64,000 nucleotides of DNA, from positions 1,796,501 to 1,860,500 of the forward strand of contig NZ_CP045384.1 of NCBI RefSeq assembly GCF_009363615.1. Direction: 5' to 3'. Both the position numbers and the translations under genes were made by a program. This DNA comes from Ruegeria sp. THAF33 (lineage in GTDB: Bacteria > Pseudomonadota > Alphaproteobacteria > Rhodobacterales > Rhodobacteraceae). Positions 1-64,000 of the stretch are shown one piece after another (position 1 is the first letter of the stretch; each line of letters opens with the position of its first letter). The notes below the pieces were generated by a model, which was not told where the DNA came from, did not search any database, and saw nothing but the letters and a program-made list of their open reading frames with translations.

Positions 1-1
1 G

Positions 2-1078
2 GATCTGACCCGGTTGCTCAACCGTCTGAAGCGCGAGGCCGGGATCAACATCCGACAGATCGACGAAGGACAGGCCAATATCACCATCGAAGCCGTCAGC
101 CAGAAAGACATTCTGCGCATTCTGCCCAATGCGGCCTGTTTCGTCGTCCCCAACTCCTCGAGCCTTGAAGAATATCGCCGTGACCGCCGAAAGATCAAAA
201 GCAGCTGGACTGAACTGCGCAAACGCGAACGGCTTGGGATTTTCATCCCATACGACGTCAGTCCGCAGGAAATACGTGATTGCCTGCATGAAGAACTGGC
301 CCAAGCGCTTGGTCCGCTGAACGATCTGTATCACCTGCCGGATTCGGTGTTCAACGACGACAATATCCATACGGTTCTGACCGGGTTCGACATGTTGATC
401 CTGCGGGCTGCCTATGCGCCGGAACTGCGCACCGGCATGACCCGCGATCAGGTCGCCGCGGTCATCCCGGGGGTTCTCAGCCGGATGAACCCGCGTGGGG
501 ACAGGGTGCCCGTTCAACCCTTTACGGATACGCCGCGCGAATGGATTGACGCGATTCAGAAATCACTGGGACCGGGCGCAGGGTCGCCCAGACAGCTGCG
601 CGCTGCCCGAAAGGCGGCACGGATCGGTCAGCAGCAGGGATGGACGGATCACCGCCGCGCCTATCCCCATTACCTGATGGGCCGGATGGAACAATTCCGG
701 GACCCCATCGAAGCTCAACGCCAGTTTCAGATTGCGCAGCAATTTCTGAAGGCCACACCCGGCACAGAGGTGCATCAGGCCTATGTCACCACGCAAACTG
801 CGGCATTTGCCCTGGCACAGGAAAAGGGACCCAGTGTTCTGCCCGAGCTGAACAGGGCCATCGATGTCATGACACGGGCAGAAAATGCGTCTCTGCTGGC
901 CACGTTGCTGTTGCTGAAATCAGAAGCGCTGAAGCAGGCGGGGCAGATACAGCAAGCACGTGCCGTCAGGCTGGACAGCCTGGGATGGGCGCGGTACGGG
1001 TTTGGCTCGGATCTGGTGGCCCAGTCGTTGTCGCGGGGCAATGACCGAAGAAACACGGATGGCACGAAAGACGGATGA
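2..1078 (+). CDS. DUF2927-like protein, 5'-truncated
   Basis: The frame is open to the left edge, so the N-terminus is missing; the TTG at 14 is probably internal. About 359 codons are visible. The protein resembles the DUF2927 proteins of Rhodobacterales, which have no known function. The first half carries a conserved region with a TGFDMLILRAAY stretch and a nearby LRTGMTRDQV segment; the second half is helical and rich in Ala/Gln, like TPR repeats. The stop overlaps the start region of the next small membrane protein, so the two are probably cotranscribed. Family assignment is from memory of the sequence pattern and is moderate; no enzymatic motif is visible. Confidence 0.6.
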   Translation, partial: DLTRLLNRLKREAGINIRQIDEGQANITIEAVSQKDILRILPNAACFVVPNSSSLEEYRRDRRKIKSSWTELRKRERLGIFIPYDVSPQEIRDCLHEELAQALGPLNDLYHLPDSVFNDDNIHTVLTGFDMLILRAAYAPELRTGMTRDQVAAVIPGVLSRMNPRGDRVPVQPFTDTPREWIDAIQKSLGPGAGSPRQLRAARKAARIGQQQGWTDHRRAYPHYLMGRMEQFRDPIEAQRQFQIAQQFLKATPGTEVHQAYVTTQTAAFALAQEKGPSVLPELNRAIDVMTRAENASLLATLLLLKSEALKQAGQIQQARAVRLDSLGWARYGFGSDLVAQSLSRGNDRRNTDGTKDG

Positions 1079-1256
1079 CGCACATATGTTGGTAGTTCTG
1101 GGAATGGCGGCACTGGGTGCAACCTTGGGCGCACTGGCCGCGAAAAAACGCAGCGGCAATCGCGCCGACATGGCGCAATATGCCGCCGGATACGGCATTG
1201 CCTTTGCGCTGGTGGGTCTGGTGATCTCGTTGGTTCTGGTGCGTTTGGTGGGCTGA
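1059..1256 (+). CDS. Small two-helix membrane protein
   Basis: A 65-residue protein of unknown function. It has a short charged N-terminus, a first hydrophobic Ala/Gly-rich helix (about residues 10-25), a basic loop (AAKKRSGNRAD) and a second helix near the C-terminus. I chose the ATG at 1059 because a GAAG lies about 8 nt upstream; an ATG at 1041 in the same frame would add six residues but has poorer spacing. It overlaps the end of the DUF2927-like gene and sits 4 nt before the VWA gene, so all three look like one transcript. I do not recognise a named family. Confidence 0.6.
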   Translation: MARKTDDAHMLVVLGMAALGATLGALAAKKRSGNRADMAQYAAGYGIAFALVGLVISLVLVRLVG

Positions 1257-1260
1257 CACG

Positions 1261-2445
1261 ATGTTCCTGCCCTTTTTCGAAAACCTTCGCAAAGCTGGCA
1301 TCCCGGTATCGCTGCGGGAGTATCTGACTTTTCTGGAAGGCATGAAAAAGGGTCTGGCCACCTATGATGTAGAGGCGTTCTACTATCTCGCGCGCGTGTC
1401 GATGGTGAAGGACGAACGCAACATCGACAAGTTCGACCGCGCCTTTGCCGCCAGTTTCGAAGGACTGAACGAGATCAGCTTCGATCAGGTTCTGGAAGCC
1501 GTTGACATCCCCGGCGACTGGCTGGCCAAAATGGCGGAAAAGCACCTGTCGGATGAAGAAAAAGCCGAGATCGAGGCGCTTGGCGGTTTCGACAAGCTGA
1601 TGGAAACGCTGCGCGAGCGTCTCAAGGAACAACAAGGCCGTCATCAGGGCGGCAACAAGTGGATCGGCACGGCCGGCACCTCTCCTTTCGGGGCCTATGG
1701 CTACAACCCCGAAGGCGTGCGCATCGGCCAGAAGGAAAGCCGCCACCAGCGTGCGGTCAAGGTTTGGGACAAGCGCGAATTCAGAAACCTGGACGACACG
1801 GTTGAACTGGGCACGCGCAACATCAAGGTTGCCCTGAAACGCCTGCGCCGCTGGGCGCGCGAAGGTGCTGCGGAAGAACTGGATCTGGACGGTACCATTC
1901 GCGCCACGGCCGAGCACGGCTATCTGGACGTCAAGACCCGCCCCGAACGTCACAACGCGGTCAAGGTCCTGCTGTTTCTGGACGTTGGCGGATCAATGGA
2001 CCCGCATATCAAAGTGGTGGAAGAGCTGTTTTCAGCCGCACGGTCCGAGTTCAAGCATCTGGAATACTACTATTTCCACAATTGCCTTTACGAAGGCGTC
2101 TGGCGTGACAATCGCCGCCGCTGGGATGCGCAGACGCCCACGCATGAGGTACTGCGCACCTACGGCCCCGACTACAAGTGCATCTTCGTCGGCGACGCCT
2201 CGATGAGCCCGTATGAGATCGCCTATCCCGGCGGCGCCAACGAGCATTGGAACGCCGAGGCCGGTCAGGTCTGGCTGCAACGCGCGCGGGATCAATGGGC
2301 GTCGAACCTGTGGATCAATCCCGTGCCCGAGAAGTATTGGGAATACACCCATTCCATCGGCATGATTCAGGAAATCTTCGAAGGCCACATGGTGCCGATG
2401 ACTCTGGCAGGGCTGGAACAGGGAATGAAAGCGCTGACCCGTTGA
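1261..2445 (+). CDS. VWA-domain protein, CoxE-like
   Basis: A 394-residue cytosolic protein of the VWA/CoxE-like group (PF05762 type). The C-terminal half has a von Willebrand A fold with the metal-site motif read here as FLDVGGSMD, the usual variant of DxSxS in this family. The N-terminal half is helical and charged. Relatives usually work with a MoxR AAA+ ATPase as a metal-insertion or complex-remodelling chaperone; no MoxR gene is in the window to the left, but the edge is only 1.2 kb away. It is the last gene of its strand before a convergent phosphate transporter. Confidence 0.85.
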   Translation: MFLPFFENLRKAGIPVSLREYLTFLEGMKKGLATYDVEAFYYLARVSMVKDERNIDKFDRAFAASFEGLNEISFDQVLEAVDIPGDWLAKMAEKHLSDEEKAEIEALGGFDKLMETLRERLKEQQGRHQGGNKWIGTAGTSPFGAYGYNPEGVRIGQKESRHQRAVKVWDKREFRNLDDTVELGTRNIKVALKRLRRWAREGAAEELDLDGTIRATAEHGYLDVKTRPERHNAVKVLLFLDVGGSMDPHIKVVEELFSAARSEFKHLEYYYFHNCLYEGVWRDNRRRWDAQTPTHEVLRTYGPDYKCIFVGDASMSPYEIAYPGGANEHWNAEAGQVWLQRARDQWASNLWINPVPEKYWEYTHSIGMIQEIFEGHMVPMTLAGLEQGMKALTR

Positions 2446-2454
2446 GGTCAGCGC
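2431..2454. terminator. Hairpin spanning the VWA stop codon
   Basis: A perfect 9-bp inverted repeat, GCGCTGACC (2431-2439) and GGTCAGCGC (2446-2454), with a 6-nt loop that contains the TGA stop of the VWA gene. Only 15 nt separate the two convergent stop codons. There is no long T-run, so termination is inferred from position and stem strength. Outer ACTCTGG/CCAGAGT arms (2401-2407 and 2454-2460) could extend the structure. Confidence 0.5.
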
Positions 2455-2460
2455 CAGAGT

Positions 2461-3945
2461 TTACCCGGCAATCACCTGAATCCCAAGAAACAGGATCGCT
2501 GCCAGCATTGCTGCTGCGGGAACAGTGATAACCCACGCGGCAACGATGGTCAGGAAATGCGACCGGCGAACCAGCTTGCGGCGGCGGCGTTCTTCCGGCG
2601 CGACGCGGGGGCGTTCGGGAAAGGCCAGCCTTGCGCGTTTCAGCCTTCGCTCGGCATCCCATTCCCGGAAGAACCCGACTCCGAATACGGCGCCAACCGC
2701 GATGTGGGTGGAACTGACAGGCAGGCCCAGCCAGCTTGCGACGATCACCGTGATCGCGGCCGACAGGGCGACGCAATAGGCCCGCATCGGGTTGAGCTTG
2801 GTGATCTGGCTGCCGACCATGCGGATCAGTTTCGGACCAAACAGGAACAGGCCGAACGATATCCCGAACGCACCGATGACCATGACCCAATGGGGGATGC
2901 TGACGGCATGAGTGAAATCGCCCGAGGCAGAAGCCTGCACAATCGCGGCCAACGGCCCCACCGCGTTGGCAACGTCATTTGCGCCATGCGCAAAGCTCAG
3001 CAGCGCCGCAGAGATGATCAGTGGAATTCCAAAAAGAATCTTCAGCGATTTGTTGCGGTTCTCAAGCCCTTCGGACTGGCGGCGGATCACCGGGATCATC
3101 ACTGCCCAGATCAGCCCGCCACACGCCGCACCGATCAGCAAGGCCGTCCCGAGATCAATCTTGATGATTTTCTTGAGGCCCTTGAGCGCCAGATATGATG
3201 CAAAGGCGCCCGCCATGATGCCGACCAGCATCGGCACCCATTTGCGGGCCGCGGCAATCTTGTCTTCCTGATAGATGATCCTGGCCTTGATGAACCACAG
3301 GAAACCGGCTGCGACCAAACCTCCCAGAAGTGGCGAGATCACCCAGCTGGCGGCGATTTTGCTCATGGTACCCCAGCTTACGGCGCCGAACCCAGCCGCG
3401 GCGATCCCTGCCCCCATGACGCCGCCCACAACCGAATGCGTGGTGGAAACCGGCGCGCCGACCCATGTGGCCAGATTGACCCAAAGCGCCGAGGACAGCA
3501 GCGCCGCCATCATCGCCCAAATGAAGACGTTGGCCGTTCCCATGCTTTCCGGCGCAATAATTCCCTTGGCGATGGTCGACACGACATCGCCCCCGGCAAT
3601 AAGCGCCCCGGCGCTTTCAAAAATGGCGGCAATCGCAATGGCACCGCCCATGGTCAGCGCATTCGCCCCGACCGCCGGGGCCATGTTGTTGGCGACGTCA
3701 TTGGCCCCGATATTCAGCGCCATATAGGCCCCGAACATCGCCGCGATCACGACGACAAGCGCGTTGTTGCCCTGCCCGAACAAAAAAGCGGCCACAAGGC
3801 CTGCGACGACAATGAATGCCAGGGCAATCCCTGAGCCCACAAAGGGCCGTCCAGCCTGTGCGGTCGCCATTTCGAGGCGTGAAAAGCGCCGCAAATCCCG
3901 GTCGAGTGTTTCCAGGTGACGCGCTTCATAGTTCTTGTCGGTCAT
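2461..3945 (-). CDS. pit: Inorganic phosphate transporter, PiT family
   Basis: A 494-residue inner-membrane protein that takes up phosphate (as metal-phosphate with protons, or Na-dependent, in the family). Both inverted-repeat PiT signatures are visible: GANDVANNMAPAVG in the first half and GANDVANAVGP in the second. About ten or more hydrophobic helices follow a charged cytosolic N-terminus, and there is a basic tail region (EERRRRKLVRR) before the last helix. I chose the ATG at 3945 because it follows a GGGGGA Shine-Dalgarno; the open frame extends 25 codons further but that stretch is not conserved-looking. No PhoU-like partner gene is adjacent. Confidence 0.92.
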   Translation of the reverse strand: MTDKNYEARHLETLDRDLRRFSRLEMATAQAGRPFVGSGIALAFIVVAGLVAAFLFGQGNNALVVVIAAMFGAYMALNIGANDVANNMAPAVGANALTMGGAIAIAAIFESAGALIAGGDVVSTIAKGIIAPESMGTANVFIWAMMAALLSSALWVNLATWVGAPVSTTHSVVGGVMGAGIAAAGFGAVSWGTMSKIAASWVISPLLGGLVAAGFLWFIKARIIYQEDKIAAARKWVPMLVGIMAGAFASYLALKGLKKIIKIDLGTALLIGAACGGLIWAVMIPVIRRQSEGLENRNKSLKILFGIPLIISAALLSFAHGANDVANAVGPLAAIVQASASGDFTHAVSIPHWVMVIGAFGISFGLFLFGPKLIRMVGSQITKLNPMRAYCVALSAAITVIVASWLGLPVSSTHIAVGAVFGVGFFREWDAERRLKRARLAFPERPRVAPEERRRRKLVRRSHFLTIVAAWVITVPAAAMLAAILFLGIQVIAG

Positions 3946-4154
3946 GGGTCCCCCATCGATAGCGCCCCGTCGGTTAAGTGGGATCGTTGAAATAATCAAC
4001 AGCTCATATCGCAAGATCACAACTTATCGAAGGTTGTGCCTGTTTCGGCGCACGAGGAGGGTTTTGCCGATTTCGGCGCACGAACATGCGGGTCCCGACG
4101 AACATCCCGCAGGTGTGACTTGCGCAATGCCCATGTTCGGACCATATCTTTGAC

Positions 4155-4841
4155 ATGCTTCGATTGACCCCGATCCTGCTGGCAATTGGCTACGCCATCG
4201 TGATGTACCGTATTTCGGTCTGGCGCACCCATCGTGAGCTGGACGCAAAATCGACCGAACTGGCCGACCCGGTGCTGAAACGGATGACGGACCGGCTGGC
4301 CGCGGCTTTGGAAATCGATCGGGTCCCCGTCTATATCTACGAGATCGACCCGGTGAACGGGCTGGCTGCTCCGGACGGTCGGATTTTCATCACGCGCGGG
4401 TTTTACCGAAAATTCCGCAACGGAGAGGTTTCGGCCGAGGAGATGGCCAGCGTGATCGCACATGAGTTGGGGCACGTTGCCTTGGGTCATGCAAAGCGAC
4501 GGATGATTGATTTTTCAGGTCAAAACGCAATGCGGACGGCGCTGATCATGGTGCTGAACCGGTTTATTCCGTTCATCGGAGCGATGATTGCGAATGCCTT
4601 GACGTCATTGCTGGCCTCGCGCCTGTCACGACAGGATGAGTATGAGGCGGACGAATATGCCGCCGCCTTGCTGACCAAGGCCGGAATCGGGATCGGGCCG
4701 CAGAAATCCTTGTTTCACAAGCTGGAAGACCTGACGCAACAACGGGCGGGCGTTGCCCCGGCATGGTTGATGAGCCACCCGAAAACGGGTGAGCGCATTG
4801 CGGCATTGGAGGCCCTTGAGCAGCGTTGGGCGCGTGGCTGA
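4155..4841 (+). CDS. M48-family metalloprotease, membrane-anchored
   Basis: A 228-residue zinc metalloprotease. The N-terminal hydrophobic stretch (residues 1-20) is a membrane anchor or signal anchor. The catalytic HELGH is at residues 103-107, and a downstream DEYEADEYAA segment supplies the usual third Glu ligand. A second hydrophobic region (about 130-150) lies between them. HtpX/Oma1-like proteases of this size act on membrane or periplasmic proteins; no substrate can be inferred. The gene stands alone, convergent with the PIN-domain gene, with repeat copy A between them. Confidence 0.85.
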   Translation: MLRLTPILLAIGYAIVMYRISVWRTHRELDAKSTELADPVLKRMTDRLAAALEIDRVPVYIYEIDPVNGLAAPDGRIFITRGFYRKFRNGEVSAEEMASVIAHELGHVALGHAKRRMIDFSGQNAMRTALIMVLNRFIPFIGAMIANALTSLLASRLSRQDEYEADEYAAALLTKAGIGIGPQKSLFHKLEDLTQQRAGVAPAWLMSHPKTGERIAALEALEQRWARG

Positions 4842-4850
4842 GGGTGCGCA

Positions 4851-4900
4851 GCGAGAGGCCAGCCTCTCGCGCTCTCCGGGATATTTTTAGCCAGATGAAG
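4851..4900 (+). repeat. Hairpin-plus-core intergenic repeat, copy A
   Basis: A perfect hairpin, GCGAGAGGC (4851-4859) and GCCTCTCGC (4862-4870), followed after 3 nt by a conserved core (4874-4900) that begins CTCCGGGATATTTTT and ends GCCAGATGAAG. The same architecture occurs at 43512-43555, 43570-43629 and 12549-12612. It lies between convergent genes, with the hairpin nearest the stop of the gene it follows, which fits a transcription terminator or 3'-end element. Confidence 0.75.
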
Positions 4901-4910
4901 GGGGGGCCGT

Positions 4911-5453
4911 CTATTGGGTGAGCGCCTTGCCAAGGCGTGGAAGGCGGGCCTTTTTCATCAGCGCGCGCAAGGTCCATTGGTGGCCGGAGAGGCGGATGGC
5001 TTCACTCAGAACGCGATCGGCGGTGGTCGCCAGGCCGTCAGGGTCCGATAGCCAGAGACTATGCAGCAAGCCGTCGGGATCTCGGCGGTCGAGCCCCTCC
5101 TCTGCCAGAATATTTCTGGGGAAATCCTTGGCGTTGACGGTGACGATGACGTCAGCCGAGGCCGTGATGGCCGTCGCCAGGACGTGGATATCGGCGGAGT
5201 CGGGCAGCCAGAGGCGCTGCTCCAGCCCCGGGACCGGCGCACGTTCGGCCTGTGGCCACTGCGCCTGCGCCAAGGCAATTTCGGCACGGGCTTGCGCCTC
5301 GCCCGTCGGGCCCAGCTTGCGCGCGGCGCGGGCCCATTCTTCGAGGATGCGGGCAGACCAGATCGGAGTGAAATGGCCAAGGCGGGCCGCGCCCAGCAGC
5401 ATCTCGCGCATCACCGTGGGATAGATGACGCAGGTGTCGAGAACGGCCTTCAC
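4911..5453 (-). CDS. PIN-domain protein (putative RNase)
   Basis: A 180-residue PIN-domain protein. The acidic positions expected for a metal-dependent RNase are visible: LDTCVIYP at the N-terminus, an EEW helix, DSADIHVLA in the middle and VTVNAKDFP near it. I chose the GTG at 5453 because the PIN fold begins directly there and the codon overlaps the TGA of the upstream methyltransferase as GTGA, which implies translational coupling. No small antitoxin gene is next to it, so a classical VapBC pair is not visible. The C-terminal 60 residues extend beyond a minimal PIN domain. Target RNA is unknown. Confidence 0.75.
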   Translation of the reverse strand: MKAVLDTCVIYPTVMREMLLGAARLGHFTPIWSARILEEWARAARKLGPTGEAQARAEIALAQAQWPQAERAPVPGLEQRLWLPDSADIHVLATAITASADVIVTVNAKDFPRNILAEEGLDRRDPDGLLHSLWLSDPDGLATTADRVLSEAIRLSGHQWTLRALMKKARLPRLGKALTQ

Positions 5454-6652
5454 AGGCGGCAGAACACTGCTTTGAGGTAGCCGCTTTCCGCCAGTTGCGG
5501 CAGTTGCGGGTGATCCGGACCCGCAAACCCGGTGTGGATCAGTTGCGCCTGACGCCCGGCACGCCCGATCCCACGGGAGGACGCATCGCGGAACCGGCCC
5601 AGATCGGCCGCGTGCGAACACGAACACAGCCCCAGATAACCACCGGGTTTGACCAGAGGTGCCGACAGTCGTGCGACACGTTCATAGGCGCGCAGCCCTG
5701 CATCCAGCGCCTGTCTGGACGGCGCAAACGCGGGCGGATCGCAGATCACCACGTCAAATCGCGCGCCTTCTTCGCCCAGTTGAGTCAGAACCTCGAACGC
5801 GTCGCCCTGCCGGGTCTGGAACTTTTCAGCAAGGCCCGACGCCTCGGCCCCTTTTTTCGCCAGGTCGAGCGCGGCGGCTGAGCCATCGACGGACAAAGCC
5901 TGCCCCGCTCCGCCTGCAAGCATCGCCAGACCGAAGCCGCCCACATGGCTGAACACGTCCAGCACCTGCGCATCGGGATGAACCAGGCGCGCGGCAAAAG
6001 CGTGGTTGGGGCGCTGGTCGTAAAACAGCCCGGTCTTCTGACCGCCTGTCAGATCCGCCATGTAGGTGGCGCCATTCATCGGCACCGGAAGGGGCGCATC
6101 GGGCGCGGTTCCGCGCAATACCTGGTTGACGTCGTCCAGCCCTTCCAGCCCGCGTGTACGGCCCGAGGCGTTCTTCAGCACCGTGGTCACGCCAGCGACT
6201 TTGACCAGAGCTTGGGTCAGCAGGTCCAGATGCGCCTCGGCCCAGGCCGCGTTCGGCTGAATGACGCAGGCCTCGCCAAAGCGGTCGATGATGACGCCGG
6301 GGAAGCCATCCGCTTCGGCATGGATCAGGCGATAATACGGGGAGTCAAACAGGCTTTCCCGCAGATCGAGGGCGCGCTGCAAACGGTTCTCGAACCATGT
6401 CGCGTCAAGCTGCGCGTCGATGTCACGGTCCAGCACCCGGCACATGATCTTGGACGCGGGGTTGACCGCGACCAGCGCGACGGGCGCCCGTTTGTCATCT
6501 TCGAGCACCGCCAATGCGCCCGCGGGGATTTTTCTGGTACGGCGGTCCGAGACGATGTCATTGGCGTAGACCCAGGGGAAACCATGGCGCAGGCCGCGCG
6601 CATTGGCTTTGGGTTTCAGGCGGATACGGGGACGGTCGGCAGATTGGGTCAT
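5450..6652 (-). CDS. RlmI/RlmK-like 23S rRNA methyltransferase
   Basis: A 400-residue class I SAM-dependent methyltransferase of the PUA-domain type that methylates cytosine C5 in 23S rRNA in characterised relatives (RlmI). An N-terminal PUA-like domain (about residues 1-80, with LKPKANARGLRHGFPWVYAND) precedes a central linker domain and a Rossmann methyltransferase domain, with VLDVFSHVGGFG as the SAM-binding loop and ICDPPAFAPS as the catalytic-side motif. The Cys of CSCSHAAD could be the catalytic cysteine. Its stop overlaps the start of the PIN gene. The exact modified base is an inference. Confidence 0.82.
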   Translation of the reverse strand: MTQSADRPRIRLKPKANARGLRHGFPWVYANDIVSDRRTRKIPAGALAVLEDDKRAPVALVAVNPASKIMCRVLDRDIDAQLDATWFENRLQRALDLRESLFDSPYYRLIHAEADGFPGVIIDRFGEACVIQPNAAWAEAHLDLLTQALVKVAGVTTVLKNASGRTRGLEGLDDVNQVLRGTAPDAPLPVPMNGATYMADLTGGQKTGLFYDQRPNHAFAARLVHPDAQVLDVFSHVGGFGLAMLAGGAGQALSVDGSAAALDLAKKGAEASGLAEKFQTRQGDAFEVLTQLGEEGARFDVVICDPPAFAPSRQALDAGLRAYERVARLSAPLVKPGGYLGLCSCSHAADLGRFRDASSRGIGRAGRQAQLIHTGFAGPDHPQLPQLAESGYLKAVFCRL

Positions 6653-6690
6653 GGCGCCCTCATAGTCCTGAACGCGCCGGTGGGAAAGCC

Positions 6691-6963
6691 CTAGCGGTTA
6701 CGGGATCGCCAACCGCCGCGGCGTTTTGGGGCCTTTGCCGTCTGAAGGCCTTCGGTCAGAACCTGTGTCATCGGATGATCGGGGTTCTGCTCGGCATAGC
6801 CCGCGTGCAGCTCGGCCAGCGCCGTGTTCTGGTCGCGATCCGCAGGAAGGCTCAGCGCCCAGTCCAAAAAGATGCTGCGACACTCTGGCAGGGTGATGCC
6901 GTCTATTCGATAGGCTTCGCGGATCAGACCTTTGTGGTCGTTGGGATCACTGCTGCGCGCCAT
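6691..6963 (-). CDS. Conserved hypothetical protein next to glnE
   Basis: A 90-residue soluble protein that I do not recognise. It is acidic and helical through the middle and has a basic Arg-rich C-terminus (KRRGGWRSRNR). It begins at an ATG with a strong GGGGGAAGAAG Shine-Dalgarno and overlaps the last 17 nt of glnE, so it is translated from the same message. The coupling suggests a role linked to nitrogen control, but nothing in the sequence shows that directly. Confidence 0.7.
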   Translation of the reverse strand: MARSSDPNDHKGLIREAYRIDGITLPECRSIFLDWALSLPADRDQNTALAELHAGYAEQNPDHPMTQVLTEGLQTAKAPKRRGGWRSRNR

Positions 6964-9742
6964 CTTCTTCCCCCTTGATCACGCCGCCGATCAGATCGGC
7001 CGCGGTCGTGTAACATTCCTGCAATGCCGCCTGCAACGCCTCGACCTGTTCGAACCCGGTGGCGCGGCACAAAAATGCAGTACCGCCTTCGCCGATCTTG
7101 TCGGCTTCGATTGTCTTGCCCGACAGCAACCGCGCGGCGCATTGCACCGACCAGAATAGGTCATAGCAGTCTTTCAGAGATTGCGCCTGCGCGACATCCA
7201 GCAACCCGGCTGCGACGGCACCATCCAGACCCGACGCGACATCGCGCTGCGCGGACCCTGCCAGCAAAGCACCGGTTTCGGCCATCAATTCGATATCCAT
7301 CAGCCGGCCGGGGCCGTTCTTGGCGTCCCAGATGCCGGCGGGCACCTTGGCCGCGGCCAGGCGTGACCGCATCTCGGCCACTTCGCGCAGAACCTTCCCC
7401 TGCTCTCGCGGGTGCGACAGAAACTCGGTGCGGAAGGCTTCGATTTCCTCGGCCAGTCCGGCGTCCCCGGCAACAACATGCGCGCGGGTCAGAGCCAGAT
7501 GCTCCCACACCCAGGCTTCGTTCCGCTGGTAATTGACAAAGCTGGCCCAACTGGTCGCAACCGGCCCCTGATTGCCCGAGGGACGCAATCGCATATCGAC
7601 CTCATACAAGCGTCCCTGCGACATCGGCGCGGACAATGCCGTGATCAGGGCCTGCGTGAACCGCGCATAATACGTGCGTGTGGCCAGAGGGCGCGGACCG
7701 TCAGACATGTCCTGATCCAGAGGATCGTAGATGACGATCATGTCCAGATCGGATTGCGAGTTGATCCGGCCTGCCCCCAGCGACCCCATCCCAAGCACGG
7801 CAGCGCCGCGCCCTGGTGCAGGGCCGTGTTTGCGGGCGAAATTTTCGGTGACATGCGGCAGGATCGCCGCGATAACCGACTGCGCAAGCTCGGCATATTG
7901 CCGACCTGCCTTTTTTCCGTCAATCAGGCCGCGAAGGTGATGCACGCCGACCCGGAAGTGCCATTCCTTGCACCAGCGCCGGGCAAGATCAAGCTGGGTT
8001 TCATAATCCGTTTCTTCCGACAAAGCCTGCGTCAATTCCGCTTGCAACGCCTTTTGCCCGGGCCAATCCGCAAAGAAACTGCCCCCGATCACCGCATCAA
8101 ACACCGACGCGTTGCGGGACAGGTGCGAAGCCAGAGCATGCGAGGTTCCGACGATATCGATCAGCAAGTCGATCAGTTGCGGATTCGCCTCGAACAGCGA
8201 AAACAGCTGCACCCCGGCGGGCAGGCCCGCCAGGAACCCGTCCAAAGCCAACAAGGCTTCGTCGGGCTTGGCGGTTTTGGCCAGACGTGACAGCAACTCG
8301 GGGCGCAGACGTTCGAAAATCCGCGCGCCGCGCTGGGACCTGAGGGCCGGATATGTCGTCCATCGAGCCAGAACGTTTTTGTCGAACTCCACATCCTGTA
8401 CATGGGCGGGCGCCGCACCAGGTCCGGGGGCAAAGAACCCTTCGGTCAGCTCATGCACTTCGGTCAGACGGTTTTTCAGGTCCTGCGTCAACTCGGCACT
8501 GCTGATCCCCATCAGGCAGGCGACGCGTTCGATCCCGTCGGGTGAGTTCGGCACCTTGTGGGTCTGCGCATCATGAATCATCTGGATGCGATGTTCGACT
8601 TCGCGGTGCGCGCGGTAATGATCGGTCAGCTTGTCCGCCACATCCTGTGGCACCCAGCCTTTTGCCGCCAGCGCCGCCAGCCCGGGAACCGTGCCTCGCA
8701 CCCGCAGGTCAGCGTCCCGCCCACCCGCGATCAATTGGCGGGTTTGCGTGAAGAACTCGATCTCGCGGATACCGCCCTGCCCCAGTTTCATGTCGTGACC
8801 GGGGATCGACAAAGACCCGCCTGTCCCTTTGTTTTCCCGGATGCGCAGGCGCATGTCATGGGCGTCCTGAATGGCGGCAAAGTCCAGATGGCGGCGCCAG
8901 ACAAAGGGGCGCAAGCCGTCAAGGAAACGCTGCCCCGCATCCAGATCCCCGGCGCAGGGCCGCGCCTTGATGTAAGCCGCACGCTCCCACGTGCGACCGA
9001 GGCTTTCGTAATACCGCTCGGCGGCCTCCATCGCCATGCAAACCGGTGTCACGGCCGGGTCGGGGCGCAGCCTCAGATCCGTTCGGAACACATAGCCATC
9101 CGCCGTCTTCTCGCTCAACGTCGCACAGAAGTTGCGCGTGGCCCGAACCATGCCCTGCCGGGCCTCGTAAAAGTCATCGGGGTCAAAGCGTGTCTCATCA
9201 AACAGGACGATCAGATCGATATCCGAGCTGTAGTTCAGCTCATGCGCGCCCATCTTGCCCATCGCCAATATGACCAGGCCGGCTGCGGTTTCGACATCAT
9301 CCTCGGTCATGCCCGGCAGCTTCTTGCGCCGGATCAGTGTCGCGATCTCGGCCTTGGCGGCAACATCCGCGGCCAGCGAACCGAAATCGGTCAGGGCCGC
9401 CGTGACCTTCTCCAATGGCCATGCACCTGCAATATCGGCCAACGCCGTAAGCAGAGCCATTCGCCGCTTGGCCTGCCGCAATCCGGGTTTCAACTGATCC
9501 GGCGGCAGATCACGCGCAGCAGCCATGACGTCGGCCAATGCCTGATCCGGGTGCATCAGGGCCTCGGGCAGCCAGCCCTTCTCTTGTTCGATCAGGCTTT
9601 TCAGATAGGGGCTGGAGCCGGCGGTGCCCGCCACCAATTCCGCCATCTCGGCCGACAAATCAGGCATCAGGGCCCGCGCTTCGGCCCCCAGGGATGGATC
9701 GAAAGCGCGCGGAAGTCGTGAAATGGCTAAAACGTCTGTCAT
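6947..9742 (-). CDS. glnE: Glutamine synthetase adenylyltransferase/adenylyl-removase
   Basis: A 931-residue bifunctional enzyme that adenylylates glutamine synthetase to switch it off and removes the AMP to switch it on, in response to PII. It has the family's duplicated nucleotidyltransferase architecture: an N-terminal domain with NYSSDIDLIVLFDE and a C-terminal domain with NSQSDLDMIVIYD, each followed by helical GlnD/PII-type linker regions. Length matches family members (about 940). I chose the ATG at 9742; the frame also allows a TTG at 9778, and neither has a clear Shine-Dalgarno, so the N-terminus is uncertain by 12 residues. Confidence 0.93.
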   Translation of the reverse strand: MTDVLAISRLPRAFDPSLGAEARALMPDLSAEMAELVAGTAGSSPYLKSLIEQEKGWLPEALMHPDQALADVMAAARDLPPDQLKPGLRQAKRRMALLTALADIAGAWPLEKVTAALTDFGSLAADVAAKAEIATLIRRKKLPGMTEDDVETAAGLVILAMGKMGAHELNYSSDIDLIVLFDETRFDPDDFYEARQGMVRATRNFCATLSEKTADGYVFRTDLRLRPDPAVTPVCMAMEAAERYYESLGRTWERAAYIKARPCAGDLDAGQRFLDGLRPFVWRRHLDFAAIQDAHDMRLRIRENKGTGGSLSIPGHDMKLGQGGIREIEFFTQTRQLIAGGRDADLRVRGTVPGLAALAAKGWVPQDVADKLTDHYRAHREVEHRIQMIHDAQTHKVPNSPDGIERVACLMGISSAELTQDLKNRLTEVHELTEGFFAPGPGAAPAHVQDVEFDKNVLARWTTYPALRSQRGARIFERLRPELLSRLAKTAKPDEALLALDGFLAGLPAGVQLFSLFEANPQLIDLLIDIVGTSHALASHLSRNASVFDAVIGGSFFADWPGQKALQAELTQALSEETDYETQLDLARRWCKEWHFRVGVHHLRGLIDGKKAGRQYAELAQSVIAAILPHVTENFARKHGPAPGRGAAVLGMGSLGAGRINSQSDLDMIVIYDPLDQDMSDGPRPLATRTYYARFTQALITALSAPMSQGRLYEVDMRLRPSGNQGPVATSWASFVNYQRNEAWVWEHLALTRAHVVAGDAGLAEEIEAFRTEFLSHPREQGKVLREVAEMRSRLAAAKVPAGIWDAKNGPGRLMDIELMAETGALLAGSAQRDVASGLDGAVAAGLLDVAQAQSLKDCYDLFWSVQCAARLLSGKTIEADKIGEGGTAFLCRATGFEQVEALQAALQECYTTAADLIGGVIKGEEDGAQQ

Positions 9743-9791
9743 GGGCGCAAACTGCGCATCGCGGCGCGCGATCGTCAATGGGGCATTCTGA

Positions 9792-10181
9792 TCAGGTGTT
9801 CTGAACCGGCGTGTCCTGACTGAAACTGTTGACCCAAACGTCGTTTCTGCGTTCCCACAACGACGAAATCAGCATCGCCTCGCGCGTTGTCGCACCCGGG
9901 CGCAGGTAATCGGCCTTGTAGGACAGCAAGACGATATCCGGCGTCAGAACACGCAGTCTTTCGCCGCTCAGTTCGAACTCGGCCATCGGCGGTGCGTCTG
10001 CAAATTGGCCGACATGATCGTCACGATTGGCAAATCCCGTCGGATAGACTCCAAGAAAATCCGCGCTCAGCAAGGCCCGGTCCGCGCTTGCGTTGCCCTC
10101 GACCAGCGCCATCCAGACCTGCTTTTCCAAATTCAGAATCTCACTCAGCGCAGGTGCCGTTTTTTGTTCTGTCATATCCAT
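9792..10181 (-). CDS. DUF4440/SnoaL-like NTF2-fold protein
   Basis: A 129-residue soluble protein of the NTF2-like superfamily. It begins with a helix (residues 10-30) that reads LEKQVWMALVEGN, followed by ADFLGVYPTGF, the usual DUF4440 pattern, and ends with a beta strand containing LISSLWERRNDVWVNSFSQDT. Members are mostly small ligand-binding or enzyme-like domains of unknown substrate. A GCGGAA sequence precedes the ATG. It is upstream of glnE on the same strand with about 50 nt between them and may share its transcript. Confidence 0.75.
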   Translation of the reverse strand: MDMTEQKTAPALSEILNLEKQVWMALVEGNASADRALLSADFLGVYPTGFANRDDHVGQFADAPPMAEFELSGERLRVLTPDIVLLSYKADYLRPGATTREAMLISSLWERRNDVWVNSFSQDTPVQNT

Positions 10182-10253
10182 TTCCGCAACCTGCGGCTGA
10201 TGGCGCTCACCGTCAACCGAATTGCTGAATGTAAATCTTTTTTACATTGACCC

Positions 10254-10281
10254 CTTGCAACCCTCGTCCACGACCCCATCT
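10254..10281 (+). promoter_or_regulatory. Candidate heat-shock (sigma-32) promoter
   Basis: CTTGCAA (10254-10260) and CCCCATCT (10274-10281) are separated by 13 nt. This matches the E. coli RpoH consensus CTTGAAA N13-17 CCCCATNT at all but one position of the -35 element. It lies 43-70 nt upstream of the DUF2852 start codon and points toward it. The call rests only on sequence match. Confidence 0.45.
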
Positions 10282-10323
10282 AAGCAATGTGAAAAGAGTT
10301 TACATCAACCCTGGAGAGCTCAA

Positions 10324-10746
10324 ATGACCGCATTGTCCGACCCCGCCGTCCCCGCGAATCCGGGATGGCTTTATCGAATCGAGGCCTGGCTGGATGACAA
10401 AGGCAAAGGGGCCTGGATCGCCGCCATGGTCCTTGGTTTCATCTTTTTCTGGCCGGTTGGCCTGGCCCTTCTGGCTTACATGATCTGGAGCAAACGCATG
10501 TTCAACAAATCCTGCAGCCGCCGCAAATCCTGGCACAGCCACATGAGCGCAATGAAACCATCCGGCAACAGCGCATTTGACGCTTACAAGGCAGATACAC
10601 TGGCCCGCCTTGAACGCGAACAGCAGGACTTTGAGGCGTTCCTGCGCCGCCTGCGCGATGCCAAGGACAAGGCCGAATTCGACGAGTTCATGGATGAACG
10701 CGCCCGCGAGAACCATGAAGACGACGGAAATGCCAAGCCTGCCTGA
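10324..10746 (+). CDS. DUF2852 membrane protein
   Basis: A 140-residue protein of the DUF2852 family found in alphaproteobacteria. The conserved part is one hydrophobic segment (about residues 30-52) containing WIAAMVLGFIFFWPVGLALLA, followed by a basic patch (FNKSCSRRKSW) and a long charged coiled-coil-like C-terminus. I chose the ATG at 10324, preceded by a GGAGAG; the open frame runs further upstream but the sequence there is promoter DNA. The candidate sigma-32 promoter suggests heat or stress induction. Function is unknown; a strong hairpin follows the gene. Confidence 0.8.
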   Translation: MTALSDPAVPANPGWLYRIEAWLDDKGKGAWIAAMVLGFIFFWPVGLALLAYMIWSKRMFNKSCSRRKSWHSHMSAMKPSGNSAFDAYKADTLARLEREQQDFEAFLRRLRDAKDKAEFDEFMDERARENHEDDGNAKPA

Positions 10747-10755
10747 TTGACCTTG

Positions 10756-10781
10756 CCCTGTCCCGGCATTCCGGGACAGGG
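10756..10781 (+). terminator. Intrinsic-terminator-like hairpin after DUF2852
   Basis: A perfect 11-bp stem (10756-10766 and 10771-10781) built on CCCTGTCCCGG with a 4-nt CATT loop. A T-run is present but 12 nt further on (10794-10800), so it is not a classical hairpin-plus-U-tract. It separates DUF2852 from the RDD gene. Confidence 0.65.
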
Positions 10782-10812
10782 TACCCTGACCCATTTTTTT
10801 CGGACCTGACGA

Positions 10813-11244
10813 ATGAACCACCTGCCTGACCCGGATACCCAACCAGAATTCTACAACTCGGTGACAAGCAAACGCTTTGTCGCTTGGTTGTTTGATATCG
10901 CCTTCATCTCGCTGCTCTGCACGGTGGCGATCCTGTTGAGCGCAGGCCTCGGTCTGTTTTTTCTGGCAGTGATCTATGCCGTGATCAGCTTTGTCTATCG
11001 CGTAGTAACCATCACCAATGGCTCGGCCACACTGGGCATGCGGTTCATGGGAATCGAATTGCGCGACGCATTCGGAGAACGAATGGATATGGGCAAGGCC
11101 ATCGCCCACACTGCCGGCTATTTCGTCAGCATGGCGTTTGCGGTTATCCAGATCATTTCGGTGATCATGATGTTGACCAACGCCCGCGGCCAGGGTCTGA
11201 CCGACAGTTTTCTGGGCACGGTCATGATCAATCGACGGGCCTGA
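10813..11244 (+). CDS. RDD-family membrane protein
   Basis: A 143-residue integral membrane protein of the RDD family. The N-terminal motif here reads RFVAWLFDIAF, the RDD-type Arg/Asp signature, followed by two hydrophobic helices (about 28-65), a cytosolic loop with the family-typical GSATLGMRFMGIELRD, and a third helix around residues 105-125. RDD proteins are of varied or unknown function, including suspected ion or proton transport. It is followed at 76 nt by bpt on the same strand. Confidence 0.85.
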   Translation: MNHLPDPDTQPEFYNSVTSKRFVAWLFDIAFISLLCTVAILLSAGLGLFFLAVIYAVISFVYRVVTITNGSATLGMRFMGIELRDAFGERMDMGKAIAHTAGYFVSMAFAVIQIISVIMMLTNARGQGLTDSFLGTVMINRRA

Positions 11245-11319
11245 CACGCGGTTGCGCGAAACACTTGGCGACCTCGGGAACGGTTGCTATCATCCCTCCC
11301 GAGGCTATCTGGGAACTTA

Positions 11320-12144
11320 ATGCGACACACGCTGCCAATTGCGCCACAATTCTATGTCACGGCCCCGCAACCCTGCCCCTATCTCGATGGCAGGATGGAG
11401 CGTAAGCTGTTCACCGCGCTCCAGGGCGAAGGTGCGGAACAGTTGAACAATTCCCTGTCGCAGCAGGGGTTTCGTCGGTCGCAGAATGTACTCTACCGCC
11501 CTTCCTGCACAGATTGCGCGGCCTGCCTGTCCGCCCGGATCGACGTCTCGGCGTTCCGCCCCACAAAAAGCCAGAAACGCGCGGTGAAACGCAACGGATA
11601 TCTGCAACGCCGCGCCACATCGCCCTGGGCCACGGACGAGCAGTATGAGCTGTTCCGCCGCTATCTTGACACCCGGCACGCCGATGGCGGCATGGCCGAC
11701 ATGGACGTGTTCGAATTTGCGGCAATGATCGAGGAAACCCCGATTCGAAGCCGCGTGGTGGAATATGCAGATCCTGAGACCGGCGACCTGATCGCCGTCA
11801 GCCTGACCGATGTGCTCGATGATGGGCTGAGCATGGTCTACTCTTTCTACGATCCGAACCAGCCTCAGAATTCTCTGGGCACCTACATGATCCTGGACCA
11901 TATCGAGATCGCGCGCGAAGCTGGCCTGCCCTATATCTACCTGGGCTATTGGGTCCCCGGCAGCCCCAAGATGGGCTACAAGGCAAAATTCTCCGGGCTT
12001 GAGGCCTATGTTCAGGGCGAATGGCAAAAGATCACAGATCCGGATACCTTCTGCTCTTCCTCACGGCACCCCCTGTCCACCGCTCCGATTGCCGAGCAAG
12101 TGGCAAATATCCAGCTTCCCGACCGCCACCCCACCAAGGGCTGA
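11320..12144 (+). CDS. bpt: Aspartate/glutamate leucyltransferase (Bpt)
   Basis: A 274-residue cytosolic aminoacyl-tRNA-protein transferase, homologous to eukaryotic ATE1. In the characterised bacterial Bpt it transfers leucine to N-terminal Asp/Glu for N-degron recognition. The conserved N-terminus has [13 protein letters not shown] and the CTDCAAC cysteine cluster (about residues 60-75); the C-terminal GNAT-like half contains [18 protein letters not shown]. Length fits the family (about 250-280). I chose the ATG at 11320 because conservation begins there; the TTG 36 nt earlier gives an unlikely extension. Whether it uses Leu or Arg cannot be read from sequence. Confidence 0.85.
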
Positions 12145-12151
12145 CCATCCC

Positions 12152-12541
12152 ATGAAACAGAACCTGTACGCCGTCACCCTAGTGGTGCCGGATGACGATG
12201 ACGCACTTGCGTTTTACACGGAAAGACTTGGCTTCCAGCTCTTGAAGGACATCGATCTCGGGGGTGGAAAACGCTGGGTCCTGATCACACCGCCGGGTTC
12301 AGACGGCGGCGCCCTTCTTCTGGCCAAAGCCGACGGGCCCGAACAACGCGCCGCCATCGGCAACCAGACCGGCGGCCGCGTGGGCTTTTTCCTTCAAACC
12401 GGTGATTTCCAACGCGACTACACTCAGATGCGTGCCAACGGGATCCATTTCGAAGAAACTCCCCGCTTTGAATCCTATGGCACAGTCGCCGTCTGGCGCG
12501 ACCCTTATGGCAACCGCTGGGATCTGATCCAATTCACCTGA
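12152..12541 (+). CDS. VOC-family (glyoxalase-like) protein
   Basis: A 129-residue vicinal-oxygen-chelate domain protein of the glyoxalase/bleomycin-resistance superfamily. The pattern LVVPDDDDALAFYTERLGF at the N-terminus and DPYGNRWDLIQF at the C-terminus are the usual first- and second-module signatures; the final DPYGN provides a likely metal-ligand region. It starts 8 nt after the bpt stop, so the two are probably cotranscribed. Substrate is unknown. Confidence 0.85.
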   Translation: MKQNLYAVTLVVPDDDDALAFYTERLGFQLLKDIDLGGGKRWVLITPPGSDGGALLLAKADGPEQRAAIGNQTGGRVGFFLQTGDFQRDYTQMRANGIHFEETPRFESYGTVAVWRDPYGNRWDLIQFT

Positions 12542-12548
12542 TCCGCTT

Positions 12549-12612
12549 CTTCATCTGGCCGAAAGTATCCCGGGGATGAATTGGCCGCAGGGCAAGAAGG
12601 GGCTGGCCCCTT
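12549..12612 (-). repeat. Hairpin-plus-core intergenic repeat, copy D
   Basis: On the minus strand a hairpin of AAGGGGC and GCCCCTT arms (plus coordinates 12597-12612) is followed, 21 nt later, by the conserved core at 12575-12549 (minus-strand reading CCCCGGGATACTTT then GCCAGATGAAG). The orientation matches transcription of the convergent TRAP gene cluster. The core differs from copy A at a few positions. Confidence 0.7.
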
Positions 12613-12629
12613 CCCTGCAACAAACAAGA

Positions 12630-12655
12630 AAAAGGGGACCTTCGGGCCCCCTTTT
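12630..12655. terminator. Bidirectional rho-independent terminator
   Basis: AAAAGGGG (12630-12637) pairs perfectly with CCCCTTTT (12648-12655) around a loop that holds a CC-TTCG-GG tetraloop. Both flanks are T- or A-rich, so it can end transcription from bpt/VOC on the plus strand and from the TRAP operon on the minus strand. Confidence 0.85.
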
Positions 12656-12673
12656 GCATTTTGATGATCCGGA

Positions 12674-15028
12674 TCAGTTCGGGATCAGGTCCGGTACGAT
12701 CGTGACAATCGCCGGGAAGAACCACAGAATTGCGATCCCTACCACCTGGATCAAAACAAATGGAATGATCCCGCGATAGATATGGCCCGTCGTCACTTCC
12801 TTCGGCGCAACCCCTCGCAAGTAGAACAACGCGAACCCGAACGGTGGTGTTAGGAAGGATGTTTGCAGGTTCACCGCCACCATGATCGTCACCCATTTCG
12901 GGTCGAACGACCCGCCATAGATCACCGGCCCCACGATCGGGATCACGATGTAGATGATCTCGAGGAAATCCAGCACGAAGCCCAGAATGAACAACACCAG
13001 CATCACGATCAGAAAGACCGTGAACTCGTTGTCAAAACTCTTCAGGAATTGCTGGATATAGTGCTCCCCTCCGAACGAGATCACCACCAGGTTCAGCAAT
13101 TGGGATCCGATCAGGATGGTAAACACCATCGAGGTCACCTTGGCCGTCTCGCGCACCACCGGGGTCAGAACTCCGCTTGAATACAGCACCCAGCACCCGA
13201 ACAGCAGCCCGAACAAGGCATACAGATAGGCTGCATACGCGATGATGAAGGCGATCCAGGTCTCCAACGTCACATTGCCCTGATTGACCCGCAGGTCAAA
13301 GTTGACCCCCATCAGCAAGGCGATGATCACGGCAAAGGTCGACCAGATGATCACCTTGCCCGATCGCCCCTGATCCTGAAGCTTGCGATAGGCCGCCAGC
13401 ATGATCGCGCCACCCGCCCCCAGCGCAGCCGCCGGCGTCGGGTTGGTCACACCACCCAGGATCGACCCCAGAACCGCGATGATCAGAACCAGTGGCGGGA
13501 AAACCACGCGGATCAGGTCATTGGTCGCACATCGCGCTGCGGCTTCCTTGCAACCATACATGGCCAGCGCAAATGGCAACGCGAGCAACAGGAAAGTCGC
13601 CCCTGAAGATGTTGTGGGCGAGATCAGCAAGATATCGACCAACACCATAAGCAGCAGACCAATCGCACCAACGATAAGCGGCTGCGGCGCACGAGAGGGG
13701 GCGATGCCACGACCCAGAACCAGAGTAAGGCCCAACAGCACGACCGTGATCGCGACACCCGTGCCAATTGGTGCGGCTGATGCAATCATTTCCTGTTGTG
13801 CGGCGGCCAGTTCTTCTTCGGTCAGGCGCTGAGACTCAGCTGCACCGCCAGCGGCGTCGATGGCTTCTTGCTCGGCGACGGCCTGATCCCAGGCGGCCTG
13901 ACCATGCAAATCGATCATCGATACCTTGCATTCTTCCGACACGTTGGTACGCAACGATGCGCCCTGTCCGATGTCCGAGAAAGCCGAGACCGAAATGTTC
14001 TGGCTGCCGATCAGGCCGACATTGCCCAGCAACACGGTGCCGACAATCAACGCAACCGGAGCGCCCAGCAGCCAAGTCAGACCTTCGGACCGGGTGATCG
14101 GCTCACCCGACCCGCCTGACAGCGCCACGGCAGGTGCCTTATGGGGATTCAGCAATGCATAACCAAAGGCATACAACGCATAAAGCAGAGCCAGAAGGAT
14201 CCCCGGCAAAAGAGCCGCCTGGAACAAGGTTCCGACCGAGACAACCGCGGGTTCCCCCAAATAAGTCAGCGCATCGGTACATCCCGCCTCAACTGCCCGC
14301 GTCTCCTGCGCTGTCGAGTACAAATCGCCCGCCAATGTGCCAAGCAGAACGATCACGATCGAGGGAGGAATAATCTGCCCCAGCGTACCCGAGGCCGCGA
14401 TCACACCCGTTGCGAGTTCCGGCGAGTAATTGTTCCGCAACATGGTTGGCAGCGCCAGCAGGCCCATGGTCACCACGGTCGCGCCAACGATGCCGGTAGA
14501 GGCCGCAAGAAATGCCCCCACAACCACGATGGACACGGCCAGACCACCCGGCAGCGGTCCAAAGACGCGCGCCATCGTCGTCAGCAGGTCGTTCGCGATT
14601 TTCGAGCGTTCCAGCGTGATCCCCATCAGAACGAACATCAGCACGGCCAACAGGGTCTCAATGGATTGCCCTGCCAGTACGCGCTCGTTCATGCGGTTCA
14701 CGATGAACGACACGTTGCGGTCCAGCGCGGTTTCCCAGCCAGAGACAAAGACCGGCTCGGCTATCCTTGGCAAATCCGGGTATCGGAATACCGATATGAC
14801 ATCAGGTTTTACCCCGGAATTTACAATATCCCGATAGGCTTGTGAGCCTGTGTCGATTGCCTGGTGGATCAACAGCCCGGCACTGTCCAGTGCCGCGATG
14901 ATCCCAAAGGAAATCACTCCGGCGCCGCCGATGGCAAAGGCCACCGGGAAGCCGGAAAGGATGCCTCCGAAGAGGCAGAAGAATACGATAATGAGGCCTA
15001 TCTCGACGCCATCAAGTCCGAACAACAT
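12674..15028 (-). CDS. dctM: TRAP transporter large permease (DctM), extended
   Basis: A 784-residue DctM-family permease, the main translocating subunit of a TRAP transporter, which imports organic acids using a sodium gradient. Typical DctM subunits are about 430 residues. The N-terminal half has GFPVAFAIGG and later STGIVGATVVTMGLLALP and SGTLGQIIPPSI; the C-terminal half resumes with GGVTNPTPAAALGAGGAI. Between them are about 200-250 extra residues with further hydrophobic helices and a soluble acidic stretch (EAIDAAGGAAESQRLTEEELAAA). This large form is seen with oversized DctQ partners in some TRAP systems. It ends the operon, followed by the bidirectional terminator. Confidence 0.9.
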   Translation of the reverse strand: MLFGLDGVEIGLIIVFFCLFGGILSGFPVAFAIGGAGVISFGIIAALDSAGLLIHQAIDTGSQAYRDIVNSGVKPDVISVFRYPDLPRIAEPVFVSGWETALDRNVSFIVNRMNERVLAGQSIETLLAVLMFVLMGITLERSKIANDLLTTMARVFGPLPGGLAVSIVVVGAFLAASTGIVGATVVTMGLLALPTMLRNNYSPELATGVIAASGTLGQIIPPSIVIVLLGTLAGDLYSTAQETRAVEAGCTDALTYLGEPAVVSVGTLFQAALLPGILLALLYALYAFGYALLNPHKAPAVALSGGSGEPITRSEGLTWLLGAPVALIVGTVLLGNVGLIGSQNISVSAFSDIGQGASLRTNVSEECKVSMIDLHGQAAWDQAVAEQEAIDAAGGAAESQRLTEEELAAAQQEMIASAAPIGTGVAITVVLLGLTLVLGRGIAPSRAPQPLIVGAIGLLLMVLVDILLISPTTSSGATFLLLALPFALAMYGCKEAAARCATNDLIRVVFPPLVLIIAVLGSILGGVTNPTPAAALGAGGAIMLAAYRKLQDQGRSGKVIIWSTFAVIIALLMGVNFDLRVNQGNVTLETWIAFIIAYAAYLYALFGLLFGCWVLYSSGVLTPVVRETAKVTSMVFTILIGSQLLNLVVISFGGEHYIQQFLKSFDNEFTVFLIVMLVLFILGFVLDFLEIIYIVIPIVGPVIYGGSFDPKWVTIMVAVNLQTSFLTPPFGFALFYLRGVAPKEVTTGHIYRGIIPFVLIQVVGIAILWFFPAIVTIVPDLIPN

Positions 15029-15045
15029 AGTCTGGGTCTCCGTCC

Positions 15046-15972
15046 CTAATGTGCGCCTTCATAGGCTTCTTCACCCTCACCAAGGCTGTCCTTGTCGAGG
15101 TATTTCCCGGTGCTTTCCGGCCCTTCCACGTATTCCAGATACGACCGGTACAGGAATGCGATTGCGTGCAGAAACACCATGGCTGCAAAGGCCACCAGCA
15201 AGATCTTGAACAGGAAGTAGGCGTTGAATCCGTTGGGGCTGAACCCAATGGTTTCCACGTTCCAGCGCAGCGCACGGGACTTGGCCACCAGTCGGTCCAG
15301 CGTGTCACTGGCCGAAGGTTTCGGCACGATCAGGTGCCGCCACATGAAGTACCAGCCATACATCCAAGTTAACACCGCCATGGGCATCATGAACAAAACC
15401 GCACCGCACATATCAACCACCCGTTTGGCACGGTGGCTGATGCCGGCATAGATGAGGTCAACGCGCACATGCCCACCCTGCACGAATGTGTAGGTACAGC
15501 ACAGGCACACGACCATCGCATTATACAGCTTCAGTTCTTCCGCGAACCAACTGATATCCATCTGGAACGGGATACCCAAACCAAAAGACATATCGGGTCG
15601 TGTAAAGACCCGCTGCATGAAAACGATCACGATCTGCTGGATCACCATCAAAAGGCCCGCCCAGGCAAAGAAGCGGCCGGTGGTATTGGCGAACCCCTCA
15701 AGGCCCCGCACGATGGCCCACATGAAGTTCCGGTAGTACAGCCCGATGGCCGTCAGAACCAGAAAGAACGTGAACACCACAAAGAAGAACTCGACCGAAC
15801 CGCCGTAATAGACAAAGCGCATGATCGACGCCTTGTCGGACCAGTCCAGCCAGAGTTGCGGATGCGTGATGGCGTATCCGAAATTATAGAAGGCTTCGGC
15901 AATGTTCTGAATGAACCAGACCAGTCCATTCCACAGGGCGCCGAAGAACGAGATACCGTTTTCGTCCTGCAT
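15046..15972 (-). CDS. dctQ: TRAP transporter small permease (DctQ), extended
   Basis: A 308-residue DctQ-family subunit, about 100-150 residues longer than typical. It has at least four hydrophobic helices. The conserved DctQ features are in the middle to C-terminal part, including RFFAWAGLLMVIQQ and a region with HVRVDLIYAGISHRAKRVVDM. A GGGGACA sequence precedes the ATG. It lies between DctP and DctM, 17 nt before DctM, so the three genes form one operon on the minus strand. Confidence 0.88.
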   Translation of the reverse strand: MQDENGISFFGALWNGLVWFIQNIAEAFYNFGYAITHPQLWLDWSDKASIMRFVYYGGSVEFFFVVFTFFLVLTAIGLYYRNFMWAIVRGLEGFANTTGRFFAWAGLLMVIQQIVIVFMQRVFTRPDMSFGLGIPFQMDISWFAEELKLYNAMVVCLCCTYTFVQGGHVRVDLIYAGISHRAKRVVDMCGAVLFMMPMAVLTWMYGWYFMWRHLIVPKPSASDTLDRLVAKSRALRWNVETIGFSPNGFNAYFLFKILLVAFAAMVFLHAIAFLYRSYLEYVEGPESTGKYLDKDSLGEGEEAYEGAH

Positions 15973-16092
15973 GTTGTCCCCAGGTCGTCTCAGTTGTGCA
16001 TGGGATTATTGTTGCTTGCCCAAACCCCTTAGCGCAACGGGAAAGGCTCCCCCGCGCCGCGGGGGAACCGGTTTTTCTTGGATCAGAATGGC

Positions 16093-17175
16093 TTAGCCGC
16101 GAACACGGTCGCGCTGAGCGGTGTAAACACCCGACGACAGGTTGTTCCAAGCAGACGATGCTGCCATCGACGTCATCGCGCTGTCGTGGATCTTCTTGAA
16201 CAGCTCATCGCCCATGTTCTCGTCCAGAACTTCCTGGCTGGCCTGACCAAACGCGTCCCAGACACTGTCCGGGAATTCCAGAACCTTGACGCCGCCCGCC
16301 TGCAGGCGCTGCAGCGCTGCGCCGTTGTTGGCCAGGAACTGTGCCAGGTTCCACTGGTGCGCTTCGGCGGCAGCGATCTCGATGATCTTCTGCTGTGCCG
16401 GGGTCAGTTCATTGAACACATCGCGGTTGGTTGCCAGCGACAGACCTGCTCCCGGCTCGTGGAAGCCCGCAGTGTAGTAGGTCTTGGTGATTTCCTGGAA
16501 GCCGGCCTTTTCGTCGGCCCATGGACCGATCCACTCGGTACCGTCGATCGCGCCGGACGACAGCGCCTGATACACTTCCGACCCCGGAATGTTCTGTACG
16601 GATGCGCCAAGTTTACCCAGCGCCTTGCCGCCCAGACCCGGCATACGGAACTTCAGACCGTTGAAGTCTTCGGGGCTGTTGATCTCTTTCGAGTACCAGC
16701 CACCCGCCTGCGCACCGGTGTTACCGGCCAGGAAGGACTTCAGGCCAAAGATTTCGCCCAGCTCGTCATGCAGCTCCATACCGCCGTCATGATAGTACCA
16801 ATTCACCAGTTCCTGTGCAGTCATGCCGAAAGGAACGGCTGTGAAGAACGCATAACCCGGGTGCTGGCCCACAAAGTAATAGTCAGCGGCATGATACATG
16901 TCCGCCTGACCCGACGACACCGCGTCAAATACTTCGAAGGCGCCAACCAGTTCGCCTGCCGCCTTGATTTCAACATTCAGGCTGCCATCCGACATGGCGT
17001 TGATGCTGTCGGCACAACGCTGCGCGCTGTCAAACACGCCCGCCAGACCACGACCCCACGAGGTCACCATGGTCAGGGTACGCTGGCCCTGAGCATAAGC
17101 CGGTGCCGCCAATGCGGTCGCTGCAGCAGCCGAACCGCCCAGCGCGGATTTTTTCAGAAATGAACGACGATCCAT
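16093..17175 (-). CDS. TRAP transporter substrate-binding protein (TakP-like)
   Basis: A 360-residue periplasmic DctP-type binding protein. The N-terminus MDRRSFLKKSALGG followed by a hydrophobic Ala-rich stretch and an AYAQ cleavage site is a Tat signal. The mature part resembles TakP, the 2-oxo-acid-binding protein of Rhodobacter sphaeroides, and its lactate-binding relatives, with ADMYHAADYYFVGQHPGYAF and WYSKEINSPEDFNGLKFRMPG. I chose the ATG at 17175 because a GGGGAGGA lies 8 nt upstream. Likely ligands are 2-oxo acids or lactate, but this is inferred from similarity. It is divergent from the sensor kinase gene. Confidence 0.88.
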   Translation of the reverse strand: MDRRSFLKKSALGGSAAAATALAAPAYAQGQRTLTMVTSWGRGLAGVFDSAQRCADSINAMSDGSLNVEIKAAGELVGAFEVFDAVSSGQADMYHAADYYFVGQHPGYAFFTAVPFGMTAQELVNWYYHDGGMELHDELGEIFGLKSFLAGNTGAQAGGWYSKEINSPEDFNGLKFRMPGLGGKALGKLGASVQNIPGSEVYQALSSGAIDGTEWIGPWADEKAGFQEITKTYYTAGFHEPGAGLSLATNRDVFNELTPAQQKIIEIAAAEAHQWNLAQFLANNGAALQRLQAGGVKVLEFPDSVWDAFGQASQEVLDENMGDELFKKIHDSAMTSMAASSAWNNLSSGVYTAQRDRVRG

Positions 17176-17272
17176 ATGAGTGTTCCTCCCCTTCATAGTC
17201 ACGGCCCGGCAGAACCGGACCTGTCGCATTCAGTGCGCGTCAGCCTAATGTGACCGAACTGAAAGGGAATAC

Positions 17273-17286
17273 CTACTACTGCGTAG
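17273..17286. promoter_or_regulatory. Candidate operator for the adjacent response regulator
   Basis: CTAC (17273-17276) and GTAG (17283-17286) form an inverted repeat with a 6-nt spacer inside ACTACTGCGTAG, in the 245-bp divergent promoter region between the TRAP binding protein and the sensor kinase. NarL/LuxR-type regulators bind short inverted repeats, and the site lies between the genes it would control. Only a few bases are defined, so confidence is low. Confidence 0.3.
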
Positions 17287-17420
17287 AGAATCGGATTCTT
17301 TGCGATTTCCGGCAAGAAATCAGACCGCAAAGCACGTCTTCCCCGACGATAATCTCTGTATTCCCCGAACAAAGCCCAATCTTTTTGCATTTTCGCCGCC
17401 GCTTGCGTATCGATTCGTCC

Positions 17421-18854
17421 ATGCAAAGACTCCGACATCTGGTCTCGCTGACCTATGCGCAGAAATTGTCACTGGTTGCCGCAATCCCGCTCGTCGTGGC
17501 CGTGGCGGCAATTGCCGTGCTTGTGGCGTACGAGGCGCGCGCGACCGCCGAGCGTGAGATCGAAGCGCTGGAACGCAGCCTGGTCGAAGCCAAGAAGGAG
17601 GAGTTGCGCAACTACGTTACGCAGGCGCGCAACGGGTTCGCCTACATCTATGGCCGGGCCGAGCCTGATGACGAGGTCGCGAAAAACCTAGTGTCCCAAA
17701 TCCTGTCGGCAATGATCTATGGCCAGGATGGGTTCTTCTTTGTCTACGATTATGACGGCAACAACCTGGTCAGCCCCCGCCAGACGCAGTTCATCAACCG
17801 AAACTGGGAAGGGCTGACGGACAGCGACGGCACTCCGATCGTTGACGAGTTCATCCGCCTCGCCCGCCAGGGGGCTGGTTGGCACAGCTTCATGTGGCAA
17901 AAGCCCTCGACTGGAGAGGAAGCACAGATGATCGCCTATGTCGTCGGGCTTCAGGACTGGCGCTGGGTCGTGGGAACAGGAGTCTTCATCGACGACATCG
18001 TTGCAACGGTCGCCAACGCCAGGGCCGAGGTCGAGGCCCGCGTTCAGCGCACCTTCATGTATATCGGCGCGATCGTTGTGGCGGCGGTGCTCATCGTCTT
18101 TGCATCCGGCATGTTGCTGAACATCCGCGAGCGCAGACTTGCGGACGCCAAGCTGAAGGAACTGACCCAGCGCGTCTTCGATGCCCAGGAAGAGGAACGA
18201 GGCCGCGTTGCCCGCGAACTGCATGACGGCATCAGCCAGATTCTGGTCGGTGTACGCTATGCGCTGGACAACGCGCGGCGCCGCCTGTCGCGCGGCGATG
18301 ACGCGGGCGCACGCGATCCGCTGGACAAAGGGATTGACCATCTTGGCACCGCCATCACCGAGGTCCGCCGCATCAGTCGCGACCTGCGCCCCGGCGTACT
18401 GGACGATCTGGGCCTTGGGCCAGCGCTGAAAGCTCTGACCGACGATTTCCGGGACCGCACCGGGATCGAGACGGAATTCTCGACCGTGGTGTTCCGCAAC
18501 CGCCTGGATCAAGACAGCAAGATTGCCCTGTATCGCATCGCGCAAGAGGCGCTGACCAATATCGAGCGCCATTCTGGCGCCACGCATGTTACGATAGACC
18601 TGCGCGGGCACAAGAAAGGTGCAACCATGCGGATCACTGACAATGGCCGGGGCATGCGGACCGATCCCAGCACCCCCAGCACCGGGATCGGGTTGCGCAA
18701 CATGCAAGAGCGCATCGAACAGCTTGACGGGTCCCTGCGCATTCTGTCATCACGCGGGCCGCGCGGCGGCACTGTCATCGAAGTCAGCCTGCCGCTGAGC
18801 CACCTTCTGCCGCCGCAGGAAGACGCAACTCCGAACCGAAAGGCCGGCACATGA
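17421..18854 (+). CDS. Cache-domain sensor histidine kinase (NarL-type)
   Basis: A 477-residue membrane sensor. A first hydrophobic helix (about residues 16-37) and a second (about 214-233) bracket a periplasmic sCache domain with FFFVYDYDGNNLVSPRQT and WRWVVGTGVFIDDI. The cytosolic kinase is of the HisKA_3 class: EERGRVARELHDGISQ gives the phosphorylated His near residue 268, and the ATPase domain has EALTNIERHSGA, ITDNGRGM and GIGLRNMQERIE. I chose the ATG at 17421; no clear Shine-Dalgarno precedes it. Its gene overlaps the next response regulator by 4 nt. Divergence from the TRAP operon suggests it senses the transported carboxylate. Confidence 0.9.
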   Translation: MQRLRHLVSLTYAQKLSLVAAIPLVVAVAAIAVLVAYEARATAEREIEALERSLVEAKKEELRNYVTQARNGFAYIYGRAEPDDEVAKNLVSQILSAMIYGQDGFFFVYDYDGNNLVSPRQTQFINRNWEGLTDSDGTPIVDEFIRLARQGAGWHSFMWQKPSTGEEAQMIAYVVGLQDWRWVVGTGVFIDDIVATVANARAEVEARVQRTFMYIGAIVVAAVLIVFASGMLLNIRERRLADAKLKELTQRVFDAQEEERGRVARELHDGISQILVGVRYALDNARRRLSRGDDAGARDPLDKGIDHLGTAITEVRRISRDLRPGVLDDLGLGPALKALTDDFRDRTGIETEFSTVVFRNRLDQDSKIALYRIAQEALTNIERHSGATHVTIDLRGHKKGATMRITDNGRGMRTDPSTPSTGIGLRNMQERIEQLDGSLRILSSRGPRGGTVIEVSLPLSHLLPPQEDATPNRKAGT

Positions 18855-19498
18855 GCGCCGAAAGCATCCGAGTTCTTATCGTCGACGACCATCCAATGGT
18901 GGCCGAGGGCATCCAGTCCATCCTTGAAAGCTATGATGAGATCCAAGTTGTCGGTACGCTTGGCAGCGGACAGGCGGCAGTGGATCAGGCTGTTGACCTT
19001 GCCCCGGATGTGATCCTGATGGATCTGAACATGCCCGGCCTCGGCGGTCTCAGCGCCACGGAAATCATCCTGGAGCGATTGCCGGAAACGCGCATCCTGA
19101 TCCTGTCGATGCATGACAGCCCGGAATATATCTCGACCGCGCTCAGCCACGGTGCCAAAGGTTACGTGCTCAAGGATGTGCCCACGGAAGAGATCAAGCA
19201 GGCCATTGATGCGGTGATGCGGGGTGAACAGTATCTGTGCACCGGCGCCAGCGGATCGCTCAAGCCCAAGGGCGACAACGTGCGCGAAGCGCTGACCGGA
19301 CGTGAACAAACCATTCTGCTGGAACTAGCGCAGGGCAAATCCAACAAGGAAGTTGCGCAAACGCTGGATATTTCCGTGCGGACGGTCGAAACGCACCGCA
19401 AGAATATAAAGCGCAAACTCGGCATATCTTCAACCGCCGGGCTGACACGCTACGCTTTGGAACATGGCGTGCTGCAAGGGACTGGCGTCGGTTTCTGA
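18851..19498 (+). CDS. NarL/FixJ-family response regulator
   Basis: A 215-residue response regulator. The receiver domain (residues 5-120) has the acidic pair in VDDHP, the phosphorylation site Asp58 in ILMDLNMPG, and the conserved Lys in YVLKDV. The output domain (about 145-205) is a LuxR-type helix-turn-helix with LTGREQTILLELAQGKSNKEVAQ and VRTVETHRKNIKRKL. Its ATG overlaps the kinase stop as ATGA, so the pair is translationally coupled. It probably regulates the divergent TRAP operon; no biochemical evidence is available in the sequence. Confidence 0.92.
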   Translation: MSAESIRVLIVDDHPMVAEGIQSILESYDEIQVVGTLGSGQAAVDQAVDLAPDVILMDLNMPGLGGLSATEIILERLPETRILILSMHDSPEYISTALSHGAKGYVLKDVPTEEIKQAIDAVMRGEQYLCTGASGSLKPKGDNVREALTGREQTILLELAQGKSNKEVAQTLDISVRTVETHRKNIKRKLGISSTAGLTRYALEHGVLQGTGVGF

Positions 19499-19593
19499 TC
19501 TGCACGCGCCCGCAGCGCGTAGCGCTGCCCGGCCCAACCAGAGGATACGCGCCACAGGCGTGTTGACGATGGGTGGGAGCGGTACCCGCCGGG

Positions 19594-19965
19594 TCAAAGA
19601 CCTTCTCCGAAAAAAACCAATGTCCCGTCTTCGTCCAGAACGTGGAATTCACGCTGATTATAGGGCTGATTGAACGGCGGCCTGACACGGCCTTCGGGCA
19701 GATCGGCCAATCGGTCGCGCAGGCTGTCATAAAGCCCATCAATATCTTCAACATCGATATAGAAGGAGTGTTCATCACCCAATGGCTTGCCGTCATCCCG
19801 CGGCGGGCACTCCAAAAGGCGGATCGCAACAGGACCACGTTTCAAAAAGGCATAATTGTCTTGCGTGAACCCACAGGTGAACCCAAGGCGATCGCAATAG
19901 AAGTCGATCTGGTCCTTCAGGGACGAGCACAACACAAATGGTGTAAGCTGCAAAATCTTGGGCAT
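19594..19965 (-). CDS. VOC-family (bleomycin-resistance-like) protein
   Basis: A 123-residue VOC domain protein. PFVLCSSLKDQIDFYCDRLGFTCGF and FYIDVEDIDGLYDSLRDRL match the usual glyoxalase-like layout, and it ends with REFHVLDEDGTLVFFGE. I chose the ATG at 19965 because a GGAGAG precedes it; the open frame continues upstream over non-conserved sequence. It is 47 nt downstream of the oxygenase gene on the same strand, so cotranscription is likely. Substrate unknown. Confidence 0.82.
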   Translation of the reverse strand: MPKILQLTPFVLCSSLKDQIDFYCDRLGFTCGFTQDNYAFLKRGPVAIRLLECPPRDDGKPLGDEHSFYIDVEDIDGLYDSLRDRLADLPEGRVRPPFNQPYNQREFHVLDEDGTLVFFGEGL

Positions 19966-20012
19966 CTGACTCTCCGGACAGGAAACAGGTGCATTGTACC
20001 GAGGTTGAACAC

Positions 20013-20858
20013 TCAATCCAGCAATTGATCCTTTCGCAGTCCCGCGCGCTTGTAGTGATGCGGCAAAACGCGGCCATACAACTGCTGCGTCCGTTCCACA
20101 CCGCCACACATGCCTTCAGCCTCGACAAAGGAAAAGATGCCGACATAACGACGGCGCTTGCCTCTGACCGGAGCGACCCGGTGCAGTGAATACCGGCCCT
20201 TGAAAATCTGTAAATCCCCCGGCCGCAGCTCCAGCCGGCGAACCCGCCCCATGTTCCCATCGAGAACCGAGGCCACCAGATCAAAGTTTTCATTTTCCGC
20301 CGTCCGCAGGTTGGGCACATACTCGAACGCGCCGCCCGTCTCTCCGTTCTGGATGGCCAGCGTCACGGTGTAGTTGTTGGTGTCGAAATGCCAGGGAAAG
20401 CCCTGCCCTTCTTCCACGACATTGATGATCACGTCCGCCAATGGATCATTGTAGCGAAAAAAGCGGTCTTCGGGTTCATTCAGGGCATCGCGGACAAAGG
20501 GAAGAAAGCCGTCGAACTCGTAAATGCGCCGCAGCGGGCCGGATTTCGAAAGATTGTCGGCCGGAACAAAGGCGTTCGAACGATCATAGAACCGGCGGAT
20601 CGGATGAGCGATGCCAAGCCTTGGGTCGTCCTTCGTGAAATAGGCGTTGGTTCTGTTGAAGGACCGGTGCGCCTTGGGCGCCACCCCCTCGGCTTCTTGC
20701 ACCAGAAGCTTGACCCCTGCTTCGTGCACGAAACCCGGCAGAACAGCACATCCATCCTGTTCCAACTCGCGTCTCAAATCCTCGATCAGCCGGTCATAAG
20801 CCGGTGAATCCGGACGATCGATTGGATAGCGGCCAAGATCAACCAGGTCCTGCAACAT
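20013..20858 (-). CDS. HalD/BesD-like 2-oxoglutarate Fe(II) oxygenase
   Basis: A 281-residue enzyme of the 2OG-Fe(II) group that includes HalD/BesD amino-acid halogenases and ArpA proteins. The iron ligands are visible: His157 and Asp159 in FPWHFDTNNY and the distal His226 in YSLHRVAP, with a basic cluster (KRRRY) for 2OG binding. Because the Asp is present, it is predicted to be a hydroxylase (or other oxygenase) rather than a halogenase, in which Gly or Ala replaces it. A GGAGG precedes the ATG. Substrate is unknown; free amino acids are possible. Confidence 0.75.
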   Translation of the reverse strand: MLQDLVDLGRYPIDRPDSPAYDRLIEDLRRELEQDGCAVLPGFVHEAGVKLLVQEAEGVAPKAHRSFNRTNAYFTKDDPRLGIAHPIRRFYDRSNAFVPADNLSKSGPLRRIYEFDGFLPFVRDALNEPEDRFFRYNDPLADVIINVVEEGQGFPWHFDTNNYTVTLAIQNGETGGAFEYVPNLRTAENENFDLVASVLDGNMGRVRRLELRPGDLQIFKGRYSLHRVAPVRGKRRRYVGIFSFVEAEGMCGGVERTQQLYGRVLPHHYKRAGLRKDQLLD

Positions 20859-21082
20859 TTCAAGCCTCCGGGATTTGCCCCCTGCACGTTCAGCGTGGCG
20901 CAGAAAAAAGTAATGATCATGCCCGTTTCGGACATCGGCCTGACGCTTTCAGACCGCCTTATTCGCACACAAAACGGCCAGCTCACCCGCCGAATTCCCG
21001 GAAATTCCCGACATGCGGCACTCTGCGCAATAAAATGTCGCAAAATACCGCCGCTGAGATAGAAAATTGGTGCAATTGCCTG

Positions 21083-21109
21083 TTGACGCCCCTTCCCCCC
21101 GACCATAAT
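21083..21109 (+). promoter_or_regulatory. Candidate promoter of the ilvBN leader
   Basis: TTGACG (21083-21088) and CATAAT (21104-21109) with 15 nt between them lie 32-58 nt upstream of the leader-peptide ATG. The spacing is shorter than ideal, but the elements are the best sigma-70-type match in the 282-nt gap between the oxygenase gene and the leader peptide. Confidence 0.45.
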
Positions 21110-21140
21110 GTCGCCTCCAAGCAAAAAGGAGCCTCTGGCG

Positions 21141-21188
21141 ATGAGAACGCTAGTCGTAATCGTAGGAACCACGCGCATGGGCCGGTAA
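21141..21188 (+). CDS. ilvBN leader peptide
   Basis: A 15-residue open reading frame, MRTLVVIVGTTRMGR, preceded by AAGGAG with 8 nt spacing. Leu-Val-Val-Ile-Val are consecutive, the three branched-chain amino acids whose synthesis starts with the enzyme encoded downstream. The peptide is followed by competing hairpins and a T-run, which is the structure of a transcription attenuator. It is too short for automatic gene calls. Confidence 0.88.
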   Translation: MRTLVVIVGTTRMGR

Positions 21189-21241
21189 CGGTAAACCATA
21201 ATCGAACCCATGCGCCTCCGAAAAATCGGGGGCTTTTTTTT
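21173..21241 (+). promoter_or_regulatory. ilvBN attenuator (antiterminator and terminator)
   Basis: GCGCATGGG (21173-21181), within the last leader codons, pairs perfectly with CCCATGCGC (21207-21215). This overlaps the 5' arm of a terminator stem, GCCTCCG (21214-21220) with CGGGGGC (21227-21233, one G-T wobble), followed by eight T residues. A ribosome stalled at the Leu-Val codons leaves 21173-21181 free and favours the first hairpin; one that reaches the stop codon at 21186-21188 covers that arm and lets the terminator form. Confidence 0.82.
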
Positions 21242-21280
21242 GTCGAACGCAAGACACATGTCGCGAACGGAGCAAAGCAG

Positions 21281-23032
21281 ATGACACGTGAGATGACCGG
21301 CGCAAAGATGGTGGTTCAGGCCCTCAAGGATCAGGGCGTGGACACGGTATTCGGATACCCCGGTGGCGCCGTGCTACCGATCTATGATGAGATCTTTCTG
21401 CAAAACGACATTCGCCACATTCTGGTGCGTCACGAACAGGGCGCGATCCACGCGGCCGAAGGCTATGCCCGATCGACGGGAAAACCGGGCGTCGCGCTTG
21501 TCACGTCAGGCCCCGGTGCCACCAATGCTGTCACCGGTCTGACCGATGCGTTGCTGGATTCGATCCCGATCGTCGTTCTGACCGGGCAAGTCCCGACCTT
21601 CATGATCGGATCGGATGCGTTTCAGGAGGCCGACACCGTAGGCATCACCCGCCCCTGCACCAAGCATAACTGGCTGGTGAAGGACACGGACTCGCTGGCT
21701 GAAACCCTGCACGAGGCATTCCATGTCGCCACCTCGGGCCGCCCCGGCCCGGTGCTGATCGACATCCCGAAGGATGTGCAGTTCGCGTCGGGCGAATATG
21801 CCAGCCCGAAACCTTCGACCTCGCATTACCAACCCGCGATGAAAGGAGATCTGGAAGAGATCACCGAGCTGGTTGCCGCGATGGAAACCGCAAAGAAACC
21901 GATCTTTTATACCGGCGGTGGTGTTATCAATTCCGGCCCCGCGGCCAGCCAGTTGCTGCGTGAACTGGTGGATGCAACGGGCTTTCCGATCACCTCAACC
22001 CTGATGGGACTTGGCGCCTATCCTGCCTCGGGCGAAAATTGGTTGGGAATGCTCGGCATGCACGGCCTTTATGAGGCCAATATGGCGATGCATGATTGCG
22101 ATCTGATGATCAATATCGGTGCGCGGTTCGATGACCGGATCACCGGGCGGATCGATGCGTTTTCGCCGAACTCGAAAAAAGCGCATATCGACATCGACCC
22201 GTCCTCGATCAACAAGGTCATCCGGGTGGACATCCCGATCGTCGGCGATGTGGCGCATGTGCTCGAGGATATTCTGAAGATCTGGAAGTCGCGCGGCCGC
22301 AAGACGGACGCCGCGAATGTCAAACAATGGCAGAACCAGATCGCCGAGTGGCGCAAGATCAACTGCCTGGCCTTCACCAACAGCGAAAAGTCGATCAAAC
22401 CGCAATACGCGCTGCAACGCCTTGAAGAACTGACAAAAAAGCATGATCGCTACATCACCACCGAGGTGGGTCAGCACCAGATGTGGGCGGCGCAGTACCT
22501 TGGGTTCGAAGACCCCAACCGCTGGATGACATCGGGTGGTCTGGGCACGATGGGTTATGGGTTCCCCGCCTCGATCGGCGTGCAGATGGCGCATCCGGAT
22601 GCTCTGGTGATCAATGTCGCCGGCGAGGCCAGCTGGTTGATGAACATGCAGGAAATGGGCACCGCCGTTCAGTACCGCCTGCCGGTGAAACAGTTCATCC
22701 TGAACAACGAACGTTTGGGCATGGTCCGCCAGTGGCAGGAGCTGCTGCATGGCGAGCGCTATTCACATTCCTGGTCCGAGGCCCTGCCCGATTTCGTGAA
22801 ACTGGCTGAGGCCTTTGGCGCCAAAGGTATCCTGTGTTCCGACCCTGCCGATCTGGATGACGCGATCATGGAGATGATCAATTACGACGGTCCGGTGATC
22901 TTTGACTGTCTGGTCGAAAAGCACGAGAACTGCTTCCCCATGATCCCGTCGGGCAAGGCCCATAACGAGATGCTGCTGGGTGAGGCCGAGACGCAGGGCG
23001 TGATCGACTCCAAAGGTTCGGTTCTGGTTTAA
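21281..23032 (+). CDS. ilvB: Acetolactate synthase large subunit
   Basis: A 583-residue thiamine-diphosphate enzyme that condenses two pyruvates to acetolactate (or pyruvate with 2-oxobutyrate), the first common step of branched-chain amino acid synthesis. The N-terminal domain has GYPGGAVLPIYD and HEQGAIHAAEGYARSTGKPG with the catalytic Glu; the central FAD-type domain has GGGVINSG; the ThDP-binding region includes NVAGEASWLMNMQEM with the following NNERLGMVRQW. I chose the ATG at 21281, preceded by GGAG; the open frame extends into leader DNA. It is followed by ilvN. Controlled by the attenuator upstream. Confidence 0.95.
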   Translation: MTREMTGAKMVVQALKDQGVDTVFGYPGGAVLPIYDEIFLQNDIRHILVRHEQGAIHAAEGYARSTGKPGVALVTSGPGATNAVTGLTDALLDSIPIVVLTGQVPTFMIGSDAFQEADTVGITRPCTKHNWLVKDTDSLAETLHEAFHVATSGRPGPVLIDIPKDVQFASGEYASPKPSTSHYQPAMKGDLEEITELVAAMETAKKPIFYTGGGVINSGPAASQLLRELVDATGFPITSTLMGLGAYPASGENWLGMLGMHGLYEANMAMHDCDLMINIGARFDDRITGRIDAFSPNSKKAHIDIDPSSINKVIRVDIPIVGDVAHVLEDILKIWKSRGRKTDAANVKQWQNQIAEWRKINCLAFTNSEKSIKPQYALQRLEELTKKHDRYITTEVGQHQMWAAQYLGFEDPNRWMTSGGLGTMGYGFPASIGVQMAHPDALVINVAGEASWLMNMQEMGTAVQYRLPVKQFILNNERLGMVRQWQELLHGERYSHSWSEALPDFVKLAEAFGAKGILCSDPADLDDAIMEMINYDGPVIFDCLVEKHENCFPMIPSGKAHNEMLLGEAETQGVIDSKGSVLV

Positions 23033-23101
23033 CGAAATTCGACGGATTTGGTTGAGCGCCGCGCTGTACCCAACCTGTCAAGGATGATGAAAGGGACGTA
23101 A

Positions 23102-23662
23102 ATGTCTGCCCTACATATCAAAAAAGGCTCTACCCGCCATTCGGCCTATAACCTACGGCCCACCTTCTCGGACGTTCAGGAACGCCATACCATCGCGGTT
23201 CTGGTCGAAAACGAGCCCGGAGTGCTGGCCCGTGTCATCGGCCTTTTCTCGGGTCGTGGTTACAACATCGAAAGCCTGACGGTGGCCGAGGTTGATCATA
23301 CCGGCCACCTGAGCCGCATCACCATCGTCACCACCGGCACGCCGCAGGTCATCGAACAGATCAAGGCGCAGCTTGGCAGGATTGTTTCGGTGCGTGACGT
23401 GCATGATCTGACCGTCGAGGGCGCCTCGGTCGAGCGTGAACTGGCGATCATCAAGGTCGTCGGCGAAGGCGACAAGCGGGTCGAAGCCCTTCGGCTGGCC
23501 GATATCTTCCGCGCCAATGTGGTCGACAGCACGCTCAATTCCTTCATCTTCGAAATCACCGGTGCGCCCGACAAGATCGACGCATTTGCCGACCTGATGC
23601 GCCCGCTGGGCCTGATGGAAATCGCGCGTACCGGCGTAGCGGCCCTGCTGCGCGGCGATTGA
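23102..23662 (+). CDS. ilvN: Acetolactate synthase small (regulatory) subunit
   Basis: A 186-residue regulatory subunit that confers valine feedback inhibition on the large subunit. An N-terminal ACT domain is visible as HTIAVLVENEPGVLARVIGLFSGRGYNIESLTVAEV, and the C-terminal ALS_ss_C domain has ERELAIIKVVGEG and EITGAPDKIDAFADLMRPLG. Length is slightly above the 160-residue norm because of an N-terminal extension (about 25 residues). It is 69 nt after ilvB, in the same transcript, and ends with a strong terminator. Confidence 0.95.
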   Translation: MSALHIKKGSTRHSAYNLRPTFSDVQERHTIAVLVENEPGVLARVIGLFSGRGYNIESLTVAEVDHTGHLSRITIVTTGTPQVIEQIKAQLGRIVSVRDVHDLTVEGASVERELAIIKVVGEGDKRVEALRLADIFRANVVDSTLNSFIFEITGAPDKIDAFADLMRPLGLMEIARTGVAALLRGD

Positions 23663-23671
23663 TCGACCTGT

Positions 23672-23716
23672 CCCGCCTTGGCGCTTGTCTTGCAGCCAAG
23701 GCGGGAACACTTTTTA
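23672..23716 (+). terminator. Rho-independent terminator after ilvN
   Basis: A perfect 11-bp stem, CCCGCCTTGGC (23672-23682) and GCCAAGGCGGG (23695-23705), with a 12-nt loop, followed by AACACTTTTT. It ends the ilvBN transcript. The remaining intergenic DNA to the XRE gene (to 23975) holds only a TATAAT-like box at 23762-23767 without a matching -35; I see nothing else in it. Confidence 0.9.
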
Positions 23717-23975
23717 GGGTTGCTGGTCCTTTCAAATTCAACTCTTGCGATCTGAATGCGCTATAATTGCCATATGGTCGGCTTTTCCCAATAAAGATCA
23801 GGCATTTTCAGATAAAGCCTATTGCCTTTACACATGAGGGCGTTAGCCTCGAAGCTGCAACGCGACGTGGGGATACGTTGCTTGGGGTCATTCTGTACGA
23901 TTTTAAAAATGCACAGGGCTTCGGCTTCAGTGCGACGATGGTTTCTTCCGGAAACTAAGCAAGACGTGGGCACCC

Positions 23976-24695
23976 ATGACTGACGATATTCGTAGTCCGG
24001 CTGAGATTCGCGCAATGTTTGGTGCGAACCTTCGGCAATTGGCGAAGCGATATCGCTCGATCTCGGCGCTGTGCCGACAACTTGGCGTAAACCGTACCCA
24101 GTTCAACAGATATCTTTCCGGTGAAAGCGTACCCAGACCGGATGTGCTGGACCGTATATGCAGGTTTTTCGATGTCGATGCCCGCATTCTTCTGAAACCG
24201 CTGGACGAGATTGAGAAGATCGAAGAACACCCTGCAACTCCGGCCCTGACAGAGTTTCTGGGCTCGGGTGCGGATGCGATCGAGAAATCCCCGTTTTCCC
24301 CCGGGTTCTACGCGGTGATCGAAAGCCTGTCGGCTGAACACCGGATGACCCTGCTGCACGCCCGACCCTTGGCCCAATGTACGTTGATCCGTGGCTACGT
24401 GTCGCGAGCAGCAATGCCCGAGGCACCCCCGAAGGCGCGGGAAATACAGGGGATAGCAGCCTCAAGCGGTGACACTGTCTATATGCTGACCTCCCAACGG
24501 GAAGGTCAGAACAGCCGGGTCTATCTGATCTCTCCGGACCCCACGGGAACGGCAGTTCATTGGCGTGGGTCGGTCATCAGCCCGACAAATGCGACAACGC
24601 CCGAACCCGTTGTGCTAAAATACCTTGGGCACGACTCGACGGCCATTTTTGCTGCTGCGCGATTGTCGACGAACAACGTGGCTCAGAACCTGTAA
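23976..24695 (+). CDS. XRE-type transcriptional regulator with C-terminal domain
   Basis: A 239-residue protein. The N-terminal helix-turn-helix (about residues 10-60) reads SISALCRQLGVNRTQFNRYLSGESVPRPDVLDRICRFFDVDA, the XRE/Cro pattern. The C-terminal 170 residues form a separate domain (VLKYLGHDSTAIFAAAR at the end) that may bind a ligand; I do not recognise it. No clear Shine-Dalgarno precedes the ATG at 23976. The gene stands alone and is convergent with the DUF2189 gene, so its targets are not evident from context. Confidence 0.82.
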   Translation: MTDDIRSPAEIRAMFGANLRQLAKRYRSISALCRQLGVNRTQFNRYLSGESVPRPDVLDRICRFFDVDARILLKPLDEIEKIEEHPATPALTEFLGSGADAIEKSPFSPGFYAVIESLSAEHRMTLLHARPLAQCTLIRGYVSRAAMPEAPPKAREIQGIAASSGDTVYMLTSQREGQNSRVYLISPDPTGTAVHWRGSVISPTNATTPEPVVLKYLGHDSTAIFAAARLSTNNVAQNL

Positions 24696-24704
24696 CCTAC
24701 CGCC

Positions 24705-25490
24705 TCAGGTTGGTGTTTTCCCTTCATCATTCTGCGTGATCTGCCGGTACAGATGCCAACTGGCATGTCCCAGCAACGGCAGGACCACCAGCAACCCCAG
24801 AAACCAGGGCACCATCGCCAGAAATGTCAGCACCGCGATGAAGGCACCCCAGGCCAGCATCACCGTAAAGTTCTCTGACACGTAGGTAAAGCTGGTGATC
24901 ATGGCCGTTACGAAGTCCAGCTCGCGGTCCAGCAGCAGAGGGATCGACAGAACGGTGATCATGTACAGAACGGTTGCAAAAACCGCCCCGACGGCCGTGC
25001 CGACGGCCAGCATTGTCAGGCCATTCAATGTCAGAAACACCTCAAGCGAGGTCGACACGTTGGTCATCGTCGCCAACCCCATGAACAGGGCAAAAATCAT
25101 GTGACCCAGAAAAAACCAGAAAAGAAACACGACAACTATGATCGCGCAGATCGAGGGCAATTGTCGGCGGCTTTGCTGCATCACGACCCCGAAGATCGCG
25201 CCAAAGTCGAGCGGCTCGCCTTGTTCCAGCCTGTGCGACACCTCGTACAGACCAACAGCGGCAAACGGGCCGATCAGCGGAAACCCGATGGCCGCCAGCA
25301 CCAGCCAAAAGGTTGTTCCGGTCTGAATTGTCACCCATGCCATCGCCCACCCGGACAGTACGTAAAACCCCGCAAAAATTAGGCCGAACAGCGGTGCGCG
25401 GCGAAAGTCGGCCCAGGCGCTCTGCAATGCAGTCCGCAGCATGGCAGTATCGACCGGTCGCATATCCGGAACACCAAAGGGTTTGTCCAT
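24705..25490 (-). CDS. DUF2189 membrane protein
   Basis: A 261-residue integral membrane protein of the DUF2189 family. Six or so hydrophobic segments are visible, beginning with [23 protein letters not shown] and ending with [21 protein letters not shown]. The N-terminus is cytosolic and begins at an ATG (25490) with a strong GGGAGGAGGAAG upstream; the open frame continues upstream, but that part overlaps the amidase. It is 26 nt after the amidase stop, so they form a short operon. Function is unknown. Confidence 0.8.
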
Positions 25491-25516
25491 GTTGTCTTCC
25501 TCCTCCCTGACCGGCG

Positions 25517-26932
25517 TTATTGCATCGCCGGCCTCTTGTTCGGCCAATTGGTTTCGGCGTGGTAAGCCGCACCGACTGACAATAGTTTCCGATCCGATCC
25601 TCTGGGCCCGAACAATTGAAACCCCATTGGCAGCCCCTGCGTGCCAAACCCCGCGGGCGCAGCAAGGCATGGCAGGCCGATCAGGCCGACCGGTATCGTG
25701 ACATGCATCCATCGGTGATAGGTATCCATGGTCCGGCCCGCGATCTCTGTCGGGTAAGGCAAATCAACCGAAAACGGCCAGATCTGAGCGGACGGCAGAA
25801 CCAACGCGTCAAACTGTTCGAACAGGTTCGCCGCGCAACGGAACCATTCCGAGCGGATGACACTAGCGTGGTGCACCTCCATTGCACTCATTGCCAGACC
25901 CCGATCCAGTTCCCATTGTGCTGAATCTTTCAAATCTTCCTTTTGCGACGCCAGGGGTTCCAGCCCGGCGGCCACGCTGAACGACCGCAAGGTGATCCAG
26001 CTGGTCCAGAGTTTTTCGGCATCGAAAGGCGGGGCGACGTCCTCAACCCGCGCGCCACGTGTTTCGAACACGTCCATCGCGTCTTTGCAGATGTCAAGAA
26101 TACCGGGCTCGGTCGGAAAAGCGCCGCCCCAGTCGCCAAGCCACCCGATCCGCAGCCTTTGCAGATCTGCGGCGGTCACCGGCGACACCGGCGCACTTTC
26201 AACGGCCAGCGGCAAGCGCGGGTCCGGACCCGAGATGACATCAAGCAGAACACCCAGATCTTCGGGGCAGCGCGCCATGGGGCCCAGTGTCGACAACTGG
26301 TGCAAAAAGCTGTCCCCGACGGGATCGGAAGGCACCCTGCCCCAGCTTGGCCGAAAGCCATAAACGTTGTTCCAGGCGGCAGGGTTGCGCAAGCTGCCCA
26401 TCATGTCCGAGCCATCGGCCAGCGCAACCATGCCCGTCGCCAAGGCAACCGCCGCCCCGCCGGATGAGCCACCGCAGGTACGGTCGGCATCATAAGGGTT
26501 GCGCGTTGCCCCATAGACCGGATTGAACGTGTGCGATCCCAGCCCAAATTCCGGCGTATTGGTCTTTCCGATCAGGATGGCACCGGCTTGCCGCATCCGC
26601 GCGGCGATCAGATCGTCACTGGCTGGCACGTGGTCTTGAAAAACGGGTGATCCTTGCGACGAGACGACACCCGCCACGTTCACAAGATCCTTGACTGCGA
26701 TTGGAAGACCGTGCAGCGGGCCGGTGATCGGGCCGTCGTCACAGGCCTTCGCCTCGGCCATCAAACCATCTGAATCCCTTAATGCGACGATGGCATTCAC
26801 CTCACCATTGACCTTGGCGATGCGATCCAGCGTGGCCTGCATCACGTCCGAGGCTGAAACCTGCCGGTTGGCCAACTGTTTCAAAAGGTCTGTAGCCGAT
26901 ATCCGGGTCAGGTCCATGACGCGCCAATCCAT
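25517..26932 (-). CDS. Amidase-signature family enzyme
   Basis: A 471-residue hydrolase of the amidase-signature family (Ser-cisSer-Lys). The triad is readable: Lys81 in LPIAVKDL, Ser156 in GGSSGGAA (75 residues later) and the nucleophile Ser180 in MGSLRNPAA (24 residues later), matching spacing known from [13 protein letters not shown] variant replaces the usual DGSDTGGS. Substrate could be an aryl or alkyl amide or a carbamate; nothing fixes it. The gene follows an ATTTAAAC palindrome at 26967-26989 and precedes a DUF2189 gene. Confidence 0.88.
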
Positions 26933-26966
26933 TGTCGTTTCCGGCAGCCTAGCGGGCAGCTCGGAT

Positions 26967-26989
26967 CATTTAAACCCACTGTTTAAATG
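26967..26989. promoter_or_regulatory. Palindromic operator candidate upstream of the amidase
   Basis: A perfect 9-bp inverted repeat, CATTTAAAC and GTTTAAATG, with a 5-nt CCACT spacer, in an A+T-rich patch of otherwise GC-rich DNA. It is centred 46 nt upstream of the amidase ATG (minus strand), in the gap after the M50 gene stop. A repressor operator is the simplest reading; a terminator is less likely because no T-run follows. Confidence 0.5.
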
Positions 26990-27020
26990 TATCTTTTCAG
27001 CGTCGTCCCAGACGGCAATG

Positions 27021-27725
27021 TCAGCGCGCTGATCTGCGAAAATGCAGGTTGCTGTCAGCCCCAAGCCAGTAGCGCAAGCAAAGAACGATCGCGATGCAGC
27101 TGAGCACCAGCCAGATCCCGCCCCACAACATGGCAGAGCCACCGAATTCCTCGGCCAGCATGAATGCATCCGAACGCGCGCCAGACCGTTGGATCGTGTC
27201 ATCGAAGATGTCGAAAGGGACATAGATCATACTGGTCAATCCGATCACACGCAGCACCAGATCGCTTGCATCGGGACGCAGATACCACGCCGCAGCAATC
27301 ATCGCAGCCCCGGTTCCGATGCTGAAAACAAGGGCGAACGGGTCGCGGATATACAGCACCGCCACCAGACACATGACACCGCCAAAACCCGCCAGAACGG
27401 CGCGGTCGGCCCTTGTTCGCAAGGCAAGGATCAAAAGGGCCATGCCAAGCGCCAGTGAACCAAGATACCCGGCAGACAGGCTGAGAAAGCGATTGCCGCC
27501 CCGGCCGACGACAACGCCGCCCTGTTGTGATGAGATCGAAAAGCTCTCGACCGAGCCACCCGTCATCAGGATCGTCACCGCATGAGACAGCTCATGCAGA
27601 AAGACGACCAGTATCTTCAGTGGAACCGCAACCAGTGTATTCCAAAGCAGAAACACCAGGGCCGTGATGAGGATAAGCTGCCAATGCCCTTTCAGAACGT
27701 TCAGGAAAGGGCTGTTACGCTTCAC
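27021..27725 (-). CDS. M50-family membrane metalloprotease-like protein
   Basis: A 234-residue multi-pass protein with a HELSH motif at residues 44-48, in a hydrophobic helix (VPLKILVVFLHELSHAV), as in M50 site-2-type metalloproteases. About six helices are visible. The second conserved Asp-containing motif of S2P proteases is not obvious, so activity is uncertain; some such relatives are annotated as M50B-like. It begins 1 nt after the prfB stop and is cotranscribed with it. Confidence 0.7.
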   Translation of the reverse strand: MKRNSPFLNVLKGHWQLILITALVFLLWNTLVAVPLKILVVFLHELSHAVTILMTGGSVESFSISSQQGGVVVGRGGNRFLSLSAGYLGSLALGMALLILALRTRADRAVLAGFGGVMCLVAVLYIRDPFALVFSIGTGAAMIAAAWYLRPDASDLVLRVIGLTSMIYVPFDIFDDTIQRSGARSDAFMLAEEFGGSAMLWGGIWLVLSCIAIVLCLRYWLGADSNLHFRRSAR

Positions 27726-27726
27726 C

Positions 27727-28854
27727 TCAGATGTCGCCCTGGGCCTCGGAGCGGCTCTTGCCCGCCACGTTCAGGGCCAGTGTGGCCGCCATGAAGCCGT
27801 CCAGATCGCCGTCCAGAACACCCTTGGTATCCGAGGTCTCGTAATTGGTCCGCAGGTCTTTGACCATCTGGTAGGGCTGCAAAACATATGACCGGATCTG
27901 GTTGCCCCAGCCCGCATCCCCCTTGGCCTCGTGTGCCGCGTTGATGTCGGCGTTCCGGCGGTCCAGCTCCAGTTGATACAAGCGCGATTTCAGAGCCTTC
28001 ATGGCGATATCGCGGTTCTGGTGCTGCGACTTCTCGGACGAGGTCACGACAATCCCGGTTGGAATGTGCGTGATCCGCACGGCCGAGTCCGTGGTGTTCA
28101 CGTGCTGACCACCGGCACCCGATGACCGGTAGGTGTCGATGCGGATATCGGCGGGGTTCACCTCGATCTCGATATTGTCGTCGACCACCGGATAAACCCA
28201 GACCGAACAGAACGAGGTGTGCCGCTTGGCCGCCGAGTCAAAAGGCGAAATCCGCACCAGCCGGTGCACGCCGCTTTCGGATTTCAGCCAGCCGTAGGCG
28301 TTGTGGCCGGAAATCTTGTACGCAGCGGATTTGATCCCTGCCTCTTCACCCGGGGTTTCGGACTGAAGCTCGACCGTATAGCCTTTTTTCTCGGCCCAGC
28401 GCACATACATCCGCGCCAGCATCGAGGCCCAGTCGCAGCTTTCGGTTCCGCCCGCGCCCGAGTTGATCTCGAGGAAGGTGTCGTTGCTGTCGGCCTCACC
28501 GTCAAGCAGGGCCTCAAGCTCTTTCTTCGCGGCCTTGGCCTGAAGCGCCTTGATCGCGGCTTCGGCGTCCTGGACAACTTCTTCGTCTTCTTCCATTTCG
28601 CCCAGCTCAATCAGTTCGATATTGTCGCTGAGATCAGTTTTGATGGACTCGTAGGTCTCGATCGCGTCGACCAGCATCTGCCGCTCGCGCATCAGTTTCT
28701 GCGCCTTTTCCGGATTGTCCCACAGGTTGGGATCTTCGACACGCGCATTGAATTCCTCAAGGCGATGCGGCGCGGTCTCATAGTCCATGCGCTGCGCCAG
28801 CAGCTCCAGCGACTTTTCGATTTCCGCCACAGTGTTCTGGGTTTCGGCGCGCAT
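27727..28854 (-). CDS. prfB: Peptide chain release factor 2
   Basis: A 375-residue class I release factor that terminates translation at UGA and UAA. The catalytic GGQ lies in [20 protein letters not shown] and the stop-codon-reading SPF tripeptide in [15 protein letters not shown]. The N-terminal half is the helical domain ([19 protein letters not shown] onward). The reading frame is uninterrupted; I see no programmed +1 frameshift of the E. coli type. It is followed immediately by an M50-like gene. Confidence 0.96.
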
Positions 28855-28931
28855 GGTCTTGTCCCAACTTGCTCAATCAGGCCTGCGTGATAGCAAGAGG
28901 TGCGAGACACCACAAGACGGGCTGAGCGTGA

Positions 28932-29759
28932 ATGCCAGGCACATTCCAAGAGTTTCTGGATCGATGGGAATTGCATCAACCGGAACTGGTTGCCGAGACA
29001 GCCCAGGCGCGGGTGTGGAAGGTACAGTCGGAACACGGGCCGGCCGCCCTGAAACTCTATCGCGGACCGGATCGCGGCAACGAAGAACCCGGGACCGCGC
29101 TGTTGAAAGCCTGGCATGACCGGGGCGCGGTTCGGGTTCTCAACGAGGAACGGAATGCCGTTCTGATGGAATGGCTGGAAGGCCCGTCTTTGGGGGACAT
29201 TGCGCGGGCAGGACGTCCTGAAGACGCTGTTGCGATCCTTGCAGAAACGGCGGCGCGCCTGCATGGGAAGGCCACCGCTGACGTCGGTGGCTTGAAACCC
29301 CTGAACCAGGTGTTCGCCCCTTTGTTCGGCTGCACCTTTGCTCCGGCCTGCCCAACCCTTCTGCGCAAGGACGTGCTGTCCGCCACGAATCTGGGTCAGC
29401 ACCTGTTGATCAGCCAGCCCACGCCGGTACCCCTGCACGGGGATCTTCACCCGGACAACATTATTCTGACCCACAATGGCCCGCGGGTTTTCGATGCCAA
29501 AGGATATGCAGGAGATCCGGCCTTTGAACTGGCAAATGCACTGCGGCACCCAAAAGGCATGACCGAATTGGTGCGCGATCCCCGGCAGATCGAAACCTGC
29601 CTGTCGCTATATTCCGAAGCCATGAATATTTCAAAGAAACGGCTGACCCAATGGGCAGCCGTCAAATGCGCCTTGTCCATCTGCTGGCGATCCGACGGTG
29701 CCATCGAAAACGACTCGGAAGCCGACCTTTTGCACCTTTTTCTGGACGTGGCCGATTAG
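28932..29759 (+). CDS. Aminoglycoside/hydroxyurea-type kinase family protein
   Basis: A 275-residue phosphotransferase of the APH family close to the PF04655 (aminoglycoside/hydroxyurea resistance) group. The catalytic motif HGDLHPDNI is at about residues 168-176 and the metal-binding segment is VFDAKGYAGDPAFELAN, where Asp-Ala-Lys replaces the usual DFG-like DxD pattern as is normal in the group. An N-terminal lobe with VLMEWLEGPSLGDIAR holds the hinge. Its real substrate is likely a metabolite; resistance should not be assumed. The stop codon overlaps the convergent PBP1A stop. Confidence 0.75.
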   Translation: MPGTFQEFLDRWELHQPELVAETAQARVWKVQSEHGPAALKLYRGPDRGNEEPGTALLKAWHDRGAVRVLNEERNAVLMEWLEGPSLGDIARAGRPEDAVAILAETAARLHGKATADVGGLKPLNQVFAPLFGCTFAPACPTLLRKDVLSATNLGQHLLISQPTPVPLHGDLHPDNIILTHNGPRVFDAKGYAGDPAFELANALRHPKGMTELVRDPRQIETCLSLYSEAMNISKKRLTQWAAVKCALSICWRSDGAIENDSEADLLHLFLDVAD

Positions 29760-32245
29760 TAAAGACCGCCGGTACTCAGATCGCCTTGCGTGGCCTTGGG
29801 GCCGACCGTGATGGTTTGACCGGTGGAAGTTTGAACCTGCACACCTGCGCGCTGTGCTTCCTCGAACAAAGGCAGGTCGGAACCAATCGCAAAACCACCG
29901 TCGTAAACACGGTCGATGAACCCATCGACACCGTCGCGGAAGAACTCGGCCACGACATAGTCGCCAGTGGCGTCATCCGGCAGACGGGCGCCGCTGAAAC
30001 GGTCGATTTTGATGAAGTGGCCACCTTCTGGAACCTTGAATGGCCCACCGCCATACTTTTCGACGGCTTTTTCCATGAAGCTCTGGAACACCGGGCCACA
30101 CAAGGTACCACCATAAGCCCCCCGCCCCATCGGGCGCGGGCGGTCGTAACCGATATAGCAGCCCGCCACGATGTTCGAGGTGAAGCCGATGAACCACGCA
30201 TCCTTGGATTCGTTGGTGGTTCCGGTCTTGCCGGCCGTCGGCACCGGCAGGTTCACATAGCGCGAGGCGGTGCCGCGATCCACCACGCCTTTCATCATGG
30301 ACGTCAGCTGATAAGCCGTGATGGCATCCATGACCTGCGCGCGGTCCGTGACAAGGGTTGGGGCCTCGTCGGGCTCGAGCCAGGTCGAGTTGCAATTCAG
30401 GCATTGGCGATCATCATGACGATAGATGGTCTTGCCGAACCGGTCCTGAATACGGTCGACCAGAGTGGGTTCAACCCGCTGACCCCCGTTCGCGAACATC
30501 GCATAAGCGGCGACCATCTTGTACAGCGTCGTTTCTTCGGACCCCAGCGAGTTTGCAAGGAACGCGCCCATCCGGTCATAGACGCCAAAGCGTTCGGCGT
30601 AGCCTGCAACCACCGGCATCGTGACCTCTTGCGCCAGACGGATGGTCATCAGGTTCCGCGACTGCTCGATCCCGGTGCGCAAGGGCGTCGGCCCGTAGAA
30701 CTTGTTTGACGAGTTCTTGGGCCGCCACAAGCCCTGTGGCGTGTTCACCTCGATCGGTGCGTCCACAACGATGGTTGCCGGGCTGTATCCGCTGTCCAGC
30801 GCGGCGGCATAGACAAAGGGCTTGAAGCTGGACCCCGGCTGGCGCTGTGCCTGCGTGGCGCGGTTGAAAACGGTATCCTGATACGAGAACCCGCCCTGCA
30901 TCGCCAGAACGCGGCCCGAGTTCACATCCATCGCCACAAAGGCGCCCTGAACTTCGGGCACCTGACGGGCAGACCACTGCCCCTCTTCGCCCTCGACAAC
31001 AAGGATCACATCACCGCGTTTGAAGTTCGCCGCAAAATCACCCTGCATCCACTTGATATCGGACCGCGGAATAGTGCCATCCGCAGGGCCGTCTTCGATC
31101 CCGACGGTAAGTTGCTGATCCGAGACATTCAGAACCACGGCGGGATACCAGCGGGTCGGCAGCACCACATCGCGCGGGATTTCCAGAAGCGACAGTGCCT
31201 CGCGCCACTGTGCCTCATCCGCAAGTTTTTCTTCCGGAATCACTTCGCCGGTGCCGCGCCATTTCCCGCGCGACCGGTCATATTTTTGCAACGCCGTGCG
31301 CAGGGCCTTTGCGGCCTCGACCTGCATTTCTTCGTCCACCGACGCACGAACCGTGAAGCCGCCGGTAAAGAACTCACCTTCACCAAAGTCCTCGCTCAGT
31401 TGGCGACGGATTTCGTCGGTGAAGTAGTCACGCGGCGGCAATGCGGTGCGGAAGCTTTCGAAATCGCCGTTCTGAACCGAGCGCAGCGGCATCTCTACCT
31501 CGGACTCATAGGTCGCCTGATCGATGTAACCGTTCTGGTACATCTCACGCAGCACATAGTTTCGGCGGGCCAGCAGGCGTTCCTTTTCCCGAACCGGGTG
31601 GTAATCCGACGGCGCCTTGGGCATCGCGGCCAGCATCGCGGCTTCGTGCGGGGCAAGTTCCTGCAAGGTCTTGTTGAAATAGGTCTGCGCGGCGGCCGTC
31701 ACACCGTACGAGTTCTGACCCAGAAAGATCTCGTTCAGGTAGAGCTCAAGGATCTGCTCCTTGTCCAGGGTATCCTCGAGCCGGGTGGCCAGGATGATTT
31801 CCTTGATCTTGCGTTCCGCCCGGCGGTCGCCCGACAACAGGAAGTTCTTCATCACCTGCTGCGTAATGGTCGACGCACCGCGCACGGTACCGCCTTTGGT
31901 GCGCACCGCTTCGACACCTGCCGCGACGATGCCGCGTGGGTCATAACCCTGATGGGTATAGAAATTCTTGTCTTCCGCCGAAATAAACGCCTGCTTCACC
32001 AGATCGGGAATTTCCGCGGACGGCGTGAACAGGCGGCGTTCCTGCGCGAATTCGTCGATCAACTGGCCTTCGCCCGAATAGATCCGGCTGATCGTCGGGG
32101 GCTTGTACTGGGCCAGGGATTCGTGGCTGGGCAGGTCCCGGCCATACATCCAGAACACCGCACCGATCACCAGTGCGACCATGAAAATACCCAAGGTAAC
32201 GATACTGAAGATCGCCCCGAAAAACGAAAGAATGAACCGGATCAC
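29756..32245 (-). CDS. mrcA: Bifunctional penicillin-binding protein 1A
   Basis: An 829-residue peptidoglycan synthase with a single N-terminal membrane helix (residues 5-30), a glycosyltransferase domain (ASTITQQVMKNFLL, with the catalytic Glu in AEDKNFYTHQG), an inserted OB-like region, and a transpeptidase domain with SSFKPFVYAAAL (SxxK), then SRN and KTGTTNESKDAWFIGFT (KTG). It starts at a GTG (32245) preceded by AAAAGG. It lies downstream of a cell-wall amidase gene on the same strand, consistent with a peptidoglycan cluster. Confidence 0.95.
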   Translation of the reverse strand: MIRFILSFFGAIFSIVTLGIFMVALVIGAVFWMYGRDLPSHESLAQYKPPTISRIYSGEGQLIDEFAQERRLFTPSAEIPDLVKQAFISAEDKNFYTHQGYDPRGIVAAGVEAVRTKGGTVRGASTITQQVMKNFLLSGDRRAERKIKEIILATRLEDTLDKEQILELYLNEIFLGQNSYGVTAAAQTYFNKTLQELAPHEAAMLAAMPKAPSDYHPVREKERLLARRNYVLREMYQNGYIDQATYESEVEMPLRSVQNGDFESFRTALPPRDYFTDEIRRQLSEDFGEGEFFTGGFTVRASVDEEMQVEAAKALRTALQKYDRSRGKWRGTGEVIPEEKLADEAQWREALSLLEIPRDVVLPTRWYPAVVLNVSDQQLTVGIEDGPADGTIPRSDIKWMQGDFAANFKRGDVILVVEGEEGQWSARQVPEVQGAFVAMDVNSGRVLAMQGGFSYQDTVFNRATQAQRQPGSSFKPFVYAAALDSGYSPATIVVDAPIEVNTPQGLWRPKNSSNKFYGPTPLRTGIEQSRNLMTIRLAQEVTMPVVAGYAERFGVYDRMGAFLANSLGSEETTLYKMVAAYAMFANGGQRVEPTLVDRIQDRFGKTIYRHDDRQCLNCNSTWLEPDEAPTLVTDRAQVMDAITAYQLTSMMKGVVDRGTASRYVNLPVPTAGKTGTTNESKDAWFIGFTSNIVAGCYIGYDRPRPMGRGAYGGTLCGPVFQSFMEKAVEKYGGGPFKVPEGGHFIKIDRFSGARLPDDATGDYVVAEFFRDGVDGFIDRVYDGGFAIGSDLPLFEEAQRAGVQVQTSTGQTITVGPKATQGDLSTGGLY

Positions 32246-32339
32246 GTTACTGCCTTTTTCTCGCGGTGGTGCCTATATAGTGTTGCACCGCCCAAGGGTC
32301 AAAACACCAAGCGTATTCTAGCCGTTTTGCGTCGCAAGG

Positions 32340-33560
32340 TCACTGGCCAATCAGGGATTTGCGGATCACATCCTGCTGACGCCAGTCTTCGATCCCCTGA
32401 AAAATACCCAAGGCCATTTTCGCCCGCCATTCCGAATCCCTGAGGTTTTCTCGATCTCTGGGGCTCGACAGAAATCCAAGTTCGACCAAAACAGACGGAA
32501 TATCGGCCGCCTTGAGCACCGAGAACGAAGCGGTCCGCAGCGGTTTACGGTTCATCGGCCCGCCTTGCTGGGCCATCCCGTTGGCGATCGCGCTGGCCAA
32601 GGACCTGGTCCGCGGCATCGTTTCCTGGCGCGCCAGATCAAGTAGAACATCGGCCACCTGATCATCGGCACCATTCAGATCGATACCCGAGATCAAATCC
32701 CCCCGATCATGCCGCTCGGCCAGTTTTGAACTGGCCACATCCGAAGCATCGGCCGACAGGGTATAGACGGCAGCCCCATGGGCCTGACCTTCCGACAGGG
32801 AATCCGCATGCAGCGAAATGAACAGATCCGCGCCAGCCCGATGCGCCAGGGCAATCCGGCGCTCCAACGAGACGAACTGGTCGTCAACCCGGGTCAGGAC
32901 CACCTCATAACCTCCTGATCGCAAGAGAACTTCGCGCAGTTCGCGGGCAAAGGTCAGCATCAGGGTTTTTTCATCAACGCCGTCGATTTCGGCACCCGGA
33001 TCAATCCCGCCATGCCCCGGATCGAGCATCACGCGCAACGGCCTGTCTGCCGAGCGCGCCGATGCCTGCGGCACATCAGCCGGTTCCGGCAGGTCCCATC
33101 CCGGGTTGCGCGGCGCACCTGCGGTTGCGTTGAACGTATCAAAATCCGTGCCCTTGAGGTTGAGAGACAGCATAGCCGACCCCGAATCCTCGGCAACAGC
33201 CAACTCGGCAGTGTCTACGGCCATCGGAGCGCCCAGTTCCAACACCAGCCGCGACCAACCCGGAACATAGGCTCCGAATTGCACGCCGCTGACGCGTTCG
33301 GATTGCAGGAAATCCGTTCGGTTCAGCCCGGTCCAATCCACTTCGTTGAAGTCCAGAACCATCCGGTACGGATCCTGCAAGGTGAAGATCCGGTACGGCA
33401 CCCCCTGGCTCAGGCCGATATCCACGCGAACGCCGGTTCGTCCCACATCCGTGATGCGGCTTTGGTCGGGCTGAACGCGTGCCAGCGCACTGAAATCCTG
33501 CGCAACGGCACTGCCGCACAGCGCCCAGATCAGGGCGATGCAAATGAAGATCCTGCTCAT
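32340..33560 (-). CDS. amiC: N-acetylmuramoyl-L-alanine amidase (AmiC-like)
   Basis: A 406-residue periplasmic zinc amidase that cleaves the peptide from MurNAc at division sites. A signal peptide (residues 1-20, MSRIFICIALIWALCGSAVA) precedes an AMIN domain (about 30-130) that targets the septum. The catalytic Amidase_3 domain begins with VMLDPGHGGIDPGAEIDGVDEKTLML and holds the Zn ligands. EnvC-like activator genes are not adjacent; the M23/bactofilin pair is 20 kb away. A GAGG precedes the ATG. Confidence 0.9.
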   Translation of the reverse strand: MSRIFICIALIWALCGSAVAQDFSALARVQPDQSRITDVGRTGVRVDIGLSQGVPYRIFTLQDPYRMVLDFNEVDWTGLNRTDFLQSERVSGVQFGAYVPGWSRLVLELGAPMAVDTAELAVAEDSGSAMLSLNLKGTDFDTFNATAGAPRNPGWDLPEPADVPQASARSADRPLRVMLDPGHGGIDPGAEIDGVDEKTLMLTFARELREVLLRSGGYEVVLTRVDDQFVSLERRIALAHRAGADLFISLHADSLSEGQAHGAAVYTLSADASDVASSKLAERHDRGDLISGIDLNGADDQVADVLLDLARQETMPRTRSLASAIANGMAQQGGPMNRKPLRTASFSVLKAADIPSVLVELGFLSSPRDRENLRDSEWRAKMALGIFQGIEDWRQQDVIRKSLIGQ

Positions 33561-33626
33561 GGCCTCAAGTTTTCCCGAGATCGTTTGCCGGGCAGCCTAT
33601 ACCACAAGGGCTGATTTGTGAACGGC

Positions 33627-34790
33627 TCAGGCAGGTTCCCCGATCACCTTCCGCTCGGTCATGAAAACGCGCAACCGTTCCAGCCCGTCCTGAATGTCGG
33701 CCGTCGAACGCGCATAGGAAAAACGCAACGTCGTATGGCCGCGCTGCGGATCGAAATCCAGACCCGGCGTGACCGCGACCCCGGCCTTTTCCAGAATCTC
33801 GGCCGCAAATGCGCGGCTGTCATCGGTCAGGTCAGACACGTCGGCATATACATAGAAAGCCCCGTCCGGAGGCGCGATTTTCGTAAAGCCCGCCTTGGGC
33901 AGCCCGTCCAGCATCAGGGCGCGGTTTCGGCGGTACACGTCCAGATTGGCTTGCAGTTCGTCCTCGCAATCCATCGCGGCCAGTGCGGCAACCTGACTGG
34001 CATGCGGCGCGCAAATGAACATGTTCTGGGCTATCCGCTCGACCACGCGCACCTGATCCTCGGGCACGACCATCCAGCCCACGCGCCAACCGGTCATCGA
34101 GAAATACTTGGAAAACGAGTTGATCACATAGCACTCATCCGTCAGTTCCAGCGCGGTCACGGCCTTGGCCTCATATTCCAGACCATGATAGATTTCGTCG
34201 CTGATGAAGGATGCCCCCTGCCCGTGTGCGGCTTCGATCAGCGACCCCATGGCGGCGTGATCCAGCATCGTGCCGGTAGGATTCGCCGGAGACGCCACCA
34301 TCAGCCCCTTCAGGCCCATTCCCTGAATATCCGCTGCCACGGGTTGCAGACGGTTTTCAGGCGCAGTCGGCAGATCGACCGGCACCAATCCAAGTGCCCT
34401 GAGAATCTGGCGATAAGACGGATACCCCGGCGCACCGATTCCGACGCGATCCCCGCTGTCGAACAATGCCGTGAAAGCCAGCAGAAACCCGCCGGACGAT
34501 CCGGGCGTGATGACCACGCGCCCCGGGTTCAGGTCCACATCGTACCACTCACCATAAAGCTGCGCGACACGCTTTCGCAGCGCAGGCAAACCCAGAGACA
34601 CCGTATATCCCAACGGGCTTTGATCCATCGCCTTGGCCAGCGCCTCGGTCGCGCCCTTGGGGGCGCCGGTTCCAGGCTGGCCAACTTCCATGTGAATCAC
34701 ATGGCGACCCGCTTCTTCCGCACGGCGCGCGGCCTCCATCACGTCCATCACGATGAAGGGATCGACCCCGGACCGGGTTGAGTTTCTCAT
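33627..34790 (-). CDS. PLP-dependent aminotransferase (class I/II)
   Basis: A 387-residue fold-type I aminotransferase. The PLP-binding Lys is in VINSFSKYFSMTGWRVGW; the conserved HMEVGQPGTGAPKGA at the N-terminus and ASPANPTGTMLD in the middle are typical of the aspartate/aromatic or alanine group. I chose the ATG at 34790 because GGGAG lies at good spacing (6 nt) before it; two further in-frame ATGs lie just upstream. It is divergent from the BepA-like gene with only 22 nt between the starts. Amino acid specificity cannot be read from sequence. Confidence 0.9.
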   Translation of the reverse strand: MRNSTRSGVDPFIVMDVMEAARRAEEAGRHVIHMEVGQPGTGAPKGATEALAKAMDQSPLGYTVSLGLPALRKRVAQLYGEWYDVDLNPGRVVITPGSSGGFLLAFTALFDSGDRVGIGAPGYPSYRQILRALGLVPVDLPTAPENRLQPVAADIQGMGLKGLMVASPANPTGTMLDHAAMGSLIEAAHGQGASFISDEIYHGLEYEAKAVTALELTDECYVINSFSKYFSMTGWRVGWMVVPEDQVRVVERIAQNMFICAPHASQVAALAAMDCEDELQANLDVYRRNRALMLDGLPKAGFTKIAPPDGAFYVYADVSDLTDDSRAFAAEILEKAGVAVTPGLDFDPQRGHTTLRFSYARSTADIQDGLERLRVFMTERKVIGEPA

Positions 34791-34812
34791 GCCCATCTCC
34801 CATGTTGCAGCC

Positions 34813-36171
34813 ATGGCTTTTGAACGCGTATCCCTGCTGAGGTCAATCCCGGCTCTGATCCTGTCGGTTGGTGTCTGGCTGGCGGCGGCAACGCAATCCC
34901 ATGGGCAAAGCCTGATCCGCGACCCCGATATCGAGCGTGGCCTGCGCGAGCTTGCCTTTCCGGTTCTGCGCGCCGCCGGTCTGAACACCAATCGGGTTCA
35001 AATCCTTGTGGTCAATGACAACACGTTCAATGCATTCGTCATAGACTACAACGCCATCTATTTGAATTACGGGCTGATCCTTACGGTCGAAAGCCCCGAA
35101 ATGCTGCAAGCGGTGATCGCGCATGAGGCCGCGCATATCGCGAACGGCCATCTGGCCCGCCGCGCCGAAAACCTGAAGGCGGCGCGGCGCAATGCGGGCC
35201 TTGGTACCGCTTTGGCCCTGCTTGCGGCTGCGGCCGGAGGGGGTGAAGCCGCCATTGGCATCGCCGCAGGCACCCAAGGCGCCGCAATCCGCAGCTTTCT
35301 GGGCCATACCCGCGCCGAAGAGGCCTCGGCCGACCGAAGCGCCGCAAGCTATCTGCGATGGGCTCAGATTTCCCCCAGCGGCATGGTGGAGCTGCACAGA
35401 AAATTCGCGGGTCAGGAATTGCTGAGCGTCGCCAATCAGGACCCGTACATGCGGTCGCATCCCACCAGTCGTGAACGATTGCGCGCCGCCGAAGCGTTTC
35501 TGGATGAGTTCGGCGACAAGGCCGTTCCGAATGCCAATGCCGATTACTGGTTTGCCCGCGTCAAAGGCAAACTGTCGGCCTTTTTACGCTCACCCAGTTG
35601 GACATTACGGCGCGCCAAAGAAGAAACCGCTCAGGACATCCGCCTGATGCGCGAGGCTTCGGCCCATCATCAGAACCGTGATTTGGATCGCGCGCGTCGT
35701 GCCATCGACGAGGCCCTGGCGCTGCGCCCGAACGACCCCTACTATTATGACCTGAAAGGGCAAATTCTGCTGGAAAACAGGCGAATAGGCGCGGCTGTTG
35801 AAGCGTATGGGAACGCTGTTGAAATGGCTCCGAACGATGCGCTTATCCTGGCTGGATACGGGCGGGCGCTGTTGGCGCAGGGTCAAACCAAACAGGCCCT
35901 GAGCGTGCTGGAAAAAGCCCGCGCCCGGGACTATCGGAACGCCAGGCTGTTGCAGGATCTGGGTGTGGCCTATGCTCAGGTTGGCAATGATGGTATGGCA
36001 TCCACCGTGACGGCAGAGCGGTATGCGCTGCAAGGGCGGTTGAAAGATGCCGGAATTCACGCGAAACGCGCCGTGGCACGACTGCCCGAAGGTTCACCGG
36101 GTTGGCAAAGGGCACAAGACGTGTTGATTGCGGCGGAACGACTCGACAAAGACAAAAGGAAACGGAAATGA
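34813..36171 (+). CDS. BepA/YfgC-like M48 metalloprotease with TPR domain
   Basis: A 452-residue periplasmic metalloprotease-chaperone that in E. coli (BepA) helps assemble or degrade LptD and other outer-membrane proteins. A signal peptide (about residues 1-32) precedes an M48 domain with HEAAH at 104-108 and a TPR-rich C-terminus (RPNDPYYYDLKGQILLENRRIGAAVEAYGNAVEMAPND and later repeats). The start ATG at 34813 lacks a clear Shine-Dalgarno; a start at 34789 is possible and would overlap the divergent gene. It overlaps dsbA downstream as ATGA, so they form an operon. Confidence 0.88.
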   Translation: MAFERVSLLRSIPALILSVGVWLAAATQSHGQSLIRDPDIERGLRELAFPVLRAAGLNTNRVQILVVNDNTFNAFVIDYNAIYLNYGLILTVESPEMLQAVIAHEAAHIANGHLARRAENLKAARRNAGLGTALALLAAAAGGGEAAIGIAAGTQGAAIRSFLGHTRAEEASADRSAASYLRWAQISPSGMVELHRKFAGQELLSVANQDPYMRSHPTSRERLRAAEAFLDEFGDKAVPNANADYWFARVKGKLSAFLRSPSWTLRRAKEETAQDIRLMREASAHHQNRDLDRARRAIDEALALRPNDPYYYDLKGQILLENRRIGAAVEAYGNAVEMAPNDALILAGYGRALLAQGQTKQALSVLEKARARDYRNARLLQDLGVAYAQVGNDGMASTVTAERYALQGRLKDAGIHAKRAVARLPEGSPGWQRAQDVLIAAERLDKDKRKRK

Positions 36172-36926
36172 TCCTCAGACATGCTGCACCCGCCCTTCTG
36201 GGGCTTTCCATGGCGGCGACCTCGGCGCAGGCGCTGGACTTGAATGCGATGAACGATGCCGAGAAGGCGGAATTTGGTGCCCAGGTGCGCGAATACCTGC
36301 TGGAAAACCCCGAAGTGATCATCGAAGCCATCAACATTCTGGAAGAGCGCAATGCCGTCGCCGAAGCCGCGGCGGACAAAGAACTGGTCGCCGCCAATGC
36401 GGATGAACTGTTTGATGACGGGTACAGCTGGGTTGGCGGCAACCCGGATGGCGACATCACGCTGGTCGAGTTCATGGACTACCGGTGTGGCTATTGCCGC
36501 CGTGCCGTTCCCGAAGTTACCAGCCTGCTGGCAGAAGACGGCAACATCCGCCTTGTGATCAAGGAATTCCCCATTTTGGGTGATGCGTCTGTGCTGTCCT
36601 CACGTTTTGCCGTGGCCACCAAACACGTGGCGGGCGACGACGCATACAAGCAGGTCCATGATGCCCTGCTGGAATTCACCGGCGAGCCAACCGAAGTTGC
36701 CCTGCGCCGCATCTCGGACGGTTTGGGGCTGAACAGCGACGAGATCATCGCGGCGATGGACAGCGATCGCGTTACGGATGAGATTGCGCGCACCCGTGCT
36801 CTGGCCCAGCGGATGCAGATCTCGGGCACGCCTTCGTTCGTGTTGGGCACAGAGATGCTGCGTGGCTATTTGCCAGCCGATCAGATGCAGCAAATCGTTA
36901 ACGGTATACGTGCCGAACGCGGCTAA
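36168..36926 (+). CDS. DsbA-family thiol-disulfide oxidoreductase
   Basis: A 252-residue periplasmic thioredoxin-fold protein. A signal peptide covers about residues 1-22 (ends SAQA). The active site CGYC (Cys107-Cys110) lies in FMDYRCGYCRRAVPEV, and the cis-Pro loop is SGTPSFVLG. An N-terminal helical segment (about 25-80) is typical of the Com1/DsbA-like group with a dimerisation domain. I chose the ATG at 36168, which follows AAAAGGAAACGGAA and overlaps the BepA-like stop. It probably provides disulfides for envelope proteins. Confidence 0.9.
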   Translation: MILRHAAPALLGLSMAATSAQALDLNAMNDAEKAEFGAQVREYLLENPEVIIEAINILEERNAVAEAAADKELVAANADELFDDGYSWVGGNPDGDITLVEFMDYRCGYCRRAVPEVTSLLAEDGNIRLVIKEFPILGDASVLSSRFAVATKHVAGDDAYKQVHDALLEFTGEPTEVALRRISDGLGLNSDEIIAAMDSDRVTDEIARTRALAQRMQISGTPSFVLGTEMLRGYLPADQMQQIVNGIRAERG

Positions 36927-36950
36927 GGCCGGATCTGTCGGCGACGTGCC

Positions 36951-38021
36951 ATGAAGCGGCGGGAATTTCTGGTGGCCGGAGGAGCGTTGGGTATGACGTG
37001 TTTCTCTGGCCAGTCTATTGCGCAGTCCGCGACAGGCTTCCACGTGCCGGCCGAAGACGCCCGGCATGAACGCACTTTCATGCAATGGCCGGTCAGCCGA
37101 ACCGTATATCGCGATCCCGTTTTTCTGGAAATGGTACAGGGGACCATTGCGGAAATCGCAAACACGATCTCTGCTTTTGAACCCGTCACAATGCTCGCCG
37201 GATCGGAACATCACGCAGACATCAGCAAACGGCTTTCTGCGGCGGTCGAGATCAGGGATGTCCCGACCGAAGATCTGTGGTGCCGGGACGCAGGCCCGGT
37301 CTTTGCGATCAATACCCGTGGCGCGCTTGCGGTCCAACAGATCCAGTTCAATGGGTGGGGAAGAAAACAGGTTCACGCACATGATGCGAAAATTGCCGGC
37401 AGAGTGGCCGAAAGGCTGGGTCTGCCCCTGTTGCCGACCGGGCTGATCGGCGAAGCCGGTGGCGTCGAGCAGGATGGGCATGGGACGCTAATGGCGCATG
37501 AAAGCTCGTGGGTGAATGACAACCGCAATCCCGGCCTCACTCGGGACGAGATCGAAGCCCGGTTGTTGGCGGCCTATGGGGCCAAACGCATGATCTGGTC
37601 CGAAGGAGTCTGGGGCGAAGATATCACCGACTATCACATTGACAGTCTGGCCCGCTTTACCGGCCCCGGTCGCGGCATCATCAACTTGCCGGATGAACCG
37701 GACAAAGATGATCCTTTCCACATGGCCGCGCTGGACACCCATGATCGTCTCATTGCCGCGGGCATCAACATGGACGTGATACCCGAGCCGCATTTCCGCC
37801 GTGTCGAAGACCCGGATTTCGTGGCCTCTTATGCCAATTACTACGTCTGCAATGGCGGTGTGATTGCGGCCCGGTTCGGAGACTCGGAAACAGACAGGAT
37901 CGCGTCGGAAACGCTTGCAAGGCACCACCCTGGGCGTGAAGTCGTGACGCTTGACGTGGATGTGCTGGGAGAGCTTGGCGGCGGCATCCATTGCGCTACA
38001 CAACAGATGCCCGGTTTTTAA
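36951..38021 (+). CDS. Agmatine-deiminase-like protein with Tat signal
   Basis: A 356-residue member of the peptidyl-arginine-deiminase/agmatine deiminase family, which hydrolyses a guanidino group to release ammonia. The acidic and Arg active-site motif EDLWCRDAGPV and the catalytic Cys348 in GGGIHCATQQMPGF near the C-terminus are present, as is DYHIDSLARF. The N-terminus MKRREFLVAGGALG is a Tat (twin-arginine) signal, which is uncommon for agmatine deiminases and implies export to the periplasm. It is 24 nt after dsbA on the same strand. Confidence 0.85.
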   Translation: MKRREFLVAGGALGMTCFSGQSIAQSATGFHVPAEDARHERTFMQWPVSRTVYRDPVFLEMVQGTIAEIANTISAFEPVTMLAGSEHHADISKRLSAAVEIRDVPTEDLWCRDAGPVFAINTRGALAVQQIQFNGWGRKQVHAHDAKIAGRVAERLGLPLLPTGLIGEAGGVEQDGHGTLMAHESSWVNDNRNPGLTRDEIEARLLAAYGAKRMIWSEGVWGEDITDYHIDSLARFTGPGRGIINLPDEPDKDDPFHMAALDTHDRLIAAGINMDVIPEPHFRRVEDPDFVASYANYYVCNGGVIAARFGDSETDRIASETLARHHPGREVVTLDVDVLGELGGGIHCATQQMPGF

Positions 38022-38039
38022 ATGTCGCGAAGAAACATG

Positions 38040-39161
38040 CTATTCAGCCGCTTCAGCCGCCGCATCCAGTTCAGCCGCCTTTTTCTCGACCTCTTCCACG
38101 ATGTGATCGATCATCTGGTCGTTCGACATCTTGTGGCTGGCTTTGCCGGCCAGATAGACCATGCCGGACCCTGCCCCGCCGCCGGTGAAACCAACATCGG
38201 TCATGAGCGCTTCACCCGGCCCGTTGACCACGCAGCCGATGATCGACAGGGACATCGGCGTCTTGATGTGTTCAAGGCGATGTTCCAGCGCCTCGACGGT
38301 TTTGATGACATCAAAACCCTGTCGCGCGCAGGATGGGCACGAGATGATATTGACGCCCCGATGACGCAGGCCAAGGGATTTGAGGATTTCAAACCCGACC
38401 TTGACCTCTTCCACCGGATCAGCAGACAGGCTGACGCGGATCGTGTCGCCGATCCCCATCCACAGCAGGTTGCCCAACCCGATGGCCGATTTGATCGTGC
38501 CGCTGACCAGCCCTCCGGCCTCGGTAATGCCCAGATGGATGGGGGCATCCGTCGCCTCGGCAATGCCCTGATAGGCCGCGGCCGACAGGAACACGTCGCT
38601 GGCCTTTACGCTGATCTTGAACTCGTGAAAATCATTGTCCTGAAGGATGCGGATATGTTCCAGCCCGCTTTCGACCATCGCCTCGGGGCACGGCTCGCCA
38701 TACTTCTCAAGCAGGTGCTTTTCCAGGCTGCCCGCGTTCACGCCGATGCGGATCGAGCAGTTGTGGTCGCGCGCCGCCTGGATGACTTCTTTTACCCGGG
38801 TTTCGTCGCCGATATTGCCGGGGTTGATGCGCAGACAGGCAGCGCCCGCTTCGGCGGCCTCGATCCCGCGCCGATAGTGGAAATGAATATCCGCCACGAT
38901 GGGCACCGGGCTTTCCCGAACGATCTGTTTCAGCGCCCTGGACGACGCTTCGTCAGGAACCGATACGCGAACGATATCCGCACCCGCCTCGGCCGCCGCC
39001 TGCACCTGCGCCACGGTCGCCGCCACATCGGTGGTCAGCGTATTGGTCATGGTTTGAACGGCAATGGGTGCATCGCCTCCAACGGGGACGTTGCCGACCA
39101 TGATTTGACGGGATTTACGACGATAGATGTCGCGCCATGGGCGCACGTGATTGAGGGACAT
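38040..39161 (-). CDS. ispG: HMBPP synthase, IspG/GcpE
   Basis: A 373-residue [4Fe-4S] enzyme that reduces MEcPP to HMBPP in the MEP isoprenoid pathway. The three cluster cysteines and ligand region are recognisable in [15 protein letters not shown] and later in [13 protein letters not shown]; the TIM-barrel N-terminus has [21 protein letters not shown]. Length fits the short bacterial form. It is downstream of the RodZ-like gene on the same strand, 71 nt apart. Convergent with the agmatine-deiminase-like gene. Confidence 0.95.
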
Positions 39162-39232
39162 AAGGACGGATCCGCGTCTGCCTGAGTTGCGATTGTAGAT
39201 AGTTCGGCAACGGGGTTATCGCAATGGCTAGA

Positions 39233-40438
39233 TCACTCGGCGGGAGTTTCTGTCGCCTCGGTTTGCAGTTCCGCCACCAGTTGCTTGAGCGCACTGTTCT
39301 GTTCCGCCTCCAGATCGGCGACGGCATAGGCCTCGGACACGGCGTCTTTCGACAGAACAACACCCTTGGCGACCGTGCCCGGAGCACCCGCCGGGCCGTA
39401 ATGTTCACCGTTCATCGCGAAATATACCGATCCCGACGCGCCCGCACGCAATGTCGGCGGTTCTTCTGTCAGGGGCACTTCGAATACACTGCCTTGCTCG
39501 ACGGTTCCCAGCGTACCTTCGAAAATGACGCTGCCATCCGCAGCCGTCACACGCATCCAGGCGGGATCAACTGCCACGATCTTTAGCGTGGTGTCGATCT
39601 GTTCGACCACTTGCGGCAGGGCCGGTTTTTCGACCGTGTGCAGTTCAGCCACTTCGAACTGCGGCAATTCGGGCGGGCGGAAGGTTCCAACCTCGCGCGG
39701 ATCAAGCGTTGAGATCGGAGCATCCCGCGAGACCAGCACCGGAACATCCAGCGCCTGCGGACGATAGAGACGGTCCAGTGCTTCGGCACTTGCTACTTCC
39801 GTAACATCATCTGACACGTTGCTGCGCGCCGCATCCAGCGGATCCAGATCAGACAGAACCACCGGTGCCTGTTCAACCGGGCTGACCTGTACTTGCTGAA
39901 TCTTGTTCAAAACAGCCCAACCGCCATAGCCAATGCCACCGATCACCGCGAGCAATACCAGCGACGAGCCGATTGCGCGAGGTTCAATCTGACTGACCAG
40001 AGACTCCTTGCCCGGAATATAGGGCGTATTGGGCGAAATGAACGGATCCCGCCCCATCGGACCGCGCGCAGGCAGAGCCCCCGAAGGTTTCCGCACTACC
40101 GAGGCCTCTGCGGACATGCCATGCGCGACCTCAAATCCGCTTTCCTCACAGAAAGTCGCGAAGGTCTCATCGGGGTTCATACCCAGATAGCGCGCATAAG
40201 AACGCACATACCCGGCGATAAAGCCGGGTGTATCAAACGCATCAGGGTCGGCGTTTTCAATTGCAGCAATATAGTTGGCTTTGATCCGCAGTTCGCGCTG
40301 AACATCCAGAAGAGATTTGCCCATCGTTGCGCGTTCACCGCGCATCTTGTCGCCTAGGCGAACTTCGTAGTCGTCAAACCCTTTTGGTCTGACATCTACG
40401 TCCTCTTCGGATTCGCGCTGAGATCTGCGCCCAATCAT
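39233..40438 (-). CDS. RodZ-like helix-turn-helix membrane protein
   Basis: A 401-residue protein with RodZ-like architecture: a cytosolic helix-turn-helix (about 30-95, SLLDVQRELRIKANYIAAIE), a single membrane helix near residues 155-178 (AIGSSLVLLAVIGGIGYGGWAVL), and a long periplasmic region ending in a beta-rich DUF4115-like domain (IVAVDPAWMRVTAADGSVIFEGTL). RodZ links MreB to cell shape in other bacteria. I chose the ATG at 40438 on family similarity; the frame continues to 40489 and 40495, so the N-terminus is uncertain. The C-terminal tail is rich in Glu and Ala. Confidence 0.8.
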   Translation of the reverse strand: MIGRRSQRESEEDVDVRPKGFDDYEVRLGDKMRGERATMGKSLLDVQRELRIKANYIAAIENADPDAFDTPGFIAGYVRSYARYLGMNPDETFATFCEESGFEVAHGMSAEASVVRKPSGALPARGPMGRDPFISPNTPYIPGKESLVSQIEPRAIGSSLVLLAVIGGIGYGGWAVLNKIQQVQVSPVEQAPVVLSDLDPLDAARSNVSDDVTEVASAEALDRLYRPQALDVPVLVSRDAPISTLDPREVGTFRPPELPQFEVAELHTVEKPALPQVVEQIDTTLKIVAVDPAWMRVTAADGSVIFEGTLGTVEQGSVFEVPLTEEPPTLRAGASGSVYFAMNGEHYGPAGAPGTVAKGVVLSKDAVSEAYAVADLEAEQNSALKQLVAELQTEATETPAE

Positions 40439-40567
40439 CCCTGCTGCCCCATTCTGCCTGTCGCGTATTTCGCGTAAGTGGCGAATCATCCCCACAATGA
40501 TTCGTCTACTCGTTTTGTTAGCGTAAGCTTAACACGCGGCAAACTCGTTGCACACTTTGGCGTTAGG

Positions 40568-41791
40568 TTATCCGGCAAGTTCGGCGCGATTTAGCGCACA
40601 ATGTGACCAAAGTTCGTCCATCGCTTGCACCAGACGGTTCATTTCGTCGGGTCCATGCACCGGAGACGGGGTAAAACGCAGACGCTCGGTTCCGCGCGGG
40701 ACGGTCGGGAAATTGATCGGTTGCACGTAAATGCCATAATCGTCCAGCAGCATATCGCTGAGCTTTTTGGTGTGCACCGGATTGCCGACGATCACTGGCA
40801 CGATATGGCTGCCGTGGTCGATCAGCGGAAGGCCCATTCCCTTCAGCCGCAGCTTGAGGATCTTCGCCTGGGTCTGGTGCTGCTCGCGCAGCTCAGACGC
40901 GGTTTTCAGGTGCGCAACGGATGCAGCAGCCCCTGCGGCAACTGCCGGCGGCAACGATGTCGTAAAGATAAAGCCCGGCGCATAAGACCGCACGGCATCG
41001 CACATCTTTGCGCTGGCAGCGATATAGCCCCCCATGACGCCATATGCCTTGGCCAGAGTGCCATTGATGATGTCGATCCGATGTGCCAGCCGGTCACGCT
41101 CGGTCACGCCGCCGCCGCGCGGGCCATACATGCCCACCGCGTGCACTTCGTCGATATAGGTCAGCGCGCCGAATTCATCTGCCAGATCGCAGATTTCTTC
41201 GATCGGACCAAAATCGCCATCCATCGAGTAGACGGACTCGAACGCGATCAGCTTGGGTGCGGCGGGATCGTCCGCCTCGAGCAATTCGCGCAAATGCGCC
41301 ACGTCGTTATGACGGAAGATGCGCTTGGCCCCGCCGTTTCGGCGCACCCCTTCTATCATCGAAGCATGGTTCAGCGCGTCAGAATAGATAATCAGCCCCG
41401 GAAACAGCTTGGGCAGCGTGCTGAGCGTGGCGTCGTTGGCAATATACGCGCTGGTGAACAAAAGCGCGGCTTCCTTGCCATGCAGATCTGCCAGCTCGGC
41501 CTCGAGCCGTTTGTGATAGACCGTTGTCCCCGAAATGTTGCGCGTACCGCCCGATCCCGCACCTGCGGCTTCGACTGCCTCGTGCATTGCGTTCAGAACA
41601 ACAGGGTGCTGGCCCATGCCCAGATAGTCATTGCCGCACCATACGGTGATGTTCTGCTGCGAGCCGTCCGGGCGCGTGCGCACCGCGTGCGGAAAATGTC
41701 CGTTGCGACGTTCGATATCGATGAAGGTCCGGTAACGTCCTTCGTCATGCAGCCTGGCAATCGCTGAATCGAGCTGAGCAGTATAGTCCAA
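40568..41791 (-). CDS. hemA: 5-aminolevulinate synthase, TTG start
   Basis: A 407-residue PLP enzyme that condenses glycine and succinyl-CoA to 5-aminolevulinate, the first step of tetrapyrrole synthesis by the Shemin pathway. The N-terminus [20 protein letters not shown] aligns with R. capsulatus/R. sphaeroides HemA, and the PLP Lys is in [13 protein letters not shown] chose the TTG at 41791, which sits 6 nt after a perfect AAGGAGG; the in-frame ATG 42 nt earlier would give a non-conserved extension. The 407-residue length equals the R. sphaeroides form. A FNR-type box lies 131 nt upstream. Confidence 0.95.
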
Positions 41792-41921
41792 CGGACCCTC
41801 CTTGAATGCCCGTTTCCGGTTTCCCTTGGGCAATTAGTCTGCCACATCCAACAGCTTAACCTGTATCAGCAGCTTTGTGTTACTTTATTCAGCTGGTTAC
41901 AGCCGAACAGGTGAACCCAAC

Positions 41922-41935
41922 TTTGATTTGCATCA
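41922..41935. promoter_or_regulatory. FNR/FnrL box upstream of hemA
   Basis: TTGAT (41922-41926), four bases, then ATCAA (41931-41935), a perfect match to the TTGAT-N4-ATCAA FNR consensus. It lies in the 325-bp divergent region between hemA and the dipeptidase, 131 bp from the hemA start. In Rhodobacter, FnrL controls hemA through such a box; the region also holds a TGTAAC that could be a hemA -10. Nothing else in this gap stands out. Confidence 0.75.
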
Positions 41936-42116
41936 AATATAAGTTTGCAATGCTCACGGCAAGTATAGTTCCGGCTATCGGACGCGTGGAAACGACGCAG
42001 CCCGCGCAACGTCATTCGCGGGCTTGTGATTGCATGAACAATTCAGATCAACCGCTCTGGACGGCGCTATCAACGCTGCTAGGGTTCGCGCGAACACAGA
42101 CAAGCAGGAGATACCC

Positions 42117-43502
42117 ATGTCGCTAGACACCGTGCTGGACCGGATTGACGAAGATCTGCAAACCTCGATCGACCGCCTGATGGAGCTGCTGCGCATCCCT
42201 TCGATCTCAACCGATCCCGCGTACAAGGCCGACGTCAGCCGTGCGGCCGACTGGCTGGTTGCCGACCTCAACAGTATCGGAATTGCAGCAGAAAAACGGG
42301 AAACCCCGGGGCACCCGATGGTCGTAGGCCATGTGGGCGAGGACTCGGATGCACCCCATATCCTGTTTTATGGCCATTATGATGTGCAACCTGTCGATCC
42401 ATTGAACCTTTGGACACGCGACCCGTTTGACCCTGCCATCGAAGATACCGAGCACGGCCCCGTCATCCGCGGGCGCGGGGCATCGGACGACAAAGGTCAA
42501 TTGATGACATTCGTCGAAGCCTGCCGCGCATGGAAAGCGGTGCACGGATCCCTGCCCTGCCGCATCACCTTCTTCTTTGAAGGCGAAGAGGAATCCGGCT
42601 CACCCTCGCTGGTCCCCTTCCTCGAAGAAAACGCGGCCGAACTCAAAGCGGATCTGGCGCTGGTTTGCGATACATCCATGGTGTCGCGAGGTGTTCCGTC
42701 GATTGCCGCGCAGCTTCGCGGCATGCTGAAGGACGAGTTCACGATCATCGGGCCCCGCATCGATCTGCACTCCGGCCATTACGGTGGCCCGGGGCTGAAC
42801 CCGCTGCGCGAGCTGTCGAAGATCGTTGCCTCATTCTATGATGACGAAACCGGGCGTGTCGCGGTCGATGGTTTCTATGAAGGCGTTCATGAAGTGCCCC
42901 AGGACCAGCTGCGCCAGTGGCAGAATTGCGGTTTCGATGAAGCAGATTATCTGAATTCGGTCGGCTATACCCAGCCGCACGGCGAAAAAGCCTATTCGAC
43001 GCTCGAACAGCAATGGGCGCGCCCGACACTTGAGGTGAACGGGCTGTGGGGCGGATACAATGGCGCAGGCTCGAAAACCGTTATCCCTTCGGAAGCGCAT
43101 TGTAAAATCACGTGCCGACTGGTCGGCGACATGGACCCCGACGCGCTGCGCAACAAGATCCGCAAACATGTCGAGGATCGCCTGTCCCCGGATGCAAAAG
43201 TTGTCTGGGACAACGATCTGGAAGGTTCGCCCGCTTCGGTCATGAATATCGATCGCCCGGAATTCGAAGCCGCGCGCAAAGCACTGTCGGACGAGTGGGA
43301 CCGCGAAGCGGTGTTTACCGGCATGGGCGGCTCGATCCCCGTCGTCGGGTATTTCAATACCGTTCTGGGGCTGGATTCGATGCTGGTCGGCTATGCCAAC
43401 GAGGACGACGCCATCCATTCGCCGAATGAGAAATACGACGTCAAAAGCTTTCACAAGGGCATCCGTTCGTGGGCCCGCATTCTGGATGCTTTGAACAAGT
43501 AA
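42117..43502 (+). CDS. M20-family dipeptidase
   Basis: A 461-residue zinc peptidase of the M20 family (carnosinase/PepV-like group). The metal-binding segments are readable: ILFYGHYDVQPVDP, GRGASDDKGQLM, and FFFEGEEESGSPSL, followed by a lid domain. I chose the ATG at 42117, which follows GCAGGAG. Length and motifs fit cytosolic dipeptidases that hydrolyse a range of dipeptides. It is the only gene of its transcript; repeat copies B and C follow it. Confidence 0.92.
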   Translation: MSLDTVLDRIDEDLQTSIDRLMELLRIPSISTDPAYKADVSRAADWLVADLNSIGIAAEKRETPGHPMVVGHVGEDSDAPHILFYGHYDVQPVDPLNLWTRDPFDPAIEDTEHGPVIRGRGASDDKGQLMTFVEACRAWKAVHGSLPCRITFFFEGEEESGSPSLVPFLEENAAELKADLALVCDTSMVSRGVPSIAAQLRGMLKDEFTIIGPRIDLHSGHYGGPGLNPLRELSKIVASFYDDETGRVAVDGFYEGVHEVPQDQLRQWQNCGFDEADYLNSVGYTQPHGEKAYSTLEQQWARPTLEVNGLWGGYNGAGSKTVIPSEAHCKITCRLVGDMDPDALRNKIRKHVEDRLSPDAKVVWDNDLEGSPASVMNIDRPEFEAARKALSDEWDREAVFTGMGGSIPVVGYFNTVLGLDSMLVGYANEDDAIHSPNEKYDVKSFHKGIRSWARILDALNK

Positions 43503-43511
43503 CGGATTTCA

Positions 43512-43555
43512 GCGAGGCTCTGCCTCGCGCTCCGGGATATTTGACGCCAGATGAA
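43512..43555 (+). repeat. Hairpin-plus-core intergenic repeat, copy B
   Basis: GCGAGGC (43512-43518) and GCCTCGC (43522-43528) form a hairpin, followed after 1 nt by the core (43530-43555, beginning CTCCGGGATATTT and ending GCCAGATGAA). It follows the dipeptidase stop by 10 nt. Copy C faces it on the other strand 15 nt away. Confidence 0.75.
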
Positions 43556-43569
43556 TAAAGGATCCCTTG

Positions 43570-43629
43570 TTCATCTGGCCCAAAATATCCCGGGGGAGCC
43601 GCGCGCAGCAAGGCGGGGGCAGAGCCCCC
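43570..43629 (-). repeat. Hairpin-plus-core intergenic repeat, copy C
   Basis: On the minus strand the hairpin GGGGGC and GCCCCC (plus coordinates 43615-43629) is followed 15 nt later by the core at 43599-43570, reading GCTCCCCCGGGATATTTT and then GCCAGATGAA. Together with copy B it makes an imperfect inverted repeat between convergent genes, so each transcript runs into its own copy. Confidence 0.75.
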
Positions 43630-43655
43630 TGTCCGACCGCAACACGCGTATGACG

Positions 43656-45050
43656 TTACATGTGGATCACGCGGCCATAAGCGTCCAACACGCTTTCATG
43701 CATCATTTCTGACAGAGTCGGGTGCGGGAAGACCGTGTTCATCAGGTCTTCTTCGGTGGTCTCCAGCTGCCGCCCAACCACATAACCCTGAATCAGTTCC
43801 GTGACTTCCGCGCCGATCATATGGGCCCCCAGCAGTTCGCCAGTCTTGGCGTCGAACACGGTTTTGATCAGACCTTCCGGTTCGCCCAGAGCAATGGCCT
43901 TGCCGTTGCCGATGAAGGGGAAGCGACCCACTTTGATGTCATAGCCCAGCTCTTTGGCCTTGGCTTCGGTATATCCCACCGAGGCCACTTGCGGCTGACA
44001 ATAGGTACATCCGGCGATGCTTTCGGGCTTGACCGGATGCGCATGCTGGCCCGCGATCAGATCGGCAACCATGACACCTTCGTGGCTGGCTTTATGTGCA
44101 AGCCAGGGCGCGCCCGCGATGTCACCGATCGCATAAAGGCCATCGACGCCGGTGCGGCAATATTCATCCGTCACCACATGCGTGCGGTCGATCTTGACGC
44201 CCAGCGCCTCGAGCCCGAGGTTTTCGACATTCCCAACAATCCCGACAGCCGAGATAACGGTGTCGAACTCGTGCTTTTCAACCTTGCCCTTGACCTCGAT
44301 ATGAGCGGTGACCTTGCCCTTGCCGCGATCCAACTGCTTGACAATGGCTTTTTCCATGATGGTCATGCCTTGCTTGGTGAAGGCTTTCTTGGCCAAGGCA
44401 CTGATTTCCGCATCTTCCACGGGCAACACGCGGTCCATCACCTCGACCACCGTCGTATCGGCCCCCAGCGTGTTGTAGAAACTGGCAAATTCGATTCCGA
44501 TCGCGCCCGAGCCGATGACCAGCAGCTTCTTTGGCATCCGGGGCGGCTGCAGCGCGTGCTTGTACGTCCAGACCAGATCGCCGTCAGCCTCGAGACCGGG
44601 CAGTTCGCGGGCCCGTGCGCCGGTTGCAAGAATGATGTTCTTGGCCGTCAGTTCTTCGGTGCCCTTGTCGGTCTTGACGCTGACCTTGCCTTTTGCGGGG
44701 ACTGTTGCCTCACCCATCACCACGGCGACCTTGTTCTTCTTCAGCAGATGGCCGATGCCACCTGAAAGCTGCCCGGCGACGCCACGGGATCTTTTGACGA
44801 CCGCGTCCAGATCGTAACCGATCTTGTCGGCCTTCAATCCGAAATCCTTGGCGCGTTCCATCAGATGGAACACTTCGGAGGACCGCAGCAATGCCTTGGT
44901 CGGAATGCACCCCCAGTTCAGGCAGATGCCACCAAGGTGCTCCCGCTCGACCACGACGGTTTTCAGTCCAAGCTGGGCCGCACGGATGGCGGCGACATAG
45001 CCACCGGGGCCAGCCCCGATTACGATCAGATCATAGGATTGTGCAGCCAT
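43656..45050 (-). CDS. lpdA: Dihydrolipoamide dehydrogenase (E3)
   Basis: A 464-residue FAD-dependent E3 subunit that reoxidises dihydrolipoamide and reduces NAD+ in the pyruvate and 2-oxoglutarate dehydrogenase complexes. FAD site GAGPGGYVAAIRAAQLG, redox-active disulfide GGICLNWGCIPTKALL, NAD site VIGSGAIGIEFASFYNTLGA and the C-terminal HPTLSEMMHE catalytic His are all present. A GAGAGGA precedes the ATG. An operator identical in 18 of 19 bases to one upstream of pdhA lies 31-49 nt before the ATG, so it is probably coregulated with the E1/E2 operon 16 kb away. Confidence 0.96.
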   Translation of the reverse strand: MAAQSYDLIVIGAGPGGYVAAIRAAQLGLKTVVVEREHLGGICLNWGCIPTKALLRSSEVFHLMERAKDFGLKADKIGYDLDAVVKRSRGVAGQLSGGIGHLLKKNKVAVVMGEATVPAKGKVSVKTDKGTEELTAKNIILATGARARELPGLEADGDLVWTYKHALQPPRMPKKLLVIGSGAIGIEFASFYNTLGADTTVVEVMDRVLPVEDAEISALAKKAFTKQGMTIMEKAIVKQLDRGKGKVTAHIEVKGKVEKHEFDTVISAVGIVGNVENLGLEALGVKIDRTHVVTDEYCRTGVDGLYAIGDIAGAPWLAHKASHEGVMVADLIAGQHAHPVKPESIAGCTYCQPQVASVGYTEAKAKELGYDIKVGRFPFIGNGKAIALGEPEGLIKTVFDAKTGELLGAHMIGAEVTELIQGYVVGRQLETTEEDLMNTVFPHPTLSEMMHESVLDAYGRVIHM

Positions 45051-45080
45051 GTGTTCCTCTCGGCGCAGGTGGTGAAAATT

Positions 45081-45099
45081 TAGTTTACCGTTAAACTAT
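45081..45099 (-). promoter_or_regulatory. Palindromic operator upstream of lpdA
   Basis: On the minus strand the site reads ATAGTTTAACGGTAAACTA. The arms TAGTTTA and TAAACTA are perfect inverted repeats with a 4-nt spacer. Eighteen of its 19 bases match the site at 60873-60891 upstream of pdhA, at a similar distance from the start codon. This strongly suggests a shared DNA-binding regulator. Confidence 0.8.
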
Positions 45100-45263
45100 T
45101 TTCAGAAACGCATCAACACGCGTTCCCGCGACAAATGAGACGCAGGGTAAACCTAACCTGAATATGCGGATTTCAGCCTATACGCAGGCCCATGCTATGG
45201 CTAGAACAGAAACGCCGACGCCGCTCGGACATTTGTGAACACATTGAATTCAAGGGGTTTACC

Positions 45264-45698
45264 ATGGCCAAAACACTAAAAGATCTGGCGCTTGCTCTGC
45301 TAAACGCAACTTTGATACTTGTGGCGCTGTGCTTGTTTTTAGGCTGGAAGCTGGCATCGAAAGTCGAAAGCGTCTCGGCGGAATTCTCAGAGACAGTGCA
45401 AGTTCTTGCCCCTATTCGGGATGAGGCGAAGGGCATTCGGGGCGAGCTTTCCGCGTTGCGCGGTTATTTGACGACGCTGATGAGGGAAAACCAAGTTACG
45501 GACAGTCAAACCGCTCAAAATATTCAGGCAACATTGCGCCGCCTGAACGCAGTTGAACAAAAGCTACAAACTGCGCAGGAGCGATTCACAGAACTTGCAG
45601 AGACACCAGAGGTTTTGATCGCCCAAGCCATACAGACCGGAGCAGACATCGCGTCCGAACGGGTCTTGGCGCTCAAAGGATGCGAGCCGGGAGCCTGA
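45264..45698 (+). CDS. Small coiled-coil membrane protein
   Basis: A 144-residue protein of unknown function. One N-terminal hydrophobic helix (about residues 8-30, LALALLNATLILVALCLFLGW) is followed by a long charged coiled coil through most of the rest (VESVSAEFSETVQVL to AQERFTELAE). The ATG at 45264 follows AAGGGG. It is divergent from lpdA, so its promoter shares the DNA with the lpdA operator. I do not recognise a family. Confidence 0.7.
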   Translation: MAKTLKDLALALLNATLILVALCLFLGWKLASKVESVSAEFSETVQVLAPIRDEAKGIRGELSALRGYLTTLMRENQVTDSQTAQNIQATLRRLNAVEQKLQTAQERFTELAETPEVLIAQAIQTGADIASERVLALKGCEPGA

Positions 45699-45742
45699 AG
45701 CCCCACACGAACAACCGAGGCGCAAAACCTGTATCTGCGATC

Positions 45743-46318
45743 TCAGGCCATCGCTTGCAGTTCTCGCACGGTGCTGCCATAGCCGCCCATGTCGACGTAA
45801 GCCTCTTCATGGGGGGTCGAGCTGCGCGACAGTGCTTTGTTCCGGTAAGGGAAACGACCGAACTTGCGGATCACTTCACGATGCGCACGGGCGTGCAGCA
45901 GATTGCTTGTATCGCCGCTTAGGTTCTGACAGATCAGACGCACGCAGCGTTCCTGATCGCACAGATTCTCCGAATGCATCATCGGCAGGTAAAAGAACTG
46001 CCGGGCCGGTTCATCGATCTTCTTGTCCCAACCTCTGTCTACCGCGCATTTTGCAGCTGCCAGGGCCGCTCGGTCCGTCGCGAAAGCACGCGCTTGCCCG
46101 CGGAACATGTTGCGTGGAAATTGGTCCGTCAAAATTATGTAAGCCAGTGACCCGCTGGGATAGGTCAGCCAGAGCGAAAACTTGCCCTCGGCCGCAGCCT
46201 CCCACGTTGATTGAAAACGTGCGCGGATTTCTGAATCCAGCGCTTCATCCTCTATGTACCAGCCCTTTGGACCCACCTCATCTAACCAAAAACTCAATAC
46301 TTCTTCAGGCGTTACCAT
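45743..46318 (-). CDS. DUF924-family protein
   Basis: A 191-residue protein of the DUF924 family, which has a TPR-like helical fold. Typical segments are visible: VLSFWLDEVGPKGWY at the N-terminus, LAYIILTDQFPRNMFRG in the middle, and QFFYLPMMHSEN. I chose the ATG at 46318, preceded by TAAGG; the frame extends 45 nt further. No catalytic role is established. A TGTTAC-type palindrome lies upstream at 46384-46396. Confidence 0.85.
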   Translation of the reverse strand: MVTPEEVLSFWLDEVGPKGWYIEDEALDSEIRARFQSTWEAAAEGKFSLWLTYPSGSLAYIILTDQFPRNMFRGQARAFATDRAALAAAKCAVDRGWDKKIDEPARQFFYLPMMHSENLCDQERCVRLICQNLSGDTSNLLHARAHREVIRKFGRFPYRNKALSRSSTPHEEAYVDMGGYGSTVRELQAMA

Positions 46319-46383
46319 TGCCTTAAACTCCGTCTTGTGCCCGTAGTTTGGACGTAACGTCATTTAAGGCCGTTTTACAGAAC

Positions 46384-46396
46384 TGTTACAGTAACA
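46384..46396. promoter_or_regulatory. Palindrome between the MFS and DUF924 genes
   Basis: TGTTAC-A-GTAACA is a perfect 13-bp palindrome 66-78 nt upstream of the DUF924 start and 31 nt after the MFS stop, in an A+T-rich patch. TetR-like regulators bind similar sites. No regulator gene is adjacent. Confidence 0.35.
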
Positions 46397-46427
46397 TATT
46401 GCAACACTTGCGACATATTCCTGTGTC

Positions 46428-47699
46428 CTAGGCATCTTCCTGCTCAGCCTGTTCGGCCTCGGCGGCTTCGATGGCGACTTCCTGTGCCACTTCAAACGCA
46501 ACTGGCGAGGCTGTTGGATACAGCGTCGACATTGTGCCGGTTTCGTCCACAGGAATCGATGCCCGCTGCGTCGTCCGATACAGAGCGTAAAGTGCCATTG
46601 CGAGTAACAGTGCCGCAATAAAGAGAAAAAAGCCCGGTGGCCCGAATACGGCATCCCCCATCAGCCAGCCGGTGATCACCGGCCCGGCAATCGCGCCCAG
46701 ACCGTTGATGAATACCAGCCCACCGGATGCGGCCGCCATGTCCTCGTGATCCAGAAAGTCATTCGCATGCGCGATCAGCAGTGAATATAGCGGGTTGGAC
46801 ATACCGCCGATCAGGAAAGCCGAAGCAAGCAGAATTGGAAACGATCCACCCATCATCATAGCGATCGTTGCGCCACCGGCACCGGCGAGCGCCACAAGCA
46901 GGATCAGAAAGCGGCGATCCATACGGTCAGAGAACCAGCCCAAAGGGTATTGCAGAACCACAGCACCGATATAAAACGCCGCAACGAAGGTCGAAATTTC
47001 AACAAGCGACAGCCCTGCCCGGGCGCCATACACCGCCGCCATGCCGAACTGCGCGGAAAACACACCCCCCAGAAGAAACATGCCCACGCAGCCTAGAGGC
47101 GAGGTTTCCAGTAGTTGCTTCAGGGTCATCGGTTTGGTGGTATCAAAGGCCGGTGTCGGCGAGATCGACAGCAAAATCGGTGCGAAGGACACTGAAACCA
47201 AGATCGAGGCGATCACAAACGTCTCGTAACCGGCCGGGTCGCCGACAAGAACAAGCGCCTGCGCACTGATGATCCCCGTCATCTGTACGATCATATAGAG
47301 CGACAGCGCCTGCCCGCGATTTTCATTGCTGGCCGCATTGTTGAGCCAGCTTTCGGCAGTGACATAGACGCCAGAAAAACAGAACCCGATCACCACCCGG
47401 CCCAAAGCCCACGCGATCGGGTTGGTCAGCATGGGATACATGATCATCACGGCCGAAATAAATGACGCAAGGGCCGCAAAGACCCGCACGTGGCCAACGC
47501 GCCGGATCATCTCGGGCGCAAGGCGTGAGCCGCCCAGAAAGCCCAGAAAATAGGCCGACATGACAAAAGACATCTCAAGGGTCGAAAAGCCTTCGATCTC
47601 ACCCCGCACACCCAGAATCGTGCCCTGAAGGCCGTTTCCGACCATCAGCAACCCCATGCCGAGCAGCAGCGCCCATGCGCTGGAAAGGACCTGAATCAT
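46428..47699 (-). CDS. MFS-family transporter
   Basis: A 423-residue major facilitator with 12 predicted helices. The first helix has MIQVLSSAWALLLGMGLLMVGNGLQG, and the A-like motif is FLGGSRLAPEMIRRVGHVRVFAALA. The second half begins LEISTFVAAFYIGAVVLQYPLGWFSDRMDRRFL. It resembles a group of small bacterial MFS proteins of unknown substrate. A GGAGG precedes the ATG. The tail is rich in Glu and Ala. Confidence 0.88.
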   Translation of the reverse strand: MIQVLSSAWALLLGMGLLMVGNGLQGTILGVRGEIEGFSTLEMSFVMSAYFLGFLGGSRLAPEMIRRVGHVRVFAALASFISAVMIMYPMLTNPIAWALGRVVIGFCFSGVYVTAESWLNNAASNENRGQALSLYMIVQMTGIISAQALVLVGDPAGYETFVIASILVSVSFAPILLSISPTPAFDTTKPMTLKQLLETSPLGCVGMFLLGGVFSAQFGMAAVYGARAGLSLVEISTFVAAFYIGAVVLQYPLGWFSDRMDRRFLILLVALAGAGGATIAMMMGGSFPILLASAFLIGGMSNPLYSLLIAHANDFLDHEDMAAASGGLVFINGLGAIAGPVITGWLMGDAVFGPPGFFLFIAALLLAMALYALYRTTQRASIPVDETGTMSTLYPTASPVAFEVAQEVAIEAAEAEQAEQEDA

Positions 47700-47810
47700 T
47701 GGGGCCTCCGACTAATGCCAACCTGATTTTAGTGTCGTTCTGCGATCAAAGACCGCCTACGTCGCGCTTGTCTACGACATTCCCGATCCGCGATGCTGTT
47801 TCCGCGCCTC

Positions 47811-48857
47811 TCAAGGGATCAAAAGCGACGCGTCGCCATAGGAAAAGAACCGGTAATTCCGGGCGATGGCATGCGCGTAGACATCGCGCATCCGATCCTG
47901 CCCCATCAACGCCGAAACCAGCATGAGCAACGTGGATTTCGGCAGGTGAAAATTGGTCATCAATGCGTCAGTGACGTGGAATTCAAAACCGGGATAGATG
48001 AAGATATCCGTTTCGCCTTCCCAGGGTTCGATCTGTCCTGACCGTGCCGCACTTTCGATCAGGCGCAAAGCCGTTGTCCCCACCGGGATCACCCGCCCGC
48101 CGGCGACCTTGGTTGCCTGTATCTCAGCGGCGGCGTCGGGGCTTACCTGCCCCCACTCAGCATGCATCTTGTGTGTTGTGACATCCTCAACCTTGACCGG
48201 AAGAAAAGTCCCTGCCCCCACATGAAGCGTCACATGCGTGAAGCTTACCCCCCGTTTTGCCAGCGCCTTCATCAGCGCCTCATCGAAATGCAATGATGCA
48301 GTCGGGGCGGCCACGGCACCGGAATGATTTGCCCAGATGGTCTGATAGTCCGTCTTGTCCCGTTCATCAGCCGGACGTTTGGCTGCGATGTAGGGCGGCA
48401 GAGGCATTGCTCCGGCTTGATCCAGCGCCGCGTCGAAATCCTCGCCGCTGAGATTGAAGCGCAGATAAGCCTGGCCATCCGCAACCCTGTCCAGCGTGGC
48501 GCTGAGATCATCCGAGAAGACAATCTCTTCCCCAAGCTTCACCTTCTTGAGCGGCTTGATCAACGCAGACCACGTGCCATCGGCCTGTGGATCAAGCAAA
48601 GTGGCCTCGATCCCTGCGGAAACCGGCCCCTGCGCGCTGTCCCGGTGGCGTCGGCCGTTCAGTCGCGCCGGAATGACCCGTGTGTCATTCAACACCAGCC
48701 GGTCACCCGGCCGCAGGAAATCGGGCAGGTCGAAAACATGGCTGTCCGTGATTGCATCCCCCTGCGCCACCAGCAGACGTGCAGAGGAACGCGGGCTGGC
48801 CGGCCGCGTGGCGATCAGGTCTTCGGGCAGATGGAAATCAAAATCGCTAAGTTTCAT
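47811..48857 (-). CDS. queA: tRNA S-adenosylmethionine ribosyltransferase-isomerase
   Basis: A 348-residue enzyme that transfers the ribosyl group of SAM to preQ1 in tRNA to form epoxyqueuosine. [30 protein letters not shown] at the N-terminus, [28 protein letters not shown] and [16 protein letters not shown] motifs are typical QueA signatures (the first reads [19 protein letters not shown] here). Length matches the family. It is 42 nt before the AsmA-like gene's stop, on the same strand, and 111 nt from the MFS start. Confidence 0.95.
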
Positions 48858-48899
48858 GCCCGCGCCTTACAACCCTGCATCAGATTCGGCCATATCCTG

Positions 48900-51800
48900 T
48901 CAGCGGTCACTTGGGGATGAGCCGAATGTGCGTTTGGGTTCATCCGGCTTCTGCGGCACTGCGTTCGGACCATCCTGAACTTTGGGTGCCGGCGCGCGCA
49001 TCAGGTCGCGCAGGAACAGAGGTGCGAGACCGGACAACGGATTTACCGACACTTTGGGCGAGGCAAGCGGGCCGGTCAGGGTGTAGTTGAAGCCAAAGAC
49101 GCCCTCGCCCTTGCGCGTGAACACGCTGCCGACCGCGTTGAGCAAGTATATGGGCGAGATCGCACCGCGCAGGTTCAGCAATCCGTTCACCGTATCGATG
49201 GTGCCATCAAAAGACAGGCCCATCGACGGGCCGACGGCACTGCCGCTTAGCACCTTGATGTCCGTGGGGGTGACACGCATCCGGCTGTCGATTGCTGCAA
49301 AAAAGATACCCTGCCCCGCCATTTCATCCAACAGGCCCACAAGGCTGATGGCATTCAGCAAGGCCGCCATGGCCGGGGCGTCGGTAATCCGTGTGTTGGT
49401 GATTTTCAGTATCACGTCATAGCTGCCCGGTGCCGTCACAGGTTCGAGCTTGAGATTCATTTCTCCGCCCCGCGCCTGTGTCAGTACTCCGGCCGATCGC
49501 AGCGCGGACCCCGCATCTTGCGACGTAAGGTCAACAGCACTTCGGTTCCCTCTGGGGCTGACCTGCCCCCTGACCGGCGCGCCGCCATTGACCTGCGCGG
49601 TGAAGTTCCCTTGTATTCCGCCGGTCGTCTGAAATGCGCCCCGGAACCCGGTCAGCGCGACGGTTTCCGTAACCTGTAGGCGATCCAGAGCCACGTCCAG
49701 TTTAGGCCCGGCGCCGCCCCCGCCGCCCGATCCGCCGCTTTCGCCGAAATTCGCGCGGCCCATATCAAGGACGCCGCCAAGCACACGGATGTCCGGCATG
49801 GCGTTTCCGCGCCCGATCAGCTCTGCCGGGACCGCCAGCCAGTCGCCGAGGTCGAAAGAGGTGAAGCGAACCCGGTCATATTCGCCGTTTTCACGAAACG
49901 TAATGGAGGCTGATGTACGCAATCCGGCTGCATTTATGCGCAGGCTATCCACCTTCAACTGCGATCCCAAAGTCGCTTCGGCCGTCAGAGAGCCGGTCGA
50001 ATTGGCCCCCTTTCTCCAACCAAGTTCGGGTATGGCCAGCGCGACGCCCTGCAAATCGGACGTGACGGACAATTTCGGGGCAACCCCGGCGCCGAGCCCC
50101 AACGTGATATCTGCAATCCCTTTGCCGGTCAGCATACCCGGAGGCAGACCGGCGCCGATCTCATCCATCAATCGCGGCGACAGCTCGATCTGACCGGTCA
50201 GGGTGCTTCGCTGTTCAGACTTGCCGTCTATCGGCTGCCGCCAGAGCGCCGTCAGCGGCACGTCCCCGAACTGCCCCTGCCCCTGAATCTGAACGCCGGA
50301 CTGATCACCAGAAAGGTCCAGAAGATCAGCACTAACGTCAAATCCGGGCACCAAGCGGTCACTGAACAGGTTGGCCAACCTTCCGTCGAAATGGAACTCG
50401 GTCTCGTCAAACTTGAGACCCTTTTTCAAAGGCAAGGAAAGGGTTCCCGCCAGCGACACCGTTCCTTTCGCTACGTCAACGGGCAACCCCGCCTTGCTGA
50501 GCAATTCCAGCGGAGGCCGGTCCAACAACGACAACGCGGCCGTCACGCTGCTTTTGGCCTTAATGCGCGCAATCGCAGGCGCGGATTTCTTGATATCCGT
50601 GTCGGGTATGATGAAGGACGTCCCCGACGCATCAACAGCACCGCCGTCATCCGCAATCACAACACCCTGCTGTGCAGTGACCGTGAACCTGCTGTTGATC
50701 AGGCTGGCCTGACCCTGCGCCTTTTCGATCGGCGGCAGCGTTTTGACAAACCGAATCTTCGCCTTTTCAAATCCGAAATCCAGATATAGATCCGGTTTCG
50801 ATCCGGGCAGCAGGCGCAGGGCAAAGTCCATATCCGACAGAACCCCTTCGTACAGGTTTTCGGTCACCCACTCTCGCGGTTTCGGGGCCAGACGTTCGGG
50901 CCAGTATCCCAGAACCTTGTCCGACGTCATTTGATCCAGGTGTGCGTCCAGCTTGACGGCCCAGCCATCCGGCCGCCCGGTCAGGACGCCAAAGGCACGC
51001 ACCGTGTGACCCGGATCTTCAATGGTCATCTGACCCAGATGCAGCTGGAACGGGTTGAGGACCATCTTGAAATCCAGGCTGGCCCGCGAAAGCTGAATAG
51101 GTTGCGGGAACAGGTTTGCCGGGTTCACGTTGATACCGGACAGCCGCAACTGTGCAGACAGGCTGTCCAGCACGCCATCTTCTGCACCTTCCAGATACGC
51201 CTTTCCGTCAGCCTGAACCTCCCCCCAGGCCGAGACCACCGAAACTTCGTTGAAATCCAGAATCTGACCTTTGGGATCATAGGTGAAATAGGTGCGCGCG
51301 GATTCGAAGGGAACCGGGCGTGTTTCCGGGTTTGGCTGCACCGCCCCCGCCCCCAGATTCAGCGTGGCGTACAAAGTTCCGATCGCTCCGTTTTCGTCGA
51401 CACCACCGCGCAAGGCACCCGAGATCGGGGCCCGCAGAACCTGCAACCAGGCAAGGGCAGGCGTTTGGCCCGCGATGTCCTCGGCCGGAAGATCGGTGAC
51501 CGAGATTCCGAATTGTGCGGCAGGTGTGCCCAGAACGCTTGTATAATTGGCCTCGATGGCACTGACATAGTCACGCCCCGCCAGAACCGAAAACCCGGTC
51601 GCCAAGCGCACTTCGTTGCCGGCTCGGTTGGCTTGAATATGCCCACCGTCCAGAATCCAGGACCGCCCCTGCCGAAGATCGCGATAATCCAGTGTGATCG
51701 CATCAAGCTCGACCGAGGTCAGCGCCGACAGCGCCGGAGACAGGAAGACCTGATCCGAAGCCTCGATAAGCTGTGCCAGGTTCGGGGCCTCCTGCACCGG

Positions 51801-52286
51801 TGCGCTGCCAGACCCGACCGTAAGGCTCAGCGCCCCGTCCTTGTCCCGGGTCACGGCGATCTGCGCACCCCTCAGAATTATTCTTTTGGGGCGAACGTGC
51901 CCACGCAACAAGGGGCGCATGGCCAGACTGGCGCGCATGTCGGACACCTGCGCAATTTGCCGACCCTCAGCGTCGCTGATGGCAACATCCGTCAGGCGCA
52001 GACGGGGTCGCCATCCCTCGTGAATGATGAAACTGACATCGCCAAACCGGATTTGGAGCCCGCCCAAAGCCTGCTCAAGCCGCGCTTCGACCCTGTCCCG
52101 CAGCCAGACGGGTGCGTGCATTCGTTGTCCGACAACCATGAAACCGGTGAACAGCGCCAGAAGTAACAGCACGAAAGTGCCGCGCATGGCCCACAGACCA
52201 GCGGCCCGGCGGCGAGACCGACGGCGCGCGGGCTTAACGGGCTGTGCTCCGTCGTCGTCTTCGTGCTGCTTCAAATTGCTATCCAC
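48900..52286 (-). CDS. AsmA/YhdP-like large envelope protein
   Basis: A 1128-residue protein with one N-terminal membrane helix (about 36-55, GTFVLLLLALFTGFMVV) and a long periplasmic part, as in AsmA/TamB/YhdP proteins that carry lipids between membranes. Conserved pieces are the DVSFIIHEGWRPRLRLTDV near the N-terminus and a C-terminal GTIDTVNGLLNLRGAISPIYLLNAVGSVFT. Many repeated beta-strand segments lie between. The GTG at 52286 is a guess: no candidate start (TTG 52295, GTG 52286, TTG 52274) has a well-placed Shine-Dalgarno. Divergent from bcp. Confidence 0.8.
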   Translation of the reverse strand: MDSNLKQHEDDDGAQPVKPARRRSRRRAAGLWAMRGTFVLLLLALFTGFMVVGQRMHAPVWLRDRVEARLEQALGGLQIRFGDVSFIIHEGWRPRLRLTDVAISDAEGRQIAQVSDMRASLAMRPLLRGHVRPKRIILRGAQIAVTRDKDGALSLTVGSGSAPVQEAPNLAQLIEASDQVFLSPALSALTSVELDAITLDYRDLRQGRSWILDGGHIQANRAGNEVRLATGFSVLAGRDYVSAIEANYTSVLGTPAAQFGISVTDLPAEDIAGQTPALAWLQVLRAPISGALRGGVDENGAIGTLYATLNLGAGAVQPNPETRPVPFESARTYFTYDPKGQILDFNEVSVVSAWGEVQADGKAYLEGAEDGVLDSLSAQLRLSGINVNPANLFPQPIQLSRASLDFKMVLNPFQLHLGQMTIEDPGHTVRAFGVLTGRPDGWAVKLDAHLDQMTSDKVLGYWPERLAPKPREWVTENLYEGVLSDMDFALRLLPGSKPDLYLDFGFEKAKIRFVKTLPPIEKAQGQASLINSRFTVTAQQGVVIADDGGAVDASGTSFIIPDTDIKKSAPAIARIKAKSSVTAALSLLDRPPLELLSKAGLPVDVAKGTVSLAGTLSLPLKKGLKFDETEFHFDGRLANLFSDRLVPGFDVSADLLDLSGDQSGVQIQGQGQFGDVPLTALWRQPIDGKSEQRSTLTGQIELSPRLMDEIGAGLPPGMLTGKGIADITLGLGAGVAPKLSVTSDLQGVALAIPELGWRKGANSTGSLTAEATLGSQLKVDSLRINAAGLRTSASITFRENGEYDRVRFTSFDLGDWLAVPAELIGRGNAMPDIRVLGGVLDMGRANFGESGGSGGGGGAGPKLDVALDRLQVTETVALTGFRGAFQTTGGIQGNFTAQVNGGAPVRGQVSPRGNRSAVDLTSQDAGSALRSAGVLTQARGGEMNLKLEPVTAPGSYDVILKITNTRITDAPAMAALLNAISLVGLLDEMAGQGIFFAAIDSRMRVTPTDIKVLSGSAVGPSMGLSFDGTIDTVNGLLNLRGAISPIYLLNAVGSVFTRKGEGVFGFNYTLTGPLASPKVSVNPLSGLAPLFLRDLMRAPAPKVQDGPNAVPQKPDEPKRTFGSSPSDR

Positions 52287-52354
52287 GCCTTCCAACCCGC
52301 ACGCGTTGCCCTATGATATCAGGCAGCCTTTAAAAACCTTTAGCGGAGTTTCCA

Positions 52355-52816
52355 ATGCCCGACGTTTCAGACATCGCCCCTGACTTCACTTTGCCGCGCG
52401 ACGGCGGCGGCGAGGTGACGCTTTCGGCGTTGCGCGGTAGCACCGTGGTTCTGTTTTTCTACCCCCGCGATGATACGCCGGGCTGCACCAAGGAATCCAT
52501 CGGTTTCTCGGAACAACTTCAGGCCTTTGCCGATGCCGGCGCTCAAGTTTTCGGCATCTCGCGCGACAGCGTCGCCAAACATGACAAATTCGTCGCCAAG
52601 CATGGGCTGACCACACCGCTGTTGTCGGATGAGAGCTCGACCGTCTGTGAAGACTACGGCGTGTGGGTCGAAAAGAACATGTACGGGCGCAAGTCGATGG
52701 GGATTGAGCGTTCGACCTTCATCATCGACCCCGAAGGCAAAATTGCCCGCGTTTGGCGCAAGGTCAAAGTTCCCGGCCACGTGGATGAGGTGCTGGAAGC
52801 CGTGCGCGCGATGTAA
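52355..52816 (+). CDS. bcp: Thiol peroxidase Bcp/PrxQ
   Basis: A 153-residue peroxiredoxin that reduces peroxides. The peroxidatic Cys44 lies in FFYPRDDTPGCTKE. The usual Bcp resolving Cys five residues later is absent (SIGF follows), but a second Cys98 in SSTVCEDYG could form the disulfide, as in PrxQ subtypes. Length and the N-terminal APDFTLPRDGGGEVTLSAL fit the family. Cytosolic. It lies 61 nt before the ferritin-like gene on the same strand. Confidence 0.93.
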   Translation: MPDVSDIAPDFTLPRDGGGEVTLSALRGSTVVLFFYPRDDTPGCTKESIGFSEQLQAFADAGAQVFGISRDSVAKHDKFVAKHGLTTPLLSDESSTVCEDYGVWVEKNMYGRKSMGIERSTFIIDPEGKIARVWRKVKVPGHVDEVLEAVRAM

Positions 52817-52876
52817 CGCCCTCGACCACGGTCGGCATCCGGTTTAAGAGCCACAGGATCAACCAGGCGGAGAATA

Positions 52877-53719
52877 ATGGTGTCCAAATCGCTGACCCAG
52901 ATGGCGACTGAAGTTCTTGCAACGGCAGAAGGTCGGGAAAAGACCGCCCTGTCCAAACAGCACGCCGCCGCGTGGTTTGCGTCGCGCAAGGGCGACGCGC
53001 CCCCGATCGAGATCGGGACGGCGTCACCCCCGCTGCAACCCGCGCGCCCGGAACGGCCAGAACTCCTGTCTCCGCGCGAGGTACCAAAGCGCAAACCGGG
53101 CACCGAAGCGGGCCGCATCGCCCTTTTGCACGCCGTGGCGCATATCGAACTGAACGCCGTCGATCTGCATTGGGATATCATTGCCCGCTTTGGCCATGTG
53201 CCGATGCCGATCGGGTTTTATGACGATTGGGTAAAATGCGCCGAAGAGGAATCGCGCCATTTCGAGATGGTCTGCGATTGTCTGGAACAAATGGGCAGCC
53301 ATTACGGCGCCTTGCCCGCCCATGCGGGAATGTGGCGCGCGGCCGAGGACACTGCAGACGACCTGATGGGACGGCTTGCGGTCGTGCCGATGGTTCTCGA
53401 AGCGCGTGGTCTGGATGTGACCCCCGGCATGATCGAGATTTTTCGCAAGGCCAAGTCTGAGCAGGCCATCGCGGCACTTGAGGTGATCTATGCCGAAGAA
53501 GTCGGCCATGTCGCTTATGGGTCTAAGTGGTTTCACTTCCTATGCGGCCGGGAAAACACGGACCCCAAGGATGTGTTTCACGCATTGGTACGCCGGTATT
53601 TCCACGGCGTCCTCAAACCACCCTTCAACGAGGAAAAACGGGCTGAGGCCGGGTTGCCGCCCGATTTCTACTGGCCGCTGACCGAAGACCTACCCGCGCC
53701 CGGCGATATCACCAACTGA
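52877..53719 (+). CDS. DUF455 ferritin-like protein
   Basis: A 280-residue ferritin-like four-helix protein of the DUF455 family. The likely diiron ligands are in HIELNAVDLHWD, AEEESRHFEM and YAEEVGHVAYG, spaced as in other ferritin-like domains. MiaE, a tRNA hydroxylase, is a distant relative, but this family is uncharacterised. A GCGGAG precedes the ATG. It follows bcp directly, so a joint oxidative or metal-related role is possible. Confidence 0.85.
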   Translation: MVSKSLTQMATEVLATAEGREKTALSKQHAAAWFASRKGDAPPIEIGTASPPLQPARPERPELLSPREVPKRKPGTEAGRIALLHAVAHIELNAVDLHWDIIARFGHVPMPIGFYDDWVKCAEEESRHFEMVCDCLEQMGSHYGALPAHAGMWRAAEDTADDLMGRLAVVPMVLEARGLDVTPGMIEIFRKAKSEQAIAALEVIYAEEVGHVAYGSKWFHFLCGRENTDPKDVFHALVRRYFHGVLKPPFNEEKRAEAGLPPDFYWPLTEDLPAPGDITN

Positions 53720-53893
53720 CGCCTCAACATGCTTTTCGGCAATTTCCCGCCGATCTTTGGGGGGATTTCTACGCAGTTGGCGCCAGACTGATCAACAAAC
53801 TTGCCCGAACGCTGCCTGCCCTTTATGCAGTCGGCCCAAGGAGCGGCCGGCACTCACAACCGGTCCCGATCTTGGGGATGAGAGGTAGGACGC

Positions 53894-55225
53894 GTGCGAA
53901 CACGTCTGGCAATAAAAATACACTCCGCATTTGAACGGTACTTTCCGGAACGCCGGGTTTTTCTGAAGTCTGACAAAGATACACGTTTTATCCGTCTCAG
54001 CTCGGAAACGCAGGTGGTCGCGGTGGCCGGTGTTGCCGTCATGGTCGGATGGACCGCGGTCGCAACTGCCATTCTGCTTATGGACAGCATCGGTTCGGGC
54101 AACTTCCGGGAACAGGCGAAACGCGACCAGGCAACCTATCAGGAACGATTGAATGTCCTGTCCGCAGAACGCGACGCCCGTGCGCAGGAAGCCCTCGCCG
54201 CTCAGGATCGATTCAACGCCGCGCTGGAACAGATATCCGCCATGCAGTCCGAACTGCTGGCTTCGGAAAACCGCCGTCGCGAACTTGAGACGGGGATCGA
54301 AGTCATTCAGACCACGCTGCGCACAACCATGAAACAGCGGGAAGATGCGCGGGCGGAACTGGCGGCGCTGAAGCAGGAAAACAGCAACACAGACATGTAC
54401 GTAACGGCCTCCAGCGCGCCGGTACAGATGGCCTTCATGACGGACGCTCTGGCGCGTACGGCCGAGGAACGCGATCAGATCGCCGCCGACGCCCGCGAGG
54501 CACTGGACCAGCGCGATGATCTTGAGCTGGAAATTCGCCTTATGCAGGAACGCAGCGACGAGATTTTCCGGCAGTTGGAAGAGGCCATGGTGATTTCGGT
54601 CGAGCCGTTGGACAAGATGTTCCGTCAGGCGGGAATGCCAACAGACCGTATCATCGAAGAGGTCCGGCGCGGATACAGCGGTATGGGCGGTCCGCTGACC
54701 CCTTTATCCCTTAGCACGCGCGGTGAGGTGGACGAGTTGTCCGCCGAGGAAGCCCGCGCGAATACATTGCTGAAACAGATGGATCAGTTGAACCTTTACC
54801 GACTTGCGGCGGAAAAGGCCCCCTTTGCCAATCCTGTACATTCGGCCGTGCGTTTCACCAGCGGCTATGGCAGCCGGCGCGACCCCAAAACCGGTGGTCG
54901 CCGGATGCATAACGGGGTCGATTTCGCAGGGCCGCAAGGCACGGATATCTTTGCGACCGCAGACGGCGTCGTTACCCATGCAGGCTGGCAATCCGGTTTC
55001 GGACGGCTTGTGAAAATCAAGCACGCATTCGGAATTGAGACACTTTACGCTCATAACACCAAGATCAACGTGAAGGTTGGTCAAAGGGTCTCGCGCGGGG
55101 ATCATATTGCTGATATGGGTAGCACCGGACGGTCGACCGGCACGCATCTGCACTATGAGGTGCGCGTGAACGGAAAACCCGTAAACCCAATGACTTACAT
55201 CAAGGCTGCGAGAAATGTTTTCTAA
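53894..55225 (+). CDS. M23 peptidase with coiled coil (bactofilin-linked)
   Basis: A 443-residue cell-wall hydrolase. A single membrane helix (about residues 40-63, VVAVAGVAVMVGWTAVATAILLM) is followed by a long coiled coil (about 70-250) and a C-terminal M23 (LytM) domain with GYGSRRDPKTGGRRMHNGVDFAGP and HLHYEV, which carry the Zn ligands (H and D). The start is a GTG (53894) with AGGTAGGA upstream. It overlaps the bactofilin gene by 11 nt, the layout of the LmdC/BacA-type pair that couples bactofilin to peptidoglycan cutting. Confidence 0.92.
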   Translation: MRTRLAIKIHSAFERYFPERRVFLKSDKDTRFIRLSSETQVVAVAGVAVMVGWTAVATAILLMDSIGSGNFREQAKRDQATYQERLNVLSAERDARAQEALAAQDRFNAALEQISAMQSELLASENRRRELETGIEVIQTTLRTTMKQREDARAELAALKQENSNTDMYVTASSAPVQMAFMTDALARTAEERDQIAADAREALDQRDDLELEIRLMQERSDEIFRQLEEAMVISVEPLDKMFRQAGMPTDRIIEEVRRGYSGMGGPLTPLSLSTRGEVDELSAEEARANTLLKQMDQLNLYRLAAEKAPFANPVHSAVRFTSGYGSRRDPKTGGRRMHNGVDFAGPQGTDIFATADGVVTHAGWQSGFGRLVKIKHAFGIETLYAHNTKINVKVGQRVSRGDHIADMGSTGRSTGTHLHYEVRVNGKPVNPMTYIKAARNVF

Positions 55226-55715
55226 AAGCAAAATCAACGAGCCCGCATCCAAGGCACCCGAGGCGGCCAAACCAGCCGCTCCGGCGACCCCAGCGGCCCC
55301 TGCACCGACCGAGTCGAAACCTGCCACCGCACCCAAGCCCAAGCCGCCTGCGTCGGTTCTGTCTTCGGATCTGCACATCACTGGCAATATCAAAACCTCT
55401 GGTGACATACAGGTGGAAGGCACAGTCGAAGGCGACATCCGCGCTCACCTTCTGACAATTGGTGAATCGGCAACGATCAAAGGTGAAGTCACCGCAGATG
55501 ACGTCGTGATCAACGGACGTATTGTGGGTCGCGTACGTGGTCTCAAGGTGCGTCTGACATCGACCGCACGTGTCGAAGGCGACATCATCCACAAGACCAT
55601 CGCCATCGAAAGCGGAGCGCATTTCGAAGGGTCTGTACAGCGCCAGGACGATCCGCTGAATCCGGGCCGCAGCGCCAAAGCCGGATCGAACCCGGCAGCA
55701 GACGTCAAACAGTAA
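55215..55715 (+). CDS. Bactofilin
   Basis: A 166-residue cytoskeletal bactofilin (polymer-forming DUF583). A Pro/Ala-rich N-terminal linker (about residues 8-48) precedes the conserved beta-helix, which reads SVLSSDLHITGNIKTSGDIQVEGTVEGDIRAHLLTIGESATIKGEV and continues to IESGAHFEGSV. It overlaps the M23 gene by 11 nt, so the two are coupled and probably act together on cell shape. A strong terminator follows. Confidence 0.95.
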   Translation: MFSKSKINEPASKAPEAAKPAAPATPAAPAPTESKPATAPKPKPPASVLSSDLHITGNIKTSGDIQVEGTVEGDIRAHLLTIGESATIKGEVTADDVVINGRIVGRVRGLKVRLTSTARVEGDIIHKTIAIESGAHFEGSVQRQDDPLNPGRSAKAGSNPAADVKQ

Positions 55716-55738
55716 TTCGACCCATCAGGTCAGATCGG

Positions 55739-55773
55739 AAACGCCGCTGGGAGACCAGCGGCGTTTCTTTTTT
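55739..55773 (+). terminator. Rho-independent terminator after bactofilin
   Basis: A perfect 12-bp stem, AAACGCCGCTGG (55739-55750) and CCAGCGGCGTTT (55755-55766), with a GAGA loop, followed by CTTTTTT. It is one of the clearest intrinsic terminators in the window. Confidence 0.95.
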
Positions 55774-55836
55774 GCACCGCAGCCTATACCCGGGAAACTT
55801 GTTTTGATCCCGCCGGGATCACGTTAGGGTCGGGCC

Positions 55837-56646
55837 ATGTTGATTTTTCTGACACTTATTGCGGTGATCGCCGCAGGTCTGGTCTTTTACTTCTGGTCCA
55901 AACGACAGGCGCGCCACGCCCTGTTGGCCGCGCCGTTGACTGACAAACAACGGCAGCTTGTCGACGCTCAGGTCCCGATTTTGCGGAAACTGCCGCAAGG
56001 CCTGCGCGCAAAGCTGGAGGGCAAGATCAACCTGTTCCTTGATCAGGTTGAATTCATTGGGTGTGACGGCCTGGACGTTACCGAAGACATGCAACTGTCC
56101 ATCGCCGCGCAAGCCTGTCTGCTGGTTGTGAATACCGATCTCTGGTATGACAATCTGACCACCATCCTGATCTATCCCAGCGCATTCAAATCCAGGCAGA
56201 GCCGGCACAGCGGCTATGTCGTCACCGAGAAGGAAATCGTGCGCACAGGGGAAAGCTGGAACCGCGGCCCGGTGATCCTGTCCTGGGCGCATAGCCAGCG
56301 CGGGGCCATGAACGATCATGACGGCCAAAATGTTGTGTTTCACGAATTTGCCCATCAGATCGACGATCTGACAGGGTCGGCCAACGGAGTGCCCGTACTT
56401 AGCGACGACCAAAGCTTTTCAGAATGGGAATCCGCATTCCTGACAGCCTATGACGCGCATGTCCGCGCCGTCGATTCCGGGCAGCCAACCGTAATCGACC
56501 CCTATGGCGCGGAAGGGCACGAGGAGTTTTTCGCCGTTTCGGTTGAAGTGTTTTTTGAGCGACCAAAGGCCCTGCGCAGGTCGGACCCGGAGGTTTACAA
56601 GCAACTCTCCAAGCTGTTTCACCTGGACCCTTCTCAATGGCACTAA
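55837..56646 (+). CDS. MtfA-like zinc peptidase (M90)
   Basis: A 269-residue zinc-dependent peptidase related to MtfA, which in E. coli binds and inactivates the glucose repressor Mlc and has peptidase activity. An N-terminal hydrophobic helix (residues 1-20) anchors it. HEFAH is at residues 169-173 (VVFHEFAHQIDDLTG), with a second conserved Glu in EFFAVSVEVFFERP. The E. coli-type role is inferred; Mlc is not present in the window. Confidence 0.85.
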   Translation: MLIFLTLIAVIAAGLVFYFWSKRQARHALLAAPLTDKQRQLVDAQVPILRKLPQGLRAKLEGKINLFLDQVEFIGCDGLDVTEDMQLSIAAQACLLVVNTDLWYDNLTTILIYPSAFKSRQSRHSGYVVTEKEIVRTGESWNRGPVILSWAHSQRGAMNDHDGQNVVFHEFAHQIDDLTGSANGVPVLSDDQSFSEWESAFLTAYDAHVRAVDSGQPTVIDPYGAEGHEEFFAVSVEVFFERPKALRRSDPEVYKQLSKLFHLDPSQWH

Positions 56647-56759
56647 GGGCTTTTCGACACCTGGTGCGAGGGTGCCGGGAAAATTCCCCGTTCGGCACAA
56701 TTTAACAAAAGTTAATTTATGAACTACGCTTAAGCGCATTGCATTGTGGAGGAAATTTC

Positions 56760-57449
56760 ATGTCATCAAAACTACTGGCCGAGTTCTTCGGCACCTTCTG
56801 GCTGGTTCTCGGAGGTTGCGGCAGTGCCGTATTGGCAGCGGGCGTTGCAGATGTCGGCATTGGGTGGCTTGGCGTTTCCTTCGCCTTCGGCCTGACGGTT
56901 CTGACAATGGCTTACACGGTTGGCCATATCTCGGGCGGGCACTTCAATCCGGCGGTCAGCCTGGGTCTGATGATCGGCGGGCGGTTTCCGGCAAAGGATC
57001 TGCTGCCCTACTGGATCGCTCAGGTCATCGGCGCCATCGCCGCCGCAGTGGTTCTGTATCTGATCGTCAGCGGTGCGCCCGACTTCGCCGGCGTCGGGGG
57101 ATTTGCGTCCAACGGATATGGTGAGGCCTCGCCCGGCGGGTATTCTTTGATGTCCGCTCTGGTGATCGAGATCGTGATGACCGCTTTCTTCATCCTGATC
57201 ATCCTGGGTGCAACCTCGGACAAGGCGCCGGCTGGTTTCGCCCCCATCGCAATTGGTCTGGCCTTGACCCTGATCCACCTGGTATCAATTCCGGTCACCA
57301 ACACTTCGGTCAACCCGGCCCGGTCCACAGGCGTCGCCCTGTTTGCCGACGGCCCTGCCCTGTCACAGCTGTGGCTGTTCTGGGTGGCCCCGCTGATCGG
57401 CGGCGCGATCGGTGCGGTCATCTGGAAAGCGATGTCAAAAGACGATTGA
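56760..57449 (+). CDS. aqpZ: Aquaporin Z
   Basis: A 229-residue MIP-family water channel. Both NPA boxes are present: [12 protein letters not shown] in the first half and [15 protein letters not shown] in the second. Six helices and a [19 protein letters not shown] start are typical of AqpZ. I chose the ATG at 56760, which follows GTGGAGG; a few codons further upstream are possible but less likely. Cytoplasmic membrane. Confidence 0.95.
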
Positions 57450-57472
57450 GTTTCGTTCAATCTACCAAAAGG

Positions 57473-57506
57473 AACAGCCCGGCGCTCTTTGAAACGCCGG
57501 GCTGTT
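57473..57506. terminator. Bidirectional terminator between aqpZ and a PPIase
   Basis: AACAGCCCGGCG (57473-57484) pairs perfectly with CGCCGGGCTGTT (57495-57506) around a 10-nt loop, between convergent genes. Both flanks are only modestly T-rich, so it can act on both strands but with weak U-tracts. Confidence 0.8.
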
Positions 57507-57511
57507 TCGGT

Positions 57512-58069
57512 TCATTCGGTGACGGTGACTTTTTTCATCACGTCGGGCTGTCCCGTAACCGCTCCGGTCTGGGAATGCCCCCGTTTGATTGCATCCACCA
57601 CGTCCATCCCGTCGGTCACCTGACCGACCACGGTGTACTGGCCATCCAGAAACGGGCCGGGTTCGAACATGATAAAGAACTGCGAATTGGCTGAATCCGG
57701 GTTTTGCGACCGGGCCATGCCGACCACGCCACGATCAAAGGTCAGATCAGAAAACTCAGCCGGCAGATCCGGGCGGTCTGACCCACCACGCCCGGCATAC
57801 CGCATGTCAAAGCCGTTCGCGGTGGAATTGCCGTATTGAACATCGCCGGTCTGGGCCATGAAACCTTCGATCACGCGGTGGAACACCACACCATCATACT
57901 TGCCGTCCGCAGCCAGTACCGTGATCTGTTCCACGTGCTTCGGCGCGACATCTTCGAACAGATCGATGGAGATCGTGCCATTGGCCCCTTCCCCTTCGAC
58001 CTCGATCTGCAAACCGCTGGCCAGCGCCGGGCTTGCCAGCAAGGCAAAGGTGGCGGCAAGCTTATACAT
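57512..58069 (-). CDS. Periplasmic cyclophilin-type peptidylprolyl isomerase
   Basis: A 185-residue cyclophilin with a signal peptide (MYKLAATFALLASPALA, then SG). The isomerase core has FHRVIEGFMAQTGDVQYG, RSQNPDSANSQFFIMFEP and LDGQYTVVGQV. It catalyses cis-trans isomerisation of X-Pro bonds in the periplasm. It overlaps the end of the cytosolic cyclophilin gene by 8 nt, so the two are coupled. Confidence 0.92.
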   Translation of the reverse strand: MYKLAATFALLASPALASGLQIEVEGEGANGTISIDLFEDVAPKHVEQITVLAADGKYDGVVFHRVIEGFMAQTGDVQYGNSTANGFDMRYAGRGGSDRPDLPAEFSDLTFDRGVVGMARSQNPDSANSQFFIMFEPGPFLDGQYTVVGQVTDGMDVVDAIKRGHSQTGAVTGQPDVMKKVTVTE

Positions 58070-58568
58070 CTGCGGCCACCTTGACGCTGATCATGCGGTC
58101 GGGGTTCGCAGGCGGCTCGCCACGTACGATCGCGTCCACATGCTCCATGCCTTCGATGACACGGCCGTAAACGGTGTATTGACCGTTCAGGAAGTGGTTG
58201 TCCTTGAAGTTGATGAAGAACTGAGAGTTGGCTGAATCCGGGTTCTGCGACCGGGCCGCGCCCAGCGTACCGCGATCATGGGGCAGCTTGGAGAACTCTG
58301 CCGGTACGTTCGGCAGCGACGAACCGCCGGTCCCCGCCATACGCAGGTTGAACCCATCTTCCATGTCGCCATGCTGCACGTCACCGGTTTGGGCCATGAA
58401 GCCGTCGATCACTCGGTGAAAGGCCACGTTGTCGTATTCTCCGCTGCGGGCCAGTTCTTTCATCCGCGCGCTGTGCAAAGGCGCCACATCCGGCAGCAGC
58501 TCGATGACGACATTGCCGTCTTTCAGCTCGATGATGATCGTGTTTTCGGGATCCTTGATCTCGGCCAT
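58062..58568 (-). CDS. Cytosolic cyclophilin-type peptidylprolyl isomerase
   Basis: A 168-residue cyclophilin without a signal peptide. Core motifs are FHRVIDGFMAQTGDVQHG, RSQNPDSANSQFFINFKD and LNGQYTVYGRVIEGME. A GGAGGG precedes the ATG. It is the first gene of a two-cyclophilin operon and is divergent from pgk. Confidence 0.93.
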   Translation of the reverse strand: MAEIKDPENTIIIELKDGNVVIELLPDVAPLHSARMKELARSGEYDNVAFHRVIDGFMAQTGDVQHGDMEDGFNLRMAGTGGSSLPNVPAEFSKLPHDRGTLGAARSQNPDSANSQFFINFKDNHFLNGQYTVYGRVIEGMEHVDAIVRGEPPANPDRMISVKVAADV

Positions 58569-58701
58569 GAGGCCCTCCTGTCGTTTATCTTGCGCAAATA
58601 CCTATGACGCACGCGTACGAATGCCAAGTGACGCATTGACCTGAGGGCAAATTGCAGGAAAAGAACCGCCTAAATCATTTGCCAATGACAAGGATCGCAC
58701 A

Positions 58702-59892
58702 ATGGGCTGGAAAACACTGGACGATATGGACCTGAACGGCAAACGCGTACTTGTGCGTGTGGATATCAACGTGCCCGTGGTTGACGGTGTTGTGACCGAC
58801 GCCACCCGCATCCAGAGAATCGTGCCGACGGTGCGCGATATTCTGGCCGCAGGCGGCAAACCGATCCTTCTGGCCCATTTCGGTCGCCCCGGAGGAGAGC
58901 GGCGCGAGAACCTGTCGCTCAAGCAACTGGTTCCGACCCTCGAAAGCGCTTTTGACGCCAAAGTCCTGTTTGCCGCCGACTGTGTCGGAACCGAGGCCGA
59001 ACTGGCGGCGCAGGCGTTGCAGCCCGGCCAGGTGCTGTTACTTGAGAACACGCGTTTTCACGCTGCGGAAACCAAGAACGATGCCGATCTGGCCGCAGGT
59101 ATGGCCAGGCTGGGTAACGTGTACTGCAACGACGCGTTTTCAGCGGCGCACCGGGCCCACAGCTCGACCGAGGCCATCGCGCGCCTGCTGCCCGCCTGTG
59201 CCGGTCGTTTGATGCAGGCCGAGTTGCAGGCACTGGAAAGCGCGTTAGGCGCGCCCGAACGCCCCGTAACAGCGGTTGTGGGCGGGGCCAAGGTTTCGAC
59301 CAAGCTGGAATTGCTGGGCAACCTGATCGACAAGGTCGATTATCTGGTGATCGGTGGCGGCATGGCCAATACGTTCCTTGTCGCGCAAGGTGTCAGTGTC
59401 GGAAAATCGCTGGCCGAAACTGCGATGAAAGACACCGCAGCCGAAATTCTGACCAAAGCCGAAAGCACCGGCTGTCAGATCGTTCTGCCACGTGACGTCG
59501 TGGTTGCCGAAACGTTTGAAGCCAACGCCCCTCATCAGGTTTTGCCTGCGGATCAATGCCCCGAAGATGGCATGATCCTGGACGCTGGCCCCGAAAGCGT
59601 GGCCGCGATCATCGAGATATTCGAAAAAAGCAAAACCCTGATCTGGAACGGACCGCTGGGCGCATTCGAACTGGAACCGTTCGACGCCGCCACCAATGCC
59701 GCCGCCTTGAAGGCGGCCGCGCTCAGCCGTTCGGGCCAGCTGATCTCGGTCGCCGGAGGTGGAGACACGGTTGCTGCCCTGAACGCCTCGGGTGCCGCCA
59801 AGGACTTCACCTATATCTCGACCGCGGGTGGCGCGTTTCTGGAATGGATGGAAGGCAAAACGCTGCCCGGTGTCGCAGCGCTGGATCAGTAA
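58702..59892 (+). CDS. pgk: Phosphoglycerate kinase
   Basis: A 396-residue glycolytic enzyme that converts 1,3-bisphosphoglycerate and ADP to 3-phosphoglycerate and ATP. The N-terminal substrate motif [11 protein letters not shown] and LAHFGRPGG, the hinge region [15 protein letters not shown] and the C-terminal nucleotide site [11 protein letters not shown] are present. AAGGAT precedes the ATG. A hairpin at 59936-59958 lies 44 nt after the stop. Confidence 0.96.
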
Positions 59893-59935
59893 GCACCACT
59901 TGCCGCCTTTGATCGCCTGACATGGTCCATGGTAG

Positions 59936-59958
59936 TATCCCCTTTTGAACGGGGGATA
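59936..59958 (+). promoter_or_regulatory. Hairpin covering the Shine-Dalgarno of the LprI-like gene
   Basis: TATCCCC (59936-59942) pairs with GGGGATA (59952-59958) around a 9-nt loop. The G-rich arm overlaps the GGGGGA Shine-Dalgarno of the GTG start at 59964, so translation could be masked when the stem forms. It could also be a weak pgk terminator, though no T-run follows. Confidence 0.5.
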
Positions 59959-59963
59959 TTGCG

Positions 59964-60308
59964 GTGAAGCCAATTTACCTTCTTGTCCTAATAATGCTGC
60001 CCTGCTCTGCCGCTGCTCAATCCAGTTGCAGCGGCCAAACCCAGCTTGACGCCAATTTCTGCGCCAAGGAACAATGGGAGGCCGCAGATCGCGAACTCAA
60101 CCGGTTGTGGGCACAGATCAAACCCGCAGCCGATGCGCGCGGCGACGGTGATGCCCTTCTGACCGAACAACGCGCCTGGCTGAAGGCCCGAGACGCAACC
60201 TGCGACAAGGAATGGTCGGGCGGCGGCAGCGCTGCACCGATGTTCTACTGGACCTGCATGAAAGAACAGACCGTCGCGCGAAATCAGGCGCTGGAATCAT
60301 GGCGCTGA
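59964..60308 (+). CDS. LprI-like (DUF1311) secreted protein
   Basis: A 114-residue exported protein with a signal peptide (MKPIYLLVLIMLPCSAAAQ) and the DUF1311/LprI pattern: CSGQTQLDANFCAKEQWEAADRELNRLW and paired cysteines (C21, C32 and later C82, C100 or so). LprI relatives inhibit lysozyme. It starts at a GTG (59964) behind GGGGGA, inside the hairpin above. Function in this organism is inferred from family only. Confidence 0.8.
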   Translation: MKPIYLLVLIMLPCSAAAQSSCSGQTQLDANFCAKEQWEAADRELNRLWAQIKPAADARGDGDALLTEQRAWLKARDATCDKEWSGGGSAAPMFYWTCMKEQTVARNQALESWR

Positions 60309-60350
60309 CGCGGATCAGGACGCGCTTAAATAACTCATGAAAAAATCGAA

Positions 60351-60377
60351 ACAGGGGATTCACAACCCGAATCACCT
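60351..60377. promoter_or_regulatory. Inverted repeat with two GANTC sites upstream of ftsB-like gene
   Basis: CAGGGGATTC (60351-60360) and GAATCACCTG (60368-60377) are nearly perfect inverted arms (9 of 10) with a 7-nt spacer. Each arm contains a GANTC site (60356-60360 and 60368-60372), the recognition sequence of the CcrM cell-cycle methylase of alphaproteobacteria. It lies 72-98 nt before the cell-division gene. Confidence 0.35.
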
Positions 60378-60448
60378 GTGACATAGTGTGTTCAGATGCT
60401 CGCAAAGGGCACGTTTTTGAGGCTAGTTTTCATACGGCGGTAAACAGA

Positions 60449-60748
60449 GTGTCCCGTTCCCATCGGCCCGGTTTGGGCTCAATCATCTTCTTCTCGGTGG
60501 CTTTCATGCTTGGTGTGTATTTCACCTTTGCCGCCGTACAAGGTGACTATGGCCTGTTTCGGCGGGTCGAAATTGCTGCGGAACGGGACGCCCTGTCACA
60601 GGACCTGGAAAAGCTGAATGCCCAAATCGCCGAATTGGAAAACCTGACCCGGCGCCTGTCCGACACCTATCTGGATCTTGACCTGCTCGATCAGCAGGCG
60701 CGTTCGGTTCTTGGCATGATCCGGGCAGATGAGATCGTGATCCGCTGA
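60449..60748 (+). CDS. FtsB/DivIC-like septum formation protein
   Basis: A 99-residue division protein. One N-terminal membrane helix (about residues 10-31, GSIIFFSVAFMLGVYFTFAAV) is followed by a coiled coil (about 40-75, AAERDALSQDLEKLNAQIAELENLTRRL) and a short tail with LDLLDQQARSVLGMIRADEIVIR. This is the FtsB/DivIC pattern. The GTG at 60449 is preceded by GGCGG; longer starts are possible. It sits before the pdh operon, the common FtsB-PDH neighbourhood of alphaproteobacteria. Confidence 0.85.
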   Translation: MSRSHRPGLGSIIFFSVAFMLGVYFTFAAVQGDYGLFRRVEIAAERDALSQDLEKLNAQIAELENLTRRLSDTYLDLDLLDQQARSVLGMIRADEIVIR

Positions 60749-60872
60749 TCCTTTTTGGGCTGCCGGACGCCTTCGGACCATCGTCGCATCGCTTTGCCTG
60801 TCGGCTGCGCCACGCCCGCGCGGACGCTGCGTCACATTTCCCCTCGCCAGAAAGCCCCAAATGCTTTATGAG

Positions 60873-60891
60873 ATAGTTTAACGCTAAACTA
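60873..60891 (+). promoter_or_regulatory. Palindromic operator upstream of the pdh operon
   Basis: ATAGTTTAACGCTAAACTA, part of a longer perfect palindrome (10-bp arms, 60871-60880 and 60885-60894). It lies 27-45 nt upstream of the pdhA ATG. It is 18 of 19 identical to the site upstream of lpdA, so one regulator probably binds both. Confidence 0.82.
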
Positions 60892-60918
60892 TCTTGCCGA
60901 AAGGGGGAGATCGCCACT

Positions 60919-61908
60919 ATGGCTGCGCGAAAAACCACAAAGAAACCAAATGTTTCTGCGGAAGAACTCAAGACATACTACCGCGAGATGCTTCTGATCC
61001 GTCGATTCGAAGAAAAGGCGGGTCAGCTTTATGGCATGGGCCTGATCGGCGGATTCTGCCACCTGTACATCGGTCAAGAGGCGGTTGTTGTCGGGCTCGA
61101 AGCGGCAGCACAGGACGGCGACAAGCGGATCACCTCGTATCGTGACCACGGCCATATGCTGGCCTGTGGCATGGACCCGGGCGGCGTGATGGCCGAACTG
61201 ACCGGGCGCGAAGGCGGCCTGTCCAAGGGCAAGGGCGGCTCGATGCACATGTTCTCGAAAGAAAAGCATTTCTATGGGGGCCATGGCATCGTTGGTGCAC
61301 AGGTTCCGCTGGGCGCAGGTCTGGCCTTTGCTGACAAATACAAAGAGAACGGTGGCGTGACATTCACCTATTTCGGTGATGGCGCGGCCAACCAGGGTCA
61401 GGTCTATGAGACGTTCAACATGGCCGCTCTCTGGGATCTGCCAGTGGTCTTTGTGATCGAAAACAACCAATACGCCATGGGTACAGCGCAGGCGCGATCA
61501 ACATCGTCGCCAGACATCTACGTGCGCGGCGAGGCGTTTGGCATTCCCGGCGAGATCGTCAACGGTATGGATGTGTTGGCGGTTAAGGCCGCAGGTGAGA
61601 AAGCCGTGGCCCACTGCCGTGCGGGCAAAGGCCCTTACATCCTTGAGGTTAAAACCTACCGGTATCGCGGCCACTCGATGTCTGACCCGGCCAAGTACCG
61701 CACCCGCGAAGAAGTTCAGAAGGTCCGCGAACAAAGCGATCCGATCGAACATGTGCGCGAGCTGCTGCTGACCGGCAAACACGCAACCGAGGATGATCTG
61801 AAGGCGATCGATAAAGAAATCAAAGAGGTCGTCAATCAAGCCGCCGAATTCTCGAAAGAAAGCCCCGAGCCTTCCGTCGAAGAGCTCTGGACTGACATTT
61901 ACGCCTGA
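60919..61908 (+). CDS. pdhA: Pyruvate dehydrogenase E1 component, alpha subunit
   Basis: A 329-residue thiamine-diphosphate E1-alpha that decarboxylates pyruvate with E1-beta. The ThDP motif reads YFGDGAANQGQVYETFNMAALWDLPVVFVIENNQ, and RDHGHMLACGMDPG is typical. A GGGGGAG precedes the ATG. First gene of pdhA-pdhB-aceF. Confidence 0.96.
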   Translation: MAARKTTKKPNVSAEELKTYYREMLLIRRFEEKAGQLYGMGLIGGFCHLYIGQEAVVVGLEAAAQDGDKRITSYRDHGHMLACGMDPGGVMAELTGREGGLSKGKGGSMHMFSKEKHFYGGHGIVGAQVPLGAGLAFADKYKENGGVTFTYFGDGAANQGQVYETFNMAALWDLPVVFVIENNQYAMGTAQARSTSSPDIYVRGEAFGIPGEIVNGMDVLAVKAAGEKAVAHCRAGKGPYILEVKTYRYRGHSMSDPAKYRTREEVQKVREQSDPIEHVRELLLTGKHATEDDLKAIDKEIKEVVNQAAEFSKESPEPSVEELWTDIYA

Positions 61909-61923
61909 GAGGACGAATAAGAC

Positions 61924-62165
61924 ATGGCAACCGAAATTCTCATGCCCGCCCTTTCGCCCACAATGGAAGAGGGCACCCTGGCCAAATGGCTGGTCAAGGA
62001 AGGCGACACTGTAAGCTCTGGCGATATCATGGCCGAGATCGAAACCGACAAGGCGACGATGGAATTTGAAGCCGTTGATGAAGGCATCATTGGCAAGATC
62101 CTGATCGCTGAAGGTACCGAAGGGGTCAAGGTGAACACCCCTATCGCGGTTCTGGTGGAAGAAGG
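61924..62165 (+). repeat. Lipoyl-domain coding repeat (pdhB copy)
   Basis: About 240 nt that encode the lipoyl domain, close in sequence to 63309-63550 at the start of aceF. Many codons match and differences are mostly silent or third-position. The two blocks are 1.4 kb apart in direct orientation. Confidence 0.8.
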
Positions 62166-63294
62166 CGAAGACGCCTCTGCCCTGCCAGCGGCTGCCCCCG
62201 CAGCCGCAGCGGTGACCGAGGCCGCCCCTGCGGCGGTTGAGGCCCCCGCTCCTGCCGCTGCCCCCGCTGCTCCGGTCGTTGACCTGTCGCCCGATTGGCC
62301 CGCAGATGCAGAGATGAAGTCCGAAACCGTCCGTGAAGCGCTGCGTGACGCGATGGCCGAGGAAATGCGTGGTGACGAAGACGTCTACCTGATGGGTGAA
62401 GAAGTCGCCGAATATCAGGGCGCGTATAAAATCAGCCAAGGTCTGCTGGACGAGTTTGGCCCCAAGCGCGTTATCGATACGCCGATCACCGAGCACGGTT
62501 TTGCAGGCATCGCCGTTGGTTCAGCCTTTGGAGGTCTGAAACCGATTGTCGAGTTCATGACCTTCAACTTCGCGATGCAGGCGATCGACCAGATCATCAA
62601 CTCGGCCGCCAAGACGCTGTACATGTCCGGCGGTCAGATGGGTTGTCCGATCGTCTTCCGCGGCCCCAACGGCGCCGCCGCGCGCGTGGCTGCCCAGCAC
62701 AGCCAGGACTATGCTGCCTGGTACATGCAGATCCCCGGCCTGAAGGTGGTGATGCCCTATTCCGCAGCCGACGCCAAGGGCCTGCTGAAATCGGCGATCC
62801 GCGACCCCAACCCGGTTGTCTTCCTGGAAAACGAAATCCTCTACGGGCGTTCTTTCGACGTGCCGCAGGTGGATGATCTGACCATCCCGCTGGGCAAGGC
62901 ACGTATTTGGCGCGAAGGTTCGGATGTGACCATCGTCAGCTTCGGCATTGGCATGCAATACGCACTCGAAGCCGCCGACAAACTGGCGGAAGAAGGCATC
63001 AGTGCCGAAGTTATCGACCTGCGCACAATCCGCCCGATGGACACTGGCGCAATCATCAACTCGGTGATGAAGACGAACCGTCTGGTGACTGTGGAAGAAG
63101 GTTGGCCGCAAGGTTCGGTCGGCAGCTACATCAGTTCGGTCGTGATGCAGGAAGCGTTCGACTATCTCGACGCCCCGGTCATCAACTGCACCGGCAAAGA
63201 TGTACCGATGCCCTACGCCGCGAACCTCGAAAAGCTGGCCCTGATCACCACCGATGAGGTGATCGCCGCCGTCAAACAAGTGACCTACCGGTAA
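61924..63294 (+). CDS. pdhB: Pyruvate dehydrogenase E1-beta with lipoyl domain
   Basis: A 456-residue E1-beta. Residues 1-80 are a lipoyl domain (lipoylated Lys in [16 protein letters not shown]), followed by an Ala/Pro linker (about 85-125) and the E1-beta transketolase-like domain with [26 protein letters not shown] and [18 protein letters not shown]. This fusion is known in alphaproteobacteria. Its first 240 nt are closely similar to those of aceF. 15 nt after pdhA. Confidence 0.96.
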
Positions 63295-63308
63295 GGAGCG
63301 ACAGACAG

Positions 63309-63550
63309 ATGCCCACCGAAATTCTGATGCCCGCCCTTTCACCCACCATGGAGGAAGGCACGCTTGCCAAATGGCTGGTCAAGGAAGGCGACACCGTTTC
63401 CTCTGGCGACCTGCTGGCCGAGATCGAAACCGACAAGGCCACGATGGAGTTCGAAGCCGTTGATGAAGGCACCATCGGTAAGATCCTGATCGCCGAGGGA
63501 ACCGAAGGCGTTAAGGTCAACACCGCCATTGCTGTTCTGCTGGAAGACGG
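63309..63550 (+). repeat. Lipoyl-domain coding repeat (aceF copy)
   Basis: Direct-repeat partner of 61924-62165; encodes the lipoyl domain of E2. The segment around the lipoylation site, [17 protein letters not shown], is identical at the protein level. Confidence 0.8.
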
Positions 63551-64000
63551 CGAAAGCGCAGATGACATTGGTGCGACGCCTGCCGCCGCGCCTGCGGCTG
63601 CGCCCGCAGCAGAAACTGCAGCGCCAGCGGCGTCCGAGACGCCAGCCTCTGCCCCTGCCCCGGCTGCTCCGGTCAAGGCTGATGGCGGTCGTGTTTTCGC
63701 CTCACCACTGGCCCGTCGCATTGCGGCGCAAAAAGGTCTTGATCTATCGCAGATCGCCGGCTCTGGCCCGCATGGTCGCATCGTCAAGGCGGATGTGGAA
63801 AGCGCCACAGCCGCACCGGCTGCAGCTGCTCCAGCGCCTGCTACCGCTGCTCCATCTGCGCCTGCGGCACCAACCGGGCCGTCGGCAGACATGGTCGCTC
63901 GGATGTATGAAGGGCGCGAGTACGAGGAAATCCAGCTGGACGGTATGCGCAAAACCATCGCCGCGCGCCTGTCCGAAGCCAAACAGACCATCCCGCATTT
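63309..64000 (+). CDS. aceF: Pyruvate dehydrogenase E2 component, 3'-truncated
   Basis: About 230 codons of the dihydrolipoyl acetyltransferase, cut off by the window edge. The N-terminal lipoyl domain (residues 1-80) matches that of pdhB. An Ala/Pro-rich linker (about 85-125) follows, then the peripheral-subunit-binding domain ([24 protein letters not shown]) and the start of the catalytic domain. The ATG at 63309 is 9 nt after AAGGAG. It transfers the acetyl group to CoA in the complex. Confidence 0.95.

What the first reader, a model, noticed from the sequence alone, without database searches (positions are those of the whole stretch)
60873..60891. Same palindrome controls pdhA and lpdA, 16 kb apart
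The sites read ATAGTTTAACGCTAAACTA (pdhA, plus strand) and ATAGTTTAACGGTAAACTA (lpdA, minus strand, 45081-45099). They match at 18 of 19 positions, are perfect 7-bp inverted repeats with a 4-nt spacer, and both sit roughly 25-50 nt before the start codon. The E3 gene is not in the E1/E2 operon, so a common operator would keep the complex in balance. The site does not resemble the E. coli PdhR operator, and no regulator gene is adjacent to either. This may be an undescribed pyruvate-dehydrogenase regulon.
Basis: partly seen in the sequence, partly recalled or inferred. Interest (0 to 1): 0.75.

Follow-up and report, generated by a model that had tools for sequence, protein, structure and literature searches.

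The report
Shared operator of pyruvate-node genes
Three unlinked genes around pyruvate in a Ruegeria-like marine bacterium and its relatives carry the same DNA switch, and comparative evidence points to an unnamed MarR-type repressor, encoded far away, as the protein that reads it.

Summary
In detail: TAGTTTA-N4-TAAACTA palindromes lie 27 and 30 nt before pdhA and lpdA, far beyond chance. The genome has one more site, 26 nt before a malic-enzyme gene. Of 30 family-level exact sites fetched, 28 precede pdhA (15), maeB (9) or lpdA (4); all 80 named pdhA promoters fetched carry it with 0-4 mismatches. One genome also has it before aceE-aceF. It covers the likely -10/start region, so repression is inferred.

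In three other alphaproteobacterial families the same site precedes a gene pair whose second gene encodes a MarR with a near-identical recognition helix. In genomes at least 90% complete, the pdhA site (up to 3 mismatches) is present in 26 of 29 with this MarR and 1 of 10 without.

A 2015 paper already grouped malic enzyme and PDH genes of R. sphaeroides, but under the LacI protein RSP_1663 (CceR). My data favour reassigning this subset. Binding and effector are untested.

The parts
60872..60893 (+). Operator before pdhA: GATAGTTTA-ACGC-TAAACTATC (core 18-mer 60874-60891)
   Evidence: conserved before pdhA in 80 of 80 named loci with 0-4 mismatches
60867..60872 (+). -10-like TATGAG ending directly before the operator core (inferred)
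   Evidence: TAnnA conserved at this place in an alignment of 73 pdhA loci outside Ruegeria
60843..60847 (+). CTCGC, conserved 27-31 nt before the operator core; role unknown
60919..61908 (+). pdhA, pyruvate dehydrogenase E1 alpha
61924..63294 (+). pdhB, E1 beta with a lipoyl domain, next gene downstream
45081..45099 (-). Operator before lpdA: A-TAGTTTA-ACGG-TAAACTA
45111..45116 (-). TTGATG, -35-like; a -10 at normal spacing would fall inside the operator (inferred)
   Evidence: TTG in 10 of 10 and TTGA in 8 of 10 lpdA promoters that I chose to align
43656..45050 (-). lpdA, dihydrolipoyl dehydrogenase (E3)

Best explanation
The palindrome is the operator of a small pyruvate-node regulon: pdhAB, lpdA and, elsewhere in the genome, maeB. 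The likely reader is a stand-alone MarR-family repressor (146 aa, G000:C1:3434751-3435188, between a nit-like gene and ubiG). Shown: the sites, the genes behind them, their conservation, and their co-distribution with this MarR gene. Inferred: a MarR dimer binds the palindrome over the -10/start region and blocks RNA polymerase; a signal from the pyruvate node (pyruvate, acetyl-CoA or similar; unknown) releases it, so that E1, E3 and malic enzyme rise together and malate can run through pyruvate to acetyl-CoA.
For: Only three sites in the genome, all before pyruvate-node genes. Of 30 family-level exact sites fetched, 28 precede pdhA, maeB or lpdA. aceE-aceF carries the site in G271. Of 9 exact sites outside the family in 289 class genomes, 3, in three families, precede a gene pair whose second gene encodes a MarR; the own genome has one relative of it, 46% identical, and the helix reads VTRGAMTNTL in 28 of 30 orthologues against VTKGA(M/I)TNTL in the three. 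Site and MarR go together: exact site anywhere 82 of 152 against 0 of 22 complete genomes; pdhA promoter 26 of 29 against 1 of 10. Promoter position.
Against: No binding data. Fisher values ignore relatedness; on supported branches of the trees only 3 independent pairs exist and the site follows in 2.8 of them, p 0.25. Seven of 18 scorable MarR-negative genomes do have a site with 0-2 mismatches; six of these are under 85% complete, but G247 is 93% complete. Three of 29 MarR-positive genomes have only 4-5 mismatches. No clean site at the MarR gene itself (best 3-6 mismatches in 31 loci). The site centre is a pyrimidine-purine step in 77 of 80 loci, which also suits LacI proteins (recalled).
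Confidence: 0.74

Rival explanations
1. The LacI-family global regulator CceR/GapR (RSP_1663) reads these sites as a longer-spaced form of its operator and controls PDH and malic enzyme as part of its glycolysis/gluconeogenesis switch.
For: Published prediction for R. sphaeroides (PMC4344238). In P. denitrificans without cceR the malic enzyme MaeB was lower on glyoxylate (PMC11323563, passages). The central pyrimidine-purine step suits LacI operators. My CceR candidate also correlates with the site when taken alone (28 of 34 against 4 of 10, p 0.015).
Against: In this genome 4 of the 8 best GTT-N6-AAC sites precede zwf-, pyk-, gap- and enolase-like genes, a different spacing. Close orthologues of the candidate are missing in G054, G068 and G109, which keep site and MarR, and present in G100, G161 and G222, which lack both. 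Within MarR-positive genomes the LacI makes no difference (28 of 31 against 3 of 3); within LacI-positive genomes the MarR does (28 of 31 against 0 of 3). That the candidate is CceR is my guess from its helix.
Confidence: 0.14
2. Some other transcription factor reads the site and the MarR only happens to share its distribution.
For: Only one other factor was used as control; the trees leave few independent losses; one MarR-negative, 93% complete genome keeps a site.
Against: The MarR lead came from gene neighbourhood in other families, independently of the distribution test.
Confidence: 0.1
3. The palindrome acts as a hairpin in the leader RNA rather than as a protein operator.
For: It is an inverted repeat shortly before the start codon.
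Against: Seven positions of the core (TT, A, T, AA, C) are invariant in 80 loci and the others nearly so; the likely start point lies within the repeat, so the RNA would hold only part of it (inferred).
Confidence: 0.02

Closest known systems
CceR/GapR (RSP_1663) regulon of Rhodobacteraceae
   Same: Central carbon genes under a palindrome with GTT and AAC arms; malic enzyme and PdhAB were predicted as members in R. sphaeroides (PMC4344238)
   Different: LacI family; sites in this genome before glycolytic-type genes have N6, not N8; distribution does not fit the pdhA sites
PdhR of E. coli and relatives (GntR family)
   Same: A transcription factor for PDH genes; PMC5343134 (passages) describes PdhR as pyruvate-responsive and controlling aceEF-lpdA
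   Different: GntR family; operator differs (consensus recalled); here E1 and E3 are unlinked and malic enzyme is included
MarR-family repressors
   Same: Small winged-helix protein, palindromic operator near the start point
   Different: Many sit next to their target (recalled); this one does not, shows no clean site of its own, and its proposed targets are central metabolism

Membership tests
MarR family (candidate regulator) | MarR-type winged helix domain | tested here: met
   PF12802 MarR_2 37 bits (cut-off 27), PF01047 26 bits (cut-off 24.6); weak matches to solved MarR structures, best E 7.6e-08
MarR family (candidate regulator) | Binds the palindrome as a dimer and releases it on a ligand | not testable with these tools
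   no binding data; only co-distribution and neighbourhood
CceR/GapR regulon | GTT-N6-AAC spacing, as at the glycolytic-type sites of this genome | tested here: not met
   pdhA, lpdA and maeB sites are GTT-N8-AAC or near it; N6 sites
CceR/GapR regulon | Site present where the regulator is present | tested here: inconclusive
   6 of 44 genomes contradict it in the informative direction (G054, G068, G109, G100, G161, G222), yet alone it correlates, p 0.015; identity of the LacI candidate with CceR unproven
PdhR (GntR) regulon | TTGGT-N3-ACCAA-like operator (recalled) | tested here: not met
   by inspection of the sites
PdhR (GntR) regulon | PdhR orthologue in the genome | not tested
   no search for GntR proteins was made

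The most novel reading that the evidence does not exclude
A stand-alone MarR repressor, present in most genomes of the family, is the dedicated pyruvate-node regulator of Rhodobacteraceae: it controls PDH (both unrelated E1 types), E3 and malic enzyme through one operator, is repeatedly lost together with its sites, and is distinct from CceR, to which these genes had been assigned.
Probability: 0.68. Interest if true: 0.6.

Novelty: new member of a known kind. Interest (0 to 1): 0.5.

Why it matters
PDH and malic enzyme together decide how these abundant marine bacteria turn C3 and C4 compounds into acetyl-CoA (general knowledge). A named candidate gene, three exact operators and a sharp prediction make this control testable in laboratory strains of Ruegeria or Phaeobacter, and would correct part of the published CceR regulon model.

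Tried and rejected
A LacI/CceR reader was my first idea, from the CG centre of the site and the published prediction; it lost the lead. The similar palindrome TAGTTTACACGAAAACTA, seen in several genus genomes between an Lrp-like regulator and an hppD-like gene (three loci read; names by my reading), was set aside as another system. The 12-mer match at G000:C1:1327441 extends no further and was dropped. Two of the 30 family-level sites have other neighbours: L058 before a threonine/serine dehydratase-like gene, L067 between a pterin-dehydratase-like and a peroxiredoxin-like gene (names by my reading). One further genus site (L045) precedes a gene with no evident pyruvate link. Six of the 9 exact sites outside the family showed no pyruvate link; one of them, L106, lies beside a MarR with a different helix. 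The AlphaFold model of the MarR was poor (mean pLDDT 57.8) and was not used.

Ten paper searches listed no paper that I recognised as describing a MarR controlling pdhA or maeB in these bacteria. The search for the operator letters listed 11 papers; going by title and abstract none is on Rhodobacteraceae, and I opened none of them. The library holds open-licence papers only and has no preprints. The 2015 mBio paper on CceR is recalled and was not seen.

Full report
Observation. The two sites are present as described: TAGTTTA-ACGC-TAAACTA ends 27 nt before pdhA and TAGTTTA-ACGG-TAAACTA ends 30 nt before lpdA. No other stretch of the window lies within three mismatches of the 19-mer, and none of 100 shuffles produced one. 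In the whole genome (4,632,958 bases, 5 contigs) TAGTTTANCGNTAAACTA with up to three mismatches occurs at three places only. The third, TGATTTAACATTAAACTA, lies 26 nt before a 757-aa gene. Its protein has the Pfam domains malic, Malic_M and PTA_PTB; the best NCBIfam model is NADP-dependent malic enzyme at 1016.9 bits, below that model's cut-off of 1178. I call it maeB.

Conservation in the genus. All 54 genus genomes have a match with up to two mismatches, but so does the backwards control, usually more often, so that number alone proves little. More telling: each of the 16 relatives whose matches were listed (G001-G016; the listing was then cut) has two zero-mismatch sites 15-19 kb apart, as the window does. 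Of these 16, nine sites beside maeB were read including the window genome's (G000, G001, G003-G008, G012, picked because they had a hit); all nine precede maeB. The closest named pdhA loci are Ruegeria, 91-97% identical.

Conservation in the family. An exact 7-4-7 site occurs in 92 of 198 genomes; the backwards control matches in 3. Of the 30 sites fetched, 15 precede pdhA, 9 maeB, 4 lpdA and 2 something else. Of 80 named pdhA loci (the best 80 of 585, hence close relatives) the promoter site has 0 mismatches in 41, 1 in 19, 2 in 16, 3 in 2 and 4 in 2; one shuffle each gave 4 to 8. Phaeobacter, Roseobacter, Sulfitobacter, Cereibacter, Rhodobacter and Paracoccus species are among them. The central step is CG 50, CA 15, TA 7, TG 5, other 3. 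In G271, of the same family, the same site stands 41 nt before an aceE gene (TIGR00759, 1455.2 bits, cut-off 859.9) followed by its E2 gene, besides the one before pdhA.

Promoter position. In 73 pdhA loci outside Ruegeria the letters T(-7), A(-6) and A(-3) before the operator are conserved, a -10-like block, together with CTCGC at -31 to -27. In ten lpdA promoters that I chose, TTG stands 18 nt before the operator in all ten, which would put a -10 inside the operator. An operator over the -10/start region fits a repressor; this is inference, no start points were mapped.

The published candidate. PMC4344238 (passages) predicted that the R. sphaeroides LacI protein RSP_1663 controls Mdh, PckA, malic enzyme, PdhAB and others through [A/G/T]GTT-N6-8-AAC[A/C/T], with two clusters by spacer. 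PMC4052901 (passages) named it GapR, with a 20-bp palindrome and mainly glycolytic targets. In this genome 4 of the 8 best GTT-N6-AAC sites precede zwf-, pyk-, gap- and enolase-like genes (names by my reading; the backwards control of that loose search gave more hits than the pattern, 127 against 66). The pdhA, lpdA and maeB sites are of the N8 form.

A MarR lead. Of 289 genomes drawn from the class, 13 have an exact site, 4 of them in the window's family. Of the other 9, three, in three families, have the site 10-31 nt (from its centre) before a Tat-signal protein gene whose next gene encodes a MarR-like protein. One of these three upstream proteins matches Pfam Nitroreductase, the other two match nothing in Pfam. 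One of the three MarRs was scanned and is MarR by Pfam; the other two align with it. The own genome has one relative of it: 46% identity, E 1e-24, 146 aa, MarR by Pfam, between a nit-like gene and ubiG. Of 30 orthologue loci examined, the best-scoring ones, 28 keep grxC, nit and ubiG near it and 2 keep two of the three. The presumed recognition helix reads VTRGAMTNTL in 28 of these 30 (two have one change) against VTKGA(M/I)TNTL in the three outside proteins. Where the 120 listed homologues bear a name it is only 'MarR family' regulator, Ruegeria pomeroyi included.

Co-distribution. I called the MarR absent where its best match was weaker than 1e-35: 31 of 198 family genomes (18 without match, 13 weak). 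An exact site anywhere: 89 of 167 with it, 3 of 31 without; in complete genomes 82 of 152 against 0 of 22, Fisher 2e-7. pdhA promoters were then read directly. Of the 70 complete MarR-positive genomes without an exact site I took the first 30 in handle order; 29 have a close pdhA (G083 does not), and their best matches have 1-5 mismatches (12, 7, 7, 2 and 1 genomes). Of 31 MarR-negative genomes 18 were scorable: 7 with 0-2 mismatches, 11 with 4-8. Six of the 7 are under 85% complete, where the gene may be missing from the assembly; G247, 93% complete, stands as an exception. At 90% completeness or more: 26 of 29 against 1 of 10 with up to three mismatches, p 9e-6; one of the ten, G222, has only a 58% identical PdhA. 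Of 22 complete MarR-negative genomes 11 lack a close PdhA altogether, against 1 of 30 MarR-positive ones.

Relatedness. On trees of PdhA and of PdhA+PdhB the MarR label needs 8 and 7 changes, at least 3 forced by supported branches, so absence is not one clade; both trees are weakly resolved. On supported branches the site goes with the MarR in 2.8 of 3 independent pairs, p 0.25. The Fisher values ignore relatedness.

LacI control. A LacI gene (L080, my best guess for CceR from its helix, unproven) was sought in 44 of these genomes. Close orthologues (E below 1e-100) are missing in G054, G068 and G109, which have MarR and site, and present in G100, G161 and G222, which have neither. Alone, the LacI also correlates with the site (28 of 34 against 4 of 10, p 0.015), but within MarR-positive genomes it makes no difference (28 of 31 against 3 of 3), whereas within LacI-positive genomes the MarR does (28 of 31 against 0 of 3, p 0.003). 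Against my reading, P. denitrificans without cceR had less MaeB on glyoxylate (PMC11323563, passages); this may be indirect.

Mechanism and verdict. Best reading: a MarR dimer represses pdhAB, lpdA and maeB by sitting on their promoters and lets go in response to a pyruvate-node signal, so that malate to pyruvate to acetyl-CoA is switched as a unit. The metabolic rationale is general knowledge. No clean site lies at the MarR gene itself. I hold the shared operator and its targets nearly certain, the MarR as reader about three in four, and the effector unknown. As a regulator it is a new member of a known kind; the gene set had a published precedent under another regulator.

Noticed in passing
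L043, L044, L047 (genus genomes G008, G013, G014): A similar palindrome, TAGTTTACACGAAAACTA, lies between an Lrp/AsnC-like regulator gene and an hppD-like gene (names by my reading of translations); probably that regulator's own operator.
   Followed up: partly
60843-60847 and the same place in 73 relatives: CTCGC is conserved 27-31 nt before the pdhA operator; it is not a TTGACA-type -35 box and may mark another factor or sigma preference.
   Followed up: no
L118 / L125 (G271): A family member with both PDH types carries the same operator before aceE-aceF and before pdhA.
   Followed up: partly
L058 (G142): Exact site about 120 nt before a threonine/serine dehydratase-like gene, an enzyme type that can yield pyruvate; single case, name by my reading.
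   Followed up: no
L109, L111, L112 (three other alphaproteobacterial families): The same operator precedes a Tat-signal protein gene followed by a MarR gene; the function of that gene pair is unknown.
   Followed up: partly
G070, G099, G106, G118, G123, G146, G154, G177, G179, G214, G246: Eleven complete family genomes lack both the MarR and a close PdhA; whether they use AceE instead was not searched.
   Followed up: no
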